From positions 1 to 64,000 of the forward strand of contig CALAJN010000011.1 of NCBI GenBank assembly GCA_937922675.1: a DNA stretch of 64,000 nucleotides. Direction: 5' to 3'. This DNA comes from an uncultured Granulosicoccaceae bacterium. Lineage in GTDB: Bacteria; Pseudomonadota; Gammaproteobacteria; Granulosicoccales; Granulosicoccaceae. The number at the start of each line of letters is the position of its first letter. Within the stretch, counting starts at the first letter, position 1. Made by a program: the position numbers and the translations under genes. The notes below the pieces were generated by a model. That model ran no database searches. It was not told the DNA's origin and was given only the letters and a program-made list of their open reading frames with translations. Shown piece by piece: positions 1 to 64,000 of this stretch.

Positions 1-114
1 CGCGGAGTTGACATCCTGGAGAAGGTTGCCCGAAGAGGTGATAGCAGAAGCAGGGCCTGCAAGAGCGGCAGCTGAAGCGAGAACGATAGCAGCGGTGATG
101 TGAGTAGCTTTCAT
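1..114 (-). CDS. Secreted protein of unknown function (5' part only)
   Basis: Only the first 38 codons lie in the window; the gene runs off the left edge. The visible N-terminus is a clear Sec signal peptide: MKATH, then a hydrophobic alanine-rich core of about 15 residues, then a GPASA-type signal peptidase I site near residue 24. The mature start reads ITSSGNLLQDVNSA. This indicates a periplasmic or outer-membrane protein. The product family cannot be named from this fragment. The start is the ATG at position 114. The 291 bases up to ridA would hold promoters for both genes, and I see no strong sigma-70 pair there. Confidence 0.7.
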   Translation of the reverse strand, partial: MKATHITAAIVLASAAALAGPASAITSSGNLLQDVNSA

Positions 115-405
115 GGTGTGACTCCGATAAGTGATTGAGTTTGAATTCGGTCGAAACCGTGGCGCCGTGTGGCTGCCCTGTTTCGATGTAAGTAGTATCG
201 GGTCGGTTGCTTGCTGCTGTGTTGTTGGAAATATACAGCGGTGTAAGGCCCACATCTGATGTGTGCGTTGTGTCAGCCCCTTGCGCTTTCGTGCATGGGG
301 GGGGCGAAGGCTGCAACTCGCCCGTCTCAGTGAGTGATTGAGCGCCGCAGGCGTGGAGCCGCATTTATACTGCTGGCTGAAACCGTGAACATTCGAAGGC
401 ACACC

Positions 406-789
406 ATGCGAAATATTGTATCGACTACAAATGCACCCGGCGCCATTGGCGCCTATTCGCAAGCCGTAAAGGCCGGTGACACGGTCTGGATCTCTGGCCA
501 GATACCCTTGGTGCCTAAGACCATGGAAGTGGTAGAGGGTGATGTCAGATCGCAAATCGAGCAGGTGTTCAAGAACTTCGCCGCAGTGACTGAGGCTGCG
601 GGTGGCGACCTCTCACGCGTCGTCAAATTGAACGTCTACCTGACCGATCTTGCGGACTTCCCACTCGTGAATGAAGTCATGGCGGAGCACTTCGACGAGC
701 CATATCCCGCGCGCGCCGCGGTTGAGGTTGCAGGCTTGCCCAAAGGGGTTGCCGTGGAAGTGGAAGGGGTGTTGTACCTCGGTGACTGA
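406..789 (+). CDS. ridA: RidA family enamine/imine deaminase
   Basis: A cytosolic trimeric enzyme family that hydrolyses reactive 2-aminoacrylate-type enamines/imines released by PLP enzymes, yielding ketoacid and ammonia. The 127-residue length is typical. Visible family features are GAYSQAV near residues 15-21, ISGQIP near 29-34, and the C-terminal PARAAVEVAGLP block containing the conserved Arg (R103), followed by the conserved Glu around 118-120. I chose the ATG at 406 because it gives the family N-terminus; an upstream in-frame extension adds unrelated residues. It lies about 50 bases before recG, the same neighbour as in pseudomonads, so the two are probably co-transcribed. Confidence 0.93.
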   Translation: MRNIVSTTNAPGAIGAYSQAVKAGDTVWISGQIPLVPKTMEVVEGDVRSQIEQVFKNFAAVTEAAGGDLSRVVKLNVYLTDLADFPLVNEVMAEHFDEPYPARAAVEVAGLPKGVAVEVEGVLYLGD

Positions 790-838
790 TAGCTGAGTTC
801 TGCCAAGCCTCGCATACCCTCGATTCGGTCGACGAGCC

Positions 839-2920
839 GTGGCTACGCGATCTGTGCCAGTCACTGACTTGAAAGGCGTCGGCCCCGCCATGGCCGACAA
901 GCTCAGGGCGCTCGGCATAACGCACGTCGACGATGTGCTTTTTCATTTGCCGTTTCGATACCAGGACAGAACGCGTGTCACGCCGATCGGGTCTCTGTCC
1001 CAGGGTAGAGAGGCGCTGGTGCAGGGTGAGGTCCGGCTTGCGGAAGTGGTCAATCGACGCAGGCGCACGTTACTCGTGCGTATAGCGGACAACACCGGCT
1101 CGCTCGTGTTGCGGTTTTTTCATTTCAGTCAGACCCAGGTCAGGCAATTTGAGCCCGGAGTGCAGGTACGTTGCTTCGCAGAGGTTCGACGTGGACCTGG
1201 ACAGCTGGAGATGGTGCATCCGGAATACCGAGTGGTCAAGGCGGATGCCCTTGATAGCGGGCTTGCCGACTCACTCACGCCGTTTTATCCAGCGACAGAG
1301 GGTGTCCAGCAACCGACTCTGCGTCGCTTGACGGATCAGGCGCTTGAGCAACTCGGTAGTGACAGTCTGCGTGACTGGTTGCCATCCGATGCCATTGATA
1401 GTGCTGCAATGCCTGATTTGGTGACAGCCTTGCGGATCGTGCACAGGCCTCCACCAGAGGCTGATGTCAACGCGTTGATGCAAGGCACACATCCGGCACA
1501 CCGTCGACTGGCCTTCGAGGAGCTTGTTGCTCATCGGCTGGGTTTGCGACGCTTGCGTAGTCTGACGCGGCACCATCAGGCACCGCATGTCACAAGCCAC
1601 GGGGACCGTGCGCGGGCCTTGCGAGCTTGTCTGGGCTTTCATCTGACCGACGCTCAGAACCGAGTGCTACACGAGATCGCTCAGGACATGTCAACACCTG
1701 AGCCCATGCTGCGGTTGGTACAGGGTGATGTCGGCTCAGGCAAGACCGTGGTTGCAGCCCTGGCGGCGGCTGATGTGGTGGAGGCCGGGTATCAAGTGGC
1801 ACTCATGGCACCCACAGAGATCCTTGCCGAGCAGCACTTGTTGAATTTTGCAGACTGGTTTGATCCGCTCGGTATTGATGTCGGTTGGCTGACCGGCAAA
1901 CTCACTGCGGCCAAGCGGCGTGCCGCGATCGAGGCCATTGCCATTGGTCGTACTCGTGTTGTGGTGGGAACACATGCGCTTTTCCAGCGGGATGTCGAGT
2001 TTGAGAATCTGGGGCTTGCAATCATTGACGAGCAACACCGTTTTGGGGTGCACCAACGGTTGGCTCTGAGGCAGAAGGGTGAGGCGAGTGACTCTGTGCC
2101 GCATCAATTGATCATGACGGCCACACCTATTCCCCGCACACTTGCGATGACTGCCTATGCAGACCTTGACGTGTCAGTTATCGATGAGCTACCGCCGGGG
2201 CGCAAGCCTGTTACCACCGTCGCTATTGATGCCAGCCGACGCGGGGAGGTGATCGAACGCGTTGGCAAGGCGATAGGCGATGGGCGCCAGGTGTATTGGG
2301 TGTGCACCTTGATTGAAGAGTCCGAGCATTTGCAGGCAGAGGCGGCAGAAGACACGGTAACCACTCTGGAGAGTCTGTTGCCGGACTGCAGAATCGGTTT
2401 GTTGCACGGACGCTTGAAGCCTCTGGAAAAAGAAGCGGTCATGCAGGCGTTCAAGTCTTGTGAGCTGGATTTGCTTGTGGCGACGACCGTCATAGAGGTT
2501 GGTGTTGATGTGCCCAATGCGTCCTTGATGATTATCGAGAACGCGGAGAGACTGGGCTTGTCACAATTGCATCAGCTGCGCGGTAGGGTCGGGCGAGGGG
2601 ATGCAGCGTCGAGTTGTATCCTGCTCTATCAGTCCCCCTTGTCAGTCACCGCGAAGGACAGGCTGGGTATCATGCGCGAGACCAATGACGGTTTTCTGAT
2701 TGCCCAAAAAGATCTCGAGTTGCGTGGTGCAGGAGAGGTGCTCGGTACCAAACAAACGGGGCTTGCCGAGTTTCGTATTGCAGAGTTGGGACGAGACGAT
2801 GATCTGCTTGATGCCGTCTCGGCTACAGCCGATAGGCTGTTGAGTGATCACTCAGCAGCTGTTGATGGGCTGATATCGCGTTGGATCGGTGAAAGCCGCA
2901 AAGACTATGGTGCGGTCTGA
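839..2920 (+). CDS. recG: ATP-dependent DNA helicase RecG
   Basis: Monomeric superfamily 2 helicase/translocase that regresses stalled replication forks and processes branched DNA. The 693-residue length matches the family. Order: N-terminal wedge/OB-fold region (residues about 1-190), Walker A GDVGSGKT at 296-303, DEQH box at about 397-400 within the RecG signature DEQHRFGV, MTATPIPRT motif, and a C-terminal helicase domain with QLRGRVGRG. The start is a GTG at 839, whose product begins with the usual N-terminal pattern ending LKGVGPAMADKL. It converges with the next gene, leaving four bases between the stops. Confidence 0.97.
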   Translation: MATRSVPVTDLKGVGPAMADKLRALGITHVDDVLFHLPFRYQDRTRVTPIGSLSQGREALVQGEVRLAEVVNRRRRTLLVRIADNTGSLVLRFFHFSQTQVRQFEPGVQVRCFAEVRRGPGQLEMVHPEYRVVKADALDSGLADSLTPFYPATEGVQQPTLRRLTDQALEQLGSDSLRDWLPSDAIDSAAMPDLVTALRIVHRPPPEADVNALMQGTHPAHRRLAFEELVAHRLGLRRLRSLTRHHQAPHVTSHGDRARALRACLGFHLTDAQNRVLHEIAQDMSTPEPMLRLVQGDVGSGKTVVAALAAADVVEAGYQVALMAPTEILAEQHLLNFADWFDPLGIDVGWLTGKLTAAKRRAAIEAIAIGRTRVVVGTHALFQRDVEFENLGLAIIDEQHRFGVHQRLALRQKGEASDSVPHQLIMTATPIPRTLAMTAYADLDVSVIDELPPGRKPVTTVAIDASRRGEVIERVGKAIGDGRQVYWVCTLIEESEHLQAEAAEDTVTTLESLLPDCRIGLLHGRLKPLEKEAVMQAFKSCELDLLVATTVIEVGVDVPNASLMIIENAERLGLSQLHQLRGRVGRGDAASSCILLYQSPLSVTAKDRLGIMRETNDGFLIAQKDLELRGAGEVLGTKQTGLAEFRIAELGRDDDLLDAVSATADRLLSDHSAAVDGLISRWIGESRKDYGAV

Positions 2921-2924
2921 GCCA

Positions 2925-3908
2925 CTAGACATCGAGTACAAATCCGGTATGTGATTCGCACCAGTCCCAGAGTTTCTGGCGTAGTGGCCGGGTATCGGCT
3001 TGGCGTGTGCGTGCACTCATGTGCTCTGCGCGAATGCCCCGGTCGTGCCAGAACTGACCAGTCGTACCAAGCGCTTCATCGTCAGCACTCAGCCAAACCA
3101 GAGTATCGGCGCCGTCTCGCGCAGAACGCAGCAGGCCGAGTGGTCCGAGTATCTTCGAAAAACCAGGTAGCGCTTCCTGGATACCGGGTGTGTCCACCCA
3201 TCCAGGGTGCAAGGCATGGAAGACACATTTTTCAGGCGAAACACGCTCAGCCCAGGAGCGATTCAGCGTGACCTGCGCGCGCTTTGCCAGTGCATATTGC
3301 TGAGCCCCCTGGTAGTGCTCGTCGCTCATCTCCAGCCCATCGACACTCAGTGCCGCCGTGTACATGCCGCCTGAACTCATCGTCAAGACGCGACCGGCAC
3401 CCGTGCCCGCGCTCAGTAGTGGCAGACAAAGTCCGGTCATCAAGAACGGTGCGGCGACCATGATTTCAACAGACAAGTCAGTGCCATCGTTCGTGCGTTG
3501 TCTTTGATTGAAAAGCGCACCGGCATTGTGGGCGAGTGTGTCAATTCTGTCGTAGCGCGCGTGGAGCTCATCGCAGGCTTCGCGTACCGAATCCAATTGG
3601 CCCAGATCAGCGATTACTGCATCGATGCGTTCGTTGCCAGTGTTCTTGCCAAGTCGCTCGATGAGGGCTTGTGCCTTGTCCTCACTGCGCGCCACGATGA
3701 CAAGGTGAGCACCCAGGCTTGCATACACCTCAGCTGCAGCTTCACCGATACCCGAAGTGGCTCCGGTGATCACCACGAGCTGATCGCTCAAGTCGTATTC
3801 CTCGAGCGCGCGCCAGTCGAACAGTCGCTTGCGCACAGCCGCACCGATGCTGGAGAAGCTGGGCACGACGGTTTTCTCTATGAGCGTATCGAGCAGTCCT
3901 TGAGTCAT
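2925..3908 (-). CDS. Short-chain dehydrogenase/reductase (DHRS12-like)
   Basis: NAD(P)-dependent oxidoreductase of the SDR superfamily, 327 residues. It shows the cofactor motif TGATSGIG at residues 48-55, NAG at 128-130, the catalytic Ser region MSSGGMY near 177-183 and the catalytic YALAK at 205-209. The SSGGM signature and the roughly 40-residue N-terminal extension resemble DHRS12-type SDRs; the substrate is unknown. I chose the ATG at 3908 because an AAGG element sits seven bases upstream; another ATG lies two codons earlier. The longer open frame upstream runs into the divergent neighbour and is unlikely to be translated. Confidence 0.85.
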   Translation of the reverse strand: MTQGLLDTLIEKTVVPSFSSIGAAVRKRLFDWRALEEYDLSDQLVVITGATSGIGEAAAEVYASLGAHLVIVARSEDKAQALIERLGKNTGNERIDAVIADLGQLDSVREACDELHARYDRIDTLAHNAGALFNQRQRTNDGTDLSVEIMVAAPFLMTGLCLPLLSAGTGAGRVLTMSSGGMYTAALSVDGLEMSDEHYQGAQQYALAKRAQVTLNRSWAERVSPEKCVFHALHPGWVDTPGIQEALPGFSKILGPLGLLRSARDGADTLVWLSADDEALGTTGQFWHDRGIRAEHMSARTRQADTRPLRQKLWDWCESHTGFVLDV

Positions 3909-4014
3909 GTGCATACCTTTTTGGCTGGATATATCGCCAAGCTTGCCTTGGCATCGACAGCGGCGCCACAGACCTGCAAGATACACCGATCTGCTACCGC
4001 CACTACCGCCTGCA

Positions 4015-5034
4015 ATGACCCCAACTGAACGACTCGACCTTGCAACGATTGAATCATTGGCCTGTGACGCGCTCTTGGCCAAGGGTTTTTCGCACGGTCA
4101 GGCAAGTGCGATCGCCAGCAACGTCACCGCGGCCGAGCGGGATGGCTGCCTTTCGCACGGTCTATTCAGAATTCCTTTTTATGTTGCAGCCTCTGGTAAC
4201 GCCGATTGTGATCCGACGGCTGAACCGGTGCTGTTCCAACCAGACGGCGCGGTGGTGCATGTGGATGCAGGCCATGGTTTTTGTCCGCATGCTTTGGATG
4301 TTGGGCTCGAGCCTTTGGCAGACACGGCTCGACAGTACGGAATTGCCGCCTTGGCAGTGCGTCGTGTGTACAACATCGCAGCGCTCTGGCCTGAGGTGGA
4401 GCGATTGGCCACCGAGGGCCTCACAGCGTTTGCGTTTACAGCCTCCAATGCCTGTGTGGCACCCGCTGGCGGCACAAAGCCGGTATTCGGCACCAACCCG
4501 ATGGCGTTTGGCTTTCCACGTTCTTCCGGCCCACCGCTGGTCTTTGATCAAGCCACCAGCGCCAGCGCCCGGGGTGAAATTCAGTTGCACAAGCGTGAGG
4601 GCAAGAGCTTGCCTGAGGGTTGGGCCATTGATGCAGACGGTCAACCAACCACAGATCCCGAGGCAGCCTTGGCCGGAGCTCAATTGCCCTTTGGAGGCTA
4701 CAAGGGGTCATCCCTGTCATTGATGGTCGAGTTATTGGCGGGACCCCTGATTGGCGAGCTCTCCAGTCGTGAGTCCGCCGCCCACGATGTCAACAAGACC
4801 GGAGCCCCCTTCGGTGGCGAGTTTCTGATTGCGATTGATCCGCAGCGTTGCGCACCTCCCGGCCAGGCGGTTGATCATGATGCTCGAGCCGAGCGGATTT
4901 TGGCTGATGTGCTCGCGCAGGACGGAACGCGCCTGCCTTCCTCGCGTCGGTTTGCAGCGCGTGAGCGCAGTCTCGTGGATGGGGTGGATGTCTCGGTACA
5001 CTTGCTTGAGACGATTCGCGGGTATTGCGCCTAG
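4015..5034 (+). CDS. Ldh_2 family (malate/L-lactate/imino acid) dehydrogenase
   Basis: NAD(P)H-dependent 2-oxoacid or cyclic-imine reductase of the YlbC/DpkA fold, 339 residues. The family's catalytic SHG motif is at 47-49 (His48), the FGTNP cofactor loop is near 158-162, a conserved Asp is near 178, and FGGYKGSSLSLMVE is near 229. The family includes malate/lactate dehydrogenases and delta1-piperideine-2-carboxylate reductase; the sequence alone does not choose between them. It begins at the ATG at 4015, 106 bases from the divergent SDR gene, so the two may share a regulatory region. Confidence 0.88.
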   Translation: MTPTERLDLATIESLACDALLAKGFSHGQASAIASNVTAAERDGCLSHGLFRIPFYVAASGNADCDPTAEPVLFQPDGAVVHVDAGHGFCPHALDVGLEPLADTARQYGIAALAVRRVYNIAALWPEVERLATEGLTAFAFTASNACVAPAGGTKPVFGTNPMAFGFPRSSGPPLVFDQATSASARGEIQLHKREGKSLPEGWAIDADGQPTTDPEAALAGAQLPFGGYKGSSLSLMVELLAGPLIGELSSRESAAHDVNKTGAPFGGEFLIAIDPQRCAPPGQAVDHDARAERILADVLAQDGTRLPSSRRFAARERSLVDGVDVSVHLLETIRGYCA

Positions 5035-5116
5035 TACAAGCTCTCTGCGTCGACCTGCGTGTCCATGCGTTTGGAGCTCATTGGACAGCGTGCTTCAAGG
5101 CCTCGATCTGACTGAA

Positions 5117-5755
5117 TCATGCCTCTGGCTCATCAAGCCGTACACGACCTGCCAATATCAGCGCGATACCTATCAGAGCGCCGCCAAGGGCGCCGTATAG
5201 ATGGGCATCGACGATAACGTTGCCGCCTGCGAAGGATTCACTGCCAGGCAAGGCACCGCCGAGCTGTTCCCAAGCGAGTTTGCCGGCCACAGCCACCAAC
5301 AGTACAGCAGCAGATCTTGGCCAGACCCGGAGGTCGGCCAGGGTGCCGGCGATTATCAGACCGTGCAGTGTGCCACTGAAGCCGACATACCAGAAGAGCT
5401 CCGGATTGCGCCACCACAGTCCAACCCCGACCACCACGCTTGATCCGAGGATCAAGATGAGCCAGTCGACGGCCGCAAACCGCTTCCAGACCAGAGCGGT
5501 CACCAGTCCGAGACCTGCGATATTCATCAACAAATGACTCGCCCCGAGATGGACAAAATTACCGGTCAGCAATAGCCACCAACGGCCGTCGTCGATGGCT
5601 TCACGGTCAAAGCGAAGTGTGGTGTCCAGGCCTGTTGCTTGCAACACCACGCAAAGTGCGGCGGTTCCTGCGGCGACGCCCAGTGCGATCCGCTTGGTGC
5701 GCTTGGCGCTGTAAGCAACTGGCGTCGGGCTTGTGACGGGTTCAGCCGGAATCAT
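5117..5755 (-). CDS. rrtA: Rhombosortase (rhomboid-family intramembrane serine protease)
   Basis: Small rhomboid protease of about five to six membrane segments, 212 residues. It carries the rhomboid HxxxHxxxN pattern at His69, His74 and Asn78, the nucleophile motif GFSGTLHG (Ser128), and the late catalytic-histidine motif VDAHLYGALGG (His185). The LHG extension after GxSG and the DAHLYGA form are characteristic of rhombosortase, which in Vibrio cleaves the GlyGly-CTERM tail of Type II-secreted proteins. It lies divergent to gspG, fitting that partnership. No GlyGly-CTERM substrate was recognised inside the window. Family placement is by motif reading only. Confidence 0.82.
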   Translation of the reverse strand: MIPAEPVTSPTPVAYSAKRTKRIALGVAAGTAALCVVLQATGLDTTLRFDREAIDDGRWWLLLTGNFVHLGASHLLMNIAGLGLVTALVWKRFAAVDWLILILGSSVVVGVGLWWRNPELFWYVGFSGTLHGLIIAGTLADLRVWPRSAAVLLVAVAGKLAWEQLGGALPGSESFAGGNVIVDAHLYGALGGALIGIALILAGRVRLDEPEA

Positions 5756-5904
5756 TCGTATTGGCTCTGGTCATAGGCTGAATAAGGAGTTTGCCTGTGC
5801 ACTGCATGACATTCGCACGCCCAATTGCCAGTGCTATCCTCGAAAGGCTCACCGGCGCTTGCGTACGTTCACAGAAATAACTGATCAAACCAGATTCAGA
5901 ATAG

Positions 5905-6423
5905 ATGAAAGACCTGATGCACGAACTCAACCACACCTTGCCTGCTATCGCCGAGTCCGGCCACTCAGTCGCGGGTGCGCCGCCTCGCCTGTCTCGCAAG
6001 CCTTACGGCCGCGCTGGCGGATTCACCTTGATCGAGATCATGGTAGTGGTCGCAATCATTGCCATTCTGGGTGCCACCGTGGTGCCGTTGATCATGAACC
6101 GGCCTGAGGACGCGCGAGTCGTGCGAGCCAATAATGACATTGCCTCGTTCGGCTCGGCGCTGGAACTCTACAGGTTGGATAATTTCAACTACCCGTCGAC
6201 CGAGCAGGGCTTGCAAGCTCTGGTGGAAAAACCGTCCGGAGATCCGGAACCTGTCAACTGGAACCAGGGCGGCTACATCAAGCAACTGCAAAAAGACCCG
6301 TGGGGTCGGGATTACCTGTACATCTCGGACGGTGGCGACTTTGAAATCCTGTCTCTGGGCCGCGACGGTGCAGAAGGCGGCGACAGCTACGATGCTGATA
6401 TCTCGAGCCTCGGCGCTGAGTAA
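5905..6423 (+). CDS. gspG: Type II secretion major pseudopilin GspG
   Basis: Major subunit of the Type II secretion pseudopilus in the inner membrane and periplasm. The prepilin cleavage site is G39|F40 followed by FTLIE, with Glu44 at mature position 5 and a hydrophobic helix of about 20 residues. The C-terminal part has the GspG pattern: STEQGLQALVEKP, YIKQLQKDPWG and a DGAEGGDS calcium-binding type loop. The 39-residue leader is long for the family. A second ATG four codons downstream would shorten it slightly, and neither start has a strong ribosome site. First gene of the gspGHIJKLMN run. Confidence 0.95.
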   Translation: MKDLMHELNHTLPAIAESGHSVAGAPPRLSRKPYGRAGGFTLIEIMVVVAIIAILGATVVPLIMNRPEDARVVRANNDIASFGSALELYRLDNFNYPSTEQGLQALVEKPSGDPEPVNWNQGGYIKQLQKDPWGRDYLYISDGGDFEILSLGRDGAEGGDSYDADISSLGAE

Positions 6424-6446
6424 TCTCCCGTTTTTCAAGGATAAGG

Positions 6447-7025
6447 GTGACTAACAGACCAGGACGCAGCGAGCCCAACTCGGGCGCTAGCGGCTTCACA
6501 TTGATCGAGCTACTGGTGACGATTGCCATCGTCGCCATCCTCGTTGGTGCTGTAGTCATCAACATCGAGTTCCGAAACGTCGGCAAGGAGATCAGGGACT
6601 CGGCGCTACGTACGGGGCTGATCATGAATCTGGCGTCAGATCAGGCTGTCTATTCTCGCACCCAGCTCGGAATCCGATTTCATCCAGGCAGCTATGAGTT
6701 TTGGGCCTTGCTTGCCGAAGACGAGGGCGATGAACCTGAATGGACGCCAGTGGAGGATCCGCGTCTGAGCTTTCGACAGCCGAACGCTGACGTGTTCTTC
6801 GAGGTCGACCTCTCGGGGCAGGCGGTCATTCTCGAGACGCTCGAAGAGGAGTTGTCCAATGCGACCACAGAAGATCCGCTGAGGCCGCACATCCTGTTCT
6901 TGTCCAATGGCGAGTTTGTGCCGGATTTTCGTGTGATCATGCGAGATGAGGAAGACGAGTTTCGCTGGCAGGTGGCGAGCGGTGAAGTGGAGCCTGTCGT
7001 GGTCGAGCAATTGGACGCACCGTGA
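6447..7025 (+). CDS. gspH: Type II secretion minor pseudopilin GspH
   Basis: Minor pseudopilin of the Type II secretion tip complex, 192 residues. Class III leader cleavage is at G16|F17 with FTLIE and Glu21 at mature position 5, followed by a membrane helix. The remainder has the low-complexity acidic beta domain seen in GspH/FimT proteins. It starts at a GTG (6447) with AAGG a few bases upstream, 23 bases after gspG. Its stop overlaps the GTG of gspI by four bases, implying translational coupling. Assignment rests on position in the operon plus the leader. Confidence 0.9.
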   Translation: MTNRPGRSEPNSGASGFTLIELLVTIAIVAILVGAVVINIEFRNVGKEIRDSALRTGLIMNLASDQAVYSRTQLGIRFHPGSYEFWALLAEDEGDEPEWTPVEDPRLSFRQPNADVFFEVDLSGQAVILETLEEELSNATTEDPLRPHILFLSNGEFVPDFRVIMRDEEDEFRWQVASGEVEPVVVEQLDAP

Positions 7026-7420
7026 GCAAACGCGACGTCCATCTGCGGCAAAGCGGTGGTTTTACACTCATTGAAGTGTTGGTCGCGATGACCATACTGG
7101 CGGTTGGCGTGTCGGCGCTGGTGATGACCGCTGCTGCCAGTACACAGCGTGCCGAGCACCTGCGTACGCGCGAGGTCGCTCGCTGGGTTGCGAGCAACAC
7201 CATGGCCGAGTGGCAGGCAGTGCCGGGGTGGCCAGAGATCGGCACAACCAATACCGAAGTGGAAATGGTGGGTCAACGATGGTTTGTGCGCACTCGTACC
7301 CAGCGGGTGGCGGATGCTGATTTGCGCAGGCTCGATATTGAAGTACGTTCGGACAAGGATGCCGACAGTTACCTGTATTCGGTCGCCGGGTTTTTGGGCA
7401 ACCCCGAGTTTCGCCTGTGA
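7022..7420 (+). CDS. gspI: Type II secretion minor pseudopilin GspI
   Basis: Minor pseudopilin that nucleates the GspI-J-K tip. 132 residues, usual for GspI. The leader is cleaved at G13|F14 with FTLIEVLVA and Glu18 at mature position 5. The later segment RTREVARWVASNTMAEWQ matches the GspI helix that follows the N-terminal helix. It starts at GTG 7022 overlapping gspH, and its own stop overlaps gspJ by four bases, so translation of H, I and J is probably coupled. Confidence 0.92.
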   Translation: MSKRDVHLRQSGGFTLIEVLVAMTILAVGVSALVMTAAASTQRAEHLRTREVARWVASNTMAEWQAVPGWPEIGTTNTEVEMVGQRWFVRTRTQRVADADLRRLDIEVRSDKDADSYLYSVAGFLGNPEFRL

Positions 7421-8043
7421 ATACCTCCGTAAAAAGGACGCGCGGGTTTACGCTGATTGAGCTCCTGGTCGCGATGTTTTTGCTCGCGATACTCGGGACG
7501 GCTGGTTTTCGCATGCTGACCCAGATCAATGCCACACGCGTGGCCATCGAGGCGCAGGCCGATCGCCTTGGGCAGTTACAGCGCACTTTTTACTGGCTCG
7601 CGGAAGATGTCACCCAGATCGTCAACCGTCCCGTACGCTCGTCGGTTGACGCGCCCTTGCCAGCCTTTCAGGTCAATGTGGCAGGGGGTTCCTTGTTTGA
7701 TCTGACGCGCGCGGGGTGGGTTAATCCGGTAGGCGATGCAATGCCGCCACGCTCTGACTTGCAGCGCGTCTCCTGGTCTCTCGAGGAAGACGCGCTCATG
7801 CGAAACTACTGGTATCACCTTGAAACCCTGGACGAGGCACCGAGTCGCAGACGGCAAATGATGGACCGTGTCGACGACCTCCGCTTGCGGTATCTCGATA
7901 TCGATGGCGAGTGGAGTGACAGCTGGCCACCGCTGAGCAGTCAGGGTCTGGAGGATGCACCCGCTTTGCCGAGGGCTATCGAGTTTGTGTTCGAACTTGA
8001 GGATCTTGGGGAAATACGTCGCGTATTTGCTCTGCCTTCGTGA
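7417..8043 (+). CDS. gspJ: Type II secretion minor pseudopilin GspJ
   Basis: Minor pseudopilin of the tip complex, 208 residues. A short leader ends at G10|F11 with FTLIELLVA and Glu15 at mature position 5. The following sequence contains the GspJ pattern LGQLQRTFYWLAEDVTQIV and a late ELEDLGEIRRVFALP strand. The GTG start at 7417 overlaps the gspI stop by four bases. Nine bases separate its stop from gspK. Confidence 0.92.
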   Translation: MNTSVKRTRGFTLIELLVAMFLLAILGTAGFRMLTQINATRVAIEAQADRLGQLQRTFYWLAEDVTQIVNRPVRSSVDAPLPAFQVNVAGGSLFDLTRAGWVNPVGDAMPPRSDLQRVSWSLEEDALMRNYWYHLETLDEAPSRRRQMMDRVDDLRLRYLDIDGEWSDSWPPLSSQGLEDAPALPRAIEFVFELEDLGEIRRVFALPS

Positions 8044-8052
8044 GCGCCGGTC

Positions 8053-9135
8053 ATGGATAGCAGACGGTTATCAACGCCTCGACGGCAAAGCGGTATCGCC
8101 GTTGTGACGGCTATGCTGATCATCGCGCTTTGTTCGATCACCATGGTATCCATTACTGCGCGTCAGCAACTGACGCTGCAGCGAGAGCGCAATGAGGGAG
8201 CCATATTGCTCGCGCGTGATCTTGCGGTCAGTGGCGAGCGCTTTGCTGCAGCCTTGTTGTTTCGTGATCGCGAGGTCGGGGACCGAAACAATTCGGACTC
8301 ACTGGATGATGATTGGGCCCAGACAATCCCGCCGGTGCCTATAGACGACAATGCAGCCATTCAAGGTTGTGTGTGGGACTTGCAAGGGCGGCTTAACCTC
8401 AACAACCTGGTCGATGTCGACGGCAATGTCATCGCCTATGAGGTCGAGCGTATGCAACGTCTGTTCAGCGAGCTCGGGATTGCTGTAAACAAGGTGCAGG
8501 CGGTCATTGACTGGATAGACAGCGATGTCAATGCCACCGTACCCGATGGCGCCGAAGACGACTACTACTCCGGGCTCGATCCAGCGTATCGTGCTGCCAA
8601 CGCGCCGTTTACGAGTCCAAGCGAGCTCAAATTGGTCAAGGGCTTCAGCCCCGCTGTGGAAGAAGAGGCCGAGGACTATGCCCTGCTGTTGCCACATGTT
8701 GCGGCGCTACCGACCGTCAATGGACCGTTGCCTATAAACGTCAATACTGCGACACCAGAAGTGCTCTCGTCATTGTCAGATGACATGAGAGGACTGGGAG
8801 GCGAAATGTCCAGATGGGACAGTTCTGCTTATGAGGACTATCCTGAGTGCGAGAACATATTTGATCTGGCGGCTGATGGTCCTGAATCGCTAACCGGTGA
8901 TTCACGCGATACAACCCCGTTCGAGAGCACGTTATTGTTCGACGAAGAAGTAGACCCGGGCGGCGGGAATGGTCTGGATCTTGGTATTGAAGGCAGCCGG
9001 GGCGTGCGTTCCGACTACTTTCAAGTGCGTATTGATGTCATTACCGAGGCGGTTAGAGTGTCTCAGTTTACGGTTCTAGAGCGCGACGGCGAAGGTCGTA
9101 CGCGTGTTCTTTATCGCTCACGCGACACGCCATAG
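8053..9135 (+). CDS. gspK: Type II secretion minor pseudopilin GspK
   Basis: Largest minor pseudopilin, capping the pseudopilus; 360 residues, in the normal range. The leader is cleaved at G14|I15. As usual for GspK, mature position 5 is not Glu (it is Thr19). The inserted helical domain includes WDLQGRLNLNNLV near residue 98, KVQAVIDWIDSD near 145 and PINVNTATPEVL near 225, all recognisable GspK segments. The overlap with the next frame depends on which gspL start is used. Confidence 0.94.
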   Translation: MDSRRLSTPRRQSGIAVVTAMLIIALCSITMVSITARQQLTLQRERNEGAILLARDLAVSGERFAAALLFRDREVGDRNNSDSLDDDWAQTIPPVPIDDNAAIQGCVWDLQGRLNLNNLVDVDGNVIAYEVERMQRLFSELGIAVNKVQAVIDWIDSDVNATVPDGAEDDYYSGLDPAYRAANAPFTSPSELKLVKGFSPAVEEEAEDYALLLPHVAALPTVNGPLPINVNTATPEVLSSLSDDMRGLGGEMSRWDSSAYEDYPECENIFDLAADGPESLTGDSRDTTPFESTLLFDEEVDPGGGNGLDLGIEGSRGVRSDYFQVRIDVITEAVRVSQFTVLERDGEGRTRVLYRSRDTP

Positions 9136-9154
9136 CAGGCTGAAAACGAGGCAG

Positions 9155-10372
9155 GTGTCCAGACAATTCATCATCCATTGGCCGGAAGTCGGCGTTGACC
9201 GCACCAGTTGGGCGGGCATCAATGACAAGGGTGGGCTCGACAGCGAGGTTGAGGTTGGCACTCTCGCCGAGGCGGCCGCCGTGATCGAGGGTCGCCGTGC
9301 CTGTCTGATTGTCGGCGGCGATGGCGTTCTGCTCGCTGAGGCGCATGTACCGGGCGGAGCTGCCTCACGGGCTGCCACCGTTGCTCGCTATGCGCTTGAG
9401 GAGCAGTTGGCCGACGATGTCGACAACCTGCACTTTTCTCTGGGTCAGAAGCGCGCCGGAGACATGTTTCCCGTCGCTGTTATCGACCGCGACACGATGG
9501 ACGAGGTCACCGCACACTGTGCCGAGGCAGGCTTGCGACCGATCGAAATCGTGCCCGAGACGCTGGCTCTACCGATGCCCGAGCGTCTGCCAGGGGACGA
9601 GGCGACCCAGTGGACGGCTTTGGTTGACGCTGATCGCGCTGTGGTCCGATTGAATGGCTACAGTGGTTTTGTCTCTGATGTCGACATGGCCGGGCTCATG
9701 CTCGAAGGAGCGCACGCTGATCTGGAGGAAGGAGGAGAAGCGGAGATCACCGTGTTCGAGACGGGTAACGCTGCGTCTCTACGCGTACCTGCGGGCGTGG
9801 CTGTCGATCAGCGCCACTGTGACCACCTCCTGGGGCTGTTTGCCGCAGGTCTGGTCGACGCGCCGCGCATCAATCTTTTGCAGGGTGAGTACAGCCCGCG
9901 CAATCAACTGGACAAGAGCCTCAAGCCCTGGGGTTGGACGGCTGCACTCGCCGCTGTCTTGCTGCTGCTGCTGGTTGCCGGGCGCTGGCTCGATCTGAGG
10001 CAGATGCAGGCAGAGGAGGCAGCTCTGGATGAGGCCATTGCAGAGTCCTTTTCAATCGCTCTGCCGGGTGCTCGAATGCAACGTCCCAGACGGCAGATTG
10101 AGGATGCGCTGTCCAAACTCGGCCAAGGTGGAAACGATGGCTTTACCGCTAATCTTGCAGCCATTGCCGACAGTCTTGCCAGTCAATCGCAGACCACCCT
10201 GAATTCCTTGACCTTGCGCAATGGACGCTTTGATCTGGATCTGACAACAGATGCGGTACCCTCACTGGACGCTCTGGCCTCAGACTTGTCGGGACGTTCC
10301 TCGCTTGGACTCGAGGTGCAGTCGGCCAATCGTGAAGACGGCGGTGTGCGCGCCCGGGTGCGTGTGCAATGA
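9155..10372 (+). CDS. gspL: Type II secretion inner-membrane protein GspL
   Basis: Bitopic platform protein whose cytoplasmic domain normally recruits the GspE ATPase. With the GTG at 9155 it has 405 residues: an actin-like cytoplasmic part (about 1-255), one membrane helix near 260-278 (LAAVLLLLLVAGRW), and a periplasmic ferredoxin-like domain. An in-frame GTG at 9104 would add 17 residues and overlap gspK by 32 bases. I prefer 9155 because a GAGG lies just upstream and the added segment looks non-native, but this is not certain. The stop overlaps gspM by four bases. Confidence 0.88.
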   Translation: MSRQFIIHWPEVGVDRTSWAGINDKGGLDSEVEVGTLAEAAAVIEGRRACLIVGGDGVLLAEAHVPGGAASRAATVARYALEEQLADDVDNLHFSLGQKRAGDMFPVAVIDRDTMDEVTAHCAEAGLRPIEIVPETLALPMPERLPGDEATQWTALVDADRAVVRLNGYSGFVSDVDMAGLMLEGAHADLEEGGEAEITVFETGNAASLRVPAGVAVDQRHCDHLLGLFAAGLVDAPRINLLQGEYSPRNQLDKSLKPWGWTAALAAVLLLLLVAGRWLDLRQMQAEEAALDEAIAESFSIALPGARMQRPRRQIEDALSKLGQGGNDGFTANLAAIADSLASQSQTTLNSLTLRNGRFDLDLTTDAVPSLDALASDLSGRSSLGLEVQSANREDGGVRARVRVQ

Positions 10373-10845
10373 AGGACTGGTATCTACGACAGACGCAACG
10401 CGATCGCATGATTGTGGTTGCCGTGGCTGTATTGGTGATCGCAGGTTTGCTCTATACGCTGCTGTGGTACCCGGTCTCCAGTCGACTGGAAAGCACGGGT
10501 CGTGCGATCGAGACCAAACGCGAGACTCTGCAGTTCATTCGTGACGGTGGTGCGCGCATTCGAGCCGCAGGTGGGGTAGGTCAGGGCAGTGCTGTGCGCA
10601 GCTCTGACAAAGCGCCCTATCTGCTGCTTGACGAGATCGTACGCAACGCAGGCGTTACCGCACCTGACCGCAATGAGCCGGCAGGGGGCAATGGCGCCCG
10701 CGTACAGTTTGGTGAAGTCGAGTTTGACAAGCTCGTGCTAGTACTTGCCGAGTTGGAGAGCTATGGCCTCACGGTCTCTAACATGACCCTGTCGCGGCGC
10801 GATGCGGGTATGGTTTCCGCGCGCTTCAACATCGAACGAAGCTGA
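10369..10845 (+). CDS. gspM: Type II secretion inner-membrane protein GspM
   Basis: Bitopic protein that dimerises with GspL and stabilises it. 158 residues: a short basic cytoplasmic N-terminus (MKDWYLRQTQRDR), one membrane helix near 14-34, then a periplasmic domain ending in a ferredoxin-like fold (VEFDKLVLVLAELESYGLTV near 117-136). The family is poorly conserved, so operon position between gspL and gspN is a main support. Its stop and the ATG of gspN share one base (TGATG). Confidence 0.9.
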   Translation: MKDWYLRQTQRDRMIVVAVAVLVIAGLLYTLLWYPVSSRLESTGRAIETKRETLQFIRDGGARIRAAGGVGQGSAVRSSDKAPYLLLDEIVRNAGVTAPDRNEPAGGNGARVQFGEVEFDKLVLVLAELESYGLTVSNMTLSRRDAGMVSARFNIERS

Positions 10846-11615
10846 TGCGAATCGCTCGGCTCATACTCCTTGGGGTGGTGTGCTACCTCATCGCCATGGT
10901 TGTGTTGTTTCCGGCGGCACCGGTTGTTGATCGCCTGCGTCCGCAGCTTGGGCCGGTGGCTCTGGAAGGTGTTAGCGGGCGCCTCTACAGTGGGCGTATC
11001 GCGCGAGTAGCTTCGACCGATGATTTACTACCACTAGAGGCTAGCGATGTGCGCTGGCGACTCGCTCCGACTACGTTGCTTGGGGGTGGCGGTGCCCGAG
11101 TCAGTCTCGATGCCTATGGTGGCGAGACATCAGCGCTGGTCACGCGCAGCTGGGGTGGTGACATCAAGGTGAGCGATCTTGATCTCAGCGTGCGTGCCAA
11201 GGAACTTGAACCACTGCTACCAGCACCGATCGCAGCCTTTGACGGCGAGATCGTTGCAGACATTGCCAGTGTGCTTCTGGAGAACAATCTGCTGACGCGC
11301 TTCGAGGGCGATATTGTCTGGTCAGATGCTGTACTGGAGCGACCTGTCGCTGTCCAGCTTGGTACGGTTCAAATTGGCGTTGTACCCGAGAGTGAGGGTG
11401 CGCACTCCGGCACGCTGAGCATCAGTGGTGGCGATGTCGATGGAAGCGGCGACTTTACGCTTGCCGGTAACGGCGACTATTCTCTGAACCTGCAATTGAC
11501 ACCAGTTGCCAACGCATCCCCTGAGCTACTGAACAACTTGCGCTCATTCGCCCGAGCAGATGCGCAAGGGCGATTCACGGTGAGCCAAAGCGGCAACATC
11601 AATCGCTTGATGTAG
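10845..11615 (+). CDS. gspN: Type II secretion protein GspN
   Basis: Accessory inner-membrane protein found at the end of some gsp operons; its exact role in secretion is unsettled. 256 residues with one N-terminal membrane segment (about 5-25) and a beta-rich periplasmic domain. LEGVSGRLYSGRI near 44-56 and the late LRSFARADAQGRFTVSQSG segment are typical GspN blocks. It closes the operon; a short GC-rich hairpin with a T-run follows 14 bases later. Confidence 0.88.
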   Translation: MRIARLILLGVVCYLIAMVVLFPAAPVVDRLRPQLGPVALEGVSGRLYSGRIARVASTDDLLPLEASDVRWRLAPTTLLGGGGARVSLDAYGGETSALVTRSWGGDIKVSDLDLSVRAKELEPLLPAPIAAFDGEIVADIASVLLENNLLTRFEGDIVWSDAVLERPVAVQLGTVQIGVVPESEGAHSGTLSISGGDVDGSGDFTLAGNGDYSLNLQLTPVANASPELLNNLRSFARADAQGRFTVSQSGNINRLM

Positions 11616-11628
11616 GTCGGTTGCTGGA

Positions 11629-11647
11629 TCCGCTCAGGCGGAATTTT
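11629..11647 (+). terminator. Possible weak rho-independent terminator of the gsp operon
   Basis: A five-base GC-rich stem TCCGC/GCGGA with a TCAG loop is followed directly by AATTTT. It sits 14 bases after the gspN stop. The stem is short, so termination efficiency may be modest. Confidence 0.4.
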
Positions 11648-11748
11648 ACCGTTATGTCGGATGTATCCGTCTTTTCGGAACCTTGTGTTACAGGTTTTTG
11701 TCGAAACTCCGCTATATAAACTCAAGAAGACACCGGGAAACCGCCGGT

Positions 11749-12615
11749 ATGAAGCCGACCCTTGAACCTGCTGAACTACTCGAGCTGCGTGATCAAGCGC
11801 TACAGGTAGCGCGTGACGCGGGTACATGCATCCTCGAGGTGTACGGCCCTGAGGGCGCGGGCGTGGAGCGGGTTGACGTCTCGGTCAAGAGCGACCAGAC
11901 GCCGGTGACAACGGCCGACATGGCGGCACACGCGCTCATCGTCGATCGTCTTGCGAGTCTGGAGCCACAACTTCCCGTCATCAGCGAAGAGTCCGACTTG
12001 ATACCTTTGCGTGAGCGCCACGACTGGCCTGCCTACTGGTTGGTTGACCCGCTTGATGGGACGCGCGAGTTTCTGCGTCGCAACGGCGAGTTCGCTGTCA
12101 ACATCGCATTGATTGTCGATCATCGACCGGTAATCGGTGTCATTCTCGCCCCGGTACTGGACATCGCCTACCATGCGGTGCGCGGTGCTGGCGCATGGAA
12201 GCAAGCCCTGGTCGATGGCGAGTGGGTCTCTGATCCAATCAACGTGCGCAATATCCCGGATACCGGGGTTGTCGTGGCGCGCAGTCGCTGTCCCTCAACA
12301 GGAGCCCGCCTGCAGCGCTTTCTTGATCGCCTGGGTGAGCACGATGAGATCGCCATGGGTTCAGCCCTCAAATCCTGTCTTGTGGCCGAGGGGGCAGCTG
12401 ACGTTTACGCCCGATTGGGGCCCACAGGAGAGTGGGACACTGGCGCGGCACAGTGTATTGTCGAGGAGGCCGGTGGGCACTTGACCGATACACGCCTGCA
12501 GCGCTTGCGCTATAACGAGAGGGACACGCTCATCAATCCGCACTTTGTGGTCTTTGGTGACGCCGGTGTCGACTGGGCTGATCATCTGGCCCCGAAACGC
12601 GCCGACGCCTCCTGA
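11749..12615 (+). CDS. cysQ: 3'(2'),5'-bisphosphate nucleotidase CysQ
   Basis: Mg-dependent phosphatase of the inositol monophosphatase superfamily. It converts 3'-phosphoadenosine 5'-phosphate, the by-product of sulfate assimilation, to AMP. 288 residues. Metal-site motifs are EES at 80-82, DPLDGTREF at 100-108 and WDTGAA at 229-234; the REF after DGT is typical of CysQ rather than SuhB. The ATG at 11749 was chosen because upstream in-frame codons are not family-like. An AT-rich TATATAAA lies about 25 bases upstream and could be a -10 element, but no matching -35 was found. Confidence 0.92.
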   Translation: MKPTLEPAELLELRDQALQVARDAGTCILEVYGPEGAGVERVDVSVKSDQTPVTTADMAAHALIVDRLASLEPQLPVISEESDLIPLRERHDWPAYWLVDPLDGTREFLRRNGEFAVNIALIVDHRPVIGVILAPVLDIAYHAVRGAGAWKQALVDGEWVSDPINVRNIPDTGVVVARSRCPSTGARLQRFLDRLGEHDEIAMGSALKSCLVAEGAADVYARLGPTGEWDTGAAQCIVEEAGGHLTDTRLQRLRYNERDTLINPHFVVFGDAGVDWADHLAPKRADAS

Positions 12616-12695
12616 ATCACAGCGGGAGTGCGACCTTGAGTCGCGTACCGCGAGCTGTTGATGGGCACTGACCAGCGCGCTACGAGCCTGTTGTG

Positions 12696-13361
12696 ATGAA
12701 CACCGTCGAGATGAACGCCATGGACGATCCTGACCTGTTTGCAGAAGGCGATATCCGGGTTACGCCCACGTGGTTGACACTGGGGGCTACCAGCCATGCC
12801 ATGCATACGCTGACCAAGGTGCATCTGGCCGAGAGAGCGGTTCCGCGAGGCTCCTGGACGATACTGTTCTATGTCTCTCTCGCGCTCATCGTCTTGTCAG
12901 CCTTTGCTCTGCAGCGTGCACACATGCCCTACGTCCTCGGCATGGTTCTGTTTGTTTCCAGCATTGCCCTGTGTCTTGCCGCCTCCTGGTTTGCCTTTGT
13001 CGCAAGAGACAGTTACCGACTTGACATCACCCTGAGTGACGGCTCCAGCGTGCCCGTCGTGCGCCCCGGCAGGGCGTTCATGGTGCGTCTTGAAAAGGCA
13101 ATACGTGATGCACTTGTGATGCACCGTGGGCTCTTTCGTGAGCCCATGGTCGATATGCAGACAAGGAACAAACAGCGCTCGGCCGAGCACGTAGAAAGCA
13201 CGGGTGGGGCAGCTGACAGGCTGACCGCGCGCCCACCGGGTGCTGCTGAAAGGCGATCTGCACAGCGCAAACCCGATACCTCGGCCAGACCCGCCAGTGA
13301 TGATGTGCGCCGTATTGTGGTGGCTTCAGCTGCAGCCAGAGGTGCTGCTAACGGCGAGTAG
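12696..13361 (+). CDS. Two-helix membrane protein, DUF6232-like
   Basis: 221 residues. A soluble N-terminal strand region (DIRVTPTWLTLGATSHAMHTLTKV, residues 19-42) precedes two membrane segments at about 54-73 and 79-102, then a short beta region, then a low-complexity basic tail of about 80 residues rich in Ala, Arg and Ser. The strand pattern before the helix pair resembles DUF6232 proteins, whose function is unknown. The tail looks disordered. The start is ATG 12696; the preceding GTG codon is an alternative. It converges with xth with one base between the stops. Confidence 0.7.
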   Translation: MNTVEMNAMDDPDLFAEGDIRVTPTWLTLGATSHAMHTLTKVHLAERAVPRGSWTILFYVSLALIVLSAFALQRAHMPYVLGMVLFVSSIALCLAASWFAFVARDSYRLDITLSDGSSVPVVRPGRAFMVRLEKAIRDALVMHRGLFREPMVDMQTRNKQRSAEHVESTGGAADRLTARPPGAAERRSAQRKPDTSARPASDDVRRIVVASAAARGAANGE

Positions 13362-13362
13362 T

Positions 13363-14142
13363 TCAGGCCCTGATCGTGTGATCGTAGTCGATGATCAGCG
13401 GCGCATGATCGGAGAAGAGCTTGTCTCGGTAGACGCGCGTGCGTGTGATTTTTGGGACTAGATCGTCGCTGACAATCTGATAGTCGATACGCCAGCCCAC
13501 GTTGTTGGCGCGCGCGTTGCCGCGCTGTGACCACCAGGTGTACTCATGCTCCTTTTGCGGTAGTGATCGAAAGGCGTCCGCATAGCCCTCTTGCTCAAAC
13601 AGATGGCTTAGCCACTCACGCTCTTCGGGTAGAAAGCCTGAATTGTTGCGGTTTTGACGCCAGTTTCGGATATCTGCCTCGGTGTGGGCGATATTCCAGT
13701 CACCAGAAATCACAATGGGCAAGCCGGTGGCCCGCAGCGTGCGCAGATGCGGCAGAAACGCCTCCATCATGCGGATCTTGAAGTCCTGGCGCTCATCGCC
13801 GCTACTGCCGGAGGGCATATAAAGCGATATTGCAATCAGATTGCGAAAGCGCACCTCCAGATAGCGACCCTCCCGGTCGATCCAGTCCATACCGAGACCC
13901 ATCTGCACAAACTCGGGTTGATGCCGCGAATAGAGCGCGGTCCCGCTGTATCCCTTTTTCTCAGCATCATGAAACCAGGCGCCAAATTGTTTAGGCCTGA
14001 AAACCGGGTCCTCAAGCTGGTGTTCCTGGGCCTTGGTCTCCTGCAGACACACAAGATCGGCTCTTTGACGTGATAACCAGGTGAAAAAACCTTTCGAAGC
14101 GGCTGAGCGGATGCCGTTGACATTGGCTGTGATGATGCGCAT
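13363..14142 (-). CDS. xth: Exodeoxyribonuclease III family AP endonuclease
   Basis: Mg-dependent endonuclease/exonuclease/phosphatase fold enzyme that cleaves DNA at abasic sites and removes 3' blocking groups. 259 residues, normal for the family. Visible active-site motifs are NVNGIRSA near residue 8, LQETKA near 33-38 (metal-binding Glu35), SGDWNIAHTEAD in the middle with Asp/Asn, and FSDHAPLIIDY at the C-terminus with the catalytic Asp-His pair. The GWRIDY segment is also characteristic. The gene stands alone on this strand. Confidence 0.95.
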   Translation of the reverse strand: MRIITANVNGIRSAASKGFFTWLSRQRADLVCLQETKAQEHQLEDPVFRPKQFGAWFHDAEKKGYSGTALYSRHQPEFVQMGLGMDWIDREGRYLEVRFRNLIAISLYMPSGSSGDERQDFKIRMMEAFLPHLRTLRATGLPIVISGDWNIAHTEADIRNWRQNRNNSGFLPEEREWLSHLFEQEGYADAFRSLPQKEHEYTWWSQRGNARANNVGWRIDYQIVSDDLVPKITRTRVYRDKLFSDHAPLIIDYDHTIRA

Positions 14143-14330
14143 GAGCAGGAGTCTACCGCCGCTTGGGTGTCAGCTGGTCCCAAGCGACGAGTCTCACAGA
14201 TCGTGACTTCACAGCTTTATGCAAGTGCGGGGTTGACGCTATCTGTGTCAGGGGTCGGGGGATTTGCTGTTACCACGACATGTCCATACAGTTCCTTGCC
14301 GGGCTCTGCGGTGTGGAGAGGTAGCTTTTA

Positions 14331-14969
14331 ATGACCTTCAACAAACGGAAATCACATCGGGTAACGGTGATGCGAGGAATGCGCAGTCTTGTTGCAGTTT
14401 CTGCCCTGCTGGGCATGACCAGCGGCATAGCTCTCGGCGCTGACCCCGTCTATCGGTGGCAGGATGGCGGACTCACGACCTACCAGGACCGAGCGCCTGA
14501 TTCCACGCAGGACGACGGGCATAGCATTCTCAATACGCAAGGTGTAGTACTCCACGAGGTGCTTGGGCGCGAGGAGCGGCGTCAGCAACGCAAGGCCGAG
14601 CGCGAGCTGGAGCTTTCACGTATCCGCGATCGAGCGCTGCTCGCTACTTTCACGACCGAGGAAGATCTGGTGAGGACGCGAGATGATCGCATCGGCATGA
14701 TCGACGGTCTGATCAGCAGGCTCGATGACCGTATCCGAATCCTGTCGGAACGATTGGCAGTAGTGGATAAGCGCGTACAGATGCAGGAGAGCTCTCTTGG
14801 CGAGGGCGGGGCACAGGAATCCTTGTATGCCGAGCAGCAGAGCATTCAACGCAATGTTGAAAATGCCTGGTCCCTGATTGACTCAAAGGCTGCAGAACGA
14901 CGTACCGTCGCCCAGAAATTTGACGATGATCTGGTGCGCTATCGGGAACTCAAAGCAGAACGCAGCTGA
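14331..14969 (+). CDS. DUF4124-domain exported protein with coiled coil
   Basis: 212 residues. The N-terminus carries a signal peptide with an extended basic n-region (hydrophobic core about 19-33, predicted cleavage after about residue 36). Next comes a DUF4124 motif, VYRWQDGGLTTYQDRAP at about 40-56, a short beta-hairpin domain common in periplasmic proteins of gammaproteobacteria. The remaining 150 residues are charged and strongly helical, likely coiled coil. Function is unknown. The start is supported by GGAGAGG about nine bases before the ATG at 14331. Confidence 0.82.
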   Translation: MTFNKRKSHRVTVMRGMRSLVAVSALLGMTSGIALGADPVYRWQDGGLTTYQDRAPDSTQDDGHSILNTQGVVLHEVLGREERRQQRKAERELELSRIRDRALLATFTTEEDLVRTRDDRIGMIDGLISRLDDRIRILSERLAVVDKRVQMQESSLGEGGAQESLYAEQQSIQRNVENAWSLIDSKAAERRTVAQKFDDDLVRYRELKAERS

Positions 14970-14998
14970 TCCGCAGCACCGAAATCCCGGCTCGCAGA

Positions 14999-15928
<930 letters not shown>

Positions 15929-17305
15929 CTAAAACGGAACGGCAACCGAGGCGTCGGTGGCAAGCATGGTCTCTCGAAACTCTTTCTGAATTCGTTTGAG
16001 TGCCTCGGTGTTGTCTGCTTCAAACCGAATGACTAGAGAAGGAGTGGTGTTGGAGGCTCGCAGGAGACCAAAACCGTCTGGATAATCGGCGCGCACGCCA
16101 TCGATGGTGGTCAGAGTCGCGCCTTCAAAGACGGCCTGCTTGGTAAAAGCCTCCACGTAGCCATGTTGTGCACCATCTTCATCGAAGGAGACGTTTATCT
16201 CGGGTGTGTTGATGCTGTTGGGGATGGCGCCGAATATGTCACTGGCGCTCTTGTCGGTCTTTGAGAGTATCTCGAGCAGGCGCGCCGCGGCATACAAGGC
16301 ATCATCAAAGCCGTACCAGCGCTCCTTGAAGAAGATATGCCCGCTCATCTCGCCACCCAAAGCGGCTCCGGTTTCCTTCAGGCGTTTTTTGATGAAGGAG
16401 TGGCCGGTCTTGTACATCTCAGGCTCACCGCCGGCGGCCTTGATAGCATCCGGCAGCACCTTTGAGCATTTGACGTCGTAGATGATGCGAGCTCCAGGGT
16501 TGCGCTCAAGCACGTCCTGGGCAAACAACACCATCTGACGGTCAGGCCAGATCAGTTCGCCTTTGTTGTCGATAACCCCAACACGATCGCCATCACCATC
16601 AAAGGCGAGGCCAACGGCGTAGTCATCGCTCTTGATGGTCTCTATCAGGTCAACCAGATTCTCGGGTTTGGCAGGGTCAGGGTGGTGGTTGGGGAAGCTG
16701 CCGTCCACGTCCGTGAACAAGCCCGTTGTCTCGCATCCCAGTCGCTCGAACAGTTGTGGGGCCGCCGCACCTGCAACGCCATTACCGCAGTCGTACGCGA
16801 TCTTCAACGGGCGCTCAAGCTTGATGTCACCAACGATGCGTGCAAGATAGTCCTCGAGAATATCCTGTTGCTCATACGATCCCTCGCCGCTGTCCAGTTG
16901 GTCCTTCTCGAGGCGCTCACGCAAGCCTTGAATTCCCTCTCCGAACAGAGCGTCACCGCCAATCATCATCTTCAATCCGTTGTATTCAGGTGGATTGTGA
17001 CTACCGGTAATCATGATGCCAGTGCCTGTATTGAGGTGATAGGTGGCAAAGTACAAAACCGGCGTCGGGACCATACCGATATCGATGACATCCACGCCCG
17101 TTGAACGCAAGCCCTCTGTCAGCGCCTCAGTCAGAGCGGGCCCGGACAGGCGCCCATCCCGCCCGATAGCGACCTTTTTTTGCCCACGGGCTTGAGCTTC
17201 GCTACCGAAAGCTCTTCCCACTTCACGAACAACGTCGGGGGTCAAGGTGTCGGTGACGACACCACGAATGTCGTAGGCACGGAAGATGGCGGGTGAAATC
17301 GTCAT
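15929..17305 (-). CDS. algC: Phosphomannomutase/phosphoglucomutase AlgC
   Basis: Alpha-D-phosphohexomutase interconverting hexose 6- and 1-phosphates for exopolysaccharide and lipopolysaccharide precursors. 458 residues, close to Pseudomonas AlgC. Motifs: phosphoserine loop TGSHNPPEYNG (Ser102), metal loop DGDGDR (236-241), the sugar-specificity loop GEMSGHIFF near 318, and a C-terminal RASNTTPSLVIRFEA phosphate-binding segment. The true start is the ATG at 17305, giving MTISPAIFRAYDIRG; the frame is open 79 codons further upstream but that part is arginine-rich and overlaps dut, so it was excluded. Confidence 0.95.
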   Translation of the reverse strand: MTISPAIFRAYDIRGVVTDTLTPDVVREVGRAFGSEAQARGQKKVAIGRDGRLSGPALTEALTEGLRSTGVDVIDIGMVPTPVLYFATYHLNTGTGIMITGSHNPPEYNGLKMMIGGDALFGEGIQGLRERLEKDQLDSGEGSYEQQDILEDYLARIVGDIKLERPLKIAYDCGNGVAGAAAPQLFERLGCETTGLFTDVDGSFPNHHPDPAKPENLVDLIETIKSDDYAVGLAFDGDGDRVGVIDNKGELIWPDRQMVLFAQDVLERNPGARIIYDVKCSKVLPDAIKAAGGEPEMYKTGHSFIKKRLKETGAALGGEMSGHIFFKERWYGFDDALYAAARLLEILSKTDKSASDIFGAIPNSINTPEINVSFDEDGAQHGYVEAFTKQAVFEGATLTTIDGVRADYPDGFGLLRASNTTPSLVIRFEADNTEALKRIQKEFRETMLATDASVAVPF

Positions 17306-17379
17306 TGGGGCTCGAATTGGGGGTGTGTCTTGTGAGGATATCGCACCCGTTGTCCGGCTACGTGTTCGGGTGCTTAAAG

Positions 17380-17838
17380 TCAGTCGCTGCCGGTTGACCC
17401 GTAGCCGCCTGCGCCGCGTGCGGTGTCGGTGTCGAAGGAGTCGACCCTCTGGAAGTCGGCTTGTACCACCGGCACGATAACCATCTGTGCCAATCGAATG
17501 CCAACCTCTATCGTGAAGGGTGTATCGCTGCGGTTCCAGCACGAGACCATGAGTTCTCCCTGGTAGTCGGAGTCGATCAGACCGACGAGATTGCCCAGCA
17601 CGACACCATGCTTGTGGCCGAGACCGGACCTGGGAAGAATCATCGCTGCAAGGCCCGGGTCTGCGATGTGGATGGCAAGTCCGGTTTTGATCAGATGGGT
17701 CGTGCCCGGTTCCATGATGAGATCCTCATCGAGCAGCGCACGAAGATCCATGCCAGCAGCGCCTGCACTTGCATAGGTTGGCATCGGGATGGTGGTTCCG
17801 ATACGTGGATCCAGAATACGGTAGCTGATCGTGGTCAT
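17380..17838 (-). CDS. dut: dUTP diphosphatase
   Basis: Trimeric dUTPase that hydrolyses dUTP to dUMP and diphosphate, keeping uracil out of DNA. 152 residues. The five conserved motifs are visible in order: [27 protein letters not shown] with the catalytic Asp, RLAQM, and the C-terminal [10 protein letters not shown]. Its ATG overlaps the stop of coaBC by four bases, so the two are translationally coupled. Confidence 0.97.
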
Positions 17839-19097
17839 GCAGGTATATCAGTTGAATGGACGGTCAGTCGTTCGCCGGCTATGTCGAGCAAGGCCCTTGC
17901 AATCTCGGACTTGGGGGCGCGGGCGATGCTGCGATGACCGCCATCAGGCCAGAACACCTCAAGGGCATTGCTGTCACTGCCAAACACCGGCGAGCTCTTG
18001 TCGGCGACGTGATTGGCCGCGATCAAGTCTAGGCGCTTGGCGGTAAGTTTGCCGCGGGCGTGTTGTTCCAGCGACTCGGTCTCTGCTGCAAAACCTACGC
18101 AGAAGGGGGCATCCTTCAGGGCGGCTACCTCAGCGAGGATGTCAGGGTTTCTGACCAGTTGCAGTGTCAGCGTGTCGCCTGACTTCTTGATTTTCTGGTC
18201 TGCGGGGGTATCAGCGCGATAGTCAGCTACCGCGGCGACCGCGATGAACAGATCAGCCTGCGTCGCTCTCCCGATGACCGCAGCATGCATCTCGCTTGCG
18301 GTCTGCACATCGATACGCTCCACGCCGTCTGGTGTTGATAGTGATACTGGACCGCTGACAAGAGTGACCTTGGCGCCTCGCCGTGCAGCATCCGAGGCGA
18401 TGGCAAAGCCCATACGCCCGGAAGAGCGATTGCCGATGTAGCGCACAGGGTCAATAGGCTCGAGCGTCGGGCCAGCGGTGATCAGTACCTGTTGGCCGTG
18501 TAAGGGGTCGCTGCGCTTTGTCAGTTGTTGCTCGAGTGTGGGAGGTTGTTCAATCAGTAAATCCTGCAGCGCTGCAACTATGTCCTCAGGTTCGGTCAGC
18601 CTGCCTGCGCCAGTTTCGCCACAGGCCTGATCACCTGCGGCCGGACCGATGCAGCGAGCGCCTCGCCCGAGCAGTTTGGCCACATTGTCTCGGGTGGCAG
18701 GATGTGCCCACATCAATCGGTTCATCGCTGGCGCCACTACCAGCTGAGCGCTGGTCGCAAGACACACCGTTGAGAGCAGATCATCAGCCATGCCGTGGGC
18801 CAAACGTGCGAGGGTATTGGCGCTAGCTGGCGCTATCAGTACAAGATCTGCCCAGCGGGCCAGCTCGATATGCCCCATGGCGGCTTCTGCGCTTTCATCC
18901 AGAAGGTCGGTATGGACAGGGTGTCCGGTCAGGGCCTGAAATGTCAGCGGTTGGATAAAAGCCTGTGCGCCGGTGGTCATCACCACGCGCACTTCGGCGC
19001 CGGATGAGAGCAGCGTGCGAGCCAGCAAGGCGCCCTTGTAGGCCGCAATGCCACCGGTGATGCCGAGTAGGACCTTGCGGCCGAGTAGAGCAGTCAT
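17835..19097 (-). CDS. coaBC: Phosphopantothenoylcysteine decarboxylase / phosphopantothenate-cysteine ligase
   Basis: Bifunctional coenzyme A synthesis enzyme, 420 residues. The N-terminal FMN decarboxylase half has [10 protein letters not shown], the catalytic His in [10 protein letters not shown] (His76), PAMNRLMW near 122 and the CGETGAGRL cysteine loop near 157. The C-terminal ligase half (from about 195) has [26 protein letters not shown]. First gene of the coaBC-dut-algC-argB run, divergent from radC, as in Pseudomonas. In the 188-base gap an imperfect dyad around CACAATTTTGTG (19194-19205) may be regulatory. Confidence 0.97.
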
Positions 19098-19285
19098 GGC
19101 TGCGAATGCTAACAGTGGTGCGCGGTCAGTATCGTCAACTCATCGGAGTTGCTGAGGCGTCACTCTGCTGACGCTGTCAAGCTTGAGCGACATCACAATT
19201 TTGTGTCGCCAAACGTGCTCAACTGCACATTCTTCGGGAGCAAGGCAGCTCTCGTTTTCTCACCGCAGACATGGATGTCTTACCT

Positions 19286-19960
19286 ATGACCACACGAAGC
19301 TGGCCGGCGGACCAACGCCCGCGAGAAAAGTTATTTGCGCATGGTGCAACTGCCCTTAGCGATGCGGAATTGTTATCGCTCTTTGTGCGCACCGGCTACC
19401 GCGGATCCTCCGCCGTTGATGTCGCCAAGGCTGCCTTGATTGAAGTAGGTAGTTTGTCTGGATTGATCGGGGCGAGCCGACAACGAGTCATCAAGTTGAA
19501 TGGCTTTGGCCAAACCCATCATGCCTTGCTTCAAGCCGCGATCGAATTGGGTCGCCGGCACGTCTTGTGTGGGGTGGCCGAGCGTGATGTATTGAGCTCT
19601 CCTGAGGCCGTGCGTCAGTATCTCTCCTTGCACCTGGCAGGTCTTGAGCATGAGGTCTTTGCAGGCCTCTTTCTGGACAACCGTCACCGTGTCATCGAAT
19701 ACTGCGAGTTGTTTCGCGGCACTATCGATTCAGCGGCCGTATACCCGCGAGAGGTTGTCAAGCATTGCTTGTCCAGAAACGCAGCGGCCGTGATCTTTGC
19801 GCATAACCATCCAAGTGGTGTCGCCGAGCCTTCGGATACGGATGTGCGACTCACACGCAAGCTGACTGATGCGCTCTCGCTGATCGATGTTCGTGTGCTT
19901 GATCATCTGATCATCGGGTGCGGTGTACAGACATCACTTGCCGAGCGTGGCTTGATGTAG
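19286..19960 (+). CDS. radC: RadC family JAB/MPN-domain protein
   Basis: Putative zinc metalloprotein with a helix-hairpin-helix N-terminus and a JAMM/MPN+ domain; widely conserved, biochemical role unsettled despite the historical DNA-repair name. 224 residues. The metal motif HNHPSGVAEPSDTD is intact near residue 173. I chose the ATG at 19286 because the product then begins MTTRSWPADQRPREKL like other RadC proteins; an ATG five codons upstream is the alternative. Divergent from coaBC. Confidence 0.93.
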   Translation: MTTRSWPADQRPREKLFAHGATALSDAELLSLFVRTGYRGSSAVDVAKAALIEVGSLSGLIGASRQRVIKLNGFGQTHHALLQAAIELGRRHVLCGVAERDVLSSPEAVRQYLSLHLAGLEHEVFAGLFLDNRHRVIEYCELFRGTIDSAAVYPREVVKHCLSRNAAAVIFAHNHPSGVAEPSDTDVRLTRKLTDALSLIDVRVLDHLIIGCGVQTSLAERGLM

Positions 19961-19986
19961 CGGCCGCTGCACTGTCACTACAGGTT

Positions 19987-20021
19987 AACGAAAGAGGGCC
20001 GATCATCGCTGATCGGCCCTC
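19987..20021 (-). terminator. Strong rho-independent terminator (OmpA-like gene, possibly also radC)
   Basis: A perfect 12-base stem GAGGGCCGATCA/TGATCGGCCCTC with a four-base TCGC loop (19994-20021). Read on the minus strand it is followed by TTTCGTT, so it best serves the OmpA-like gene to its right. It lies between two convergent genes and may act on both. Confidence 0.75.
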
Positions 20022-20066
20022 CGGGCAATCCTGAGTGGCGCAGCGTGCGCCTGCGACAGAGTCAGG

Positions 20067-20714
20067 TTATTCGAACGTCATGCGACTTGCGCTGATCTCG
20101 ACCTCCACGCGCCGGTTGCGTGCGGCGCCTTCGGGTGTGTCGTTACTGGCTACAGGTTGCGTCTCACCCATACCTACCACCGTCATGGCAACGTCGGGGT
20201 AACGCGTGGCGAGCAAGCGAGCCACTTCAGCGGCCCGTTGCTCGGACAGCGTCTGGTTGTAGTCCTCGGGGCCGCTTGCACTGGTGTGGCCGGTAACCCT
20301 TATCTCGGTAATACCCTGGTAGTCGGCCAGCCGATCAAAAAGTGATTGCACGGTGGCGATTCCGTCAGCGGACAGAGTGGCCGAGTTGTTCTCGAACAGC
20401 GCCATCTCGGAGATGTCGCGTGTGTCGATAACGGCTTTGCTGGCAGTCGCTTCGGGCGCACTATCGGCTGCCTTGGCAACGGCTTGTTCAACCGGCTCGG
20501 ACGCTTCCAGGACTTCCTCGCCTTCACAAGTGCCGATGGTGTCATAGCCAAAATTGCCGGTTCGCAGACAATCACCCAGTCCGCTCATCAACACGCTCTC
20601 ACCGACTCGAACGTAGCTGTTGCCTTCGTGATTGATGCGTGTGTCCTCTGCGAGCGCTGAGGCCGATGCCACTGTTGTGATTAGCGCTGCGACTAGGTTG
20701 CGATAGGTGATCAT
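20067..20714 (-). CDS. OmpA-family periplasmic/outer-membrane protein (copy 1)
   Basis: 215 residues. A signal peptide is cleaved after about residue 22 (ASALA|ED). A short N-terminal region has a two-cysteine motif, DCLRTGNFGYDTIGTCEGE (48-66), then an acidic Ala/Pro/Glu linker, then a C-terminal OmpA peptidoglycan-binding domain. That domain has the pattern TGHTSASGPEDYNQTLSEQR and PEGAARNRRVEVEI. It is too short for an OmpA beta-barrel, so it is probably a periplasmic peptidoglycan-associated protein. The next upstream gene is a diverged copy of the same architecture. Confidence 0.85.
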   Translation of the reverse strand: MITYRNLVAALITTVASASALAEDTRINHEGNSYVRVGESVLMSGLGDCLRTGNFGYDTIGTCEGEEVLEASEPVEQAVAKAADSAPEATASKAVIDTRDISEMALFENNSATLSADGIATVQSLFDRLADYQGITEIRVTGHTSASGPEDYNQTLSEQRAAEVARLLATRYPDVAMTVVGMGETQPVASNDTPEGAARNRRVEVEISASRMTFE

Positions 20715-20745
20715 GAAACGATTCCTGATTGATTTTTCGGGGTCA

Positions 20746-20779
20746 GAAACGAAACAGGGGAGCCAAGCGGCTCCCCTGT
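20746..20779 (-). terminator. Rho-independent terminator of OmpA-like copy 2
   Basis: Perfect 11-base stem ACAGGGGAGCC/GGCTCCCCTGT with an AAGC loop (20754-20779). On the minus strand it is followed by the T-rich stretch TTCGTTTC. It lies just downstream of the second OmpA-like gene, ahead of copy 1. Confidence 0.65.
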
Positions 20780-20787
20780 GTAACGCT

Positions 20788-20815
20788 CGTGCAGAAGGGT
20801 AGACCCTTCTGCACG
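20788..20815. repeat. Perfect 13-base inverted repeat with two-base loop
   Basis: CGTGCAGAAGGGT and its exact reverse complement are separated only by AG. On the plus strand it is followed by GTTTT. No plus-strand gene ends here, so it may be a second, differently oriented terminator or an mRNA processing/stability hairpin between the two OmpA-like genes. Confidence 0.6.
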
Positions 20816-20831
20816 GTTTTCCGCTTCCGTA

Positions 20832-21512
20832 TCAGGAAGGGTTGATGACGCTTTGTGCCGTTACGCGAACTTCCACGCGACGATTCTGCTGTCGACCTTC
20901 AGGTGTGGAGTTGGTGGCAACCGGGGAGCTCTCGCCTTCACCGATGGCGGTGATGTTTGCGTCAGGGTAAGCCGCAGCCAGGAATGCCTGCACTGATGCA
21001 GCACGGGCTTCAGAGAGCCGCTGGTTGTAGGCTTCGTCACCGCGGCTGTCGGTGTGGCCGACGACCTGAATCGCTGAAACGCCGTCCATGCTCTCGAGTT
21101 GAGCGAGCAGGTCCGAGAGACTTTCTTCGGCAGCGGCTGTCAGCACAGACTCGTTGGTGTCAAAAAACGCTTCGTCATCGAACAGTGACGTGCTGATGAT
21201 CGGCTCCGAGGGTGCCGCGGGTACTGCTGCGGGCTCGGCTTCCGGCTCTGCTTGAGCAACCGCACCGCCTTCCTCGCCTTCACAGCTCCCGACGGTTGCG
21301 TCATCACTCCAACTACCCAGACGCAGGCACTCGCCCAGGCCTGTCTTGATGGCGAGTCCGGAGGCGTTCACATAGGAATCAGGAGCGCCTTCGAGCACGT
21401 CAATGTTGGTGCCGACCGCATCGGGTGCATCAGCCATTGCCTGTGAGGCAACAAAGGCACCGCCCACCAAGAGGGCAGCGATGGATTGGGTCATTCCGGT
21501 CTTACGGGTCAT
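20832..21512 (-). CDS. OmpA-family periplasmic/outer-membrane protein (copy 2)
   Basis: 226 residues: a signal peptide ending near ASQAMA|DA, the same two-cysteine motif as its neighbour (ECLRLGSWSDDATVGSCEGE near 60-79), an Ala/Pro/Glu linker, and an OmpA C-terminal domain with VVGHTDSRGDEAYNQRLSEA and PEGRQQNRRVEVRV. It lacks a beta-barrel, so peptidoglycan association is likely. The ATG at 21512 was preferred over one five codons upstream because GGGAG lies about nine bases before it. It and copy 1 form a tandem pair with hairpins between. Confidence 0.85.
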   Translation of the reverse strand: MTRKTGMTQSIAALLVGGAFVASQAMADAPDAVGTNIDVLEGAPDSYVNASGLAIKTGLGECLRLGSWSDDATVGSCEGEEGGAVAQAEPEAEPAAVPAAPSEPIISTSLFDDEAFFDTNESVLTAAAEESLSDLLAQLESMDGVSAIQVVGHTDSRGDEAYNQRLSEARAASVQAFLAAAYPDANITAIGEGESSPVATNSTPEGRQQNRRVEVRVTAQSVINPS

Positions 21513-21573
21513 GGTTTCTGCTCCCACGATGATGGACGAGATGGATGGTAAGGACGTCGAATACTCGGGCGTC

Positions 21574-21591
21574 TTGACCGAAATCGGTCAA
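21574..21591. promoter_or_regulatory. Palindromic operator-like site
   Basis: TTGACCG-AAAT-CGGTCAA is a perfect seven-base dyad in the 255-base gap between the OmpA-like copy 2 start and comF. It lies about 60 bases upstream of the OmpA-like start codon, where a transcription factor dimer could act. The regulator is unknown. The spacing does not fit an FNR/ANR box. Confidence 0.45.
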
Positions 21592-21597
21592 AAACCT

Positions 21598-21676
21598 GTT
21601 GTATTTTTGTCTTCTATAGCTTGCTGGGACGAAATTGTAAATGGTGTCGAGCCCTCAGGTGTGTGAAAAATACAAC
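21598..21676. repeat. Separated 11-base inverted repeat in the OmpA/comF gap
   Basis: GTTGTATTTTT at 21598-21608 is matched exactly by its reverse complement AAAAATACAAC at 21666-21676, 57 bases apart. Both arms are AT-rich and flank the central part of the divergent intergenic region, so they may be paired binding sites or -10 like elements facing opposite ways. No function is known. Confidence 0.45.
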
Positions 21677-21767
21677 ACTCGAGAGGACAAAACACACATC
21701 AGACGAGGAGAGTGTAGGCTAATCATCGCGTCAGGGAAGGGCGATTCGAGTCAGGGAGGCAGGATCA

Positions 21768-22562
21768 ATGCGCCAGTTTTTGTCATCGCTCGGCCAGGTG
21801 CTGTTGCCAGCGACCTGCCTGATCTGCCACCGATCTGGCGATTTCGGGGTGGATCTGTGTGACTCTTGCCACAGTTGTCTACCGCCTCTGTCCAGCAGCC
21901 CGCTGCGCTCGGCAGGCGATGTAGCCGCCCAAACCTCAATTTGTCCAGGCTGCGGGAACCGGATCGATCACTCTCTCAACAGCGGTATGTGGGTCGACTC
22001 TTCAGGGCGATTCTGGTGTCGTGACTGTCAACTTCGGACCCCGCCGTTTAGACGAACGGTAGCGCCCTGGTGCTACGCCTATCCGGTGGATGCGATGATT
22101 CGGGCGCTAAAGCATCGTGGCAAGAGACCGATAGCGCGCGCTCTTGGTGGATTGCTTGGCGATGAGGTAAGGCGTGTGTCAGCCAGCGATGGATGTCAAC
22201 CCGTCCATGCTGACATCGTCATACCGGTGCCCGATCATGCGTTGCGCCGGCGGCGGCGTGGTTTCAATCCAGCTGCCGATATCGCTCAGTCGGCAGCGAA
22301 GCGTCTGCGGCTCCCCTGCTCGCCGCAGAGCGCAAGGCGCGTAGTCGACAGTGGGCCGCTCGCGAACAAGTCCAGAGCTGAGCGGGCCATGGCCATTCGC
22401 GGGGCTTTTCGAGTGGATGAGGGCCTGCGAGGGCAGCACGTGGCGCTGGTGGATGATGTGTTGACCAGTGGTGCTACCAGTGGCGAGCTCGCCCGTGAGT
22501 GTCTGGATACGGGGGCGGCATCTGTCGAGCTTTGGGTGTTGGCACGGACCGCGTCAGCGTGA
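21768..22562 (+). CDS. comF: ComF/GntX family phosphoribosyltransferase-like protein
   Basis: 264 residues. The N-terminal zinc-finger-like part has paired cysteines (CLICHRSG near 17, CDSCH near 31, CPGCGN near 59, CRDCQL near 84). The C-terminal PRTase fold has RRRGFNPA and the PRPP loop VALVDDVLTSGATSG near 227-241. ComF is needed for DNA uptake in naturally transformable bacteria; the homologue GntX is linked to use of extracellular DNA. A role in transformation here is inference, supported weakly by the pilus genes 9 kb away. The last nine bases overlap the convergent GTPase gene. Confidence 0.9.
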   Translation: MRQFLSSLGQVLLPATCLICHRSGDFGVDLCDSCHSCLPPLSSSPLRSAGDVAAQTSICPGCGNRIDHSLNSGMWVDSSGRFWCRDCQLRTPPFRRTVAPWCYAYPVDAMIRALKHRGKRPIARALGGLLGDEVRRVSASDGCQPVHADIVIPVPDHALRRRRRGFNPAADIAQSAAKRLRLPCSPQSARRVVDSGPLANKSRAERAMAIRGAFRVDEGLRGQHVALVDDVLTSGATSGELARECLDTGAASVELWVLARTASA

Positions 22563-24185
22563 CACGTCGAGTGGCCTGGTGCTGATCAGACCTTGCAAGG
22601 GCTGCGATGGTGTTGCAGACGAGCGTGTAGTGCCCGGCGCGGCGACCGAGGGAAATTGCGCGCGTATCTCGTCCAGGTCGGCTGCAAGACCCTGACGCTC
22701 GACCTCGAGACGGCTCAGATGCTCGCTCATCTGCCGGCCCCATTGCTCCAGTGATTTCTCTGCACCTGCCTGCAGGCCGCGCTGTATCACGACCTCATCA
22801 CCGGGTGTGAGACGCCGTGCCAGCCACCACGGAAGCGCCCAGCTGACCAAAATCAACAGCACAGCCGTTACCGCGAAATTGATGTCCAGATAGGCCGCAG
22901 CGTCGGTTGCTGCGGTTCTGAATGCGTTGAAGACGCGCCACGATACCCAGAGCAAGGCAAGGGTCGGCAGGCCGGTGGCGGCCGCTCCAAGCCAGCGGAT
23001 AGCCAGACGCCGCATCGGCGAGCCTGGGTGTGCGATCTCCTCGGCCAGCCCCTGTGCTGTGTCCGTACGCACCCGAGCTACAGCAGAGCCGCGCCAGCTT
23101 GCCAGGCCGATGGTTGATGCCTTGCGTGGCAGATCACCGGTGCTGTCCAGGTCTTGAAGAAAACTACCGATAGCGGCGTCGAGTCGAGCTGCGGCGGCCG
23201 AATCAATCAATTGCTCTGCCAATGCGTCGGGCGCTTGTGCTGCTGTGGCGTGCCGCGCCAGTTGTGCAGATCGGGCCCGTAAGGAACTCTTCATTGCTGC
23301 GCTCTGCGGCGCCCAGTACGTGGTCCAGCGATCCTGCAGTGTGCGGCGAGCAGGATCGTTTTCCAAGGCAGGGCTCGCCATGGAGTAGGCGGTCGCAAAC
23401 ACCTTGTTCAGTCGCTCGGTCACGCCGCGTCTGGCGAGTTCTTCAATGACCTTGCGCTCGGATAGCGACTCAATGCTGCCAAGAAGCGCCTGCAGATCGT
23501 CCTCCAGCGTCCGTTGGCCGAGTGGACTGGCAGTGGCGAATACAGCTGGATCGTGAAAGCCTGCACTGGCAAGCAGAGTGCGAAAGTCTTCGAGTTGCTG
23601 GGTCGAGCCACGGTCACGTTGGTTGAACACAAAGTGCCACGCGTGGTCACCGCCGTGCTCGCGCAGCAGTGTCCAGGCACTGGCATCACGGTAACGCTCG
23701 GGGCTGACGACATAGATCAACAGGTCAATGTAGGGCAGCCACTGCAGTACCAGTTCGCGGTGCTCTGCCGCCACACTGTCCACATCCGGCATATCCAGCC
23801 ACAGCACGTCATGCCAGCGCTCCTGATGATGCAGCGAGGTGGCCAGTCGCTGCATCGGAAAATCCTCGGGCAGTCGGTCAAGGTGCTGACTGCGGTGCAG
23901 GTAGGCCGTAACGGTGCGTGATGTCGGGCGTTCTGCACTTGCACGAGCGATTTCCTGCCCGGCCATACGGTTCAGAAGCGTGCTCTTGCCCACCCCGGTA
24001 CCACCAAACAGGCCTACCACCAGGGGGCGCTCTCTGGTGTCAAAGAGTTCGGCGGGCGTTGCTGTTACCAGGTCGTTCAGCTGCTGTTGCGCTGTGTCCG
24101 CAAGCCATCCAGAGGCGATGGCGCGGCGAGTCCAGTCGCCGATCGCGTCATGAGCCGATTGAAGAAGAGGGTCAGAAGCTGCCAT
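22554..24185 (-). CDS. Membrane-associated P-loop GTPase (dynamin/YfjP-like)
   Basis: 543 residues. The GTPase domain follows a helical lead-in: P-loop GGTGVGKST at 61-69, switch motif DMPDVDS at 131-137 in place of DxxG, and NQRD at 188-191 as the G4 variant of NKxD. A long helical region follows, then two membrane segments around residues 400-450, then a helical tail and a Ser/Thr-rich end. The layout resembles YfjP/dynamin-like membrane GTPases, but the family was not identified with certainty. An ATG seven codons upstream is an alternative start. Divergent from the CobT-like gene and distantly similar to the second GTPase at 26.6-28.4 kb. Confidence 0.8.
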
Positions 24186-24215
24186 CGAAGCGGAAGATAC
24201 ACGCATACTTGGGGG

Positions 24216-25991
24216 GTGAGTCCTCCCGAGAAAACTTCGGCCGCATCAGATGATGACGGGCTACCCCCCGCCGCTCGCAGTCTGGCCGGGGATGCAAGCC
24301 TTCGAATCGCGGATCCTGATCCAGCGCTCGAGCAGCTTGAGCAGCGCGGCAGAGCGGATCGTGAGGCGCTATGGCGTCGCCATCACCATGCAGCAAGCCA
24401 TCAGCAACAGTGTCCGCAAGCGTCTGGCGCGGCCTCGATCTATCGTTTACTCGAGATCGAGCGGATAGAGGCGCTTGGTGCTCGCACCTTTGCCGGAGTG
24501 GCGTGCAACCTCGATGGTCTGCTCGAGCTCGAGACCTCTCGTGCGGGTGCAAACGCGGGTGCAAGCGCGGCTGCAAGCGCGAGTGACGTCATGGGTGAGT
24601 ACCTCGCAACGCGCTTGCGCGCATCGTTTCGTGGTTTACCTGCTGCCAGCCATTCACGTGTAGAGGCCATTGATGAACCGCTCGACGCAGCCTTGCCGCA
24701 CTTGCTTGCCTCTCTGGATTCACCGACGACCTTCGCGCGCCCGGCGGCAGCACTTGCCCGAGCGCTTGGCGTGCTGGTGGGCGATGCCTCGGGCTCTGAA
24801 GGCGCGGGGCCGGGCGATACAGAGCAGGATGCAGAGTCATTGATTGATGGCACTCTGGATGAGGAGGCGTCGCCTGAATGCACGGATGAGCAGGATGATG
24901 AGCACACGGACGGACCAGTCGAGAAGGGCGAGGATGAGCGCGAGGGTGGCAAGTCCGAGGTGCTCGAGGACAGTGACGAGGCCGCAAGGCTTGCTGACGA
25001 GTCGAAGGACGAGCCGCCGGTTTTGGGCCGTGATCCATCAGCCTTTTCTGGCAGCGATGACACCACGGCGTATCGCGTCTTTACCCGCGCTCACGATGAA
25101 GTCTGCAAGCCATCTGATCTTGCTGATGCGGTGTCGCTGATGCGCTGGCGTAGTGATCTGGATCGGCATATCGAGCTGCAAGGCAAGGTGGTCAGGCGTC
25201 TGGCAAATCAGTTGGAGCGCGTACTGATGGCGCGTCAACGACGTGAGTGGCATTTTGATCAGGATGAAGGACAACTTGATGTACGGCGCCTGACGCGGGT
25301 GCTCACCTCGCCCATGGCGCCCCTGGCTTTCAGGCGCGAGGCAGAATCTCCGTTCAGGGATACAGCGGTTACTCTGCTGATCGACAACTCGCGCTCCATG
25401 TTGGGCCGCCCGATAAAGATCGCGGCCGCAGCAGCTGACATTCTTGCGCGCACTCTGGAGCGCTGTGGTGTGTCTGTTGAGTTGCTGGGCTTCACCACCA
25501 CTGAGCTACACGGCGGTGGGTCAACACGTGAGTGGGAGGCCGCTGGTCGTCCTGCTGATCCTGGTCGCTTGAACGATTTGCGCCACATAATCTACAAGGG
25601 CGCCGATGTGCCGTATCGATCTGCGCGGCGCGGCCTGGGCTTGATGCTGAGTCGCGATGTACTCAAGCAGAACATTGATGGTGAGTCACTGCTCTGGGCG
25701 CATGCGCGATTGCTGCGCAGAACAGAAGAGAGACGCATTCTGATGGTTATTTCAGACGGAGCACCGGTAGACACAAGTACACTGGCGGTGAATCCACGGG
25801 ACTATCTGTCAAGGCACCTGCGTTCCGTGATCACCGATATAGAGCGTCGCTCAAGCGTTGAACTGATCGCCATTGGTATAGGGCACGACGTTAGTAGTTT
25901 TTATCAACATGCGATGACGGTGCATGACGCTCGGGATTTAGGTCCGGCCATGCTAGGTGAGCTTGGTAATCTGTTTCGCAACGCGGCCTGA
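24216..25991 (+). CDS. CobT-like VWA-domain protein (cobaltochelatase CobT homologue)
   Basis: 591 residues. An N-terminal helical domain contains [17 protein letters not shown] as in CobT. A highly acidic linker follows (about 215-310, rich in Asp/Glu). Then comes a VWA domain with an intact MIDAS start, LLIDNSRSM, and the CobT signatures [20 protein letters not shown] and [16 protein letters not shown]. CobT partners CobS and CobN in aerobic cobaltochelatase, but neither gene is in the window. The start is uncertain: GTG 24216 gives a CobT-like N-terminus and is 31 bases from the divergent GTPase ATG. Alternative starts lie upstream in that gene. Confidence 0.82.
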
Positions 25992-26065
25992 AGTCAGTAC
26001 AGTTACTACAAGGCAATCAACCTGGGGGTTGACACCCTCACCACTCATTACGACAAACACAACCC

Positions 26066-26548
26066 ATGATCAAACAAGGCGACAAGCTTCCGAATATCAC
26101 GCTCAAGCAAATGACTGCCGATGGCCCCGCCGATGTCAGCATTGGCGACTACACCGCTGGACGCAAGGTAGTGATCTTTGCACTGCCAGGGGCGTTCACA
26201 CCCACGTGCTCGGAGCAACACCTGCCGACATTCGTGGTTGAGGCCGATGCCATCAAGGCCAAGGGTGTCGCGGCGATTGCCTGTGTATCGTCAGCAGATT
26301 TTTTTGTCATGGACGCCTGGGGCAAGAGTCAGAACGTCGGTTCAACTGTCGACATGCTGTCTGATGGCAATCTTGAATTCACCAAGGCTGTGGATATGGC
26401 CATCGACCTATCCGGCCTTGGCCTTGGAACACGGTCAAACCGCTACGCGATGATCGTCGACGATGGAGTGGTCACCTGGATTGGCATTGAAGAGAATGCC
26501 GGACAAGCAGAAGCCAGCACGGCCGCTGCGGTACTCGCAGCTCTGTAG
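26066..26548 (+). CDS. Peroxiredoxin, Prx5/redoxin type
   Basis: Thiol peroxidase reducing hydrogen peroxide and alkyl hydroperoxides. 160 residues with the peroxidatic motif PGAFTPTCS (Cys48) followed by EQHLPTF. A DFFVMDAWGK segment and a C-terminal GIEENAGQAEAS region are typical of Prx5. It lacks the glutaredoxin fusion some bacterial Prx5 enzymes carry, so its reductant is probably separate; glutathione reductase is encoded 3 kb away. It follows the CobT-like gene by 74 bases and is ended by a strong terminator. Confidence 0.93.
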   Translation: MIKQGDKLPNITLKQMTADGPADVSIGDYTAGRKVVIFALPGAFTPTCSEQHLPTFVVEADAIKAKGVAAIACVSSADFFVMDAWGKSQNVGSTVDMLSDGNLEFTKAVDMAIDLSGLGLGTRSNRYAMIVDDGVVTWIGIEENAGQAEASTAAAVLAAL

Positions 26549-26561
26549 GATTTGTTGTGCC

Positions 26562-26597
26562 GCGCGTGCTCTGTTCGGAGCACGCGCCTGTTGTTTT
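26562..26597 (+). terminator. Rho-independent terminator of the peroxiredoxin gene
   Basis: Ten-base perfect stem GCGCGTGCTC/GAGCACGCGC with loop TGTTCG, followed by CTGTTGTTTT. It lies 13 bases after the peroxiredoxin stop and separates it from the convergent GTPase gene. Confidence 0.85.
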
Positions 26598-26623
26598 GCT
26601 GGGTCGCCGCTACGGTCACGCGT

Positions 26624-28435
26624 TTACCGAGCGTCAGTGGATAGCTCTTCAAGCGCCTTTTGTAGCGTCGGGTCGATAGTTTTTCCCAGCAAACCTGTAT
26701 CGCTGACCCTGCGCTCCAGCTGCAGTAGTCGGTCGCCAAGAACGGCTGTGATCAGGCGCTCATCGACCAGCTCGGCCAGATCCTTTTTTAGCCGATTGCT
26801 GATGCCGTCCAGATAGCGCCCGAGAGCACTCTCGGTCAACAGGCTGGTGATGGACAGCATGGCGGGGGCCAGTATCAAGTCGGCAGGCGCCAGTCCACCT
26901 GATTTTACCGCCAGCGCGACACCAGCAGCGTCGGTGGTCGCGCGCGTTGCGCGTAGAGTATTGAGCAGAGCAGGTTGCTCTGCCAAGCGAGTATGCAGCT
27001 CACGTGCAGACGCCTCTATACGTGGTTGGTAGGCTTTCCTCAGCGTTAGTGCCTCCTCTGTCCACAGAGCTGCCAGTGCGTCGTGCTCAGCGCTCAGGGC
27101 GCGATCAAGTGCGCGCCAGCGCCCACCGGGGTCATTTTGATGCTCTGCGTCTCTCAGGAACTCGCGCAATACAAGTATGGCATCTTTGTATATGCCGTCC
27201 AGCACATCAAGTTCCTGATCCTGGGCGGCCACGTTCTCGTTGCCAAGATGCTTGCGCCCAATACCCAACAAGGTTCTTGCAGGCCATGTGACAACATTGC
27301 GTGTCTTTGACAAGGCTGTGGCCAGCCCTGGTAATTCAAGCAGAGTCAGCAGCTCTGCAATGGTGCGTTGTAATGCATCAAAGCGTTTTGTGTCGTCCAG
27401 GTAGCGCGAAACGTAGGACGCCCTCGCCTCTTGCTTGGCATCAGACACCGCCTCTTGCCAGCGTTCTCTCAATCGTGCAGCCTCTTGCAAGGGCATCAAC
27501 CAGTCACGACGGTGTGCCTTGATGAAGGCTTGCAGCGCATGGGCACGAATTTGTGACTCGTTTGCGCGTTGGCGCGCGGACTGCAAGGCATCGTTGAGCT
27601 GTGCGCGGATGGAGTTCTGCCACTCTTGTCCCTCTGTCCAGGGGATCAGGATGGTCTCAGGTGCAGCGGTAGCAGTTTGCTCGGTCCAACGGGTGGCAAA
27701 GGCTGCAGCAACCGTTGCCTGACTTGCATTGTCAAGCTTGTTCAATACTACTATCAGAGGTGTGCCCAGTAGCGTGAGTGCATCAATACGTTCCCACACG
27801 CTCATGTCGCCGTACTTGTCCTTGCTTAATACCAGGATAATGACATCGGCAAGCGCGGCCGGAGCGAGTACTGCCTCGCGATAGCGGCCAGCTTCAATAG
27901 AATCAAAATCGGGTGTGTCCCAGACGATGTCCCGGGGGCTGAGCGTGTTGTGACCATTGACAACGCTCTGGACCGACCAACTACCGAGTTCATCGCGTTC
28001 AAGGTCACTGCGCTCGCGCTGCACCAAGGGACTCATGGTGGCAGAGAGAGCATCAAGATCATGTTGTTCGAGCACACCCTCTGGTGCGAAAGCCTGGGCA
28101 TGCACAGTGTGCCCGGCCAGAGCGCTGACACCGGCTACAGGCCGATCAACGATGTAGTTGACCAAAGAGCTCTTGCCTGCCTGCGTAGGCCCAATGACCA
28201 CCAGATGCTGTGCACGGGGCAGTGGCGACTTGGCGTTGGCTCCGGTGATTGATGCATTGCCGCCCGTTTTGCCTGCGGAGCTGCCAAAGCGGCGTGCTAC
28301 GCCGCAGGCGAGTCGTAGCGTTTCGTATCGGCTGGCAAGATCGGGCAGATCGCAGCCTTTGTGCTGCATCGCTGTGCGATAGCGTTCGAGTAGCGGCTCA
28401 AGCCACGAATCTGAAGAGTGCAGCTGGGCGCGCAT
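26624..28435 (-). CDS. Second P-loop GTPase with long helical region
   Basis: 603 residues. The GTPase motifs are P-loop GPTQAGKS (82-89), DTPDFDS as the switch motif (about 175) and NKLD (about 235) as G4. A long helical, coiled-coil-prone region follows, with a hydrophobic patch (APADLILAPAMLSITSLL) near residue 540 that could contact a membrane. The same DxPDxDS form appears in the GTPase at 22.5-24.2 kb, suggesting related families. The ATG at 28435 shares one base with the ubiA stop (TGATG), so it is probably translated from the ubiA message. Exact function unknown. Confidence 0.8.
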   Translation of the reverse strand: MRAQLHSSDSWLEPLLERYRTAMQHKGCDLPDLASRYETLRLACGVARRFGSSAGKTGGNASITGANAKSPLPRAQHLVVIGPTQAGKSSLVNYIVDRPVAGVSALAGHTVHAQAFAPEGVLEQHDLDALSATMSPLVQRERSDLERDELGSWSVQSVVNGHNTLSPRDIVWDTPDFDSIEAGRYREAVLAPAALADVIILVLSKDKYGDMSVWERIDALTLLGTPLIVVLNKLDNASQATVAAAFATRWTEQTATAAPETILIPWTEGQEWQNSIRAQLNDALQSARQRANESQIRAHALQAFIKAHRRDWLMPLQEAARLRERWQEAVSDAKQEARASYVSRYLDDTKRFDALQRTIAELLTLLELPGLATALSKTRNVVTWPARTLLGIGRKHLGNENVAAQDQELDVLDGIYKDAILVLREFLRDAEHQNDPGGRWRALDRALSAEHDALAALWTEEALTLRKAYQPRIEASARELHTRLAEQPALLNTLRATRATTDAAGVALAVKSGGLAPADLILAPAMLSITSLLTESALGRYLDGISNRLKKDLAELVDERLITAVLGDRLLQLERRVSDTGLLGKTIDPTLQKALEELSTDAR

Positions 28436-29289
28436 CAGGCAGCAGGGCCAGTTGAGACAAAATCCAGCACCAGCGCAATGAACAGGACGGCGCCGATACG
28501 ATGGTTGCCAAGAAAGGCCGCCAGGCAATCGGCGGCATCCCTGGAGCTGGCGCGGCGCCATTCACGCGCCGCAAGCACGGTGGCAATACCGATGCCGATA
28601 AACCAGAACATTCCGCGTGTAGCCATCAGGCCGGCAATGATCAACAAACCAAAAGTGATCGCATAGGCGATCGCAACAAGCGTCAAGTCGTGATGTCCAA
28701 GACGAGTGGCTGTTGAGCGTACGCCGATGCTCAGATCATCCTCGCGATCGGACATGGCATAAAAGGTGTCATAGGCGACCGCCCAACTCAGGGCCGCAGC
28801 AAACAGGACCCAGGCGATGACCGGCAGGCTGGAAGTCACTGCCGAGAAGGACATCGGCACGGCAAGCCCGAAGGCTGCACCGAGTACGACCTGGGGAAAA
28901 TCAGTGACCCGCTTGCTGAAGGGATAGAGAATGGCCAGGGCGCAGGCAATCACCGATAGTGCGATTGTGAGCGGGTTGGTCAATAGCACCAGGCCCAGAG
29001 CGAGTAGCATCAGCACCACCGTGGTGAGCAAGGCGTCCCGGGGCGTGAGCGCGCCTGTTGCCAAAGGGCGCAGGCGCGTGCGTGTAACCCTTCCGTCGAT
29101 CTTGCGATCTGCAAAATCGTTGATGGCGCACCCGGCCGAGCGTGTCAATACGGTGCCAAGCGTGAAAATGCCCAGAATGTCGAGCGGTGGCAGTCCTTCG
29201 GCTGCAAACCACAGGGCCCATAGCATCGGCCACAGGAGCAGAAAAATGCCGATCGGCCGGTCGAGCCGTGTCAGGCTAAGCAGTGCCAT
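28435..29289 (-). CDS. ubiA: 4-hydroxybenzoate polyprenyltransferase
   Basis: Integral membrane prenyltransferase that attaches the polyprenyl tail to 4-hydroxybenzoate in ubiquinone synthesis. With the ATG at 29289 it has 284 residues and about nine membrane helices. Both Asp-rich sites are present: [20 protein letters not shown] near 55-75 and the second motif [14 protein letters not shown] near 175-190. The frame stays open further upstream, and a TTG at 29367 would add 26 residues; no good ribosome site decides. Divergent from gor and followed by the overlapping GTPase gene. Confidence 0.92.
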
Positions 29290-29474
29290 CAATTTGGCTC
29301 GCCCGCGCGCAGGCTGACCCTGCTTGGGTGGTTCGGGACCGTCTGGCGCGTATTCGGAGAGAGTGTTCAATGGCGCTGCAGTTCTGGGAGGCTGGGGCAG
29401 GGGCGTGCCAGCCGGTCTATAGTAGCCCGCGTAGCGCTCCCTCCCGCGCTGTCTCCTGTATCCAAACAATCGCT

Positions 29475-30830
29475 ATGCCCCACGACTACGACTACGACCT
29501 GATCAGTATTGGTGCTGGAAGTGGCGGAATTGCCACCAGTAATCGCGCCGCCATGCATGGCGCTCGCTGTCTGCTGATAGAGAGAGATGATCGGCTCGGC
29601 GGTACCTGTGTCAATAGAGGCTGTGTGCCCAAGAAAGTCATGTGGTACGCCGCGTCGGTAGCGCATGGTCTACGTGACGCGAGCGGTTACGGGTATGACG
29701 TCACCGTTGGTGGGTTTGACTGGAATGCCCTGGTAGAAAAACGTGAGGCCTACATACGCAGAATCAACGGTTCCTACGACAACTACCTCGGCAGCAATGG
29801 TGTCACTGTCGTCTATGGTGAGGCCGTCCTGGCTGATGCACATACCGTCAGAGTGGGCGACAAGAGCTATAGCGCGGAGCGGATTGTCATCGCGCCCGGT
29901 GGCACCCCGGTGGTGCCGGATATCCCGGGGGCGGAGCTCGGAATCACGTCAGATGGTTTTTTCGAGTTGGAGCAGCAGCCCAAGCGCGTGGCAGTGCTCG
30001 GTGCCGGCTACATTGCGGTCGAGCTTGCCGGAATGATGCAGGCGATGGGATGTGATGTAACGCTGGGCATCAGACGTGAGCGTGCCCTGCGTGAGTTTGA
30101 TCCGATGCTGCAGGAGCGACTCTTTGAAGCGATGTCATCAGACGGCGTGACCTTTGAAACCGGCTTTAGCGCAGCCCGGCTTGAGCGTGACGACTCCGGA
30201 ATCCGTATTGCCGATGCCAGTGGCAGAACGCTCTCGGGTTTTGATGTCGTGGTCTTTGCTATCGGACGCAAACCGCGGACCGCAGAACTGGGACTCGAGT
30301 CCGTTGGCGTTGCCATGAACGAGCGTGGCTACATACCGGTCGATGAGTTTCAAAAGACCAATATCGACAACATATTCGCTATCGGTGATGTCACCGGGCA
30401 GGCTGAACTGACACCTGTGGCCATTGGTGCAGGACGACGCCTGGCTGATCGTATCTGGGGTGGCATGGAAGGGCGTCGGTTGGACTACGACCTGATTGCA
30501 ACCGCGGTGTTTACCCATCCACCTATCGGCACGGTGGGTCTTACCGAGCCGCAAGCGAGAGAGCTGCACGGTGATGCAGTCAAGGTTTACGAGACCTCGT
30601 TCACGCCGATGTATCACGCGTTTACCAATCACGTTGTCAAGACCTCAATGAAGCTTGTCACCGTCGGTGAGTCAGAGCGTGTTGTGGGCTGCCACATCAT
30701 CGGACTGGCTGCAGATGAGATGCTGCAGGGGTTTGCCGTGGCAATGCGGATGGGTGCAACCAAGGCCGACTTTGACGACACGGTGGCAATTCACCCCACC
30801 AGTGCCGAAGAGCTGGTCACCATGCGTTGA
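29475..30830 (+). CDS. gor: Glutathione-disulfide reductase
   Basis: FAD-dependent class I pyridine nucleotide-disulfide oxidoreductase reducing GSSG with NADPH. 451 residues. Seen in order: FAD motif [14 protein letters not shown] near 12, the redox disulfide [13 protein letters not shown] near 38-50, NAD(P) site [13 protein letters not shown] near 174, the [16 protein letters not shown] block, and the C-terminal [13 protein letters not shown] with the catalytic His. The ATG at 29475 gives the family N-terminus. The product could supply reduced glutathione to the neighbouring peroxiredoxin; that link is inference. Confidence 0.95.
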
Positions 30831-30932
30831 CCCTCAAGTTGGGTGTTGTGGCTGCCGCTAGCTTGCAATGACGGGGCGCCGTGTGTGTCTGCCCCGCTCG
30901 ATTAGCCCAGCAGCGGAGATTGAACTCACTAA

Positions 30933-31532
30933 ATGGACGAGGGGTGCGATGAGCTTGCCGCGATGCGCTCCACGCAAGCGTGGCCGTGGACTGTAGCGAT
31001 CAGGCCTGCGCGTAGGAGGGTGAGCGGATTGTCGCTTACCGAACTTCTGGTCACCGTCGGGATCGTCGGTGTGCTCGCGGCGACGGCATTGCCTGCCTTT
31101 GGTCGATTTGCCGGACAGAGTCGTGTCACTGTCGCGGCCAATGAGTTCGTGTTCTCACTGCAGACGGCGCGCTCCGAAGCGATAAAGCGCATTGCGCCGG
31201 TTGTGTTGTGCCCCAGCAGCGATGTAGCAGCCGACGATCCCGTCTGTTCTGCCGCGGGTTATGAATCCGGTTGGATTGTGTACGTGGATGCCAACAACAA
31301 TGGCGCTGGTGATGCCGGTGAGCCGGTGCTCTTGCGCACAGAAGCGCCAGAAGGAAATATTGTGTTTGCTGCGGTCGGCATCGGCTCGCGAGTCAGATTC
31401 AATGGGTCAGGGGCTAGCGTGCAAAACAACGGAGCACCCTTGCCAGGCTCTGTCACCCTCACCTCCGGTGACACGCAAAGCCGGGTGACTGTGCAAGCGA
31501 ACGGGCGCGTTACTTCGGCGAAGGTGCTGTGA
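30933..31532 (+). CDS. fimT: Type IV pilus minor pilin FimT/FimU-like (GspH domain)
   Basis: Minor pilin of the Type IV pilus priming complex, 199 residues. Prepilin cleavage is at G32|L33 with LSLTE and Glu37 at mature position 5, followed by a hydrophobic helix. The GspH/FimT domain is shown by NEFVFSLQTARSEAIKR, VLCPSS and the ESGWIVYVDANNNG segment. The leader is long; an ATG ten codons downstream would shorten it to 22. The stop overlaps pilV by four bases. First of five minor-pilin genes. Confidence 0.88.
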   Translation: MDEGCDELAAMRSTQAWPWTVAIRPARRRVSGLSLTELLVTVGIVGVLAATALPAFGRFAGQSRVTVAANEFVFSLQTARSEAIKRIAPVVLCPSSDVAADDPVCSAAGYESGWIVYVDANNNGAGDAGEPVLLRTEAPEGNIVFAAVGIGSRVRFNGSGASVQNNGAPLPGSVTLTSGDTQSRVTVQANGRVTSAKVL

Positions 31533-32092
31533 TGGGAGTGTGTGGCACACATCAGCTTGGGCACAAGCAACGCGGCATCAGTGTGATCGAGGTACTGATC
31601 GCTGTTGTGGTTGTCTCGTTGGGAATGCTTGGCATTGCCGGGTTGCAGCTCACTGGCATGCAGCAAAGCACCAGTGGGTTCAACCGCTCAAAAGCCACGT
31701 TGTATGCAGAAGATATCGCCAGTCGAATGCGCATCAATACCAACGGCGTGTTGGACGGCGCTTATGACGGTCATGATTCCTCGGCACAGGGTTACTGTTC
31801 TGCCTTTGCTGGGCCACGTTGTGACGCTATTGAAGGGGCTGCAGCAAATGCCTGTTCAACAGATCAACTCGCCGCTTTTGATCTCTACAGTGTGAGTTGT
31901 GGAGTCGATGGCACATCCGGTGTCAACGGGAGTGATCTTCCAAATGCGGTCCTGCGGGTTGACTGTGATACGGCAGGGTGCCCGGCATCGGGTACCTGGG
32001 ATGTTGTTGTCGAGTGGACCGAGAACAGCACGGTTTCTGACACGGCAGGGGACAAGGATACCTTCGAGGTCATGATGAGGTTGACGCCGTGA
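31529..32092 (+). CDS. pilV: Type IV pilus minor pilin PilV
   Basis: Minor pilin, 187 residues. Cleavage is at G16|I17 with ISVIE and Glu21 at mature position 5. GMLGIAGLQLTGMQQS and RSKATLYAEDIASRMRIN are PilV-type helix segments. Several cysteines (CSAFAGPRC, CSTDQ, CDTAGC) suggest disulfides in the head domain. Translation starts at GTG 31529 or the adjacent ATG 31532, overlapping fimT. The stop overlaps pilW by four bases. Confidence 0.9.
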   Translation: MMGVCGTHQLGHKQRGISVIEVLIAVVVVSLGMLGIAGLQLTGMQQSTSGFNRSKATLYAEDIASRMRINTNGVLDGAYDGHDSSAQGYCSAFAGPRCDAIEGAAANACSTDQLAAFDLYSVSCGVDGTSGVNGSDLPNAVLRVDCDTAGCPASGTWDVVVEWTENSTVSDTAGDKDTFEVMMRLTP

Positions 32093-32829
32093 GACAACTG
32101 GCGCGTACACGTATCGGCTCACGTAGCCGGACTGCGCAACACCAGGCGGGTCTCTCGCTGATCGAACTCATGATCGCGATGGTGCTTGGCCTGATTGTTC
32201 TTGCCGCGGCGTACAACGCCTATACCGGTACTACACGCAGCGCCCGATTCAATGACGGTCTTCAGGCACTGCAGGAAAACGGGCGCTACGGAATCGGTGT
32301 ATTGCAGAGAAGTCTGCGCCTTGCAGGGTATAGCCCCAACGGTTTGCTCGCGCCACTGGATATAGCAGCGGGCAGCGCGACTACACTCGTTATGCAGGTC
32401 ACCGAAGCCTATGATTGCGGTGGTGGCGACACCGCGGGCGCGCCAACACCCGGTGTTGCGATCAACACGTACACTTTTGTCCCACCGGCTGCCGGTGATG
32501 TGACAAGCGGGTACATCAGTTGCACTGGCAATGTGAGTGGGACGCCTGTACGACTGATTGAAAACGTCGAAGCCTTTCGAGTGCTCTATGGTCTGGACAG
32601 TGACTTTGACGACACCCGTGAGCCCGAGCGATTTGTACCCTGGTCAGCAGGAATTGATGCTGCTGAGGTCGTTGCTCTGCGCGTTGCCTTGTTGGCTAAC
32701 TCAGGTCAGCCCGTGCGGCGACAAAGCGCTGAGCTGACGTATACCGTGCTTGACACAAACGTGGCTACCAATGACGCCTATGCGCGTCACGTTTACGCCA
32801 GCACCATTGGCTTGAGGAACGCAAGGTGA
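32089..32829 (+). CDS. pilW: Type IV pilus minor pilin PilW
   Basis: Minor pilin of the priming complex, 246 residues. Cleavage is at G21|L22 with LSLIELMIAMVLG and Glu26 at mature position 5. The following ALQENGRYGIGVLQRSLRLAGY is the diagnostic PilW segment. The later ENVEAFRVLYGLDSD and the C-terminal VYASTIGLRNAR also fit. The GTG start at 32089 overlaps pilV, and the stop overlaps pilX by four bases. Confidence 0.92.
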   Translation: MRQLARTRIGSRSRTAQHQAGLSLIELMIAMVLGLIVLAAAYNAYTGTTRSARFNDGLQALQENGRYGIGVLQRSLRLAGYSPNGLLAPLDIAAGSATTLVMQVTEAYDCGGGDTAGAPTPGVAINTYTFVPPAAGDVTSGYISCTGNVSGTPVRLIENVEAFRVLYGLDSDFDDTREPERFVPWSAGIDAAEVVALRVALLANSGQPVRRQSAELTYTVLDTNVATNDAYARHVYASTIGLRNAR

Positions 32830-33383
32830 CACATCATCCGCAGTTTCAGGCACAGCGTGGCCTGGCCTTGGTTGTCAGTCTTGTGCTGCTTGTCATCTCC
32901 AGCTTGATTGCCATTGCCACCCTGTCAGGTTCGCGGCTCAGCGAGCGGGTTGCCGGCAACACGCAACAGAAAGCTATCGCCTTTGAAGCGGCCGAGTCGG
33001 CTGTTGAGCTCGGCTTTCAACAACCGTTGCTGTATGCGATTTTGCCCCGGTCCAGTACCGGAACAAGGAAATCAGAGGCGATATCTGTCGATGAGATTAC
33101 AGACAATCTGGCAGTCGATTACGATCAGACCCGAGACGGATTTGATGGCAAGACTGTGGATATCGATGGTGAGCTCACCATTCAATTTTGTGGGGAGACA
33201 ACAGTGCCGCGCGGAACCAGTCTGAACGTGAACCTCGATGATCCTACTCGCACGGTCGGTACGATTCTGGACGTGAATGGCATCGCCAGAGTAGCCGGTA
33301 GTGCAACGCTCGCAGATCATCTGCAACGTGGCTATCTTCCCGGGCCTCCCACAGGTCGCAGCGGCTCTTGTGTGACCCGCTGA
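32826..33383 (+). CDS. pilX: Type IV pilus minor pilin PilX
   Basis: Minor pilin, 185 residues. The leader is cleaved at G12|L13. As in other PilX proteins, mature position 5 is a Val rather than Glu. The segment RLSERVAGNTQQKAIAFEAAESAVE near 38-62 is a strong PilX/PilX_N marker. It starts at GTG 32826 overlapping pilW. In most gammaproteobacteria pilY1 follows pilX; here only 24 bases separate pilX from pilE. Confidence 0.9.
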   Translation: MTHHPQFQAQRGLALVVSLVLLVISSLIAIATLSGSRLSERVAGNTQQKAIAFEAAESAVELGFQQPLLYAILPRSSTGTRKSEAISVDEITDNLAVDYDQTRDGFDGKTVDIDGELTIQFCGETTVPRGTSLNVNLDDPTRTVGTILDVNGIARVAGSATLADHLQRGYLPGPPTGRSGSCVTR

Positions 33384-33407
33384 GCCGTTTATCAGGTACT
33401 GCAAGGC

Positions 33408-33863
33408 ATGATGCAATCAAACAATTCAAGGTTCAGCTCTGAGGCCAGTCCCCAAGCCGGCCCCAGGGCCAGACCTGATTCAGGCTTCTCCTTGATCGAG
33501 CTTGTGATCGTGGTTGCCATCATCGGCATCATCGCAGCAATTGCGATACCCAATTATCTTGACTATGTCCAGAACACGCGTCGCACCGATGCGCGGGTAC
33601 TGTTGGCCGAGGCGGCTGGTGAGCAGTTTCGGTACTACTCCGGGTTTAATACATATGCACCCAGTATGACTGTATTAGGCTATTCCGCAGACGCCACCGA
33701 AACCGAAGAAGGTCTTTATACGGTGAGCGTCGATAGCGCGGACGCCAACAGCTTTGAACTGGTAGCCACGCCGGTTGCCGGAGAGCCGCAAGCCAATGAC
33801 ACCGATTGCCTCGAGCTGAGAATTGACTCATCAGGCCTGAAGACACCGGCTGACTGCTGGTAG
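33408..33863 (+). CDS. pilE: Type IV pilus minor pilin PilE
   Basis: Pilin-like subunit, 151 residues, likely the minor PilE of this cluster rather than the major pilin. Cleavage is at G26|F27 with FSLIELVIVVAIIGI and Glu31 at mature position 5, followed by IPNYLDYVQNTRRTDARVLL as in PilE. Two cysteines near the C-terminus (about 132 and 150) would close the D-region disulfide loop. It ends 11 bases from the convergent ybiT gene with no clear terminator. Confidence 0.9.
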   Translation: MMQSNNSRFSSEASPQAGPRARPDSGFSLIELVIVVAIIGIIAAIAIPNYLDYVQNTRRTDARVLLAEAAGEQFRYYSGFNTYAPSMTVLGYSADATETEEGLYTVSVDSADANSFELVATPVAGEPQANDTDCLELRIDSSGLKTPADCW

Positions 33864-33874
33864 CTGGCGATTTA

Positions 33875-35467
33875 TCAGGCGATGCCCTGACTTTCCAGGT
33901 ACTCCTCGTAGGTGCCTTTGTAATCGACAAGGCCTTCTGGCTTGAGTTCGATGACGCGGGTGGCGAGAGAGCTGACAAACTCGCGGTCGTGGCTGACGAA
34001 GATCACGGTGCCCGTGTACATGTCCATCGCGAGATTCAAGGACTCGATCGATTCCATATCGAGGTGATTGGTCGGCTCGTCCATGATCATCACATTCGGT
34101 GATTGCAGCATCAGCTTGCCAAACAACAGCCGGCCCTTTTCTCCGCCTGAGCACACACGCACCGGCTTGCTGATGTCGTCCTTGCCGAACAGCAGGCGAC
34201 CCAGAATGCCGCGAATTTCCTGCTCATCATGACTTTCGTTGCCCCAGCGACTCATCCATTCCACGATTGGCTCATCAAGATCAAAGTCGGCTTCGTGGTC
34301 CTGTGCGTAGTAACCGATCTTTGCGTTCTCTGACCACTTGAGCTCGCCGCCGGTCGGCGCCAGCGCACCGGCTAGCACCTTCACGAATGTGGTCTTGCCG
34401 ATGCCGTTTGGACCAATCACGGCGATCTTCTCACCCGCCTCGATCATCAAGTCAAGCTTGGTCAGTATCTCGAGCTCACCGTAGCCTGCACTGAGCTTTT
34501 CCAGCTCTGCCGCGTTTCTGAAGAGCTTTTTCTCCAGCTCGAAGCGGATATAGGGGTTTTGCCTGCTCGAGGGCTTCATCTTCTCGATCTGCAGCTTGTC
34601 GATCTGCTTCTGGCGGCTGGTTGCCTGACGCGCCTTGGATTTGTTGGCCTTGAAGCGTTGCACGAAAGCCTGCAACTCTGCGACCTGAGCCTTTTTCTTG
34701 GCGTTGTCGGCGTACATGCGCTCGCGCGCCTGTGTGGAGGCGAACATGAAGTCATCATAGTTGCCGGGAAACAAGCGAATTTCGCGATAGTCAAGATCCG
34801 CCATGTGCGTGCACACGCTGTTCAGGAAGTGGCGATCGTGACTGATGATGATCATGGTGCTGCTGCGCTCATTGAGCACATCTTCAAGCCAGCGAATCGT
34901 ATCGATGTCGAGGTTGTTGGTTGGCTCGTCGAGCAGCAAGACATCAGGATCGGCAAACAGTGCCTGTGCCAGCAAGACGCGCAGCTTGTCACCCGGGGCT
35001 ACCTCGCTCATGGGGCCCTCATGCAGATGCTCCGGAATCTGCGCGCCGAGCAGAATCTCGCCAGCTCGTGCCTCGGCCGAGTAGCCGTCCATCTCGGCAA
35101 ACTGCACCTCAAGCTCTGCGACCTTCATGCCGTCGTCTTCGCTCATCTCCGGCAGGGCATAGATGCGGTCGCGCTCCTGTTTCACCGCCCAGAGTTCCTT
35201 GTGACCCATGATCACCGTGTCAAGGACTGTAAACTCCTCGAAGGCAAACTGATCCTGCTTGAGCATCGCCATGCGGTGGTTGGGCTCAAGTGCCACATTG
35301 CCCGACGATGCTTCCAATTCACCTCCAAGGATCTTCATGAAGGTGGACTTGCCGCTGCCATTGGCACCGATCAGGCCGTAGCGGTTGCCATCGCCGAACT
35401 TGATCGAGACGTTCTCGAACAAGGGCTTGGCACTGAACTGGATGGTGAGATTAGCGGTGGATATCAC
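33875..35467 (-). CDS. ybiT: ABC-F family ATPase YbiT
   Basis: Soluble ribosome-associated ABC-F protein with two ATP-binding cassettes and no membrane domain. 530 residues, the same as E. coli YbiT and near-identical in large blocks. Walker [10 protein letters not shown] near 35-43, Walker [14 protein letters not shown] near 179, then the P-site linker rich in Lys/Arg (about 240-300), second Walker [10 protein letters not shown] near 351, and [20 protein letters not shown] proteins modulate translation or ribosome state; the exact YbiT role is not fixed. Confidence 0.96.
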
Positions 35468-35806
35468 TGGACGGGCCGGGCCTTCAACAAACCGGTGATT
35501 GTACGGTGATCCTGTGCCTGGCGCCGTTTGCTGGCGCCTGAAGGCAGGTTAAGTGTCTTGATCGTCAGCATGCTGTCGCCATACACCGGGGCCAATACCC
35601 ATCAGACGGCGAAACTCGCGATAGACAGCGCCGCGACAAGCGCCTCAAGGTCAGATCAGGGTCTTTGCGCAGCTGTTGCGCGTGGCGACTGACTTGCATC
35701 GTTCGGGTCTTGCCGCTTGGTGCCGGAGGCCTCAGTCGATGTGATGGCACCGGCGACGTTCGGGCATCGCAAACCCCGATACCCGAACGCCTCGAAACAG
35801 ACGTCC
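35468..35806. other. Intergenic region between ybiT and dodecin genes (339 bases)
   Basis: No intact gene. It holds a possible decayed coding remnant (separate entry), a GGCGCC/GGCGCC short hairpin near 35520-35538, and an imperfect hairpin at 35757-35789. The latter has arms CGTTCGGG/CCCGAACG extended by ATCG/CGAT around a one-base mismatch. It lies 17 bases beyond the dodecin stop; it lacks a T-run, so it is not a classic terminator. Confidence 0.6.
35549..35699 (-). pseudogene. Possible AraC-type HTH remnant
   Basis: In one frame the minus strand reads QQLRKDPDLTLRRL. A neighbouring frame continues the same stretch as DLEALVAAL, and a third reads YREFRRLMGIGPGVWRQH before a stop. Together these resemble the C-terminal helix-turn-helix of AraC-family regulators (PDLTLEALA..., FRRLxGxxPxxWR) broken by frameshifts and an internal deletion. 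This is pattern reading of a short degenerate stretch and could be chance. Confidence 0.2.
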
Positions 35807-36010
35807 TCAGTCCTTCAAGATGAAGGTGACCATGAGGTTGACTCGGTACTCGGAAATCTTGCCATCCTCAACGGTGACCTTCTGGTCTTTGACCCATGCA
35901 CCCTGAACACCCTTGAGCGTCTTGTTGGCGCGGGCAACGCCCTGTTCTACGGCATCATCAAAGCTCTTGTTGGAAGAGGCGATGATCTCTGTGACCTTGG
36001 CAACTGACAT
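35807..36010 (-). CDS. Dodecin (flavin-storage protein)
   Basis: 67-residue protein that assembles into a hollow dodecamer and binds riboflavin/FMN, thought to buffer free flavin. Features are the start MSVAKVTEIIASSNKSFDDA, the VARANKTLKGVQGAWVKDQKV block with the flavin-stacking Trp (W39), and the strand EYRVNLMVTFILKD. The start is the ATG at 36010; a longer frame adds ten unrelated residues. It lies back to back with the PatB-like gene, 80 bases apart. Confidence 0.93.
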   Translation of the reverse strand: MSVAKVTEIIASSNKSFDDAVEQGVARANKTLKGVQGAWVKDQKVTVEDGKISEYRVNLMVTFILKD

Positions 36011-36090
36011 GGATAACACTCCTTTGGTTGGGGGTGACAATGGTACTTTGTATGGCTTGTGTAAGAAAGCAGCGGGTCATATAACAAGCC

Positions 36091-37266
36091 ATGTCAGCGA
36101 GTTCCACATCGTCAAACCCTGATTTTGACTTTGACACGCCCATTGACAGACAGGCTACGTCCAGTCTGAAGTGGGAGCGTTACGCCGGGCGGGATATCCT
36201 GCCGTTCTGGGTGGCAGATATGGACTTCGCGGTGGCCCAGCCAATACGTGATGCGCTGGCGGCTCGCCTGAATCACCCCATATACGGGTACACGGTGGCC
36301 TCGCCGAGTCTGGTGGAGGTGGTGAGCGGTTTTCTCGAGCAAGAACACGGCTGGCGTATCGACCCCGACTGGCTGGTGTGGTTACCCGGGGTGGTAACAG
36401 GCTTGGCAGTTGCCGCTCGAGCCTGTTGTGATAGTGGCGATGAGATCATGGTCAACCCGCCGATCTACCAGCATTTTTATGATTCACACGAAGACCGACG
36501 GCATCGCCTGCTTCGGGTTCCGCTGATGCACCAAAGCGATGGGCGGCGCACCTGGGATATCGACGCCATGCGTAGAGCCTGTACCGACCGTACCCGCTTG
36601 CTGATGCTTTGCTCGCCTCACAATCCGACCACAACCGTGTTCAGTGACGAGGAGCTGACAGCGGTCATGTCGCTGGCTGATGAGCGGAATCTGGTTGTGG
36701 TGAGCGACGAGATTCATTGTGATCTGGTGCTATCCGGCGCGCGGCATCGGCCAACTGCAGCCGCCGTTCCCGAGTTGTCCCACCGCACCATCACCCTGAT
36801 GAGTGCAAGCAAGACATGGAATATCGCTGGCTTGAATTGCTCCTTTGCCGTTATTCCCGATGCTTCATTACGGCAGCGGTTTTGCAAGAGTGCACAGTCC
36901 ATTGTCCCGATGGTGCCACCACTCGCCTACACTGCAACCGAGGCGGCCTATCGCGACGGCAATCCCTGGCGCCTGGCACTGCTCGACTACCTGCGCGGCA
37001 ATCTCGAGCGTATCGACGCGGTGTTGGCTGATTTACCAGAGCTTGCCTTACAGCCGCTCGAGGCCACTTATCTTGCATGGATCGATGCCAGTGCCATGCA
37101 GCTCGACGATACGCAGGCGCATTTTGAGGCGGCCGGAATCGGGTTGAACAGTGGCGAGCAATTTGGAGAGCCAGCCCACCTGCGCTTGAATTTTGCCTGC
37201 CCCCGGGCCGTACTCGATGAAGGTTTAGAGCGCCTGGTCAAGGGAGTGCATCAGGCAAGCGGCTGA
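36091..37266 (+). CDS. patB: PatB/MalY-type aminotransferase (cystathionine beta-lyase)
   Basis: Fold-type I PLP enzyme, 391 residues. C-S lyases of this family split cystathionine or other cysteine conjugates to thiol, pyruvate and ammonia. Motifs: PFWVADMDFAVAQPIRDAL near 37, YGYT near 65, CSPHNPTT near 173, VSDEIHCDLVL near 206 with the PLP-binding Asp, and the Schiff-base lysine in SASKTWNIAGL near 234. The WVADMDF and SDEIHCD forms are diagnostic of PatB/MalY rather than classical aminotransferases. The product could release sulfide or thiols; the substrate is inferred. Confidence 0.92.
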   Translation: MSASSTSSNPDFDFDTPIDRQATSSLKWERYAGRDILPFWVADMDFAVAQPIRDALAARLNHPIYGYTVASPSLVEVVSGFLEQEHGWRIDPDWLVWLPGVVTGLAVAARACCDSGDEIMVNPPIYQHFYDSHEDRRHRLLRVPLMHQSDGRRTWDIDAMRRACTDRTRLLMLCSPHNPTTTVFSDEELTAVMSLADERNLVVVSDEIHCDLVLSGARHRPTAAAVPELSHRTITLMSASKTWNIAGLNCSFAVIPDASLRQRFCKSAQSIVPMVPPLAYTATEAAYRDGNPWRLALLDYLRGNLERIDAVLADLPELALQPLEATYLAWIDASAMQLDDTQAHFEAAGIGLNSGEQFGEPAHLRLNFACPRAVLDEGLERLVKGVHQASG

Positions 37267-37303
37267 GTTGTATTATGTGACGAGCAGTAGCCTCGATGTA
37301 TTG

Positions 37304-37438
37304 CTACTGGGTTGCGTCACAGGCCTCTTCAACTCCATTGCCAAGCGAGTCGAGCATGGTGTTCGACAACAGCGGTGAGAGTGGACCGCCTTGAGGTATG
37401 CCACACCGACTCTCCTGAAAGTACGGGTTATCGACAAC
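37304..37438 (-). pseudogene. Remnant of a group II intron reverse transcriptase/maturase
   Basis: About 44 codons reading CGIPQGGPLSPLLSNTMLD and then SLGNGVEEAC before a TAG stop. The (G)xPQGGxxSPLLxNxxLDxL block is the highly conserved domain 4 of group II intron RTs. The catalytic YADD domain that should follow is absent, and the upstream part ends at the NUDIX stop codon. So this is a truncated fragment, not a gene. A seven-base inverted repeat CAGTAGC/GCTACTG (37285-37309) borders its 3' side. Confidence 0.7.
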
Positions 37439-37440
37439 CG

Positions 37441-38139
37441 CTAGTGCTTGCTGACGCTGTGTGCAGAGTGTGTTGTCAGCACGATCTCGCCATCGTTGAT
37501 GGCGCGTAGACAATTCAGCGTCATGCGCGCTGTAGCCCCCCAAAGAACCTCGCCATCATAGTCCTCGTAGACGATAACCGGGTGACGGCGCGCACTGGCG
37601 GGATCCATGTTGGCACGCGCGCGTCGCGTAAAGTTGCTGCGCTGACGCAACCAGTCGAGCGGAATGGTAAATGCGCGGGCGACTTCGCTGGCCTGTAGCA
37701 CAGGCGTAAAAGTCTGGTCGACAATGCCAACTACCGGTGTAACGGCGTAGTTGCTGATGGTTCGGTAGTCTGCAAGTCGCCCAAGGATACGAACCGAGGC
37801 GCTCGGCAGTCCAATCTCTTCCTCTGCCTCACGTAGCGCTGTGATCTCGGGTGATGCGTCTTCGGGTTCCTGCCGGCCTCCGGGGAAGGCAACCTGGCCA
37901 CTATGACGATCCGCTTGGTTGGCGGCTCGGCGTATGAACTGAATGTGCCAGTTGGCATTGTGGTAGATCAGCGGTACCAGCACAGCGGCCTGGCGCAGAG
38001 GGCCGGAAGACGCTTCGGGGATATCGCTGTTGTGATGCAAGCCCTCGTCAGCTTTGTCATCACCGGCAGCGTCATCCGGATCATCCTCCAGTATGGTTAG
38101 CTCTGTATTCACGAGTTCATTCGAAGTAAGGAAGACCAT
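37441..38139 (-). CDS. NUDIX hydrolase, coenzyme A pyrophosphatase type (NudL/YeaB)
   Basis: 232 residues. The UPF0035/CoA motif HSGQVAFPGG (about 79-88) precedes the Nudix box, which runs from GGRQEPED to ALREAEEEIGL (about 87-110). This combination marks peroxisomal/NudL-type CoA diphosphatases that cleave CoA to phosphopantetheine and adenosine 3',5'-bisphosphate. The N-terminal 45 residues are acidic and not conserved, so the true start may be later (for example GTG at 38112). The longest frame begins at ATG 38139 and overlaps the divergent flavin reductase ATG within ATGCAT. Confidence 0.88.
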   Translation of the reverse strand: MVFLTSNELVNTELTILEDDPDDAAGDDKADEGLHHNSDIPEASSGPLRQAAVLVPLIYHNANWHIQFIRRAANQADRHSGQVAFPGGRQEPEDASPEITALREAEEEIGLPSASVRILGRLADYRTISNYAVTPVVGIVDQTFTPVLQASEVARAFTIPLDWLRQRSNFTRRARANMDPASARRHPVIVYEDYDGEVLWGATARMTLNCLRAINDGEIVLTTHSAHSVSKH

Positions 38140-38767
38140 GCATATCGATTTCGGCGAGTTGGCCCCAGCCTCTGTTTACGCGATGATGACGCAAACCATC
38201 GTACCGCGGCCAATAGCGTGGGTATTGACCCGCAATGCCGACGATAGTTTGAACCTTGCGCCATTTTCCTACTTCAGCGCAGTGTGCAGTGCGCCCCCAA
38301 CCATCATGCTCTCGGTTGGCAAGCACGTGGATGGGCGGGAAAAGGACACTCGCCGCAACATCCGCGAGAGAGAGGAGTGTGTGGTGCATATTGCTCACAG
38401 CGGACAGGCGGAATTCATGACTGCCACCAGCGCATCGCTGGCAGCTGATGTGTCCGAGCTTGAGCAGGCTGAAAAGGTTTTCGGGGCTGCTGCAACCGAG
38501 CTTGTGCCGATGCCAGGGAGTTCCTTACCGCGCCTGAAGCAGTGTCGCGTGGCCTACGCGTGTCGGCATGATCAGACCATTGACGTCGGTCCACAGGGTG
38601 TGGTTCTGGCGCGTGTGTCTGATGTGTGGCTGGATGATGAAATCGTGACCGAGGATGCCAAGGGCCGGATCAAGGTAGATGCCAAGGCACTGGATCCTCT
38701 TGGTCGGCTTGGCGGTGGGGAGTATGTAACAGCCGGTGACGTTGTTTTTGTTGAACGCCCTGCGTGA
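38138..38767 (+). CDS. Flavin reductase family protein (FMN-binding split barrel)
   Basis: 209 residues of the DIM6/NTAB flavin reductase-like family. The FMN-binding pattern is seen in MTQTIVPRPIAWVLT near 16-30, NLAPFSYFSAVCSAPPTIMLSV near 38-59, KDTRRNIRE near 67 and FMTATSA near 89. Members reduce FMN with NAD(P)H or act as flavoprotein oxygenase partners; the partner is unknown here. The start is firm: TAAGGA ends five bases before ATG 38138. The stop overlaps the next gene by four bases. Confidence 0.9.
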   Translation: MHIDFGELAPASVYAMMTQTIVPRPIAWVLTRNADDSLNLAPFSYFSAVCSAPPTIMLSVGKHVDGREKDTRRNIREREECVVHIAHSGQAEFMTATSASLAADVSELEQAEKVFGAAATELVPMPGSSLPRLKQCRVAYACRHDQTIDVGPQGVVLARVSDVWLDDEIVTEDAKGRIKVDAKALDPLGRLGGGEYVTAGDVVFVERPA

Positions 38768-39537
38768 CTCGTCCTCGTCATCGTTTGTGGCCGCGCGGGT
38801 GGCGCGGCTGGCGTCCGATTGTGCTGCTTGTCCTCGCTCTGGCTGCAATAGTGATTGCGATGGCATGGGCATGGACGTCGTTACCGATTGCCGAGTTCAT
38901 TGACTCTCTTCAGGAGCGTGTTGCGGGGCTCGGCTTTCTCGGCTTTGGCGTATTTGCGCTGGCCTACACCGTGATCACGTTGGTGCTCGGTCCTGCGTCG
39001 GTGTTGTCCGCCAGCGCGGGGCTGGTGTGGGGGCCCGTGACAGGGCTCGTCTCGGTTGTTGTTGCGGCCACTATCGCTGCGGTAGTGGCTGCCCTGGTCG
39101 GGCGGTTTTTCGGGCGTGATCACGTGCAGCGCCTTGTGGCCAGGGACCGTCGTCTGCAGGCGGTCATACAGGCGGTTGAGACCAGTGGATGGCGGGTCGT
39201 GGTGTTGCTCAGATTGAGCCCTTTGTTGCCCTTTGGTATCCAGAACTACCTGCTCTCGGTGACGGGTATTCGTTTGCTGCCCTACGCTTTGGCCACCGCG
39301 ATCGGCATTGTGCCGAGTAGCGCCGTGTACGTGTACCTCGGCAGTCTGGGGCATGGTTTGGCCACCAGTGGTGTGGGCGGTGAGGGCGTCGCTACCGGAG
39401 GAGTCGTCCGTTGGGTGTTGCTGGGTGTCGGTTTGGTGGCTACAGTTCTGGTTGTGACACTGATAACGCGTCGGGCTCAAGCCGCGCTGAAGAGAGCAAC
39501 GATTGAGTCTGCAGGCGATACAACAGACCGACAATAA
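38764..39537 (+). CDS. TVP38/TMEM64 family (DedA-like) membrane protein
   Basis: 257 residues with about six membrane segments. The conserved SNARE-associated/VTT core has GFGVFALAYTVITLVLGPASVLSASAG near 61 and the LLRLSPLLPFGIQNYLLSVTGI motif near 148-169, including the F/Y-x-x-x-N-Y loop typical of the family. Related proteins act as lipid scramblases or undecaprenyl-phosphate transporters in other organisms; the role here is open. The GTG start overlaps the flavin reductase stop, implying coupling. Confidence 0.9.
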   Translation: MTRPRHRLWPRGWRGWRPIVLLVLALAAIVIAMAWAWTSLPIAEFIDSLQERVAGLGFLGFGVFALAYTVITLVLGPASVLSASAGLVWGPVTGLVSVVVAATIAAVVAALVGRFFGRDHVQRLVARDRRLQAVIQAVETSGWRVVVLLRLSPLLPFGIQNYLLSVTGIRLLPYALATAIGIVPSSAVYVYLGSLGHGLATSGVGGEGVATGGVVRWVLLGVGLVATVLVVTLITRRAQAALKRATIESAGDTTDRQ

Positions 39538-39554
39538 CCGGACATCACCTGAGC

Positions 39555-40418
39555 ATGACAGCCTTGTGGCCCGTGGCCCGTCCAAGCGTGCGGCTGTGCG
39601 CATTTGCAGCTGTGGCCGCAGCCGTAGCGATATTGACGCCTGTTACCTCGGCCCACGCCTTTGAGGTGCCAAAGGTGCTGGACGATGGCTGGCAGAGTCG
39701 CGCCCGCTTGTTTGGTGAAAGGACCACAGGCGCCTCGAGTACGACCAGCCTTTCTGCGCGCTTGTCGGGGCAATACCGCCAAGGCCGCTTTGAAGGTCGG
39801 CTGGATACCCGATATCTGCGCAGCACCGCCTCTCTGGACGTGGCACGAACCGATGCCAATGGTGATGCTGTGGTGGGTGCAGATGGCGATGTGATCACCG
39901 ATGAGGTAAGCCGGCGTAGTCGCGATCGCCGATACCTCTTGTTTGAGCCTCGCTGGTACTTATCGGGCGAGAAAATGTACTTGTTCGGCTTGCTTGACGC
40001 TGACAGGGACCGACCCACAGGGGTAGACCTCTCGCTCAGGCAAATTGCCGGTGTCGGTTATCGCTTGTGGGGCGACAAGAAGAACTTCCTCGCAGCCGGT
40101 ATTGGACTGGGGGAGAAGCGTTTGAGGACCACCGGTGGTACGCGTGATGACAGCGGCATTGGCTACTTTGGGATCAAGCTTGCGCTACAAACGTCAGAGC
40201 GCACGCGCATTGGCGCTGAGCTTGATTCTGATTTTGGTGGCAGCAATGATTTCACCGAGTTTTCCTTGACCTTCGGTCTGGAACTCACGGGCCAGGTGAG
40301 CTTGAGCTTTGCGTTTCAAGCCAGTGTGAACTCCGAAATAGACGCAGCTGACAGTGCATCGGCCAACAGTCTTGACAGTCGCACAGTGATCGGCTTCGAG
40401 GTAGATCTTCCGGGCTGA
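39555..40418 (+). CDS. DUF481 outer-membrane protein (YdiY-like)
   Basis: 287 residues. A signal peptide with cleavage near residue 35 (TSAHA|FE) is followed by a DUF481 beta-barrel: alternating amphipathic strands such as RYLLFEPRWYLSGEKMYLFGLLDADRD split by short turns, GVGYRLWGDKKNFLAAGIGLG, and a terminal strand ending GFEVDLPG. DUF481 members are described as salt-induced outer-membrane proteins in some bacteria; function is otherwise unknown. It is 17 bases after the TVP38 gene and could be in its operon. Confidence 0.85.
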   Translation: MTALWPVARPSVRLCAFAAVAAAVAILTPVTSAHAFEVPKVLDDGWQSRARLFGERTTGASSTTSLSARLSGQYRQGRFEGRLDTRYLRSTASLDVARTDANGDAVVGADGDVITDEVSRRSRDRRYLLFEPRWYLSGEKMYLFGLLDADRDRPTGVDLSLRQIAGVGYRLWGDKKNFLAAGIGLGEKRLRTTGGTRDDSGIGYFGIKLALQTSERTRIGAELDSDFGGSNDFTEFSLTFGLELTGQVSLSFAFQASVNSEIDAADSASANSLDSRTVIGFEVDLPG

Positions 40419-40465
40419 CTTGTGGTCAGGGGTGTACGGACGCGATGGCGCGCAGGCAGTGTGTA

Positions 40466-42289
40466 TCAATTATCCATGCGCGCTTGTTGGCCTGCACTCG
40501 GCAGTGCCAAGGCGTGTTGATCGCCAGAGAATATGTCGGCTATCAGGACGCGTGTGCTCTCAAGCCAATCCATCCCTGCAAGGCATTCTGGCGGTGCGTT
40601 TTCTGGCCGACAGGCCACGGCTGACTGTTCGGCCTGCTGTGTTGTTTCAAAGTGCATTCCGTAAACAGGTCGGTACAGCTTCTCATTCTGATTGGCTGTC
40701 CAGCTCAGTAGGCCTTGCTGCTCCACCCCAAGCAGATCGAGCACCAGAGAGGGGAGTCGGTATAGCGGTAGCTTTCCAACAGGCCTGGGGCCGCGCTGCC
40801 CGTCAATGACGATCAGGGGTGTGGTGACCAAAAACTCGAACATATCGCCTGTAAACGCGTCTCTCTTTTCTGGCAAGCCGAGCACCTGCTTGTAGACGCC
40901 ATAGTTGGGCTCGAGAAACGGCAGATGATCACCAAATATCACGATCAGGGAATCTGGATCCTGCGTACGTAGAACGTCCAGCCGGGCCATCAAGTCGCGT
41001 GATTTGTACCACACGTGGTTGAGATACCCGTTAAGAAACATCGCCTCCTTTCCTGGTGCCACTTGATTCGGGTAGCGATCACTGCCGGGGTAGGGCAAAT
41101 GACCGTAGTAGGTCAACATGTAGTTGAGTATTGGCGCATCAGCAGGTGTCACTTGATCAAAGACCTGAGAAAAATAGCTGCCATCCATCAGCAGGCCGCC
41201 GACACTGTCGGACATATCAAAGTCCTGTTTGCTCAAGTACTGATCGAAGCCAGCCAGGCGGTAGGCGTGTGTGCGATTCCAGAAGCCAGGCACGTTGGGG
41301 TGAGAGGCGATCGTGTTGAAGCCTGCATCCGATAACAGTCTTGGTAGACAGGGCACAGGACGTCGCATCCAGCCTTCAAAAAACACGGCGTTCTCGGTAA
41401 CCGGAAACCCGCACAGAGCTTCAAACTCGGCGTTGGCGGTGTAGCCACCAAAGACGGGCGACAGAACCACCGAGTTATCCGTCTGTGCCCAGAGCTTTCT
41501 GAATTCCGGGTCCACGGGATCTTCGGGCACCCAGTCAGTACCGAGTGACAACGGATCAAAAAATGACTCGAGCACGATGATGTGTACGTTGCGCCGGGCG
41601 ATGCCTGAAAGATCCGGTATGGCGGGTGATTGACGCTGTGGAAGAGTCGCCAGAGCATCAGCAACACGTTGCTTGTCCGGTGTCTGGCCAACTTTGGCTG
41701 CTGTGCGTACGGATTCCTGCAATACGTGCAGAGCAAGCCCACGCTTGCGAAAATTCTCGGGTTGGTTCCACACCGAGTTGCCGAAGGTGGCATCAAGCTG
41801 AACGGCTGTGGCAGAACTGTTACTGATGATGAGAGTGGTTATGGCGCCGATAATCGTCAGCGTTACCCACGTTCCGAGATGTCTCCAACGTATCGCGTAG
41901 GCAAGCGCCAGGGCCGGCAAGATCAGCACTGCCAGGGCGAATACCTTTTTGAAGCCCTCCAGCAGGTGGATCACATTTGCGATATTGATGAAGTCATCCG
42001 GGCTGATCGGTACGCCAAGGGTCAGTAGCTTGAGCCCGTTTGCGACCTGAAATCCTGTGATGATCAAGCAGGCAATAGCCAACGTCTTCCAGCGATGGCC
42101 GATCAGCAACCAGAGCACGCCGATCACGATCAGATTGCCAAGCAGATCGCGCCAGCGATACGCGTCATCCAGAGGCACATCCATGCCGTGCGCCAACAGC
42201 GCTCGCAACGTGAGCCCTAGCGCAAGGCCAAAGCCTGTGAGTACCGCGAAGTCGGTCAGAACCTTGCGGTTGGATGAAAGCCAGTTCAT
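40466..42289 (-). CDS. LtaS/OpgB-like sulfatase-family phosphoglycerol transferase
   Basis: 607 residues. About five membrane helices fill residues 10-165. A periplasmic alkaline-phosphatase/sulfatase domain follows: metal-binding ESFFDP near 240, the catalytic threonine in GGYTANAEFEALCG near 284, and FGDHLPFLEPNYG near 455. Relatives are lipoteichoic acid synthases and OpgB, which transfers phosphoglycerol to periplasmic glucans. It lies 10 bases downstream of ndvB on the same strand, so decorating NdvB glucans is a reasonable inference. It ends 47 bases from the convergent DUF481 gene. Confidence 0.85.
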   Translation of the reverse strand: MNWLSSNRKVLTDFAVLTGFGLALGLTLRALLAHGMDVPLDDAYRWRDLLGNLIVIGVLWLLIGHRWKTLAIACLIITGFQVANGLKLLTLGVPISPDDFINIANVIHLLEGFKKVFALAVLILPALALAYAIRWRHLGTWVTLTIIGAITTLIISNSSATAVQLDATFGNSVWNQPENFRKRGLALHVLQESVRTAAKVGQTPDKQRVADALATLPQRQSPAIPDLSGIARRNVHIIVLESFFDPLSLGTDWVPEDPVDPEFRKLWAQTDNSVVLSPVFGGYTANAEFEALCGFPVTENAVFFEGWMRRPVPCLPRLLSDAGFNTIASHPNVPGFWNRTHAYRLAGFDQYLSKQDFDMSDSVGGLLMDGSYFSQVFDQVTPADAPILNYMLTYYGHLPYPGSDRYPNQVAPGKEAMFLNGYLNHVWYKSRDLMARLDVLRTQDPDSLIVIFGDHLPFLEPNYGVYKQVLGLPEKRDAFTGDMFEFLVTTPLIVIDGQRGPRPVGKLPLYRLPSLVLDLLGVEQQGLLSWTANQNEKLYRPVYGMHFETTQQAEQSAVACRPENAPPECLAGMDWLESTRVLIADIFSGDQHALALPSAGQQARMDN

Positions 42290-42299
42290 CGTGCCGCTA

Positions 42300-44951
42300 C
42301 TAGTGACGCAAGGCGGCGTTCTCTACGACACCGGGTATCTGATTGATCAACAGGCTCTTGTCCTGACCTTCGAGCACCGAAGGTGGCGCGGTTTTTCCGG
42401 TCGAGCTGATCAGGGACAAAACGACCGCGGAGACATACGGGATCGCTTGTACAACGAGCAAGGTCACCCAGAGTCGGGTGTCGGCGAGATACGCATCATC
42501 GCGTTGAGCAATGGTGAATGCAGCCAACAGCAAGGCGAAAGCTAGTAGACATTCTTCACGTGCATCGTTGAGCGCTTGTAGCCACCCGTGTTTTGCTACG
42601 CACTTGGGCGTTCTGAAAAAGCCGATGGAGGTGTTGTGCAAGCCTGCCAGCATGGCTCGCGAAATCGTATGCGAGACCGCAAGACCAGCGATTGCCGCTG
42701 CAATACTCTGGAGCCCGGAGGCTCGCATGCGCCAGCGATAGAGTACTAACATCTTGCTGACCTTGAAGATGAAAAAGCTGATCGGTAGCAAGCTGAGCAT
42801 GACTTCCGGAGGAGTGAAGTCATGCGGGTAGAGAATCAGAAGCACTGAAAAAGCGAGCGCAATGCAATTGAACAGCAGACTCAAGCCATCAGCCATCCAC
42901 GGTAGCCAGCCGGCCAGAAAGTGATAGCGTTGACCGGAGTTGAGCTTCGAATTTGACAACGACAGGAAGTAGCGAATGTGATGGCGCAGTATCAAGGCTG
43001 AGCCGTATGCCCAACGAAATCGCTGCTTCTTGTAGTCAAGAAAGGTATCTGGCATGAGTCCGCGGCCGTAGGACTGAGGTACGTACACAGCGCGGTGGCC
43101 ATCGGCGAGAATACGCAATCCAAGCTCTGCGTCCTCTGTGATGCACCAGGTCGCCCAACCGTCAACATCTTGTAGCGCCGTGCGACGCACGATCGTCATG
43201 GTGCCATGCTGGATGATCGCGTTGCGTGCATCGCGGTTGAGCATGCCAATGCCGAAAAAGCCTGCGTATTCACAATAGATCATCGACTTGAACAGACTCT
43301 CGTCTGCGTCTCGGTAGTCCTGAGGTGCCTGTACGATCGCGACTTGTCGATCCTCAAACAGCGGCAGGCACTCGGCTAGCCAATTCGGAGCAACCACATA
43401 GTCGCTGTCGATAACGGCGACGTAGTCAACGTCTTGCGCTGTGTACTCAAGTGCCAGATTCAGTGCACCTGCCTTGTAGCCTTTAAGGTTATCAACGTGC
43501 CAGAAGCGAAAGCGCTCACCCTGCCGTGCACACCAGTCCTGCACCGGTTGCCATTTGCCTGCGTCCCTGGTGTTGTTGTCGATCACGATGACTTCGTAGT
43601 CGGGATAGTCAAGCTCACGCAAGGCTGCCAGAGTCTCGATGACCATCTCCGGGGGCTCGTCATGGACAGGCACATGAATCGACACCTTGCCGCCCGGTCG
43701 TGTGGAGTAACGTAACCGTCCACGTGGCCGGTGATTTCGTTTGTTCCAGATCGACTCTGCCCACTCGTGTGCCTCGGTCAGCAGTACCAGCGAGATGCAC
43801 AAGGCAGCAATCAATACACCGATGCCAACCAGCACCTGCTCCCAGGTGAGGTACTTTTGCGAGTAGTCATAAACAAGCCAGACCACAGCGCTCGACAAGG
43901 CGCAGGAGACCAGCACCAGAAAGCCACGTCCGCCATGTACCAAGCCGCCGCTATCGCGCAACAGGAGCGTTAGCAGCAATATGGTGATTGCAATGGACAA
44001 GCCGGCTAATGCTGGCCATTCGGGCACCGCCGTTACCGGTGCAGCAAACGGAAACTTTGCTTCGCGTTGTGCGTTATAGATGCCCCAGTAGCGCCCTACC
44101 GCACCTTCATTGGTTTTCCAGATCTGGTCAAAGGCTTCGAGTACGAAGTAGTCGGTTTCACGCTCGCCCGCGGTCCTCAGAAACTGGCGCAAGAAGGTTG
44201 CCTGATTTTTCAGCGAGGGCTCGGCGCCACCTCGCTTTCTGCCCTCGCTGGGCCAGCCGACCTCGCCCAGCATCACAGGCTTGCCGGCAAAGGTTTGCTC
44301 CAGTTGTTCAAGCCGCTCGAATACGTATTCGTCAGCTTGATGCGCGGGCACACCTTCCCAGTAGGGCAACACGTGTGCAGTGATGAAATCAACGTGCTCT
44401 GCCAGCGACGGGTTCTTGATCCAGTTGCTCCAGGTCTCCGCCACGGTAACGGGTATGGGGGCAACAAACTGGCGTACCTCGTTGACATAGGCTGTCAACT
44501 CCTCGACATCGAGCTCGTTGCGCAGCAGGGTCTCGTTACCGACGATGATGGCATCGACAGAACCCTGAAACTCGGGCAAGCGTCTGATCAGGTCATTGAT
44601 TTCGCGCTCGTTACGCTCCAGATCGTCGGAAATCCAGACGCCTACAGTGCTGGTAAGCCCGCGCTCACGGGCAAGACGGGGTACCGCACCCAGGGTGCCC
44701 TCGGTTGAGTACGTACGTACCGAGCGAACCTTGTCGCTGAGTAGATCGAGGTCTCGTGCTATCTGATCCTCGCTGGGATAAGAGGCGCCTTCCGGAGATT
44801 GATTGGGGCGAAACGGCGAGAACGAAACCCCCTCGATCATGGCGGGCCACGGCGGCGCGTATCCCGGACGGTTGAACAGCGCCCACAGTGCGATGAGTAG
44901 CGTTGCGGCTACCAACAGGAGAATCCAGGATGCGCGGTCGATGGTTTTCAA
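42300..44951 (-). CDS. ndvB: NdvB-type beta-1,3-glucan synthase (GH17-GT2 fusion)
   Basis: 883 residues. One N-terminal membrane anchor precedes a periplasmic GH17 glucanosyltransferase domain (about 38-310), with acid/base Glu140 in VGNETLLR and nucleophile Glu230 in LGEVGWPSEG. Membrane helices lead to a cytoplasmic GT2 domain with VIDNNT, DSDY, TEDAE and QRFRW, the processive synthase motifs. More helices follow. The same domain order occurs in Pseudomonas NdvB, which makes cyclic beta-1,3-glucans linked to biofilm drug tolerance and osmoadaptation. The 352-base leader region upstream has a direct-repeat regulatory candidate. Confidence 0.94.
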   Translation of the reverse strand: MKTIDRASWILLLVAATLLIALWALFNRPGYAPPWPAMIEGVSFSPFRPNQSPEGASYPSEDQIARDLDLLSDKVRSVRTYSTEGTLGAVPRLARERGLTSTVGVWISDDLERNEREINDLIRRLPEFQGSVDAIIVGNETLLRNELDVEELTAYVNEVRQFVAPIPVTVAETWSNWIKNPSLAEHVDFITAHVLPYWEGVPAHQADEYVFERLEQLEQTFAGKPVMLGEVGWPSEGRKRGGAEPSLKNQATFLRQFLRTAGERETDYFVLEAFDQIWKTNEGAVGRYWGIYNAQREAKFPFAAPVTAVPEWPALAGLSIAITILLLTLLLRDSGGLVHGGRGFLVLVSCALSSAVVWLVYDYSQKYLTWEQVLVGIGVLIAALCISLVLLTEAHEWAESIWNKRNHRPRGRLRYSTRPGGKVSIHVPVHDEPPEMVIETLAALRELDYPDYEVIVIDNNTRDAGKWQPVQDWCARQGERFRFWHVDNLKGYKAGALNLALEYTAQDVDYVAVIDSDYVVAPNWLAECLPLFEDRQVAIVQAPQDYRDADESLFKSMIYCEYAGFFGIGMLNRDARNAIIQHGTMTIVRRTALQDVDGWATWCITEDAELGLRILADGHRAVYVPQSYGRGLMPDTFLDYKKQRFRWAYGSALILRHHIRYFLSLSNSKLNSGQRYHFLAGWLPWMADGLSLLFNCIALAFSVLLILYPHDFTPPEVMLSLLPISFFIFKVSKMLVLYRWRMRASGLQSIAAAIAGLAVSHTISRAMLAGLHNTSIGFFRTPKCVAKHGWLQALNDAREECLLAFALLLAAFTIAQRDDAYLADTRLWVTLLVVQAIPYVSAVVLSLISSTGKTAPPSVLEGQDKSLLINQIPGVVENAALRH

Positions 44952-45303
44952 GGTTCAGGCGGACATCCGATGTTCATCGTGCCCGCGGCGCTGGGGGGAT
45001 CACCAGGCGCTGCAGGTGTGCGGTCTAGTCCGAATACAGTGCGTGAAACGGGTAAGCTGTGCAATGAAATTACGGAATGAGACTTAGTTTTTCACGCAAT
45101 CGTCACAAACGTGTCACATAATTCCAGTACGGATGGGGTGTTTCTGTCGTTTTGGAAGAGTGCTGCCCTCGATCTTGCTGAGCTGTCATTGTAATCTCAG
45201 CAGGCGCGTGTGACGCGGGTCTCACTGGTAAATGTGATTGAGTCGCAGTCGGCGAAGCGAGTCTTCAAGTGCCGGGTGCGATGTCGGCAACCGCTGCTCC
45301 GTG
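44952..45303. other. Intergenic region upstream of ndvB (352 bases)
   Basis: No coding sequence could be supported. It is expected to hold the ndvB promoter, and it includes an 11-base-period direct repeat (separate entry) about 150 bases upstream of the ndvB start. The right end borders the stop of the SDR gene; no clear rho-independent terminator was found. Confidence 0.6.
45102..45118. promoter_or_regulatory. Pho-box-like direct repeat upstream of ndvB
   Basis: GTCACA at 45102-45107 recurs at 45113-45118, an exact 11-base period, followed by TAATTCC. PhoB sites are two seven-base direct repeats of the CTGTCAT type spaced to an 11-base period, so the match is suggestive. The forward orientation points away from ndvB, which weakens the case. 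An OmpR/CpxR-type response regulator site is another possibility. Confidence 0.35.
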
Positions 45304-46011
45304 TCAGTTCTTGCGGGCGATCACATTCTGACGAGGTTTGATCACGATCTCATCAATGATCGCTCGATCATCGCTTTCTATCATTGTCAGGACAGCCTGG
45401 GCTATGTCTTCCGGATGCAGCGCATTGGCCTCGTTGGGACCGGGCTCGAATTCAAGCGTGTCAAAAAAGCTTGATCGTGTCAGTCCGGGTTGAACAATGC
45501 CCACATGCACGTTCGCACCCGCCAGCTCCTGGCGCAATGCCTGCGCGGCACCTCTCAGGCCAAACTTGGCCGCGCTGTAGAGGCTGCCTTGGCGCCCGCC
45601 ATTGAGCGCGCTCTCAGAGCCGATGAATATCAGATCACTGCGATCCCGTGAGCGCAAGTCCGCGACGCACTCTCGTGCCACGACCAACGGGCTGGCAAGG
45701 TTCAGTTGCAGGCTTGGACCAATTTTTTTGACCGAGATATTCTCAAGCGGTGCTATGTCACCGGTCCCGGCATTGAGCACAACCGTGTCGATGGCGTGTT
45801 GTCTGCACAGCCTGGATACGACCTGCGAGGTTTGTTCAAGGTCGGATAAATCAAGCGGTACACGCTGCACGCCAGGCAAGGCTGTGGCGGATGCTTGATG
45901 CCATCGAGCAAGCCCGATCACCGTATGACCGCGTTGTACGAGTTGCGTGGCAATAGCGGCGCCGATGCCGCGACTGGCCCCGGTCAGTAATACCGTGCGC
46001 GAGGTGCTCAT
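45304..46011 (-). CDS. Short-chain dehydrogenase (third gene of SplB operon)
   Basis: 235 residues, classical SDR fold. The cofactor motif is TGASRGIG (10-17), then DLSDLEQTSQV near 54, LNAGTG near 80, catalytic Ser in FIGSES near 129 and YSAAKFGLRG near 145-154 with Tyr and Lys. Substrate unknown. Its ATG overlaps the stop of the SplB-like gene by four bases, so the two are translationally coupled and presumably act in the same process. Confidence 0.88.
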   Translation of the reverse strand: MSTSRTVLLTGASRGIGAAIATQLVQRGHTVIGLARWHQASATALPGVQRVPLDLSDLEQTSQVVSRLCRQHAIDTVVLNAGTGDIAPLENISVKKIGPSLQLNLASPLVVARECVADLRSRDRSDLIFIGSESALNGGRQGSLYSAAKFGLRGAAQALRQELAGANVHVGIVQPGLTRSSFFDTLEFEPGPNEANALHPEDIAQAVLTMIESDDRAIIDEIVIKPRQNVIARKN

Positions 46012-47030
46012 GAGCCTGCAGTCGTTGAGGCGGGTGCGGGGATGTCAGTCACACACTCGAACAATCGCTCTGCAGTGACTGCAGATGCAATTCGTGAGCG
46101 ACAATACTCCATCAGGCCCTGTTCACGTTCCGCGGGATAACTCATCATGTCGCCGTGGCGCTGCATTGGCGCTGCGAGCAGTCGTGAGTCCGGGTACATG
46201 CGAACCAACTTGCTGTGAAAGGCACGCGGCAGGCGAAAGCTGCCGAGAGTGGCAGAGTGCACCGCGAGGGTATCGAGTTCATCAAAGACTTGATCAAAAA
46301 ACTCTGCATACAAAGCAAGTGCGTCGTCAGATGCAATGATCGGATCAAAGCGCAAACCGATGGGCCAGCCGTGTGCTTGCAGTCGCTTGAGTGCGTCAAG
46401 GCGTCTCTTGAGCGTGGGTGTGCCATGCTCCTCGGCGCTGACAATGGCCTCGGGTGACAAGCTGAAAGCGACGACAACCCGTGTGTCGGCAGCTCGGCGC
46501 AACAGAGGTCTTATCTGAACGCTCTTTGTTCTGAGCTCCAGGCGGACCTTGTCCATGGTGGCAAGACGGTCGAGCATGGCATCGACAAATCCTGTCAGAG
46601 GGTCAAGTGCCAGTGAGTCGCAGTCATAACCGGAGAAAAACCAGCTGGGATGTTCATTGGCTGCAGCTGTTGTCTGGATATCCTCAAAAAAATCCTCGAA
46701 GTTCACAAAGACAACGTGGTGTGCGCTTCTGTACATGCCTTGTAGAAAGCAGTATCGACAGTCGTACACGCAGTTGAGCATGTGAGCAAAGTAGTAGTTG
46801 TGCTCGCCCCCTATTCCGTAGCCGGGCGGTGTGGGTAACACGCGTTTGCCACGTTTTTCGGCAAGGATCAGTGCTGGTCTGGCTTTTTGCTCCCTGAAGT
46901 TCTGCCCCGCTGCATTGAATACATCGGTGTAGCGCTTGATCGGAACATGCCGGGCTGCCGACTGACGTTCCAGCAAACGTAGGGTCTGTGGATGCGATGC
47001 GATGGATTCCTCGAAGTAGACCGTGTCCAT
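46008..47030 (-). CDS. SplB-family radical SAM protein (spore photoproduct lyase-like)
   Basis: 340 residues. The iron-sulfur cluster motif CVYDCRYCFLQG (CxxxCxxC) lies near residue 88. It is preceded by LPTPPGYGIGGEHNYYFAHMLNC and followed by FSGYDCDSLALDPLTGF, as in the spore photoproduct lyase family. LELRTKS and VVVAFSLSPE continue the family pattern. True SplB repairs spore photoproduct in endospores; non-sporulating proteobacteria carry homologues of uncertain substrate. The gene overlaps its two neighbours by 1 and 4 bases, forming a tight operon. Confidence 0.88.
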   Translation of the reverse strand: MDTVYFEESIASHPQTLRLLERQSAARHVPIKRYTDVFNAAGQNFREQKARPALILAEKRGKRVLPTPPGYGIGGEHNYYFAHMLNCVYDCRYCFLQGMYRSAHHVVFVNFEDFFEDIQTTAAANEHPSWFFSGYDCDSLALDPLTGFVDAMLDRLATMDKVRLELRTKSVQIRPLLRRAADTRVVVAFSLSPEAIVSAEEHGTPTLKRRLDALKRLQAHGWPIGLRFDPIIASDDALALYAEFFDQVFDELDTLAVHSATLGSFRLPRAFHSKLVRMYPDSRLLAAPMQRHGDMMSYPAEREQGLMEYCRSRIASAVTAERLFECVTDIPAPASTTAGS

Positions 47031-47869
47031 CAGCTCGCCTTGTAATGGATGGCGATAGCCTCAACGCGCTGTTGCAGTTGTGCTGCAATCACGTCAGCCG
47101 AGGCGTACCGCACAAGCTCGGTGTCCGCAGGCAGAGTGCCCGCCAAAGCAAGATGCCTGGCAAGCAGGCGGTGCAGGTAGTGTTTTTCACTCTCGCTGTG
47201 GTGGACCACATCTGTTATTGCCACAGCAGCGCTCGTTACCGCTGTTCGATGAGCATGGGCAGGTTCACTACGTTGTGACAAATGACTGACAAGCTTGTTG
47301 ATGGTGGGCAAGTGTGGCTCGAGCAAGGCACTGACGTCGTTGCTTCTGACCAGCTCGACAGGGGCCTCCGGCCCATCGGAGAGCACTTTCAGGCAGCAGA
47401 TGCCGCCGGTACCCAGCACGGGTATCGCAGCTGCACAGAGGCCTGCTGCTTCCATGTCATAGATGCGGTCCGGGCGATAGTCAGTGGAGGGAGCGTCCAC
47501 TGTCTCGACCAGCGTGTGCCGGGTATTCGGTAGCTCGCGTTGTGCTGGCAAGTCCGGATACCAGCGGCGGCCACTGCCTTGATCGAGCACAGCGTGGCCA
47601 AGCCAGAGCGAGCCTTGCTTACCCGTCCCGCCAGCAATACCGACATTGAGTACCGAGCGAACCGAGGGGTAGGCACACAGGCTTGCGGCGAGCATCGCTG
47701 CTGCGCGCAACTTGCCGAGGCCTGTTTCCAGCAGCACGACGTCCTGTGACACGTACAGTGGGCAGGGGAGTGACGGATGATCGGCTCGGCGCAGGCGCAG
47801 GTATCGCCGTATAGGTCGTGACTCCTGGGCAAGAGCTGTGGCAATACACATTCGAGGCAGGGGCGGCAT
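47030..47869 (-). CDS. Nucleoside phosphorylase/nucleosidase family protein
   Basis: 279 residues, the first gene of the three-gene operon. The fold of the MTA/SAH nucleosidase and purine phosphorylase superfamily is indicated by ATALAQESRPI at the start, LETGLGK near 47, VLNVGIAGGTG near 72, the ribose-binding IYDMEAAGL with the catalytic-type Met-Glu near 137, and KVLSDGPEAP near 160. The C-terminal 80 residues are an extra helical part not found in MTA nucleosidase. The substrate is not determinable. Its stop shares one base with the SplB start. Confidence 0.8.
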   Translation of the reverse strand: MPPLPRMCIATALAQESRPIRRYLRLRRADHPSLPCPLYVSQDVVLLETGLGKLRAAAMLAASLCAYPSVRSVLNVGIAGGTGKQGSLWLGHAVLDQGSGRRWYPDLPAQRELPNTRHTLVETVDAPSTDYRPDRIYDMEAAGLCAAAIPVLGTGGICCLKVLSDGPEAPVELVRSNDVSALLEPHLPTINKLVSHLSQRSEPAHAHRTAVTSAAVAITDVVHHSESEKHYLHRLLARHLALAGTLPADTELVRYASADVIAAQLQQRVEAIAIHYKAS

Positions 47870-47963
47870 GCGCGCAGTGTAGCCGCAGTCAATGTCGTAT
47901 CGTGGCGATTGCTTACCCGTTTCGGCGCTACACTGCTGTGCGGGAACACTGGAGCCTCACTGT

Positions 47964-48281
47964 ATGTTGCTGTCCAACCTTGAGTTTTTACCGGACCGGA
48001 CCATCAAGAGTCATCTTGGCCTGGTGCAGGGGAGCTCGGTTCGCTCAAAGCACGTGGGTCGCGACATAGGGGCCAGTCTCAAGAGTATTTTTGGTGGCGA
48101 GCTCAAGGGCTACACCGAGCTCCTGCATGATTCTCGTGAGGAGGCAACAGAGCGCTTGCTGGAGCAAGCGAGAAGTCTGGGTGCCAACGCCGTGATCAAT
48201 GTGCGTTACAGCACGTCGAGCATTGCCGCCGGTGCTGCCGAGATCTTTGTCTATGGCTCTGCTGTGCTGCTTGACGAATGA
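47964..48281 (+). CDS. YbjQ-like heavy-metal-binding domain protein
   Basis: 105 residues, UPF0145/YbjQ fold that forms pentamers; function unknown despite the heavy-metal-binding label. The family pattern GLVQGSSVRSKHVGRDIGASLKSIFGGELKGYTELL is followed by REEATERLLEQARSLGANAVINVRY. The ATG at 47964 is chosen because GGAG lies nine bases upstream and the product aligns with YbjQ from its first residues. Its stop overlaps the next gene by four bases. Confidence 0.9.
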   Translation: MLLSNLEFLPDRTIKSHLGLVQGSSVRSKHVGRDIGASLKSIFGGELKGYTELLHDSREEATERLLEQARSLGANAVINVRYSTSSIAAGAAEIFVYGSAVLLDE

Positions 48282-48763
48282 TAGGCCTGAGTGCAGAGCT
48301 GCTGATCTTTGTTGCTCTGATGTTGCTCGGTTATGGCTTTGGTAGCCTGATCGAAAGACGCCACCGCAAGAGCATCATACGACGTGAACTTGAGCTTAAC
48401 CGCTTGCCAGCGATTGCCAGTCGTCGTCCACCTGAGGACAGGCCGTATGCCCAACAGCTGGTGAGCGGCAGCGTCGTGATTGGTTCCGACTACTTCAAGA
48501 CTTTCCTGTCCGGGCTCATCAACCTCTTTGGTGGGCGGGTCACCCCGTTTGAGTCGCTGATTGACAGAGCGCGTCGCGAGGCCATCTTGAGACTGAAAGA
48601 GGAGGCACGTGATATCGGTGCAAGTCATGTCTTCAATGTGAAGTACGAAACCGCGCGTATCGCGACGGGAAGGGTTCCGGCGCTTGAAGTGCTTGCCTAC
48701 GGAACGGCGCTGATCCCTGCAGCGGACATATCGCGTAGCACACACGATACCTCACAAGCCTGA
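48278..48763 (+). CDS. Membrane-anchored YbjQ-like protein
   Basis: 161 residues. An N-terminal membrane helix (about 7-25) and a basic segment precede a second YbjQ domain: LVSGSVVIGSDYFKTFLSGLINLFGGRVTPFESLIDRARREAILRL and DIGASHVFNVKYET. It is thus an anchored paralogue of the gene before it, translationally coupled by an ATGA overlap. The C-terminal tail after about 148 is not conserved. Function unknown; a role with the following membrane peptidase is implied by the operon. Confidence 0.85.
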   Translation: MIGLSAELLIFVALMLLGYGFGSLIERRHRKSIIRRELELNRLPAIASRRPPEDRPYAQQLVSGSVVIGSDYFKTFLSGLINLFGGRVTPFESLIDRARREAILRLKEEARDIGASHVFNVKYETARIATGRVPALEVLAYGTALIPAADISRSTHDTSQA

Positions 48764-48772
48764 TTGCGGCCC

Positions 48773-49651
48773 ATGGTCCAGTACGAAAATCGCCAGCCTG
48801 CCGAAGACATCAATGTCACAAGAACTCACCCGCTCAAGACGTTTGCAATCTATGCCTTGAGTGCGCTGATTCTGGTTGTGCTGTTAGCCGTCCTGATGCA
48901 ATTTTTTGGCGGGTTTATTGCCAAACGAGTGCCTTTTTCTGTTGAAACACGTGTTACAGAGGCCGTGGGAATTGAGCTGGGGAGCCGCGATGCTCCTCCC
49001 GAGTTGGTGAGCTATCTCAACGAGCTAGGCCTGCGCTTGTTGCCGTACATCGACATGCCGGAGGGTATGAGTGTCGATATTCACTACGACAAGGAGAATG
49101 TCTTCAACGCCTTTGCCACACTTGGCGGCAACCTGATGTTCTATCGCGGTCTACTCAGCGTTTTGCCACATGAAAACGCGCTGGCAATGGTCATGGCCCA
49201 TGAAATCGCGCACGTCCTGCATCGTGACCCGGCAGCATCACTGGGTGGTGGTGTTGCCACTGCACTGGTGCTGGCAGGGCTCACTGGCAATGCAGGCACG
49301 GGGCCTGCCTCAGGTGTGCTTTCGCGCGCGGGTATGGTGACAGGGATGCAGTTCACAAGACGTATGGAAGTGGCGGCCGATGAAGTCGCCGTGGCGGCTG
49401 TGGGGGGGCTGTATGGGCACACTGAGGGCGCGGCTGATTTGTTCCTGGCGATTGCTGCGCAGCGTTCAGCAGGCTCAGACGAGACGTCCGATGACAGTCC
49501 TGGTCTGTTCGAGCGATTTGCCAGCACTCACCCGCTGGATACTGACCGGATTGATGCGATCAAGACCTCGGCCAAAAAATACGGCCTCTTGACTGAAGGC
49601 GCGACAACCCCGTTGCCAGACGACTTTCAGCGCTGGCTCGCGGCCAACTGA
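48773..49651 (+). CDS. M48-family membrane metallopeptidase
   Basis: 292 residues. A single N-terminal membrane helix at about 24-44 is followed by a periplasmic M48 domain: zinc motif HEIAH near 144-148, the third ligand region EVAADEVAVAAV near 204, and STHPLDTDRIDAI near 257. The LGGNLMFYRGLLSVLPHENALAMVM segment is typical of HtpX/BepA-type proteases. The ATG at 48773 was chosen over a TTG three codons earlier. It follows the two YbjQ genes in the same direction with 9 bases between stop and start. Confidence 0.9.
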   Translation: MVQYENRQPAEDINVTRTHPLKTFAIYALSALILVVLLAVLMQFFGGFIAKRVPFSVETRVTEAVGIELGSRDAPPELVSYLNELGLRLLPYIDMPEGMSVDIHYDKENVFNAFATLGGNLMFYRGLLSVLPHENALAMVMAHEIAHVLHRDPAASLGGGVATALVLAGLTGNAGTGPASGVLSRAGMVTGMQFTRRMEVAADEVAVAAVGGLYGHTEGAADLFLAIAAQRSAGSDETSDDSPGLFERFASTHPLDTDRIDAIKTSAKKYGLLTEGATTPLPDDFQRWLAAN

Positions 49652-49656
49652 GCCTG

Positions 49657-50691
49657 TCAATCGCCGCGCCTGATCCAGCGATCAATCAGAAATCGCGCAA
49701 TCGAGTCGGGCCTTGGTAGCTTGAAGCCATCGCCACTGTCACCCCACACCCCAAAGTTGTGCAGATCGGTCCGTGTAAACCACTGAGCGTCGGCAAGCTC
49801 CGTAGGTTCGCAGCGGATATCGCGGCTCGTGGCGCGAGCTTCAAAGCCGAGCATGATCGAGCGGGGAAAGGGCCAGGGTTGCGATGCGATGTAGCGAACA
49901 TCTGTTGTAAGGATGCTCGCTTCCTCATAAACCTCGCGCATGACAGCCTGTTCAAGACTTTCGCCTGGCTCTACAAAGCCTGCTAGCGTCGAATAGACGC
50001 CGTCTGGCCAGTTGGCATTGCGCCCAAGCAACACCTGCTCGTCGCCGCCCTTCTCTGCTTGCCGTGTCACCAGCATGATCACAGCGGGATCAGTGCGCGG
50101 AAAGTGTGAGTGCGCATTTTCGCATTCACGAACATGGCCGGCATTGCGCGATGTCAGAGGGCTGGCACAGCGTGAACAAAAAAGTGTCATTTCCTGCCAC
50201 CAGACCAGCCCGCGTGCAAACGCGAGCAGGGCCGCATCGTTTGCAGGTAGCCCCGGGCCACTGACGCGCAGATCCGCAAACTCTGCGGCGACAGGTAACC
50301 CGGAGGCGTCACTTGCCGTACCAGCAAGTGCGCTGCGAGCCGCGTCATCAAGTTCGGATACCGACCAGGCAAACCACGCAACCTCGTTTACCAGGCCAAG
50401 AAAGATGGCGTCCGGCGTCTCGTGGGAGCTATCGAGGCTTGCAATACCCGTGGGCACACCGCGGCCCGATGAGTCGGTTGCCGGCGAGGTGACCAGAAGA
50501 GTGCCGCGCCAGACTGGAACCAGGCGCGTGCTACCGGCCTTGCGTAAGCGGCTGATGGCGTCTGTGTCGCTGCGCAGGTGATCTGCACGATCCAGTGCAC
50601 CGTGGGTGTAGAACATCGGTTGGAGACAGCCTTGCGAGATGGCAGAGCTCTGCAGTATAGGGAAGCTGGCTGTGGCGATGCCAAGGCGCAT
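49657..50691 (-). CDS. nudC: NAD(+) diphosphatase NudC
   Basis: NUDIX enzyme that hydrolyses NADH/NAD to NMN and AMP and removes NAD caps from RNA. 344 residues. The N-terminal NUDIX-like domain (ALDRADHLRSD) precedes a zinc ribbon (FCSRCASPL near 168, CENAHSHFPRTDPAVIMLV) with one zinc ligand replaced by His, then the Nudix box from GFVEPGESLEQ to REVYEEASI, and the NudC-specific SQPWPFPRS. Start uncertain: ATG 50691 or ATG 50616, 25 codons later. Convergent with the M48 peptidase gene, five bases apart. Confidence 0.92.
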   Translation of the reverse strand: MRLGIATASFPILQSSAISQGCLQPMFYTHGALDRADHLRSDTDAISRLRKAGSTRLVPVWRGTLLVTSPATDSSGRGVPTGIASLDSSHETPDAIFLGLVNEVAWFAWSVSELDDAARSALAGTASDASGLPVAAEFADLRVSGPGLPANDAALLAFARGLVWWQEMTLFCSRCASPLTSRNAGHVRECENAHSHFPRTDPAVIMLVTRQAEKGGDEQVLLGRNANWPDGVYSTLAGFVEPGESLEQAVMREVYEEASILTTDVRYIASQPWPFPRSIMLGFEARATSRDIRCEPTELADAQWFTRTDLHNFGVWGDSGDGFKLPRPDSIARFLIDRWIRRGD

Positions 50692-50763
50692 GTTGCGAAT
50701 TTATCGCTTGTCGATGACCCGCTGTCGTACAGTCCAGAGCCTTCCGCATCGTCTTTGCCCATC

Positions 50764-51744
50764 ATGCTCGCCCTGTTTGTCGACCAAGCGTCTGTGAAGT
50801 ACGCGCATTTGACAAGGCCAACGAGGCCCGCAAAGCCTTCAAGAGCTGTGATTGCTGTCGCCTGTCTGATGCTGTGCGAGCTTGCCCTGGCCGTGGAGCC
50901 TGAGGGCGCAGCGGCCTCAAGAGATCCAGAGGGTGCGCCTGTGCGCGCAGGGTTTACAGACAAGCCGCGTTGGGAAATTGGTGTAGGGGGTGGTTATCTT
51001 GAAGGGTTTGATTATCCTGCCTCATCGGATCCCAACCAACGTGGCATAGCCTTGCCGTTTGCGATTTACCGCAGTTCGGTTGTGCGTGTCGGTGGTAGTG
51101 GCTTGCGGGCCGTCGCTATAGAGCAGCCCAGTTTCCGGATTGATGTATCGTTTGGTGGCGGCATCGCGAGCAGTAGTGACTCTGACGGTGTACGCGCCGG
51201 TATGCCTGATCTTGATTTTCTATTTCAGGCGGGACCGCGCGCTCAATTTATTCTGGCTAATCGGGCGACTGCTGATGGCGGCCGTTTTCAGTTCAGCATC
51301 ACAGGGGCGGTACGCGGTGTCGTGTCGACTGACTTTGGCCGTGTTGATGGCCGCGGAGTAGTGGGTGAGCTGGCCATCAGCGCGATACGACGTCGCGTAT
51401 TGGGCAGCCGCTTTGATAGCCTGGCGCGCATGTCATCCACTTGGGCAAGTGAGGGGCTGCAAGACTATTTCTACGAGGTTGAACCACGTTTTGCCACTGC
51501 AAACCGCCCGGCCTTCGAGGCAAGCGGCGGGTATCTGGGTACCACGATATTCATCGGTGGCGCATTCATACCCTCTCCTGATCTACGTGTGTTTGCAGGC
51601 ATCCAACAAGGGCTCTACCAGGGTGCTGCAAACCAAGACAGCCCCTTGTTTGAGGATCGTAGTACGACGGGTTTTGCACTGGGCTTTGCCTGGACGATCA
51701 AAAAGAGCGAGGAGCGCGTGTCCATTGTTGATGTAGATACCTGA
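50764..51744 (+). CDS. MipA/OmpV family outer-membrane protein
   Basis: 326 residues. A signal peptide with core AVIAVACLMLCELALA (cleavage near residue 45) is followed by a MipA/OmpV beta-barrel: WEIGVGGGYLEGFDYPASSDPNQRG near 70, FRIDVSFGGGIASSSDSDGVRAGMPDLDFLFQAGPRAQ near 115, and a last strand TGFALGFAWTIKKS. MipA in E. coli interacts with murein synthases and hydrolases. Here that is a family-level hint only. Divergent from nudC, and its stop is 9 bases from the convergent lrgB. Confidence 0.87.
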   Translation: MLALFVDQASVKYAHLTRPTRPAKPSRAVIAVACLMLCELALAVEPEGAAASRDPEGAPVRAGFTDKPRWEIGVGGGYLEGFDYPASSDPNQRGIALPFAIYRSSVVRVGGSGLRAVAIEQPSFRIDVSFGGGIASSSDSDGVRAGMPDLDFLFQAGPRAQFILANRATADGGRFQFSITGAVRGVVSTDFGRVDGRGVVGELAISAIRRRVLGSRFDSLARMSSTWASEGLQDYFYEVEPRFATANRPAFEASGGYLGTTIFIGGAFIPSPDLRVFAGIQQGLYQGAANQDSPLFEDRSTTGFALGFAWTIKKSEERVSIVDVDT

Positions 51745-51752
51745 TACGCGAT

Positions 51753-52478
51753 TCAGATACCGAGGGCGCTCAACAGATACGGTAGGGTGATGGCTGATAG
51801 TGTTGCCGTAAGTGCCATGGCAAGTCCTGCATAGGCACCAGCTCTTTCGCTGATACGAAATGCGCGTGCGGTGCCGATACCATGCGACACCAAACCGATG
51901 GCAAGGCCACGTGCTGCATCGTCGTGCACGCGTATCAAGCGCAGAACAGGCATGGCGATCACAGCGCCGAATACCCCGGTCAGAATTGCGAATACGGCGG
52001 TAAGGCTTGGCAGCCCGCCAATACGTTCGGCAATACCCATCGCCACCGGTGCGGTCACGGATTTGGGCGCGATGGAAAGCCGCATCAAGTCGTCAAGACC
52101 GGTCGCCTGAGCAATCAACAAGGTGCTACCAAAGGTTGTAACCAGCCCGACAAGCATGGCAAGAGCAATGGGAACAGCATGGCGGCCCAAGGTGCGAAGC
52201 TCTCGATACAGTGGAAAAGCCAAGGCAACTGTTGCTGGTCCTAGCAGGAAGTGCACAAACTGCGCACCCTCGAAGTAGTTTGCATAGGGCACACCGCTGA
52301 GCTGTAGCCCGAACGCCAGCACCAGTACCGAGACGAGCACAGGATTGAGCAGCGCCCATTGACCGGTGCGTTCAAACAACCAGGTGGCCTGCAGATAGCA
52401 GGCAAGGGTTGCGGTCAATGCGAACAGCGGAGAGCCGGATAAATACACCCACAATGCATCAAGCGGTAGCTCGCTCAT
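51753..52478 (-). CDS. lrgB: LrgB/CidB family membrane protein
   Basis: 241 residues with about seven or eight membrane helices. The signature GPATVALAFPLYRELRTLGRH near 70-89 and GLVSHGIGTARAF near 195 identify the LrgB family. LrgA/LrgB act as a holin-like pair and, in other bacteria, as an importer or exporter of small acids such as pyruvate. The start at ATG 52478 overlaps the lrgA stop by four bases. A longer open frame upstream overlaps lrgA and was rejected. Confidence 0.92.
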   Translation of the reverse strand: MSELPLDALWVYLSGSPLFALTATLACYLQATWLFERTGQWALLNPVLVSVLVLAFGLQLSGVPYANYFEGAQFVHFLLGPATVALAFPLYRELRTLGRHAVPIALAMLVGLVTTFGSTLLIAQATGLDDLMRLSIAPKSVTAPVAMGIAERIGGLPSLTAVFAILTGVFGAVIAMPVLRLIRVHDDAARGLAIGLVSHGIGTARAFRISERAGAYAGLAMALTATLSAITLPYLLSALGI

Positions 52479-52849
52479 GGGCGTTGATCCGGCGAGTTGC
52501 GGGTTGTGCGGCCTCGCATCAGATATTGCAGGCTCAGTGCAGTAGCTGTCAGGCCAAGTAGCGTGCTTGACCCCAGCGTGACAACCACTCCAAAAACAGC
52601 ACCTTCCAGTCTGCCAAGGTGCACCACGACGCCAACGCCGGCTGGGATAAACAAAAGCGACAAGTGCGAGAGCAATGCCTGAGCGGCTTGCTCTACCCGG
52701 GTGGATAGCGCAGGGATTACTGCAAGCCCGACCAGCAGGAGCAGCAGGCCAACAACCGGCCCGGGTACCGGCAGGGCAAGCATGCGAGCGAGGATCTCGC
52801 CACACAACTGCAGTGCAAGCAAAATGACAAAACCCGTGAGCACATTCAT
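52475..52849 (-). CDS. lrgA: LrgA/CidA family holin-like protein
   Basis: 124 residues with four membrane helices. GEILARMLALPVPGPVVGLLLLL near 17-39 contains the conserved P-G-P motif, and LLSHLSLLFIPAGVGVVVHL near 61-80 is the second family block. It pairs with LrgB. The ATG at 52849 gives the family N-terminus; the longer frame overlaps ogt. It lies 25 bases after ogt on the same strand, at the end of the moxR-to-lrgB run. Confidence 0.9.
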   Translation of the reverse strand: MNVLTGFVILLALQLCGEILARMLALPVPGPVVGLLLLLVGLAVIPALSTRVEQAAQALLSHLSLLFIPAGVGVVVHLGRLEGAVFGVVVTLGSSTLLGLTATALSLQYLMRGRTTRNSPDQRP

Positions 52850-52874
52850 TCGTGTTTGAGCGGGGCGTGAGGAG

Positions 52875-53495
52875 TCAGAACAGGGATAGTTGATCACTGG
52901 CCATGGGCTGCTGTCTACCGGTTGGTCCGGCGACGCTTGCCTCATGTGCCAGCAGCCAGCGTTTGGTCTCCACGCCGCCGGCAAATCCTGTCAAGGAACC
53001 ATCAGCTCCGATGACACGGTGGCAGGGCACCACAATGGGAAGTGGATTGGCACCATTGGCGGCGCCCACGGCACGGCTCGCAGACGGTTTGCCTATGCGC
53101 AGGGCGAGCTCTGCGTAGCTGACGGTCTCACCAAAGGGAATGTGGCGCAGGGCGTTCCAGACAGCGCACTGAAAGTCTGTGCCGTGGGCGTCCAGTGTGA
53201 GATCGAATACACGTAGCTCTCCGGCAAACCAGGCGGCAAGTTGATCGCTGGCTGCCTTGAATACCGTCTTGTCCTGTACCCAGGTGTCGGCAGGTTTTCG
53301 GCGAGTTCTGGAGCCGGGAAACTGTATGCGCGACAGACCGCGCTCGTTGCCAATGAGAAGCAGCTCGCCTATGGGGGAGGCAAACACCATCCAGTACTGC
53401 GGACTGGACCCCGGCTCTTGCGGCGCAGGCAGCGATGCTGCATCGGACCCAGGCAAGTCCGGGCTGGGTACGTCAGGGCGGGATGCGTCAGGCAT
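52875..53495 (-). CDS. ogt: Methylated-DNA-protein-cysteine methyltransferase
   Basis: Suicide repair protein that moves O6-alkyl groups from guanine to its own cysteine. 206 residues with the active-site PCHRVIGADGSLTGFAGG near 157-174, the winged-helix GTDFQCAVWNALRHIPFGETVSYAELA near 106-131, and a GKPSASRAVGAANGANP loop. The N-terminal 35 residues are Pro/Ser-rich and unconserved. It is a DNA-repair gene embedded between an envelope gene (tgpA) and lrgAB, with 41 bases after tgpA. Confidence 0.94.
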   Translation of the reverse strand: MPDASRPDVPSPDLPGSDAASLPAPQEPGSSPQYWMVFASPIGELLLIGNERGLSRIQFPGSRTRRKPADTWVQDKTVFKAASDQLAAWFAGELRVFDLTLDAHGTDFQCAVWNALRHIPFGETVSYAELALRIGKPSASRAVGAANGANPLPIVVPCHRVIGADGSLTGFAGGVETKRWLLAHEASVAGPTGRQQPMASDQLSLF

Positions 53496-53536
53496 GAGAA
53501 AACGATACCGACCTCGTTGGCCGGCGTCGAGTGGTT

Positions 53537-55660
53537 TCAGCTGGTGGCGCGTTGCTTGGCCCTCTTGGCTGAGGTGGGGTGGTGCGGTTTGCGCAATAGC
53601 CGGCGAAGGGTTGAGAAGTCGTGTGCCAACGCCAGAGCCCCGCTGGTGTTGTCGCAGCGTGCAAATCGTTGACGATTGAATGCCTCGCTCAGTCGCCGCA
53701 AGGTAGGTGCAAGATCAGGGCGTCTGGCTGAAATGCGAGCTAGCCAATCGCTTGGGGTCTCTCCGGTCACGCGGGCCAGACCCTTGCGGGCCAGCAAGCG
53801 CTCTAGTTGGCGCCAGGCGCGCTCTGCGGGTGGCAGCTCGCGTTCAGCTCTGAACCTGTGCAAGCGTTTGATGCCAGGTAGACCCAATAACAAGCTCATC
53901 CAGAGTGCGCTGGCGGTCAGCACAACCGCGGTAATCTGCCAGGGTTCGGGTGTACGCAGGCCGAGTCTGTCCCAGAGCTCTGCCTGACTATCGTTATCAA
54001 AGTCCACCACCAGACGCTGCCAGGCGTGATTCATACCGTCCCAGCGCAGTTGCATCATGGTGACCCAGCCCCCACCCAGACGTGCCAGTGCCGGGACAGG
54101 TTCGTCGACGCCGAGCGCTGTACCGATACCGTTTTCCACCCGTGACGGGGCGATAGCTGCCGTGGGATCGTAGCGCTTCCATACACCATCGATCCACAGC
54201 TCAGCCCAGGCGTGCGCGTCCGATTGTCTGACGATCATGTAGTCGCCATTCATCTCTCCGCCGAGATAGCCTGTGACGATTCTTGCGGGTATTCCAGCGG
54301 CTCGCATGACCACCGCAAAGGCTGACGCATAGTGCTCGCAAAAGCCCTCGCGCGTATCGAAAAGAAATTCATCCACTGGCGCATTGCCGAGTAGCGCTGG
54401 TCTCAATGTGTATCGAAACGGCGCCTTGGAGAAGCCTTGCATCAGAGCGCTGGCAATCGCATGCGGCGTACTGTGTTGCAGCGCGAGTTGCTTGCCGAAG
54501 GCTATGGCCTGCGCATTGTTGGACGGTAGTTGCAGCGTGTGCGTACCGGGACCTCGCGGGGCTGGCTGGCTGTCACTCAAGCTTGAGCTCTGGCGATATC
54601 GCGTTACCTGGTTGATGGGGTCGTCGGCAATCAACTGACCGTCGCTCAGCAAGAGTGCCAGGGGTCTACGCGATGCGTCCGGCGCGTCTGACCCGGTTGG
54701 CAGGCGTGTGGGTGTCTCGAGGGCAAACATCCACTGTTGTTTATGCGGCTGCAGCATCACGGTGTAGTCAATGACGTCCGTGTTGCTATCGGAGGGTTGC
54801 GTTTTGACAGGCCTTGCCGTGTGGCTCGGGCTCCAGCGATAGCCGTCAAACTGTTCAAACACAGGGCCGCGCCAATAGCGTTGTCTGTAAGGTGGCACCT
54901 CGCTATCGAACTCGACACGAAAGGCCACTGCACTGGATTGTGAAAGTTCTCCAATGCTTCCGGGGCGCATGGAGTCTGACAAGCCACTTTGTGCCATGCC
55001 ATCTTCCGGTAATGACCAGAGCGGACCTGAGAGCCGTGGAAACACGAAAAAAAGCAAGATGGCGAGTGGTGCGCCCTGCAACAACATCACTGCAACCAGT
55101 TTGATATTGCTTTTGAGAGGTGCCGCATTGTCTGGATCTCGTATCACAGCGAGCGCGTGTCCGAGTGCAAATACCGCAGGCACGGTAACCAGGGCTGCCA
55201 GTAGGGTCTGGGAGTAGAAATACTGTGTCAGTAGTAGAAAGCTTGCAAGACACATGAGCACTGTGGCATCACTGCCACGCCTGAGTTCTGCAAACTTCGC
55301 AGCAACGAGCACAAACAGAAAAGCGACCGCCGGATCTCGTCCCACAAAGTAGCCAAAGTGCAGCCGTATCAGAATCGCCACGACCACAGCAAAGCTGGTC
55401 AGCACCACCGAGGACAGGATGAGGTCGAGCCAGGTCAGCTCAGGACGCTGACTGGCAAGCAGGCGCGCAGCAACTAATGCAACTCCTGTTACAGTTATCC
55501 AGATGGGTAGATGCAGCACATGCGGAAGCTGTGTCAGCAGTAACAAGATCGCAAGTGCTGCAAGAATTTTTGTATCAACGCCCGAGGTTGACGGCCGTAG
55601 GCGCAGCAAGGCAAGTGTCGGGCGCTTGCGAGACTGTGCGGCTGATGGCCGTGCGCTCAC
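53537..55660 (-). CDS. tgpA: TgpA-type membrane transglutaminase-like protease
   Basis: 707 residues. About five N-terminal membrane helices precede a periplasmic transglutaminase-like domain, then a single late helix (near 555-575) and a cytosolic tail with a DUF4129-like segment. The catalytic triad is readable: Cys in TREGFCEHYASAF, His in SDAHAWAELWIDG, Asp in KRYDPTAAI. I chose GTG 55660, which overlaps the DUF58 stop by four bases (GTGA). The longest frame starts 13 codons earlier. It matches Pseudomonas TgpA, which lies in a MoxR-DUF58-TgpA cluster as here. Confidence 0.92.
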   Translation of the reverse strand: MSARPSAAQSRKRPTLALLRLRPSTSGVDTKILAALAILLLLTQLPHVLHLPIWITVTGVALVAARLLASQRPELTWLDLILSSVVLTSFAVVVAILIRLHFGYFVGRDPAVAFLFVLVAAKFAELRRGSDATVLMCLASFLLLTQYFYSQTLLAALVTVPAVFALGHALAVIRDPDNAAPLKSNIKLVAVMLLQGAPLAILLFFVFPRLSGPLWSLPEDGMAQSGLSDSMRPGSIGELSQSSAVAFRVEFDSEVPPYRQRYWRGPVFEQFDGYRWSPSHTARPVKTQPSDSNTDVIDYTVMLQPHKQQWMFALETPTRLPTGSDAPDASRRPLALLLSDGQLIADDPINQVTRYRQSSSLSDSQPAPRGPGTHTLQLPSNNAQAIAFGKQLALQHSTPHAIASALMQGFSKAPFRYTLRPALLGNAPVDEFLFDTREGFCEHYASAFAVVMRAAGIPARIVTGYLGGEMNGDYMIVRQSDAHAWAELWIDGVWKRYDPTAAIAPSRVENGIGTALGVDEPVPALARLGGGWVTMMQLRWDGMNHAWQRLVVDFDNDSQAELWDRLGLRTPEPWQITAVVLTASALWMSLLLGLPGIKRLHRFRAERELPPAERAWRQLERLLARKGLARVTGETPSDWLARISARRPDLAPTLRRLSEAFNRQRFARCDNTSGALALAHDFSTLRRLLRKPHHPTSAKRAKQRATS

Positions 55661-56628
55661 AAGGGGGACAGTCCGTGCAAAGCGAGTGCATCGAGACATC
55701 GCTGCCGCTGGGCAGGGCCGCCGTTGTCACCAAGCGTTGTGTCTGGCAAGTGCAGGTGGTAGTTGGCATTCTGGTGCTCCGCTTGCAGTACCCAGGCGGT
55801 CAGTCGCGACAGTTGCGCCTCCAGTGAACCCAGCCGCGTTTGCGTCAGATCAAGAGTTGCAATCGCTGGTTGCGTGGCAGCTTCGACCAGTAGCACTTGC
55901 AGCTCGCCGCCGCGTGCTGCGCGCTTCCAGGCGATTCGCGAGGGAGCGTCTCCAGCCTGCCACTCCCGCACGCCTGCTACATCGCCCTCATGGTTGCGCT
56001 GCTGTGATCCTGTACCTGAGCTGGAAGGTGCAGTGGGTAGTGGCGGTGCATCAGCCTCGGGTTCGGGCCACACGATGGCCGATACGCGGTGGTGCAAGTA
56101 GCTCCAGCTTCGCCATAGCCCCAGAGGCCAGCAGCTTGCGACCGTCAGCCTGCCGAGCGGTAGTTTTCCTCGCTCCTTCGAGGTGACGACCAACGAAGTA
56201 CTGGACGCCGTATCGCCGTTGATCTTGATCACAGTGCTTGAGGCCTTGTCTTGCGTGACGCCGCTGCGCTGGATGTTGATGGCGTGGCGATCGCTGCCCC
56301 GTGACTCATCGAGCGTGATGTCAAAAACGACATCGCTGCCAACGAAGTTGGGCTTTGCGTTGATTGACACAACACGAACCCCTGCCATATTGCGGTAGGT
56401 ATGCAACAAGCACGCAGCGAACAGTCCGGTAAGCAGAAAGCACAGTGCATATCCGAGGCTTAATGCGTAGTTGACCGACGCGACCAACATCAGTAGCAGC
56501 GCACCGAGAAACGCGCACCCGCGTGCCGTGGGCAAAATATAGATGCGCTGATGCTCTATCGTCAGCGGCAGCGGATCGTCTGGTCGACTACGAAACAGCC
56601 GCTGATGCAGCTTAGGGGCAATCAACAC
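55657..56628 (-). CDS. DUF58 protein of the MoxR-TgpA cluster
   Basis: 323 residues with two N-terminal membrane helices (about 36-52 and 55-72), a beta-rich region, and the DUF58 core REWQAGDAPSRIAWKRAARGGELQVLLVE near 222-250. DUF58 proteins carry a divergent VWA-like fold and usually work with MoxR ATPases. The GTG start at 56628 overlaps the moxR stop by 17 bases. Its stop overlaps tgpA. Confidence 0.9.
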   Translation of the reverse strand: MLIAPKLHQRLFRSRPDDPLPLTIEHQRIYILPTARGCAFLGALLLMLVASVNYALSLGYALCFLLTGLFAACLLHTYRNMAGVRVVSINAKPNFVGSDVVFDITLDESRGSDRHAINIQRSGVTQDKASSTVIKINGDTASSTSLVVTSKERGKLPLGRLTVASCWPLGLWRSWSYLHHRVSAIVWPEPEADAPPLPTAPSSSGTGSQQRNHEGDVAGVREWQAGDAPSRIAWKRAARGGELQVLLVEAATQPAIATLDLTQTRLGSLEAQLSRLTAWVLQAEHQNANYHLHLPDTTLGDNGGPAQRQRCLDALALHGLSPL

Positions 56629-57583
56629 GGCTCAGCAGTTCTTCGGCGGCAATCCGGCCGGTGGCGACCTTGCCCGTCAAGCGATGACCGGCTACAGCCG
56701 GGAACACGGCCTGAACATCTTCTGGCAAGACGTGGTCGCGCGAGTGCAACCACGCCCAGGCGCGGCACAAGCGAATCAAGGCAATGCCAGCGCGTGGTGA
56801 GAGACCGTGACCAAAATGTCCATCCTCGCGGGTCGCCTGCAACAAGGACTGTACGTAGTCGATGAGCTTGGTGTCGACATGAACGCTTTCTGTATCGCGT
56901 GCCCACTGCCTGAGCTGTGCAGGGTTTGCGGCCGCTTGCAGTGTCTCGACGCTGGCGCGTCGATCGCCGTGCTCCAGCAACAACCTCTCGGTAGCCGCAT
57001 CCGGTAGGCCGATAGAGACGCCAACCAGAAAGCGATCCAGCTGCGACTCGGGCAGTGGGAAGGCGCCGAGTTGCTCTGCCGGATTCTGTGTCGCGACGAC
57101 AAAGAAGTCATCCGGTAGTGCATGCGTCTGGCCATCCAGAGACACCTGCCGCTCTTCCATCGCTTCGAGCAGGGCGCTTTGCGCTTTTGGGGGTGCTCGA
57201 TTGATTTCGTCAGCGAGCAGAATGGAGGTGAATACCGGACCTGGCTTGAATTGAAAGCGGGTCGTGTCGCGATCAAAGATGGACACACCCACCAGGTCGG
57301 CAGGCAGTAGATCGTTGGTGAACTGGACGCGGGTCCAGTCCATGCCCAAGGTCACCCCGAGCGCCCGAGCCAATGTGGTCTTGCCGACGCCCGGCACGTC
57401 CTCGATCAGCAGATGCCCACGAGCCAGCAGGCAGGCCAGCGCAAGCCGCACCGTCTCGCCCTTGCCGATCAATACGCGCTCGATCTGATTGAGCACCGCG
57501 CCTGGGTCGCCAATCGCCCCGGCGATCTTGTCCTGAGGATGACGGGTACCGTCGCCTGCTTCACTCGTCACGCTAACGGGCAT
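56612..57583 (-). CDS. MoxR-family AAA+ ATPase
   Basis: 323 residues, AAA+ chaperone-like ATPase. Walker A DVPGVGKTT (62-70), Walker B LLADEINRAPPK near 124, sensor 1 VVATQNPAEQLGAFPLPESQLDRF near 164, and the MoxR-typical LSPRAGIALIR near 260. MoxR proteins assist folding or activation of partners such as the VWA/DUF58 proteins downstream. First gene of the run moxR-DUF58-tgpA-ogt-lrgA-lrgB. The first 25 residues are unconserved, so translation might start slightly later. Confidence 0.93.
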   Translation of the reverse strand: MPVSVTSEAGDGTRHPQDKIAGAIGDPGAVLNQIERVLIGKGETVRLALACLLARGHLLIEDVPGVGKTTLARALGVTLGMDWTRVQFTNDLLPADLVGVSIFDRDTTRFQFKPGPVFTSILLADEINRAPPKAQSALLEAMEERQVSLDGQTHALPDDFFVVATQNPAEQLGAFPLPESQLDRFLVGVSIGLPDAATERLLLEHGDRRASVETLQAAANPAQLRQWARDTESVHVDTKLIDYVQSLLQATREDGHFGHGLSPRAGIALIRLCRAWAWLHSRDHVLPEDVQAVFPAVAGHRLTGKVATGRIAAEELLSRVDCP

Positions 57584-57894
57584 CCTGTTTCAAGCTCGAA
57601 GGGGATTTCTGCGGTTGGACATCGGCCCATCCGGTATGTTCTCGGTATCGGCCGCAGTGCTCGGGCGTGCATCGTCAGAACAGTCCGCGCACCACCTGCA
57701 GTGCCGATTTGGTGACCGAGATCTCGGAAACCGCACTCAGGCCGGTGCCATCCGAGCGTATCCGTTGCCGGCTTGAACACGACCACGCAACGTGTCGTGC
57801 GTGAAATCCATCAGAATGTGACGCTGCTCGCAGCGATGTCGTTGTTATACTGTGGAGCCGCGTCTGCGGCGCGGCTAGTGACGCCGAATACTGC
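57584..57894. other. Divergent intergenic region moxR / DUF349 gene (311 bases)
   Basis: No coding sequence could be supported. A TATACT hexamer at 57846-57851 is a candidate -10 for the DUF349 gene, though its expected -35 position is poor. A GC-rich dyad GCCGCG...CGCGGC follows at about 57858-57876 in the likely leader. Confidence 0.5.
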
Positions 57895-60750
57895 GTGAAG
57901 AATTTCCTGAAGTCCTCCGACCATACGCATGCCGATCCAGCTGTTCGGCTTGCCTATGTCCATAAACTTGATGCACAAGACCCGGCCTTCGAGGATCAAC
58001 TCGATACGCTTGCTCGGGAGGATTCTGCGAGCGAGGTCAGAAGAGCCGCAGTGGGGCGTCTGGAAGACGCTCACAGGCTGTGCGCACTGCTGCAAGAGCG
58101 CGCCGAAGATGCCGAGCTACTCGATGCCATTACGGTGCGGCTTGCCGAACGCTTTGATGCCGGTGCTGTCGAGGACTCCGTCGCCCTGAGCTGCCTGAAC
58201 CAGGACAGCGGGCGTTTTGCCGCTCTGGTGGCAGCCCGCGCTGAAGGGGCCGAGGTTCGTGGCAAGGCTTTTGAGCAGATTGACAGTGAAGAGGAGTTGC
58301 TGCGCGTACTCGAAGGTGCGCGCGTCCACGATGCCAGGCGCGTTGCGGCCGAGCGTCTGTGGACACCTGCCGCCTTGCGCCAGGCTTCGCAGCTCATGCG
58401 CGGGCGCGACAAGGTCGTACACCGTGTATTGCAGCAACGTCTTGAAGCTTTCAATGCACTGGAGTCTGCCGAGCGAGATGCGCGAGATGCTGCAACCAGT
58501 GCAGTCGAAGGCATGGAGCAACTGGCAGGGTCAGTCTGGTCTCCGCAACATGCCGGCAAGCGGCAGGCCCTGTTTGATCGTTGGCAGTCTCTGGACGCAT
58601 CGGTTCGAGAGTCGGACGTCAGCCGCTTTGACGAGGCATTGGCCAAGGTGGATCAGGTGCTCGCTGAGCGAGCCGAGCGTACACGGGATGTGACGGGCTC
58701 TGGATCGGATCAAGCGCATCAGGTCCCGGATGAAGTCCTGGATGAACAGGCCAGCCCGGACTCAAACACTGAAGCAGCTACACCTGTGGCGCCAACGACG
58801 TCGCTCGATGAGCATGCTCTTGCATGGGTAGCCCGTTTCGAGGGCGTCGCTCCTGAGCAATTGAACGCAGCCCTTGCGCAGGCACAGGCATCGGATGACG
58901 CCCAAGCGCCTGCAGACACCGCTGTTCCGGCCCTGCAGGCACATGCGGCAGCGGTTGCGGTTCTCTTTGATCCGCCGTTCCCGGTGGCAGGTTCACGCCC
59001 TGCCGCTGTCCAGCAGCGACTCAAGCGGATCGATGCACTGCTGGACCTGCCGCAGGTACTGCCGGGGGTGGAGGGTGAACAAGTGCCGTGGGTGATGAGT
59101 TTGCAGGCGCACCGCGACGAGTTGGACGCCCGGCTGGCACAAGCCAATCAGGAATCGTCTGATCGACTGCGCGCGACACAGCGTCAGTTCAGCATGCTGG
59201 CCACCCTGGTCAAGGAAGGTAAGTGGGCGCCAGCCAACAGCCTGTTCCGCCGGGTCGAGAAAAAGATCGGGCAGATGGACGCGGCCGAGAAGCGACAGGT
59301 CAACGATCGACTTGAACGCGCGCGACGCCAGCTCGCTGAAATGGCTGACTGGCAGGACTTTGCCGGTCGACCCAAGCTCGAGGAGGTCATCGCGCGCATG
59401 GAAGCTCTGGTGGCTGCCGAACTCGACCCCGATGCGCGCGCCAAGGTTGTGCGAGAACTGCAAGCCGAATGGAAGTCGCTCGGTTCCAGTCGCGCTTCGA
59501 GTGAGCTGTGGCCGCGATTCAAGCAGGCATCTGATGCTGCCTATGAGCCGTGCAAGGCGGAGTTTGAGGCTCGAGCCAAGGATCGAGAAGCCAAGAAAGC
59601 CGAGCGACTGGCGGTGGTCGAGACGCTTGAAGCGGCGCCGCTCGCCCCGCAGGACGGTGGGGAGCCGGACTATCGCGCCTTGCAGGCGACGGTGTCTCGC
59701 GCGCGTCAGGCCTGGTCACGTACTCGCGTGCGAGATCGCAAACCCGACAAGGCGCTGGAGGCTCGATTCACAGCAGCACTGAAGCCTGCCGAGGCCTTGC
59801 TCCTCGAGGAGTACTCGCGTAACGAGGCGGCTCGTCAGGAGCTGGTCGACAAGATGGCAGCCTTGGCAGAAGGGGAGGTTACCCAACACTCTGCCAATCA
59901 GGCCAAGAGCCTGCAGAGCGCCTGGAAGCTCGTCGGAATCACCCGTCGCAAGCAGGATCAGCTGCTGTGGGAAGCCTTTAATGGACATGCCAAGAAGGTC
60001 TTTGGTAGCCGTCGTGATGCAGCCAAGGCCGAAAATCGCTCGGCGCTCGCCCATGTCTTTCGCGGGCGTGAGATCGTTGATGAGTTGCGTAAGCTGGCCA
60101 AGCGTCTGCCTCTTGATGAGTCAGCTGTACAAACTCTTGCAACTGAGTTTGATGCCTTGCCAGCGTTTCCGGAGCGTGATCAAAAAGGCCTGACTCGCGC
60201 TTTCCGGGAGGCCATGGATGCGGTTTCACGGCAACGTGATGCTGGGGCCAAGCGGCGTCAGGCAGCAAGCCACGATGAGGCCAGGCGGCTGGTCGAGTTG
60301 TGCCAGAGACTGGAGAGAACGCTCGAGTCGCCAGAGGCCTCCGGCGAGAACAGCCTGACCTTGGCTGACGAGGTGCGTGATGCCTGGGATAACGCCTCGG
60401 ATGTGAGCGCACCTCGGGAACTTGCGGCGCGCCTGGTCGAGCGGCGGGATGCTGCGATCGTGCATCTTGACAGCGGTACTCAACCAGACTGGGACGCCAA
60501 CGAAGAAGCTCGACGTGATGTGTTGATACGCATGGAAGTAGCCGCTGGAATCGATACCCCCGCCGAGGATTCTGCCAGGCGCATGCGCTATCAGCTCGAG
60601 CATTTACAGGAGGGTATGACCTCCGCGGGCGTCACTGATACGCGCAAGGCTCTCGAGGCGCTGGAGCGCGATTGGTTATCCATGCCTCCTGCGCGAGCAG
60701 CTGTCAGTGACTCACTGGAATCACGCTACCTCAAGGCATTGGGCCGCTGA
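57895..60750 (+). CDS. Long DUF349-repeat protein
   Basis: 951 residues, soluble, charged and almost entirely helical. The N-terminal part (about 1-250) has HEAT-like helices (VRLAYVHKLDAQDPAF, EVRRAAVGRLED), a disordered acidic stretch near 260-300, then several DUF349 units marked by W-x-D/S patterns such as LQAEWKSLG, RARQAWSRTR and LQSAWKLVGIT at intervals of about 65-80 residues. DUF349 proteins are poorly understood. Start is GTG 57895, with a stop codon in frame shortly upstream. Followed closely by the EAL gene, 33 bases on. Confidence 0.85.
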   Translation: MKNFLKSSDHTHADPAVRLAYVHKLDAQDPAFEDQLDTLAREDSASEVRRAAVGRLEDAHRLCALLQERAEDAELLDAITVRLAERFDAGAVEDSVALSCLNQDSGRFAALVAARAEGAEVRGKAFEQIDSEEELLRVLEGARVHDARRVAAERLWTPAALRQASQLMRGRDKVVHRVLQQRLEAFNALESAERDARDAATSAVEGMEQLAGSVWSPQHAGKRQALFDRWQSLDASVRESDVSRFDEALAKVDQVLAERAERTRDVTGSGSDQAHQVPDEVLDEQASPDSNTEAATPVAPTTSLDEHALAWVARFEGVAPEQLNAALAQAQASDDAQAPADTAVPALQAHAAAVAVLFDPPFPVAGSRPAAVQQRLKRIDALLDLPQVLPGVEGEQVPWVMSLQAHRDELDARLAQANQESSDRLRATQRQFSMLATLVKEGKWAPANSLFRRVEKKIGQMDAAEKRQVNDRLERARRQLAEMADWQDFAGRPKLEEVIARMEALVAAELDPDARAKVVRELQAEWKSLGSSRASSELWPRFKQASDAAYEPCKAEFEARAKDREAKKAERLAVVETLEAAPLAPQDGGEPDYRALQATVSRARQAWSRTRVRDRKPDKALEARFTAALKPAEALLLEEYSRNEAARQELVDKMAALAEGEVTQHSANQAKSLQSAWKLVGITRRKQDQLLWEAFNGHAKKVFGSRRDAAKAENRSALAHVFRGREIVDELRKLAKRLPLDESAVQTLATEFDALPAFPERDQKGLTRAFREAMDAVSRQRDAGAKRRQAASHDEARRLVELCQRLERTLESPEASGENSLTLADEVRDAWDNASDVSAPRELAARLVERRDAAIVHLDSGTQPDWDANEEARRDVLIRMEVAAGIDTPAEDSARRMRYQLEHLQEGMTSAGVTDTRKALEALERDWLSMPPARAAVSDSLESRYLKALGR

Positions 60751-60783
60751 GCTTGGGGTGAGCCAGTTGTCGACTCCTCTCCC

Positions 60784-61986
60784 GTGAGCGCACCGACCCT
60801 GCGTTCCTTGCAGCGCGCCTTTGAAAACGGTGAGCTCAAGCTGCACTACCAGCCGAAGGTGTGTCTGCTCAGCGGGCGTATTGTCGGTGCTGAAGCACTG
60901 GTGCGTTGGGAAGGGGCTGAGCATGGCGTGCTGGGGCCGGATGAGTTTTTGCCACTGGCGGTGCGCAGCGGCATGCTGCATGACATCACCATCGGTTTGC
61001 TGGACCAGGCTGTTGCCGCGTGTCGAACCTTGCGCGGGCGTCATGCAGGGCTGTCGATCTCCATGAATGTGGCCCCTGACGACCTGGCCTCGCAGACCAT
61101 CAGTCAACGAATCGGGAATCTACTCGAAGACGGCACGCTGGAGGCAGATGAGCTGGAAATCGAGATTACCGAAGCTGCGGCGATGCGCAATGTCGAGCGC
61201 GTGCGTGATGATCTGGAGCGCCTGCGTGATCTGGGCATTCATGTGCTGATGGACGACTTCGGCACCGGTTGGTCGTCGATTGATCGCTTGAGTCAGCTGC
61301 CGTTTTCGTCCTTGAAGCTCGATCAGGGAGTGGTTCGGCGCATGGGCACCTCTCGTCAGAATCTGGATACGGTACGCGCCGCGATATCCATGGCGCGTGA
61401 GTTGCGAATGACATCTATCGCCGAAGGCGTGGAGTCCGACGGCGCCTATAATTTTCTGATCGCGGCCGGCTGTGAGCAGGCGCAGGGCTATTTCATCGGC
61501 AAGCCGATGCCATTGGACTGTTTCATCGACTTCCTCCGCTCACCACGTGATTTTGCCGGATCGCAAATTGGGCGTGTGCACCAGAGCGTGTTCAACCTCA
61601 TTCACCAACGCAAATCGGTTATCGATGCGGTGGTATGCGCACGGTTGGGGCCGGGCACCAGTCTCCCGTCAGTACGTAATCCTGGCATCGCTGATAGCGT
61701 GCGTGAATCGCGCGTTGGTCTCTGGTACTACGGTGCGGGCCAGGCTCTGGCCGCCCGGCCTGTATTTCGATCAATAGAGGGGCCGTATCTTCAGTTGCAC
61801 GAGGCGGTCCAATCCTGTCTCAGGTTGGTCATGGATGGGGTGTTGGACGATTCTCTTGACCGCGCCATGTCCGAGATGGACGTGCGCACTGATCGCTTGA
61901 TCATCCAGTTGCATGCGCTCGAGCGCGAACTTGCGCGCGACATGGCCATGCAATCTGTCCCGATTCCGCCGCAAGCATCGTACTGA
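60784..61986 (+). CDS. EAL-domain cyclic-di-GMP phosphodiesterase with C-terminal CZB-like tail
   Basis: 400 residues. The EAL domain (about 5-250) retains the catalytic set: EALVRW (Glu37), NVAPDDL, EIEITEAAAM, DDFGTGWSS, the Lys in SLKLDQGVV, AEGVES and QGYFIGKPM. So it is predicted active, hydrolysing c-di-GMP. The C-terminal part (about 262-390) has GLWYYGAGQALAARPVFRSIEGPYLQLHE, resembling CZB zinc-sensing domains, but the usual Cys before GxWYY is missing. No GGDEF or membrane segment is present. The start is a GTG; 33 bases follow the DUF349 gene. Confidence 0.9.
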   Translation: MSAPTLRSLQRAFENGELKLHYQPKVCLLSGRIVGAEALVRWEGAEHGVLGPDEFLPLAVRSGMLHDITIGLLDQAVAACRTLRGRHAGLSISMNVAPDDLASQTISQRIGNLLEDGTLEADELEIEITEAAAMRNVERVRDDLERLRDLGIHVLMDDFGTGWSSIDRLSQLPFSSLKLDQGVVRRMGTSRQNLDTVRAAISMARELRMTSIAEGVESDGAYNFLIAAGCEQAQGYFIGKPMPLDCFIDFLRSPRDFAGSQIGRVHQSVFNLIHQRKSVIDAVVCARLGPGTSLPSVRNPGIADSVRESRVGLWYYGAGQALAARPVFRSIEGPYLQLHEAVQSCLRLVMDGVLDDSLDRAMSEMDVRTDRLIIQLHALERELARDMAMQSVPIPPQASY

Positions 61987-62022
61987 GAGGTCACCTGGGC
62001 CGGGCGGCCCGCATTGGGCGGT

Positions 62023-62949
62023 CTAGTTCTCCGAGACTACAGGCTCGCGCTCCCAGGGGGCATTGGGTGTGAACTTTTCGACCATGAAGTCCGTAAATGC
62101 CCGAACCTTGTTGCTCAAGTGGCGTCTGTGCGGGTAAACCAACTGGATGCTGGAACTGTCATGGGCGTGATCCACCAGAATCGGTTTTACCAGACCTTGA
62201 GCCAGCGACGGCTGCACCACATAGGTAGCCAGTCTTGCAATACCCAATCCGGCCTTGACAGCCTCGTGCAAGGCTGACGCGCTGTTCGTGTGGAAGTTGC
62301 CCTTGACGCGCTGCGCCCGTACACCATCGGGAGTGTTGAACTCCCAATCGTTGAAGTGGCTGATCGATGAGTGTGTCAGGCAATTATGGGATAGCAGATC
62401 ATCCGGTGTCGTCGGTGTACCGTGCTTTTTCAGGTATTCGGGCGATGCGCAGATGACGCGTTGATTCACCGCCAGACGACGCGCGACCAGAGACTCGTCA
62501 GTCAGCCCGTCGGACAAGACAAGGGCGGCATCAACGCCTTCACCGACCAGGTCGACCTGGCGTTCACTGAGTTCCAGCTCCACCCGCAACTCTGGATAGA
62601 GCGCCATGAATTCAGGCATGAGCTTGACCATGTGAATCCGTGCAAAGGCAGAGATCGTGGTGATGCGCAGCGTGCCACTGACACGATCGTGCAGGGCCAT
62701 CACGGCATCTTCAGCCTGTCGGATCTCGTCCAGAATCGAGCCGCAACGATCGTTGAAGGCATTGCCCTCTGCCGTCAGGCTGAGCTTGCGCGTTGTACGC
62801 TGAAACAATCGCGCGCCCAGACGATCCTCAAGCCGCGTGATCAACTTACTGACAGCTGAGGGGGTTAGATCCAGTTCACGCGCTGCTGCCGAGAAGCTGC
62901 CGAGGTCGGCTGCTTTCGAAAACACGAGCATTTCGGTGTACTTGTCCAT
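62023..62949 (-). CDS. LysR-family transcriptional regulator (CrgA-like)
   Basis: 308 residues. The N-terminal winged helix-turn-helix (about 1-60) reads SFSAAARELDLTPSAVSKLITRLEDRLGARLFQRTTRKLSLT. A substrate-binding domain follows. The closest subgroup by pattern is the CrgA/AaeR-type regulators. It usually acts on a divergent gene; here the divergent gene is the ABC exporter, 157 bases away, so that is the prime candidate target. Ligand unknown. Confidence 0.92.
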   Translation of the reverse strand: MDKYTEMLVFSKAADLGSFSAAARELDLTPSAVSKLITRLEDRLGARLFQRTTRKLSLTAEGNAFNDRCGSILDEIRQAEDAVMALHDRVSGTLRITTISAFARIHMVKLMPEFMALYPELRVELELSERQVDLVGEGVDAALVLSDGLTDESLVARRLAVNQRVICASPEYLKKHGTPTTPDDLLSHNCLTHSSISHFNDWEFNTPDGVRAQRVKGNFHTNSASALHEAVKAGLGIARLATYVVQPSLAQGLVKPILVDHAHDSSSIQLVYPHRRHLSNKVRAFTDFMVEKFTPNAPWEREPVVSEN

Positions 62950-63106
62950 GCGCTGGGCGTTGCTCCCGCAAGGTTGGTGAATCCCTATGATACGTCGGAT
63001 TGTCGCCCAAACTGGACGCCAGTATCTGTTGCACAGGGTGAACTACATCGCAATGCGCGATGGGGCAGATAAGGCTAACCTGTAACACCAACCGGAAGTG
63101 CGTGCT

Positions 63107-64000
63107 GTGTATGCCTTTTTTGAGCGCCTGATAGACCCGCTGGCGTCGTACTGGACAGCTGAGCGGCCGCCTCGGCGCACGGCCGCCTTCTTCGGTTACT
63201 TCCTGAAACCGGTGTCAGGTGTCCTGGTTGCAGCTCTGGCACTCGGTGCGATTGCAGCTATCTCGGAGCTGTATCTCTATGTCTACCTTGGCCGCCTGTT
63301 GGACTGGATGGCGGCCTATCCAGCTGAGGTGGGGCGAGACGCCTTTATCTCCGAGTACGCCGGCGAGCTTGTCATCATGATTCTCGTGGTTGGTCTTGTA
63401 AGGCCTGCTGCGATGCTCGGTTCTCGAGCGATTATCAATCTGGCGATAGCACCAGGACTTGCCAATGCCACGCGCTGGCAGAACCACCGCTACGTCCTGC
63501 GCCAGAGCTTGTCATTCTTCCAGAATGACTTTGCTGGCCGGATCTCCCAAAAAGTGCTTTCAACCGGTCATGCCCTGCGTGAGTCGATAATCAATGTGCT
63601 CGATGGCGCGTCGCTGTTGCTGATTTATGTGATCGGCATCGTGGTCATGTTCAGCGGCATGGCGCCAGCACTCTTGTGGCCGGTGTTTGTCTGGTCCTTG
63701 GCCTATGTCGCTGTCGTGATGACACAGGTCCCCCCGGTTCGTGCTCGCTCAGCCACCCTGTCTGAAGCCAACAGCGGCCTGACCGGTCGGATTGTGGACA
63801 GCTACACCAACATACAGTCGGTAAAGCTGTTCGCGCACGCGGCTCTCGAAGAAGAGTTTGCGGCCACCGGCATTCGTCGCCATACCGATGCGTTTCGGGC
63901 TCTGATGCATTCGATACTGAACATGACGATCACTCTGACTGTGATCAATACCTTGTTGGTGCTCGCAACCGCCTGGCTATCGATCCATCTGTGGACAGCC
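63107..64000 (+). CDS. ABC exporter, permease part (3' end beyond window)
   Basis: The frame is open to the right edge (298 codons visible). It begins AFFERLIDPLASYW after the initiator and has five or so membrane segments in the visible part, with GRISQKVLSTGHALRE near 140 and GRIVDSYTNIQSVKLFAHA near 226. These are typical of the transmembrane domain of fused permease-ATPase exporters (MsbA/multidrug type). The ATPase would lie past the edge. The GTG at 63107 is preferred because GGAAG ends eight bases upstream; a GTG at 63098 is the alternative. Confidence 0.85.
   Translation, partial: MYAFFERLIDPLASYWTAERPPRRTAAFFGYFLKPVSGVLVAALALGAIAAISELYLYVYLGRLLDWMAAYPAEVGRDAFISEYAGELVIMILVVGLVRPAAMLGSRAIINLAIAPGLANATRWQNHRYVLRQSLSFFQNDFAGRISQKVLSTGHALRESIINVLDGASLLLIYVIGIVVMFSGMAPALLWPVFVWSLAYVAVVMTQVPPVRARSATLSEANSGLTGRIVDSYTNIQSVKLFAHAALEEEFAATGIRRHTDAFRALMHSILNMTITLTVINTLLVLATAWLSIHLWTA

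Follow-up and report, generated by a model that had tools for sequence, protein, structure and literature searches.

The window analysed here is a stretch of 64,000 nucleotides from an uncultured marine Granulosicoccaceae bacterium (contig CALAJN010000011.1) whose genome assembly comprises 3.63 Mb in 20 contigs. On its minus strand lie three consecutive genes: NUC (positions 47030..47869; 279 aa), a phosphorylase-superfamily nucleosidase whose residues 1-199 have the fold of MTA/SAH nucleosidase (MTAN) and futalosine hydrolase, with an extra helical C-terminal domain; SPL (46008..47030; 340 aa), a radical SAM protein with the spore photoproduct lyase fold, belonging to a clade designated type I; and SDR (45304..46011; 235 aa), a short-chain dehydrogenase/reductase with TGxxxGxG and YxxxK motifs. 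The NUC stop and the SPL start overlap by 1 base, and the SPL stop and the SDR start by 4 bases, as an earlier interpretation made from the letters of the window (the sequence-only reading) had described. The trio is flanked by a gene for a GH17-GT2 protein (42300-44951) on one side and by a divergent YbjQ-YbjQ-M48 block on the other. A promoter scan of positions 45000-48300 found none.

The assignment of the middle protein to the spore photoproduct lyase family, proposed from its CxxxCxxC motif and its flanks, is borne out. The cluster motif occupies residues 87-94 (46749..46772, minus strand; Cys87, Cys91 and Cys94), the match to Pfam model PF20903 scores 67.9 bits (cut-off 27), and a structural model (pLDDT 84.7) superposes nearly full length on the G. 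thermodenitrificans enzyme (4rh0), with Z 32.6, rmsd 2.7 and 321 residues aligned; the next-best fold family, pyruvate formate-lyase activating enzyme, reaches Z 14.7. SPL shares with SplB (TIGR04070; PF20903) the whole fold, the CxxxCxxC motif and a Tyr between the last two cysteines. It falls below both relevant NCBIfam equivalog cut-offs, with 76 of 400 bits for TIGR04070 and 38.6 of 437.55 bits for TIGR03886, a spore photoproduct lyase family protein of the same superfamily but from another part of the tree.

The differences from SplB lie in its partners and its active site. In B. subtilis SPL, as reported in PMC3742179, C141 serves as the hydrogen donor and Y99 passes the radical on so that SAM is regenerated; mutating either residue results in stoichiometric SAM use. 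Alignment to PDB chains puts Cys140 of the G. thermodenitrificans enzyme (B. subtilis Cys141) at Tyr135 of our protein, and Tyr98 (B. subtilis Tyr99) at Phe95, the residue directly after the cluster motif. Among 79 type I members, the Cys141 place holds Tyr in 78 and His in one, with cysteine in none, and the Tyr99 place holds Phe in 78 and the relay tyrosine in just one; the relatives from Fusobacterium and faecal contigs described below have Tyr at the latter place. Tyr135 belongs to the motif FSGYDCDS (residues 132-139; 46614..46637, minus strand), in which Cys137 follows two residues further on, and 75 of the 79 members have a cysteine there. The case for Cys137 as an essential hydrogen donor is weakened by Gly or Ala in the other four members and by its absence from SPLs of types II and III. 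Loss of Cys141 alone is compatible with repair, since the cysteine of C. acetobutylicum SPL is reported to sit at another place (PMC5368176). The residue losses weigh strongly, though not conclusively, against photoproduct repair.

The match of NUC to PF01048, 20.2 bits (cut-off 25.1), is weak alone, with 18 of 20 aligned homologues matching at E <= 0.1, and NUC stays below the equivalog cut-offs of TIGR03664 (34.3 of 124.7 bits) and NF004079 (24.4 of 169 bits). Its structural model (pLDDT 93.9) aligns over residues 1-199 with H. pylori MTAN and futalosine hydrolase (Z 23.1, rmsd 2.4, 192 residues aligned). Glu16 (47822..47824), Met139-Glu140 (47450..47455) and Ser164-Asp165 (47375..47380), all on the minus strand, are invariant in 31 of 31 alignment rows and coincide with the corresponding MTAN residues, Glu16 with Glu12 and Ser164-Asp165 with the MTAN Ser-Asp pair, as expected of a superfamily member. 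PDB titles that name the MTAN mutants Glu12Gln and Asp197Asn back two of the residue roles. In MTAN, the Met-Glu pair holds the ribose and the Asp protonates purine N7. Retention of these MTAN-type residues suggests that NUC acts on an adenosine-like ribonucleoside. Unlike MTAN and futalosine hydrolase, with which it shares the fold and the Glu, Met-Glu and Ser-Asp residues, NUC has different gene partners, sub-cut-off scores and the additional C-terminal domain (residues ~204-279; 47030..47260, minus strand), which is helical in the model. SDR is a classical member of its family, scoring 114.1 bits against PF00106 (cut-off 26.6), with Gly11, Gly15, Gly17, Tyr145 and Lys149 invariant in 11 of 11 rows.

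Among 57 relatives searched, SPL and NUC matches were each found in 38. One of these (G044) carries another SPL type, at 25% identity, with its SPL and NUC matches on separate contigs. In the family and its nearest relatives, a strong type I SPL occurs at 37 loci; NUC lies directly 5' of it in 36 and SDR directly 3' in 25, and the sole exception for NUC (L075) represents the latter half of a gene broken across contigs. A profile built from 17 type I SPLs and searched against 369 gammaproteobacterial genomes hits 49 of them at 464-571 bits, the next match scoring at most 160 bits. The remaining 43 type I loci of this search show NUC directly 5' of SPL in 35 and SDR directly 3' in 29, SDR not being beside SPL in the other 14. 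Among the eight loci lacking an adjoining NUC, a contig end truncates one (L142) and another (L155) shows a weak match of 38 bits at the NUC place; the genomes of four others (G209, G275, G110 and G374) encode NUC elsewhere. SDR is absent from some loci where the rest of the neighbourhood is kept (e.g. L061 and L062). Within a sample of 397 genomes across the phylum, only the source genome reaches the type I score level, the runner-up having 57 bits.

The order of NUC, SPL and SDR, kept at most of these 37 and 43 loci, indicates a coupling beyond chance. The sequence-only reading had treated the trio as one functional unit and had named a lack of conservation elsewhere as grounds against its view; the unit is upheld, with conservation extending beyond the genus and to Fusobacterium, and the lack of conservation did not occur.

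Clustering of neighbouring ORFs added one more conserved gene beside NUC, encoding a GT2 glycosyltransferase (PF00535). It lies no more than 200 bases upstream of NUC in 27 of the 43 gammaproteobacterial loci, and 19 of the 43 have the unbroken order GT2-NUC-SPL-SDR. Against TIGR04283, a model named arsenosugar glycosyltransferase, GT2 scores 60.2 of 182 bits. In the source genome GT2 is displaced: it is encoded outside the window, at C11:70530-71342 of the contig, ~23 kb beyond the trio, and matches with 46% identity and 263 bits, the runner-up having 86. The displaced gene is retained in 27 of 27 genomes of the Granulosicoccus group and in eight of nine others of the family. Genes beyond the four differ from locus to locus, and no common theme was found among them; the variable neighbours include DnaJ, Wzc-type, universal stress, phosphatase, rhomboid-like, symporter-like, racemase and thiolase genes, some of these labels being putative. 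In two genomes of the source organism's genus, the gene for DusA, a tRNA-modifying enzyme, overlaps SPL.

Co-occurrence across the 369 gammaproteobacterial genomes is nearly complete. An SPL of any type is found in 64, counting as positive two genomes with partial SPL matches only (G295 and G383); GT2 is present in 59 of the 64 and NUC in 58, and profile searches find neither above the score gaps in any of the 305 genomes that lack SPL. Cut-offs of at least 335 bits for GT2 and at least 141 bits for NUC were placed at gaps in the scores after inspection; below them lie GT2 relatives at no more than 182 bits and, in SPL-less genomes, five NUC-like matches at no more than 41 bits. Fisher's exact test, which ignores the kinship of genomes, gives p = 5e-63 for GT2 within the SPL set and 3e-61 for NUC. 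By profile search, GT2 was not found in five SPL genomes (G094, G101, G227, G275 and G325) and NUC was not found in six (G086, G094, G109, G231, G318 and G329), three of which have NUC in a fusion. GT2, NUC and SPL very probably constitute one system.

Two further SPL types show the same parts in other arrangements. Type II SPLs, present in 10 of the 369 genomes, have 411-476 aa and score 96-116 bits against the type I profile. In eight of these ten genomes GT2, NUC and SDR are consecutive within ~430 bases, GT2 and NUC are together in nine, and SPL is encoded elsewhere. NUC of type II genomes lacks the C-terminal domain (e.g. alignment rows L077 and L185), and the N-terminal extension of type II SPLs matches that domain by hhalign with a score of 23.8, at a probability of only 28.5%; 200 column shuffles gave a mean of 9.8 (sd 1.7, maximum 15.6) and the reversed alignment 12.6. 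We take this, with moderate confidence, to mean that a domain moved between NUC and SPL. In the three type III genomes (G109, G231 and G329), NUC and GT2 are fused in a protein of 493-500 aa that scores 333-341 bits by the GT2 profile and ~28 bits by the NUC profile; one of the three fusions scores 22.8 of 25.1 bits, below the cut-off, against PF01048 (E 7e-5). In a tree of 38 SPL cores, types I, II and III are each set off by a branch (support 97/96, 100/99 and 99/96, respectively), and a further branch (98/96) divides all three from ten SPLs found in the phylum sample; the tree carries a warning for long branches.

Searches of plasmid and phage collections returned five and two distant matches, respectively, including Fusobacterium and two faecal contigs. 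In Fusobacterium vincentii a single protein of 623 aa joins NUC (126.7 bits, residues 1-239) to SPL (268 bits, residues 300-622), the profile of the NUC C-terminal domain finding no match in it, and the gene is followed by SDR (150 bits). A contig from human faeces carries NUC, SPL and SDR in order; the other faecal contig has SDR, an ORF of 160 aa and SPL. No GT2 was found in the Fusobacterium stretch or the two faecal stretches, which span 9-15 kb each. The enzyme set, built of known families, occurs in more than one phylum. Carriage by viruses was discarded as an explanation, as two scans of viral_contigs detected no relative. With GT2 missing beside the trio in Fusobacterium and both faecal contigs, and not found in five of the 64 SPL genomes, this member may be accessory.

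A description of the GT2-NUC-SPL-SDR set was not found in the literature searched, which consisted of open-licence papers, and the conserved set is apparently undescribed. Gene order, co-occurrence and fusion all couple a radical SAM enzyme to an adenine-type nucleosidase, and a close working parallel is the route to the bacteriohopanepolyol side chain, in which HpnH adds a 5'-deoxyadenosyl radical, HpnG removes adenine and HpnI adds a sugar, as described in PMC12583986. That pathway likewise combines a radical SAM enzyme, an adenine-removing nucleosidase and a glycosyltransferase; it differs in that the radical SAM enzyme here has the SPL fold and the set is unlinked to squalene-hopene cyclase. 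A hopanoid substrate, which the sequence-only reading had raised as a possible specificity of the nucleosidase, was examined through this cyclase and a hopanoid role rejected: none is found in the source genome, and it occurs in eight of 50 system-positive and six of 30 system-negative genomes. Further precedents for adenosyl-radical chemistry are MqnE/MqnB and the arsenosugar enzyme ArsS.

We tentatively propose, as a plausible account that we stop short of calling probable, that the trio represents the local portion of a GT2-NUC-SPL-SDR set that makes a glycosylated metabolite by an adenosyl-radical relay. SPL would cleave SAM and put the 5'-deoxyadenosyl group on a substrate, consuming one SAM per turnover; NUC would then split the N-glycosidic bond by hydrolysis, so that adenine departs and a 5-substituted ribose remains; SDR might reduce that ribose or a neighbouring carbonyl; and GT2 would add a sugar. 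The coupling of the genes, their co-occurrence, the fusions, the folds and the retention or loss of active-site residues are observed; we infer each of these steps, their order and the product. Counted in favour of the relay were the co-occurrence, the GT2-NUC-SPL-SDR order, both fusions and the retention of GT2 even where displaced, together with the type II GT2-NUC-SDR order, the moved domain, the fold and residues of NUC and the loss of Cys141 and Tyr99 from SPL; so was the precedent of HpnH, HpnG and HpnI, which uses the same types of part (PMC12583986). Counted against it were the overall fold of SPL, which is that of a hydrogen-abstracting lyase and unlike known adenosylating enzymes, the low hhalign probability for the moved domain, the occasional absence of GT2, and the 14 of 43 loci at which SDR is not beside SPL.

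That fold, kept throughout SPL, speaks for an alternative in which SPL abstracts hydrogen and thereby cleaves or rearranges a substrate other than DNA, NUC disposes of the 5'-deoxyadenosine formed as by-product, and SDR and GT2 complete the product. The Fusobacterium NUC-SPL fusion would then clear 5'-deoxyadenosine where it forms, and an MTAN above the NCBIfam cut-off is found in none of 50 system-positive genomes. Such an MTAN is found in only one of 30 system-negative genomes as well, so its absence is not special to the system, and we rejected NUC as a stand-in for a missing MTAN. The three NUC-GT2 fusions, and the grouping of GT2, NUC and SDR where a type II SPL is encoded elsewhere, fit an on-pathway enzyme better, and with the moved domain they lead us to favour that role for NUC; we consider the clearing of a by-product unlikely. 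Less likely again is that a modified nucleoside is salvaged or remodelled, with NUC freeing a base and the radical SAM enzyme cutting its side chain. NUC retains its Asp, which in MTAN protonates N7, an atom that a 7-deazapurine lacks, and neither GT2 nor SDR is known to have a part in the queuosine salvage route. The idea draws on C. difficile QueK/QueL, a nucleosidase and radical enzyme pair for queuosine salvage (PMC11570991, PMC7694415), and on the DusA overlaps noted above.

The sequence-only reading had suggested a pathway for repair or salvage of DNA or nucleotide photoproducts, in which the nucleosidase could act on the adenosine moiety left by SAM chemistry. The latter part remains plausible; repair of photoproducts is unsupported, and we judge repair of thymine photoproducts in DNA highly improbable. 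It could appeal to the whole SPL fold, to the work of others who have assigned SplB-like proteins to SOS and repair settings (PMC3765255) and to the differently placed cysteine of C. acetobutylicum SPL (PMC5368176). Against these stand the altered Tyr99 and Cys141 places in 78 of 79 members, a glycosyltransferase as the usual fourth member, and a ribonucleoside-type nucleosidase with its Met-Glu pair retained. Nor are LexA-like boxes enriched: allowing at most one mismatch, they occur in six of 75 upstream stretches, as compared with ~9% of controls. SOS control was rejected, the boxes falling in four of 32 and two of 43 upstream stretches, against the same ~9%; a scan of the window found 39 matches where 29 were expected, including two close to the start of NUC, and relatives offered no backing for these.

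The set looks more like a small-molecule building route than a DNA repair system. Under the adenosyl-radical relay, an SPL-fold enzyme would adenosylate a new acceptor, NUC would remove adenine, SDR would make a polyol and GT2 would cap it, a further relay beside those of hopanoid and futalosine; in this specific form we regard the scheme as possible, if somewhat doubtful. If true, it would mean that many gammaproteobacterial families make glycosylated metabolites of a hitherto unknown class, and that Fusobacterium and gut bacteria carry a version of the set lacking GT2. Spore photoproduct lyase labels in bacteria that do not form spores have suggested DNA repair. Here co-occurrence, gene order and natural fusions link an SPL-fold clade with a nucleosidase and a glycosyltransferase, which points instead to small-molecule chemistry and supplies a concrete list of its parts.

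The trio of nucleosidase, SPL-fold radical SAM protein and SDR is flanked in the window by a divergent YbjQ-YbjQ-M48 block (47892-49651), which adjoins the trio in most loci of the Granulosicoccus group, and by a GH17-GT2 protein (42300-44951), kept beside the trio in ten of the compared loci. Near the start of the nucleosidase gene are two LexA-like boxes (47836-47851 and 47936-47951) that differ from the pattern by one mismatch; enrichment of such boxes was sought upstream in relatives, and none was found.

Among the fetched loci carrying relatives of the radical SAM protein, L073 (4457-4963) and L136 (6758-7240) place a small DSP-type phosphatase-like gene between the GT2 glycosyltransferase gene and that of the nucleosidase. 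In L165 (3945-4901) and L170 (4908-5870), from two genomes of one genus, the tRNA dihydrouridine synthase DusA, scoring above its cut-off, stands in the place of the SDR and overlaps the radical SAM gene by 4 bases. A TmcA-like gene directly precedes GT2 in L152 (1581-3434) and L155 (1768-3570); its score, taken from L152 only, is 303.5 bits, below the cut-off of 700.

Distant relatives of the trio occur in three records whose labels call for comment. NZ_CP084075.1 (Fusobacterium vincentii, 2.1 Mb), labelled a plasmid and bearing one annotated feature, looks like a chromosome under the wrong label. The sequence of the faecal contigs MT835514.1 and MT835770.1, which bear the label "Bacteriophage sp." (UNVERIFIED), resembles bacterial DNA, and transporter-like ORFs surround the trio.

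Upstream of CxxxCxxC, the longer type II radical SAM proteins (L182-L190, L076) and those of type III, from genomes with a nucleosidase-GT2 fusion (L179-L181), have in common a conserved Cys with CCN after it, which type I, the window's clade, lacks. These residues might bind a second metal in types II and III.
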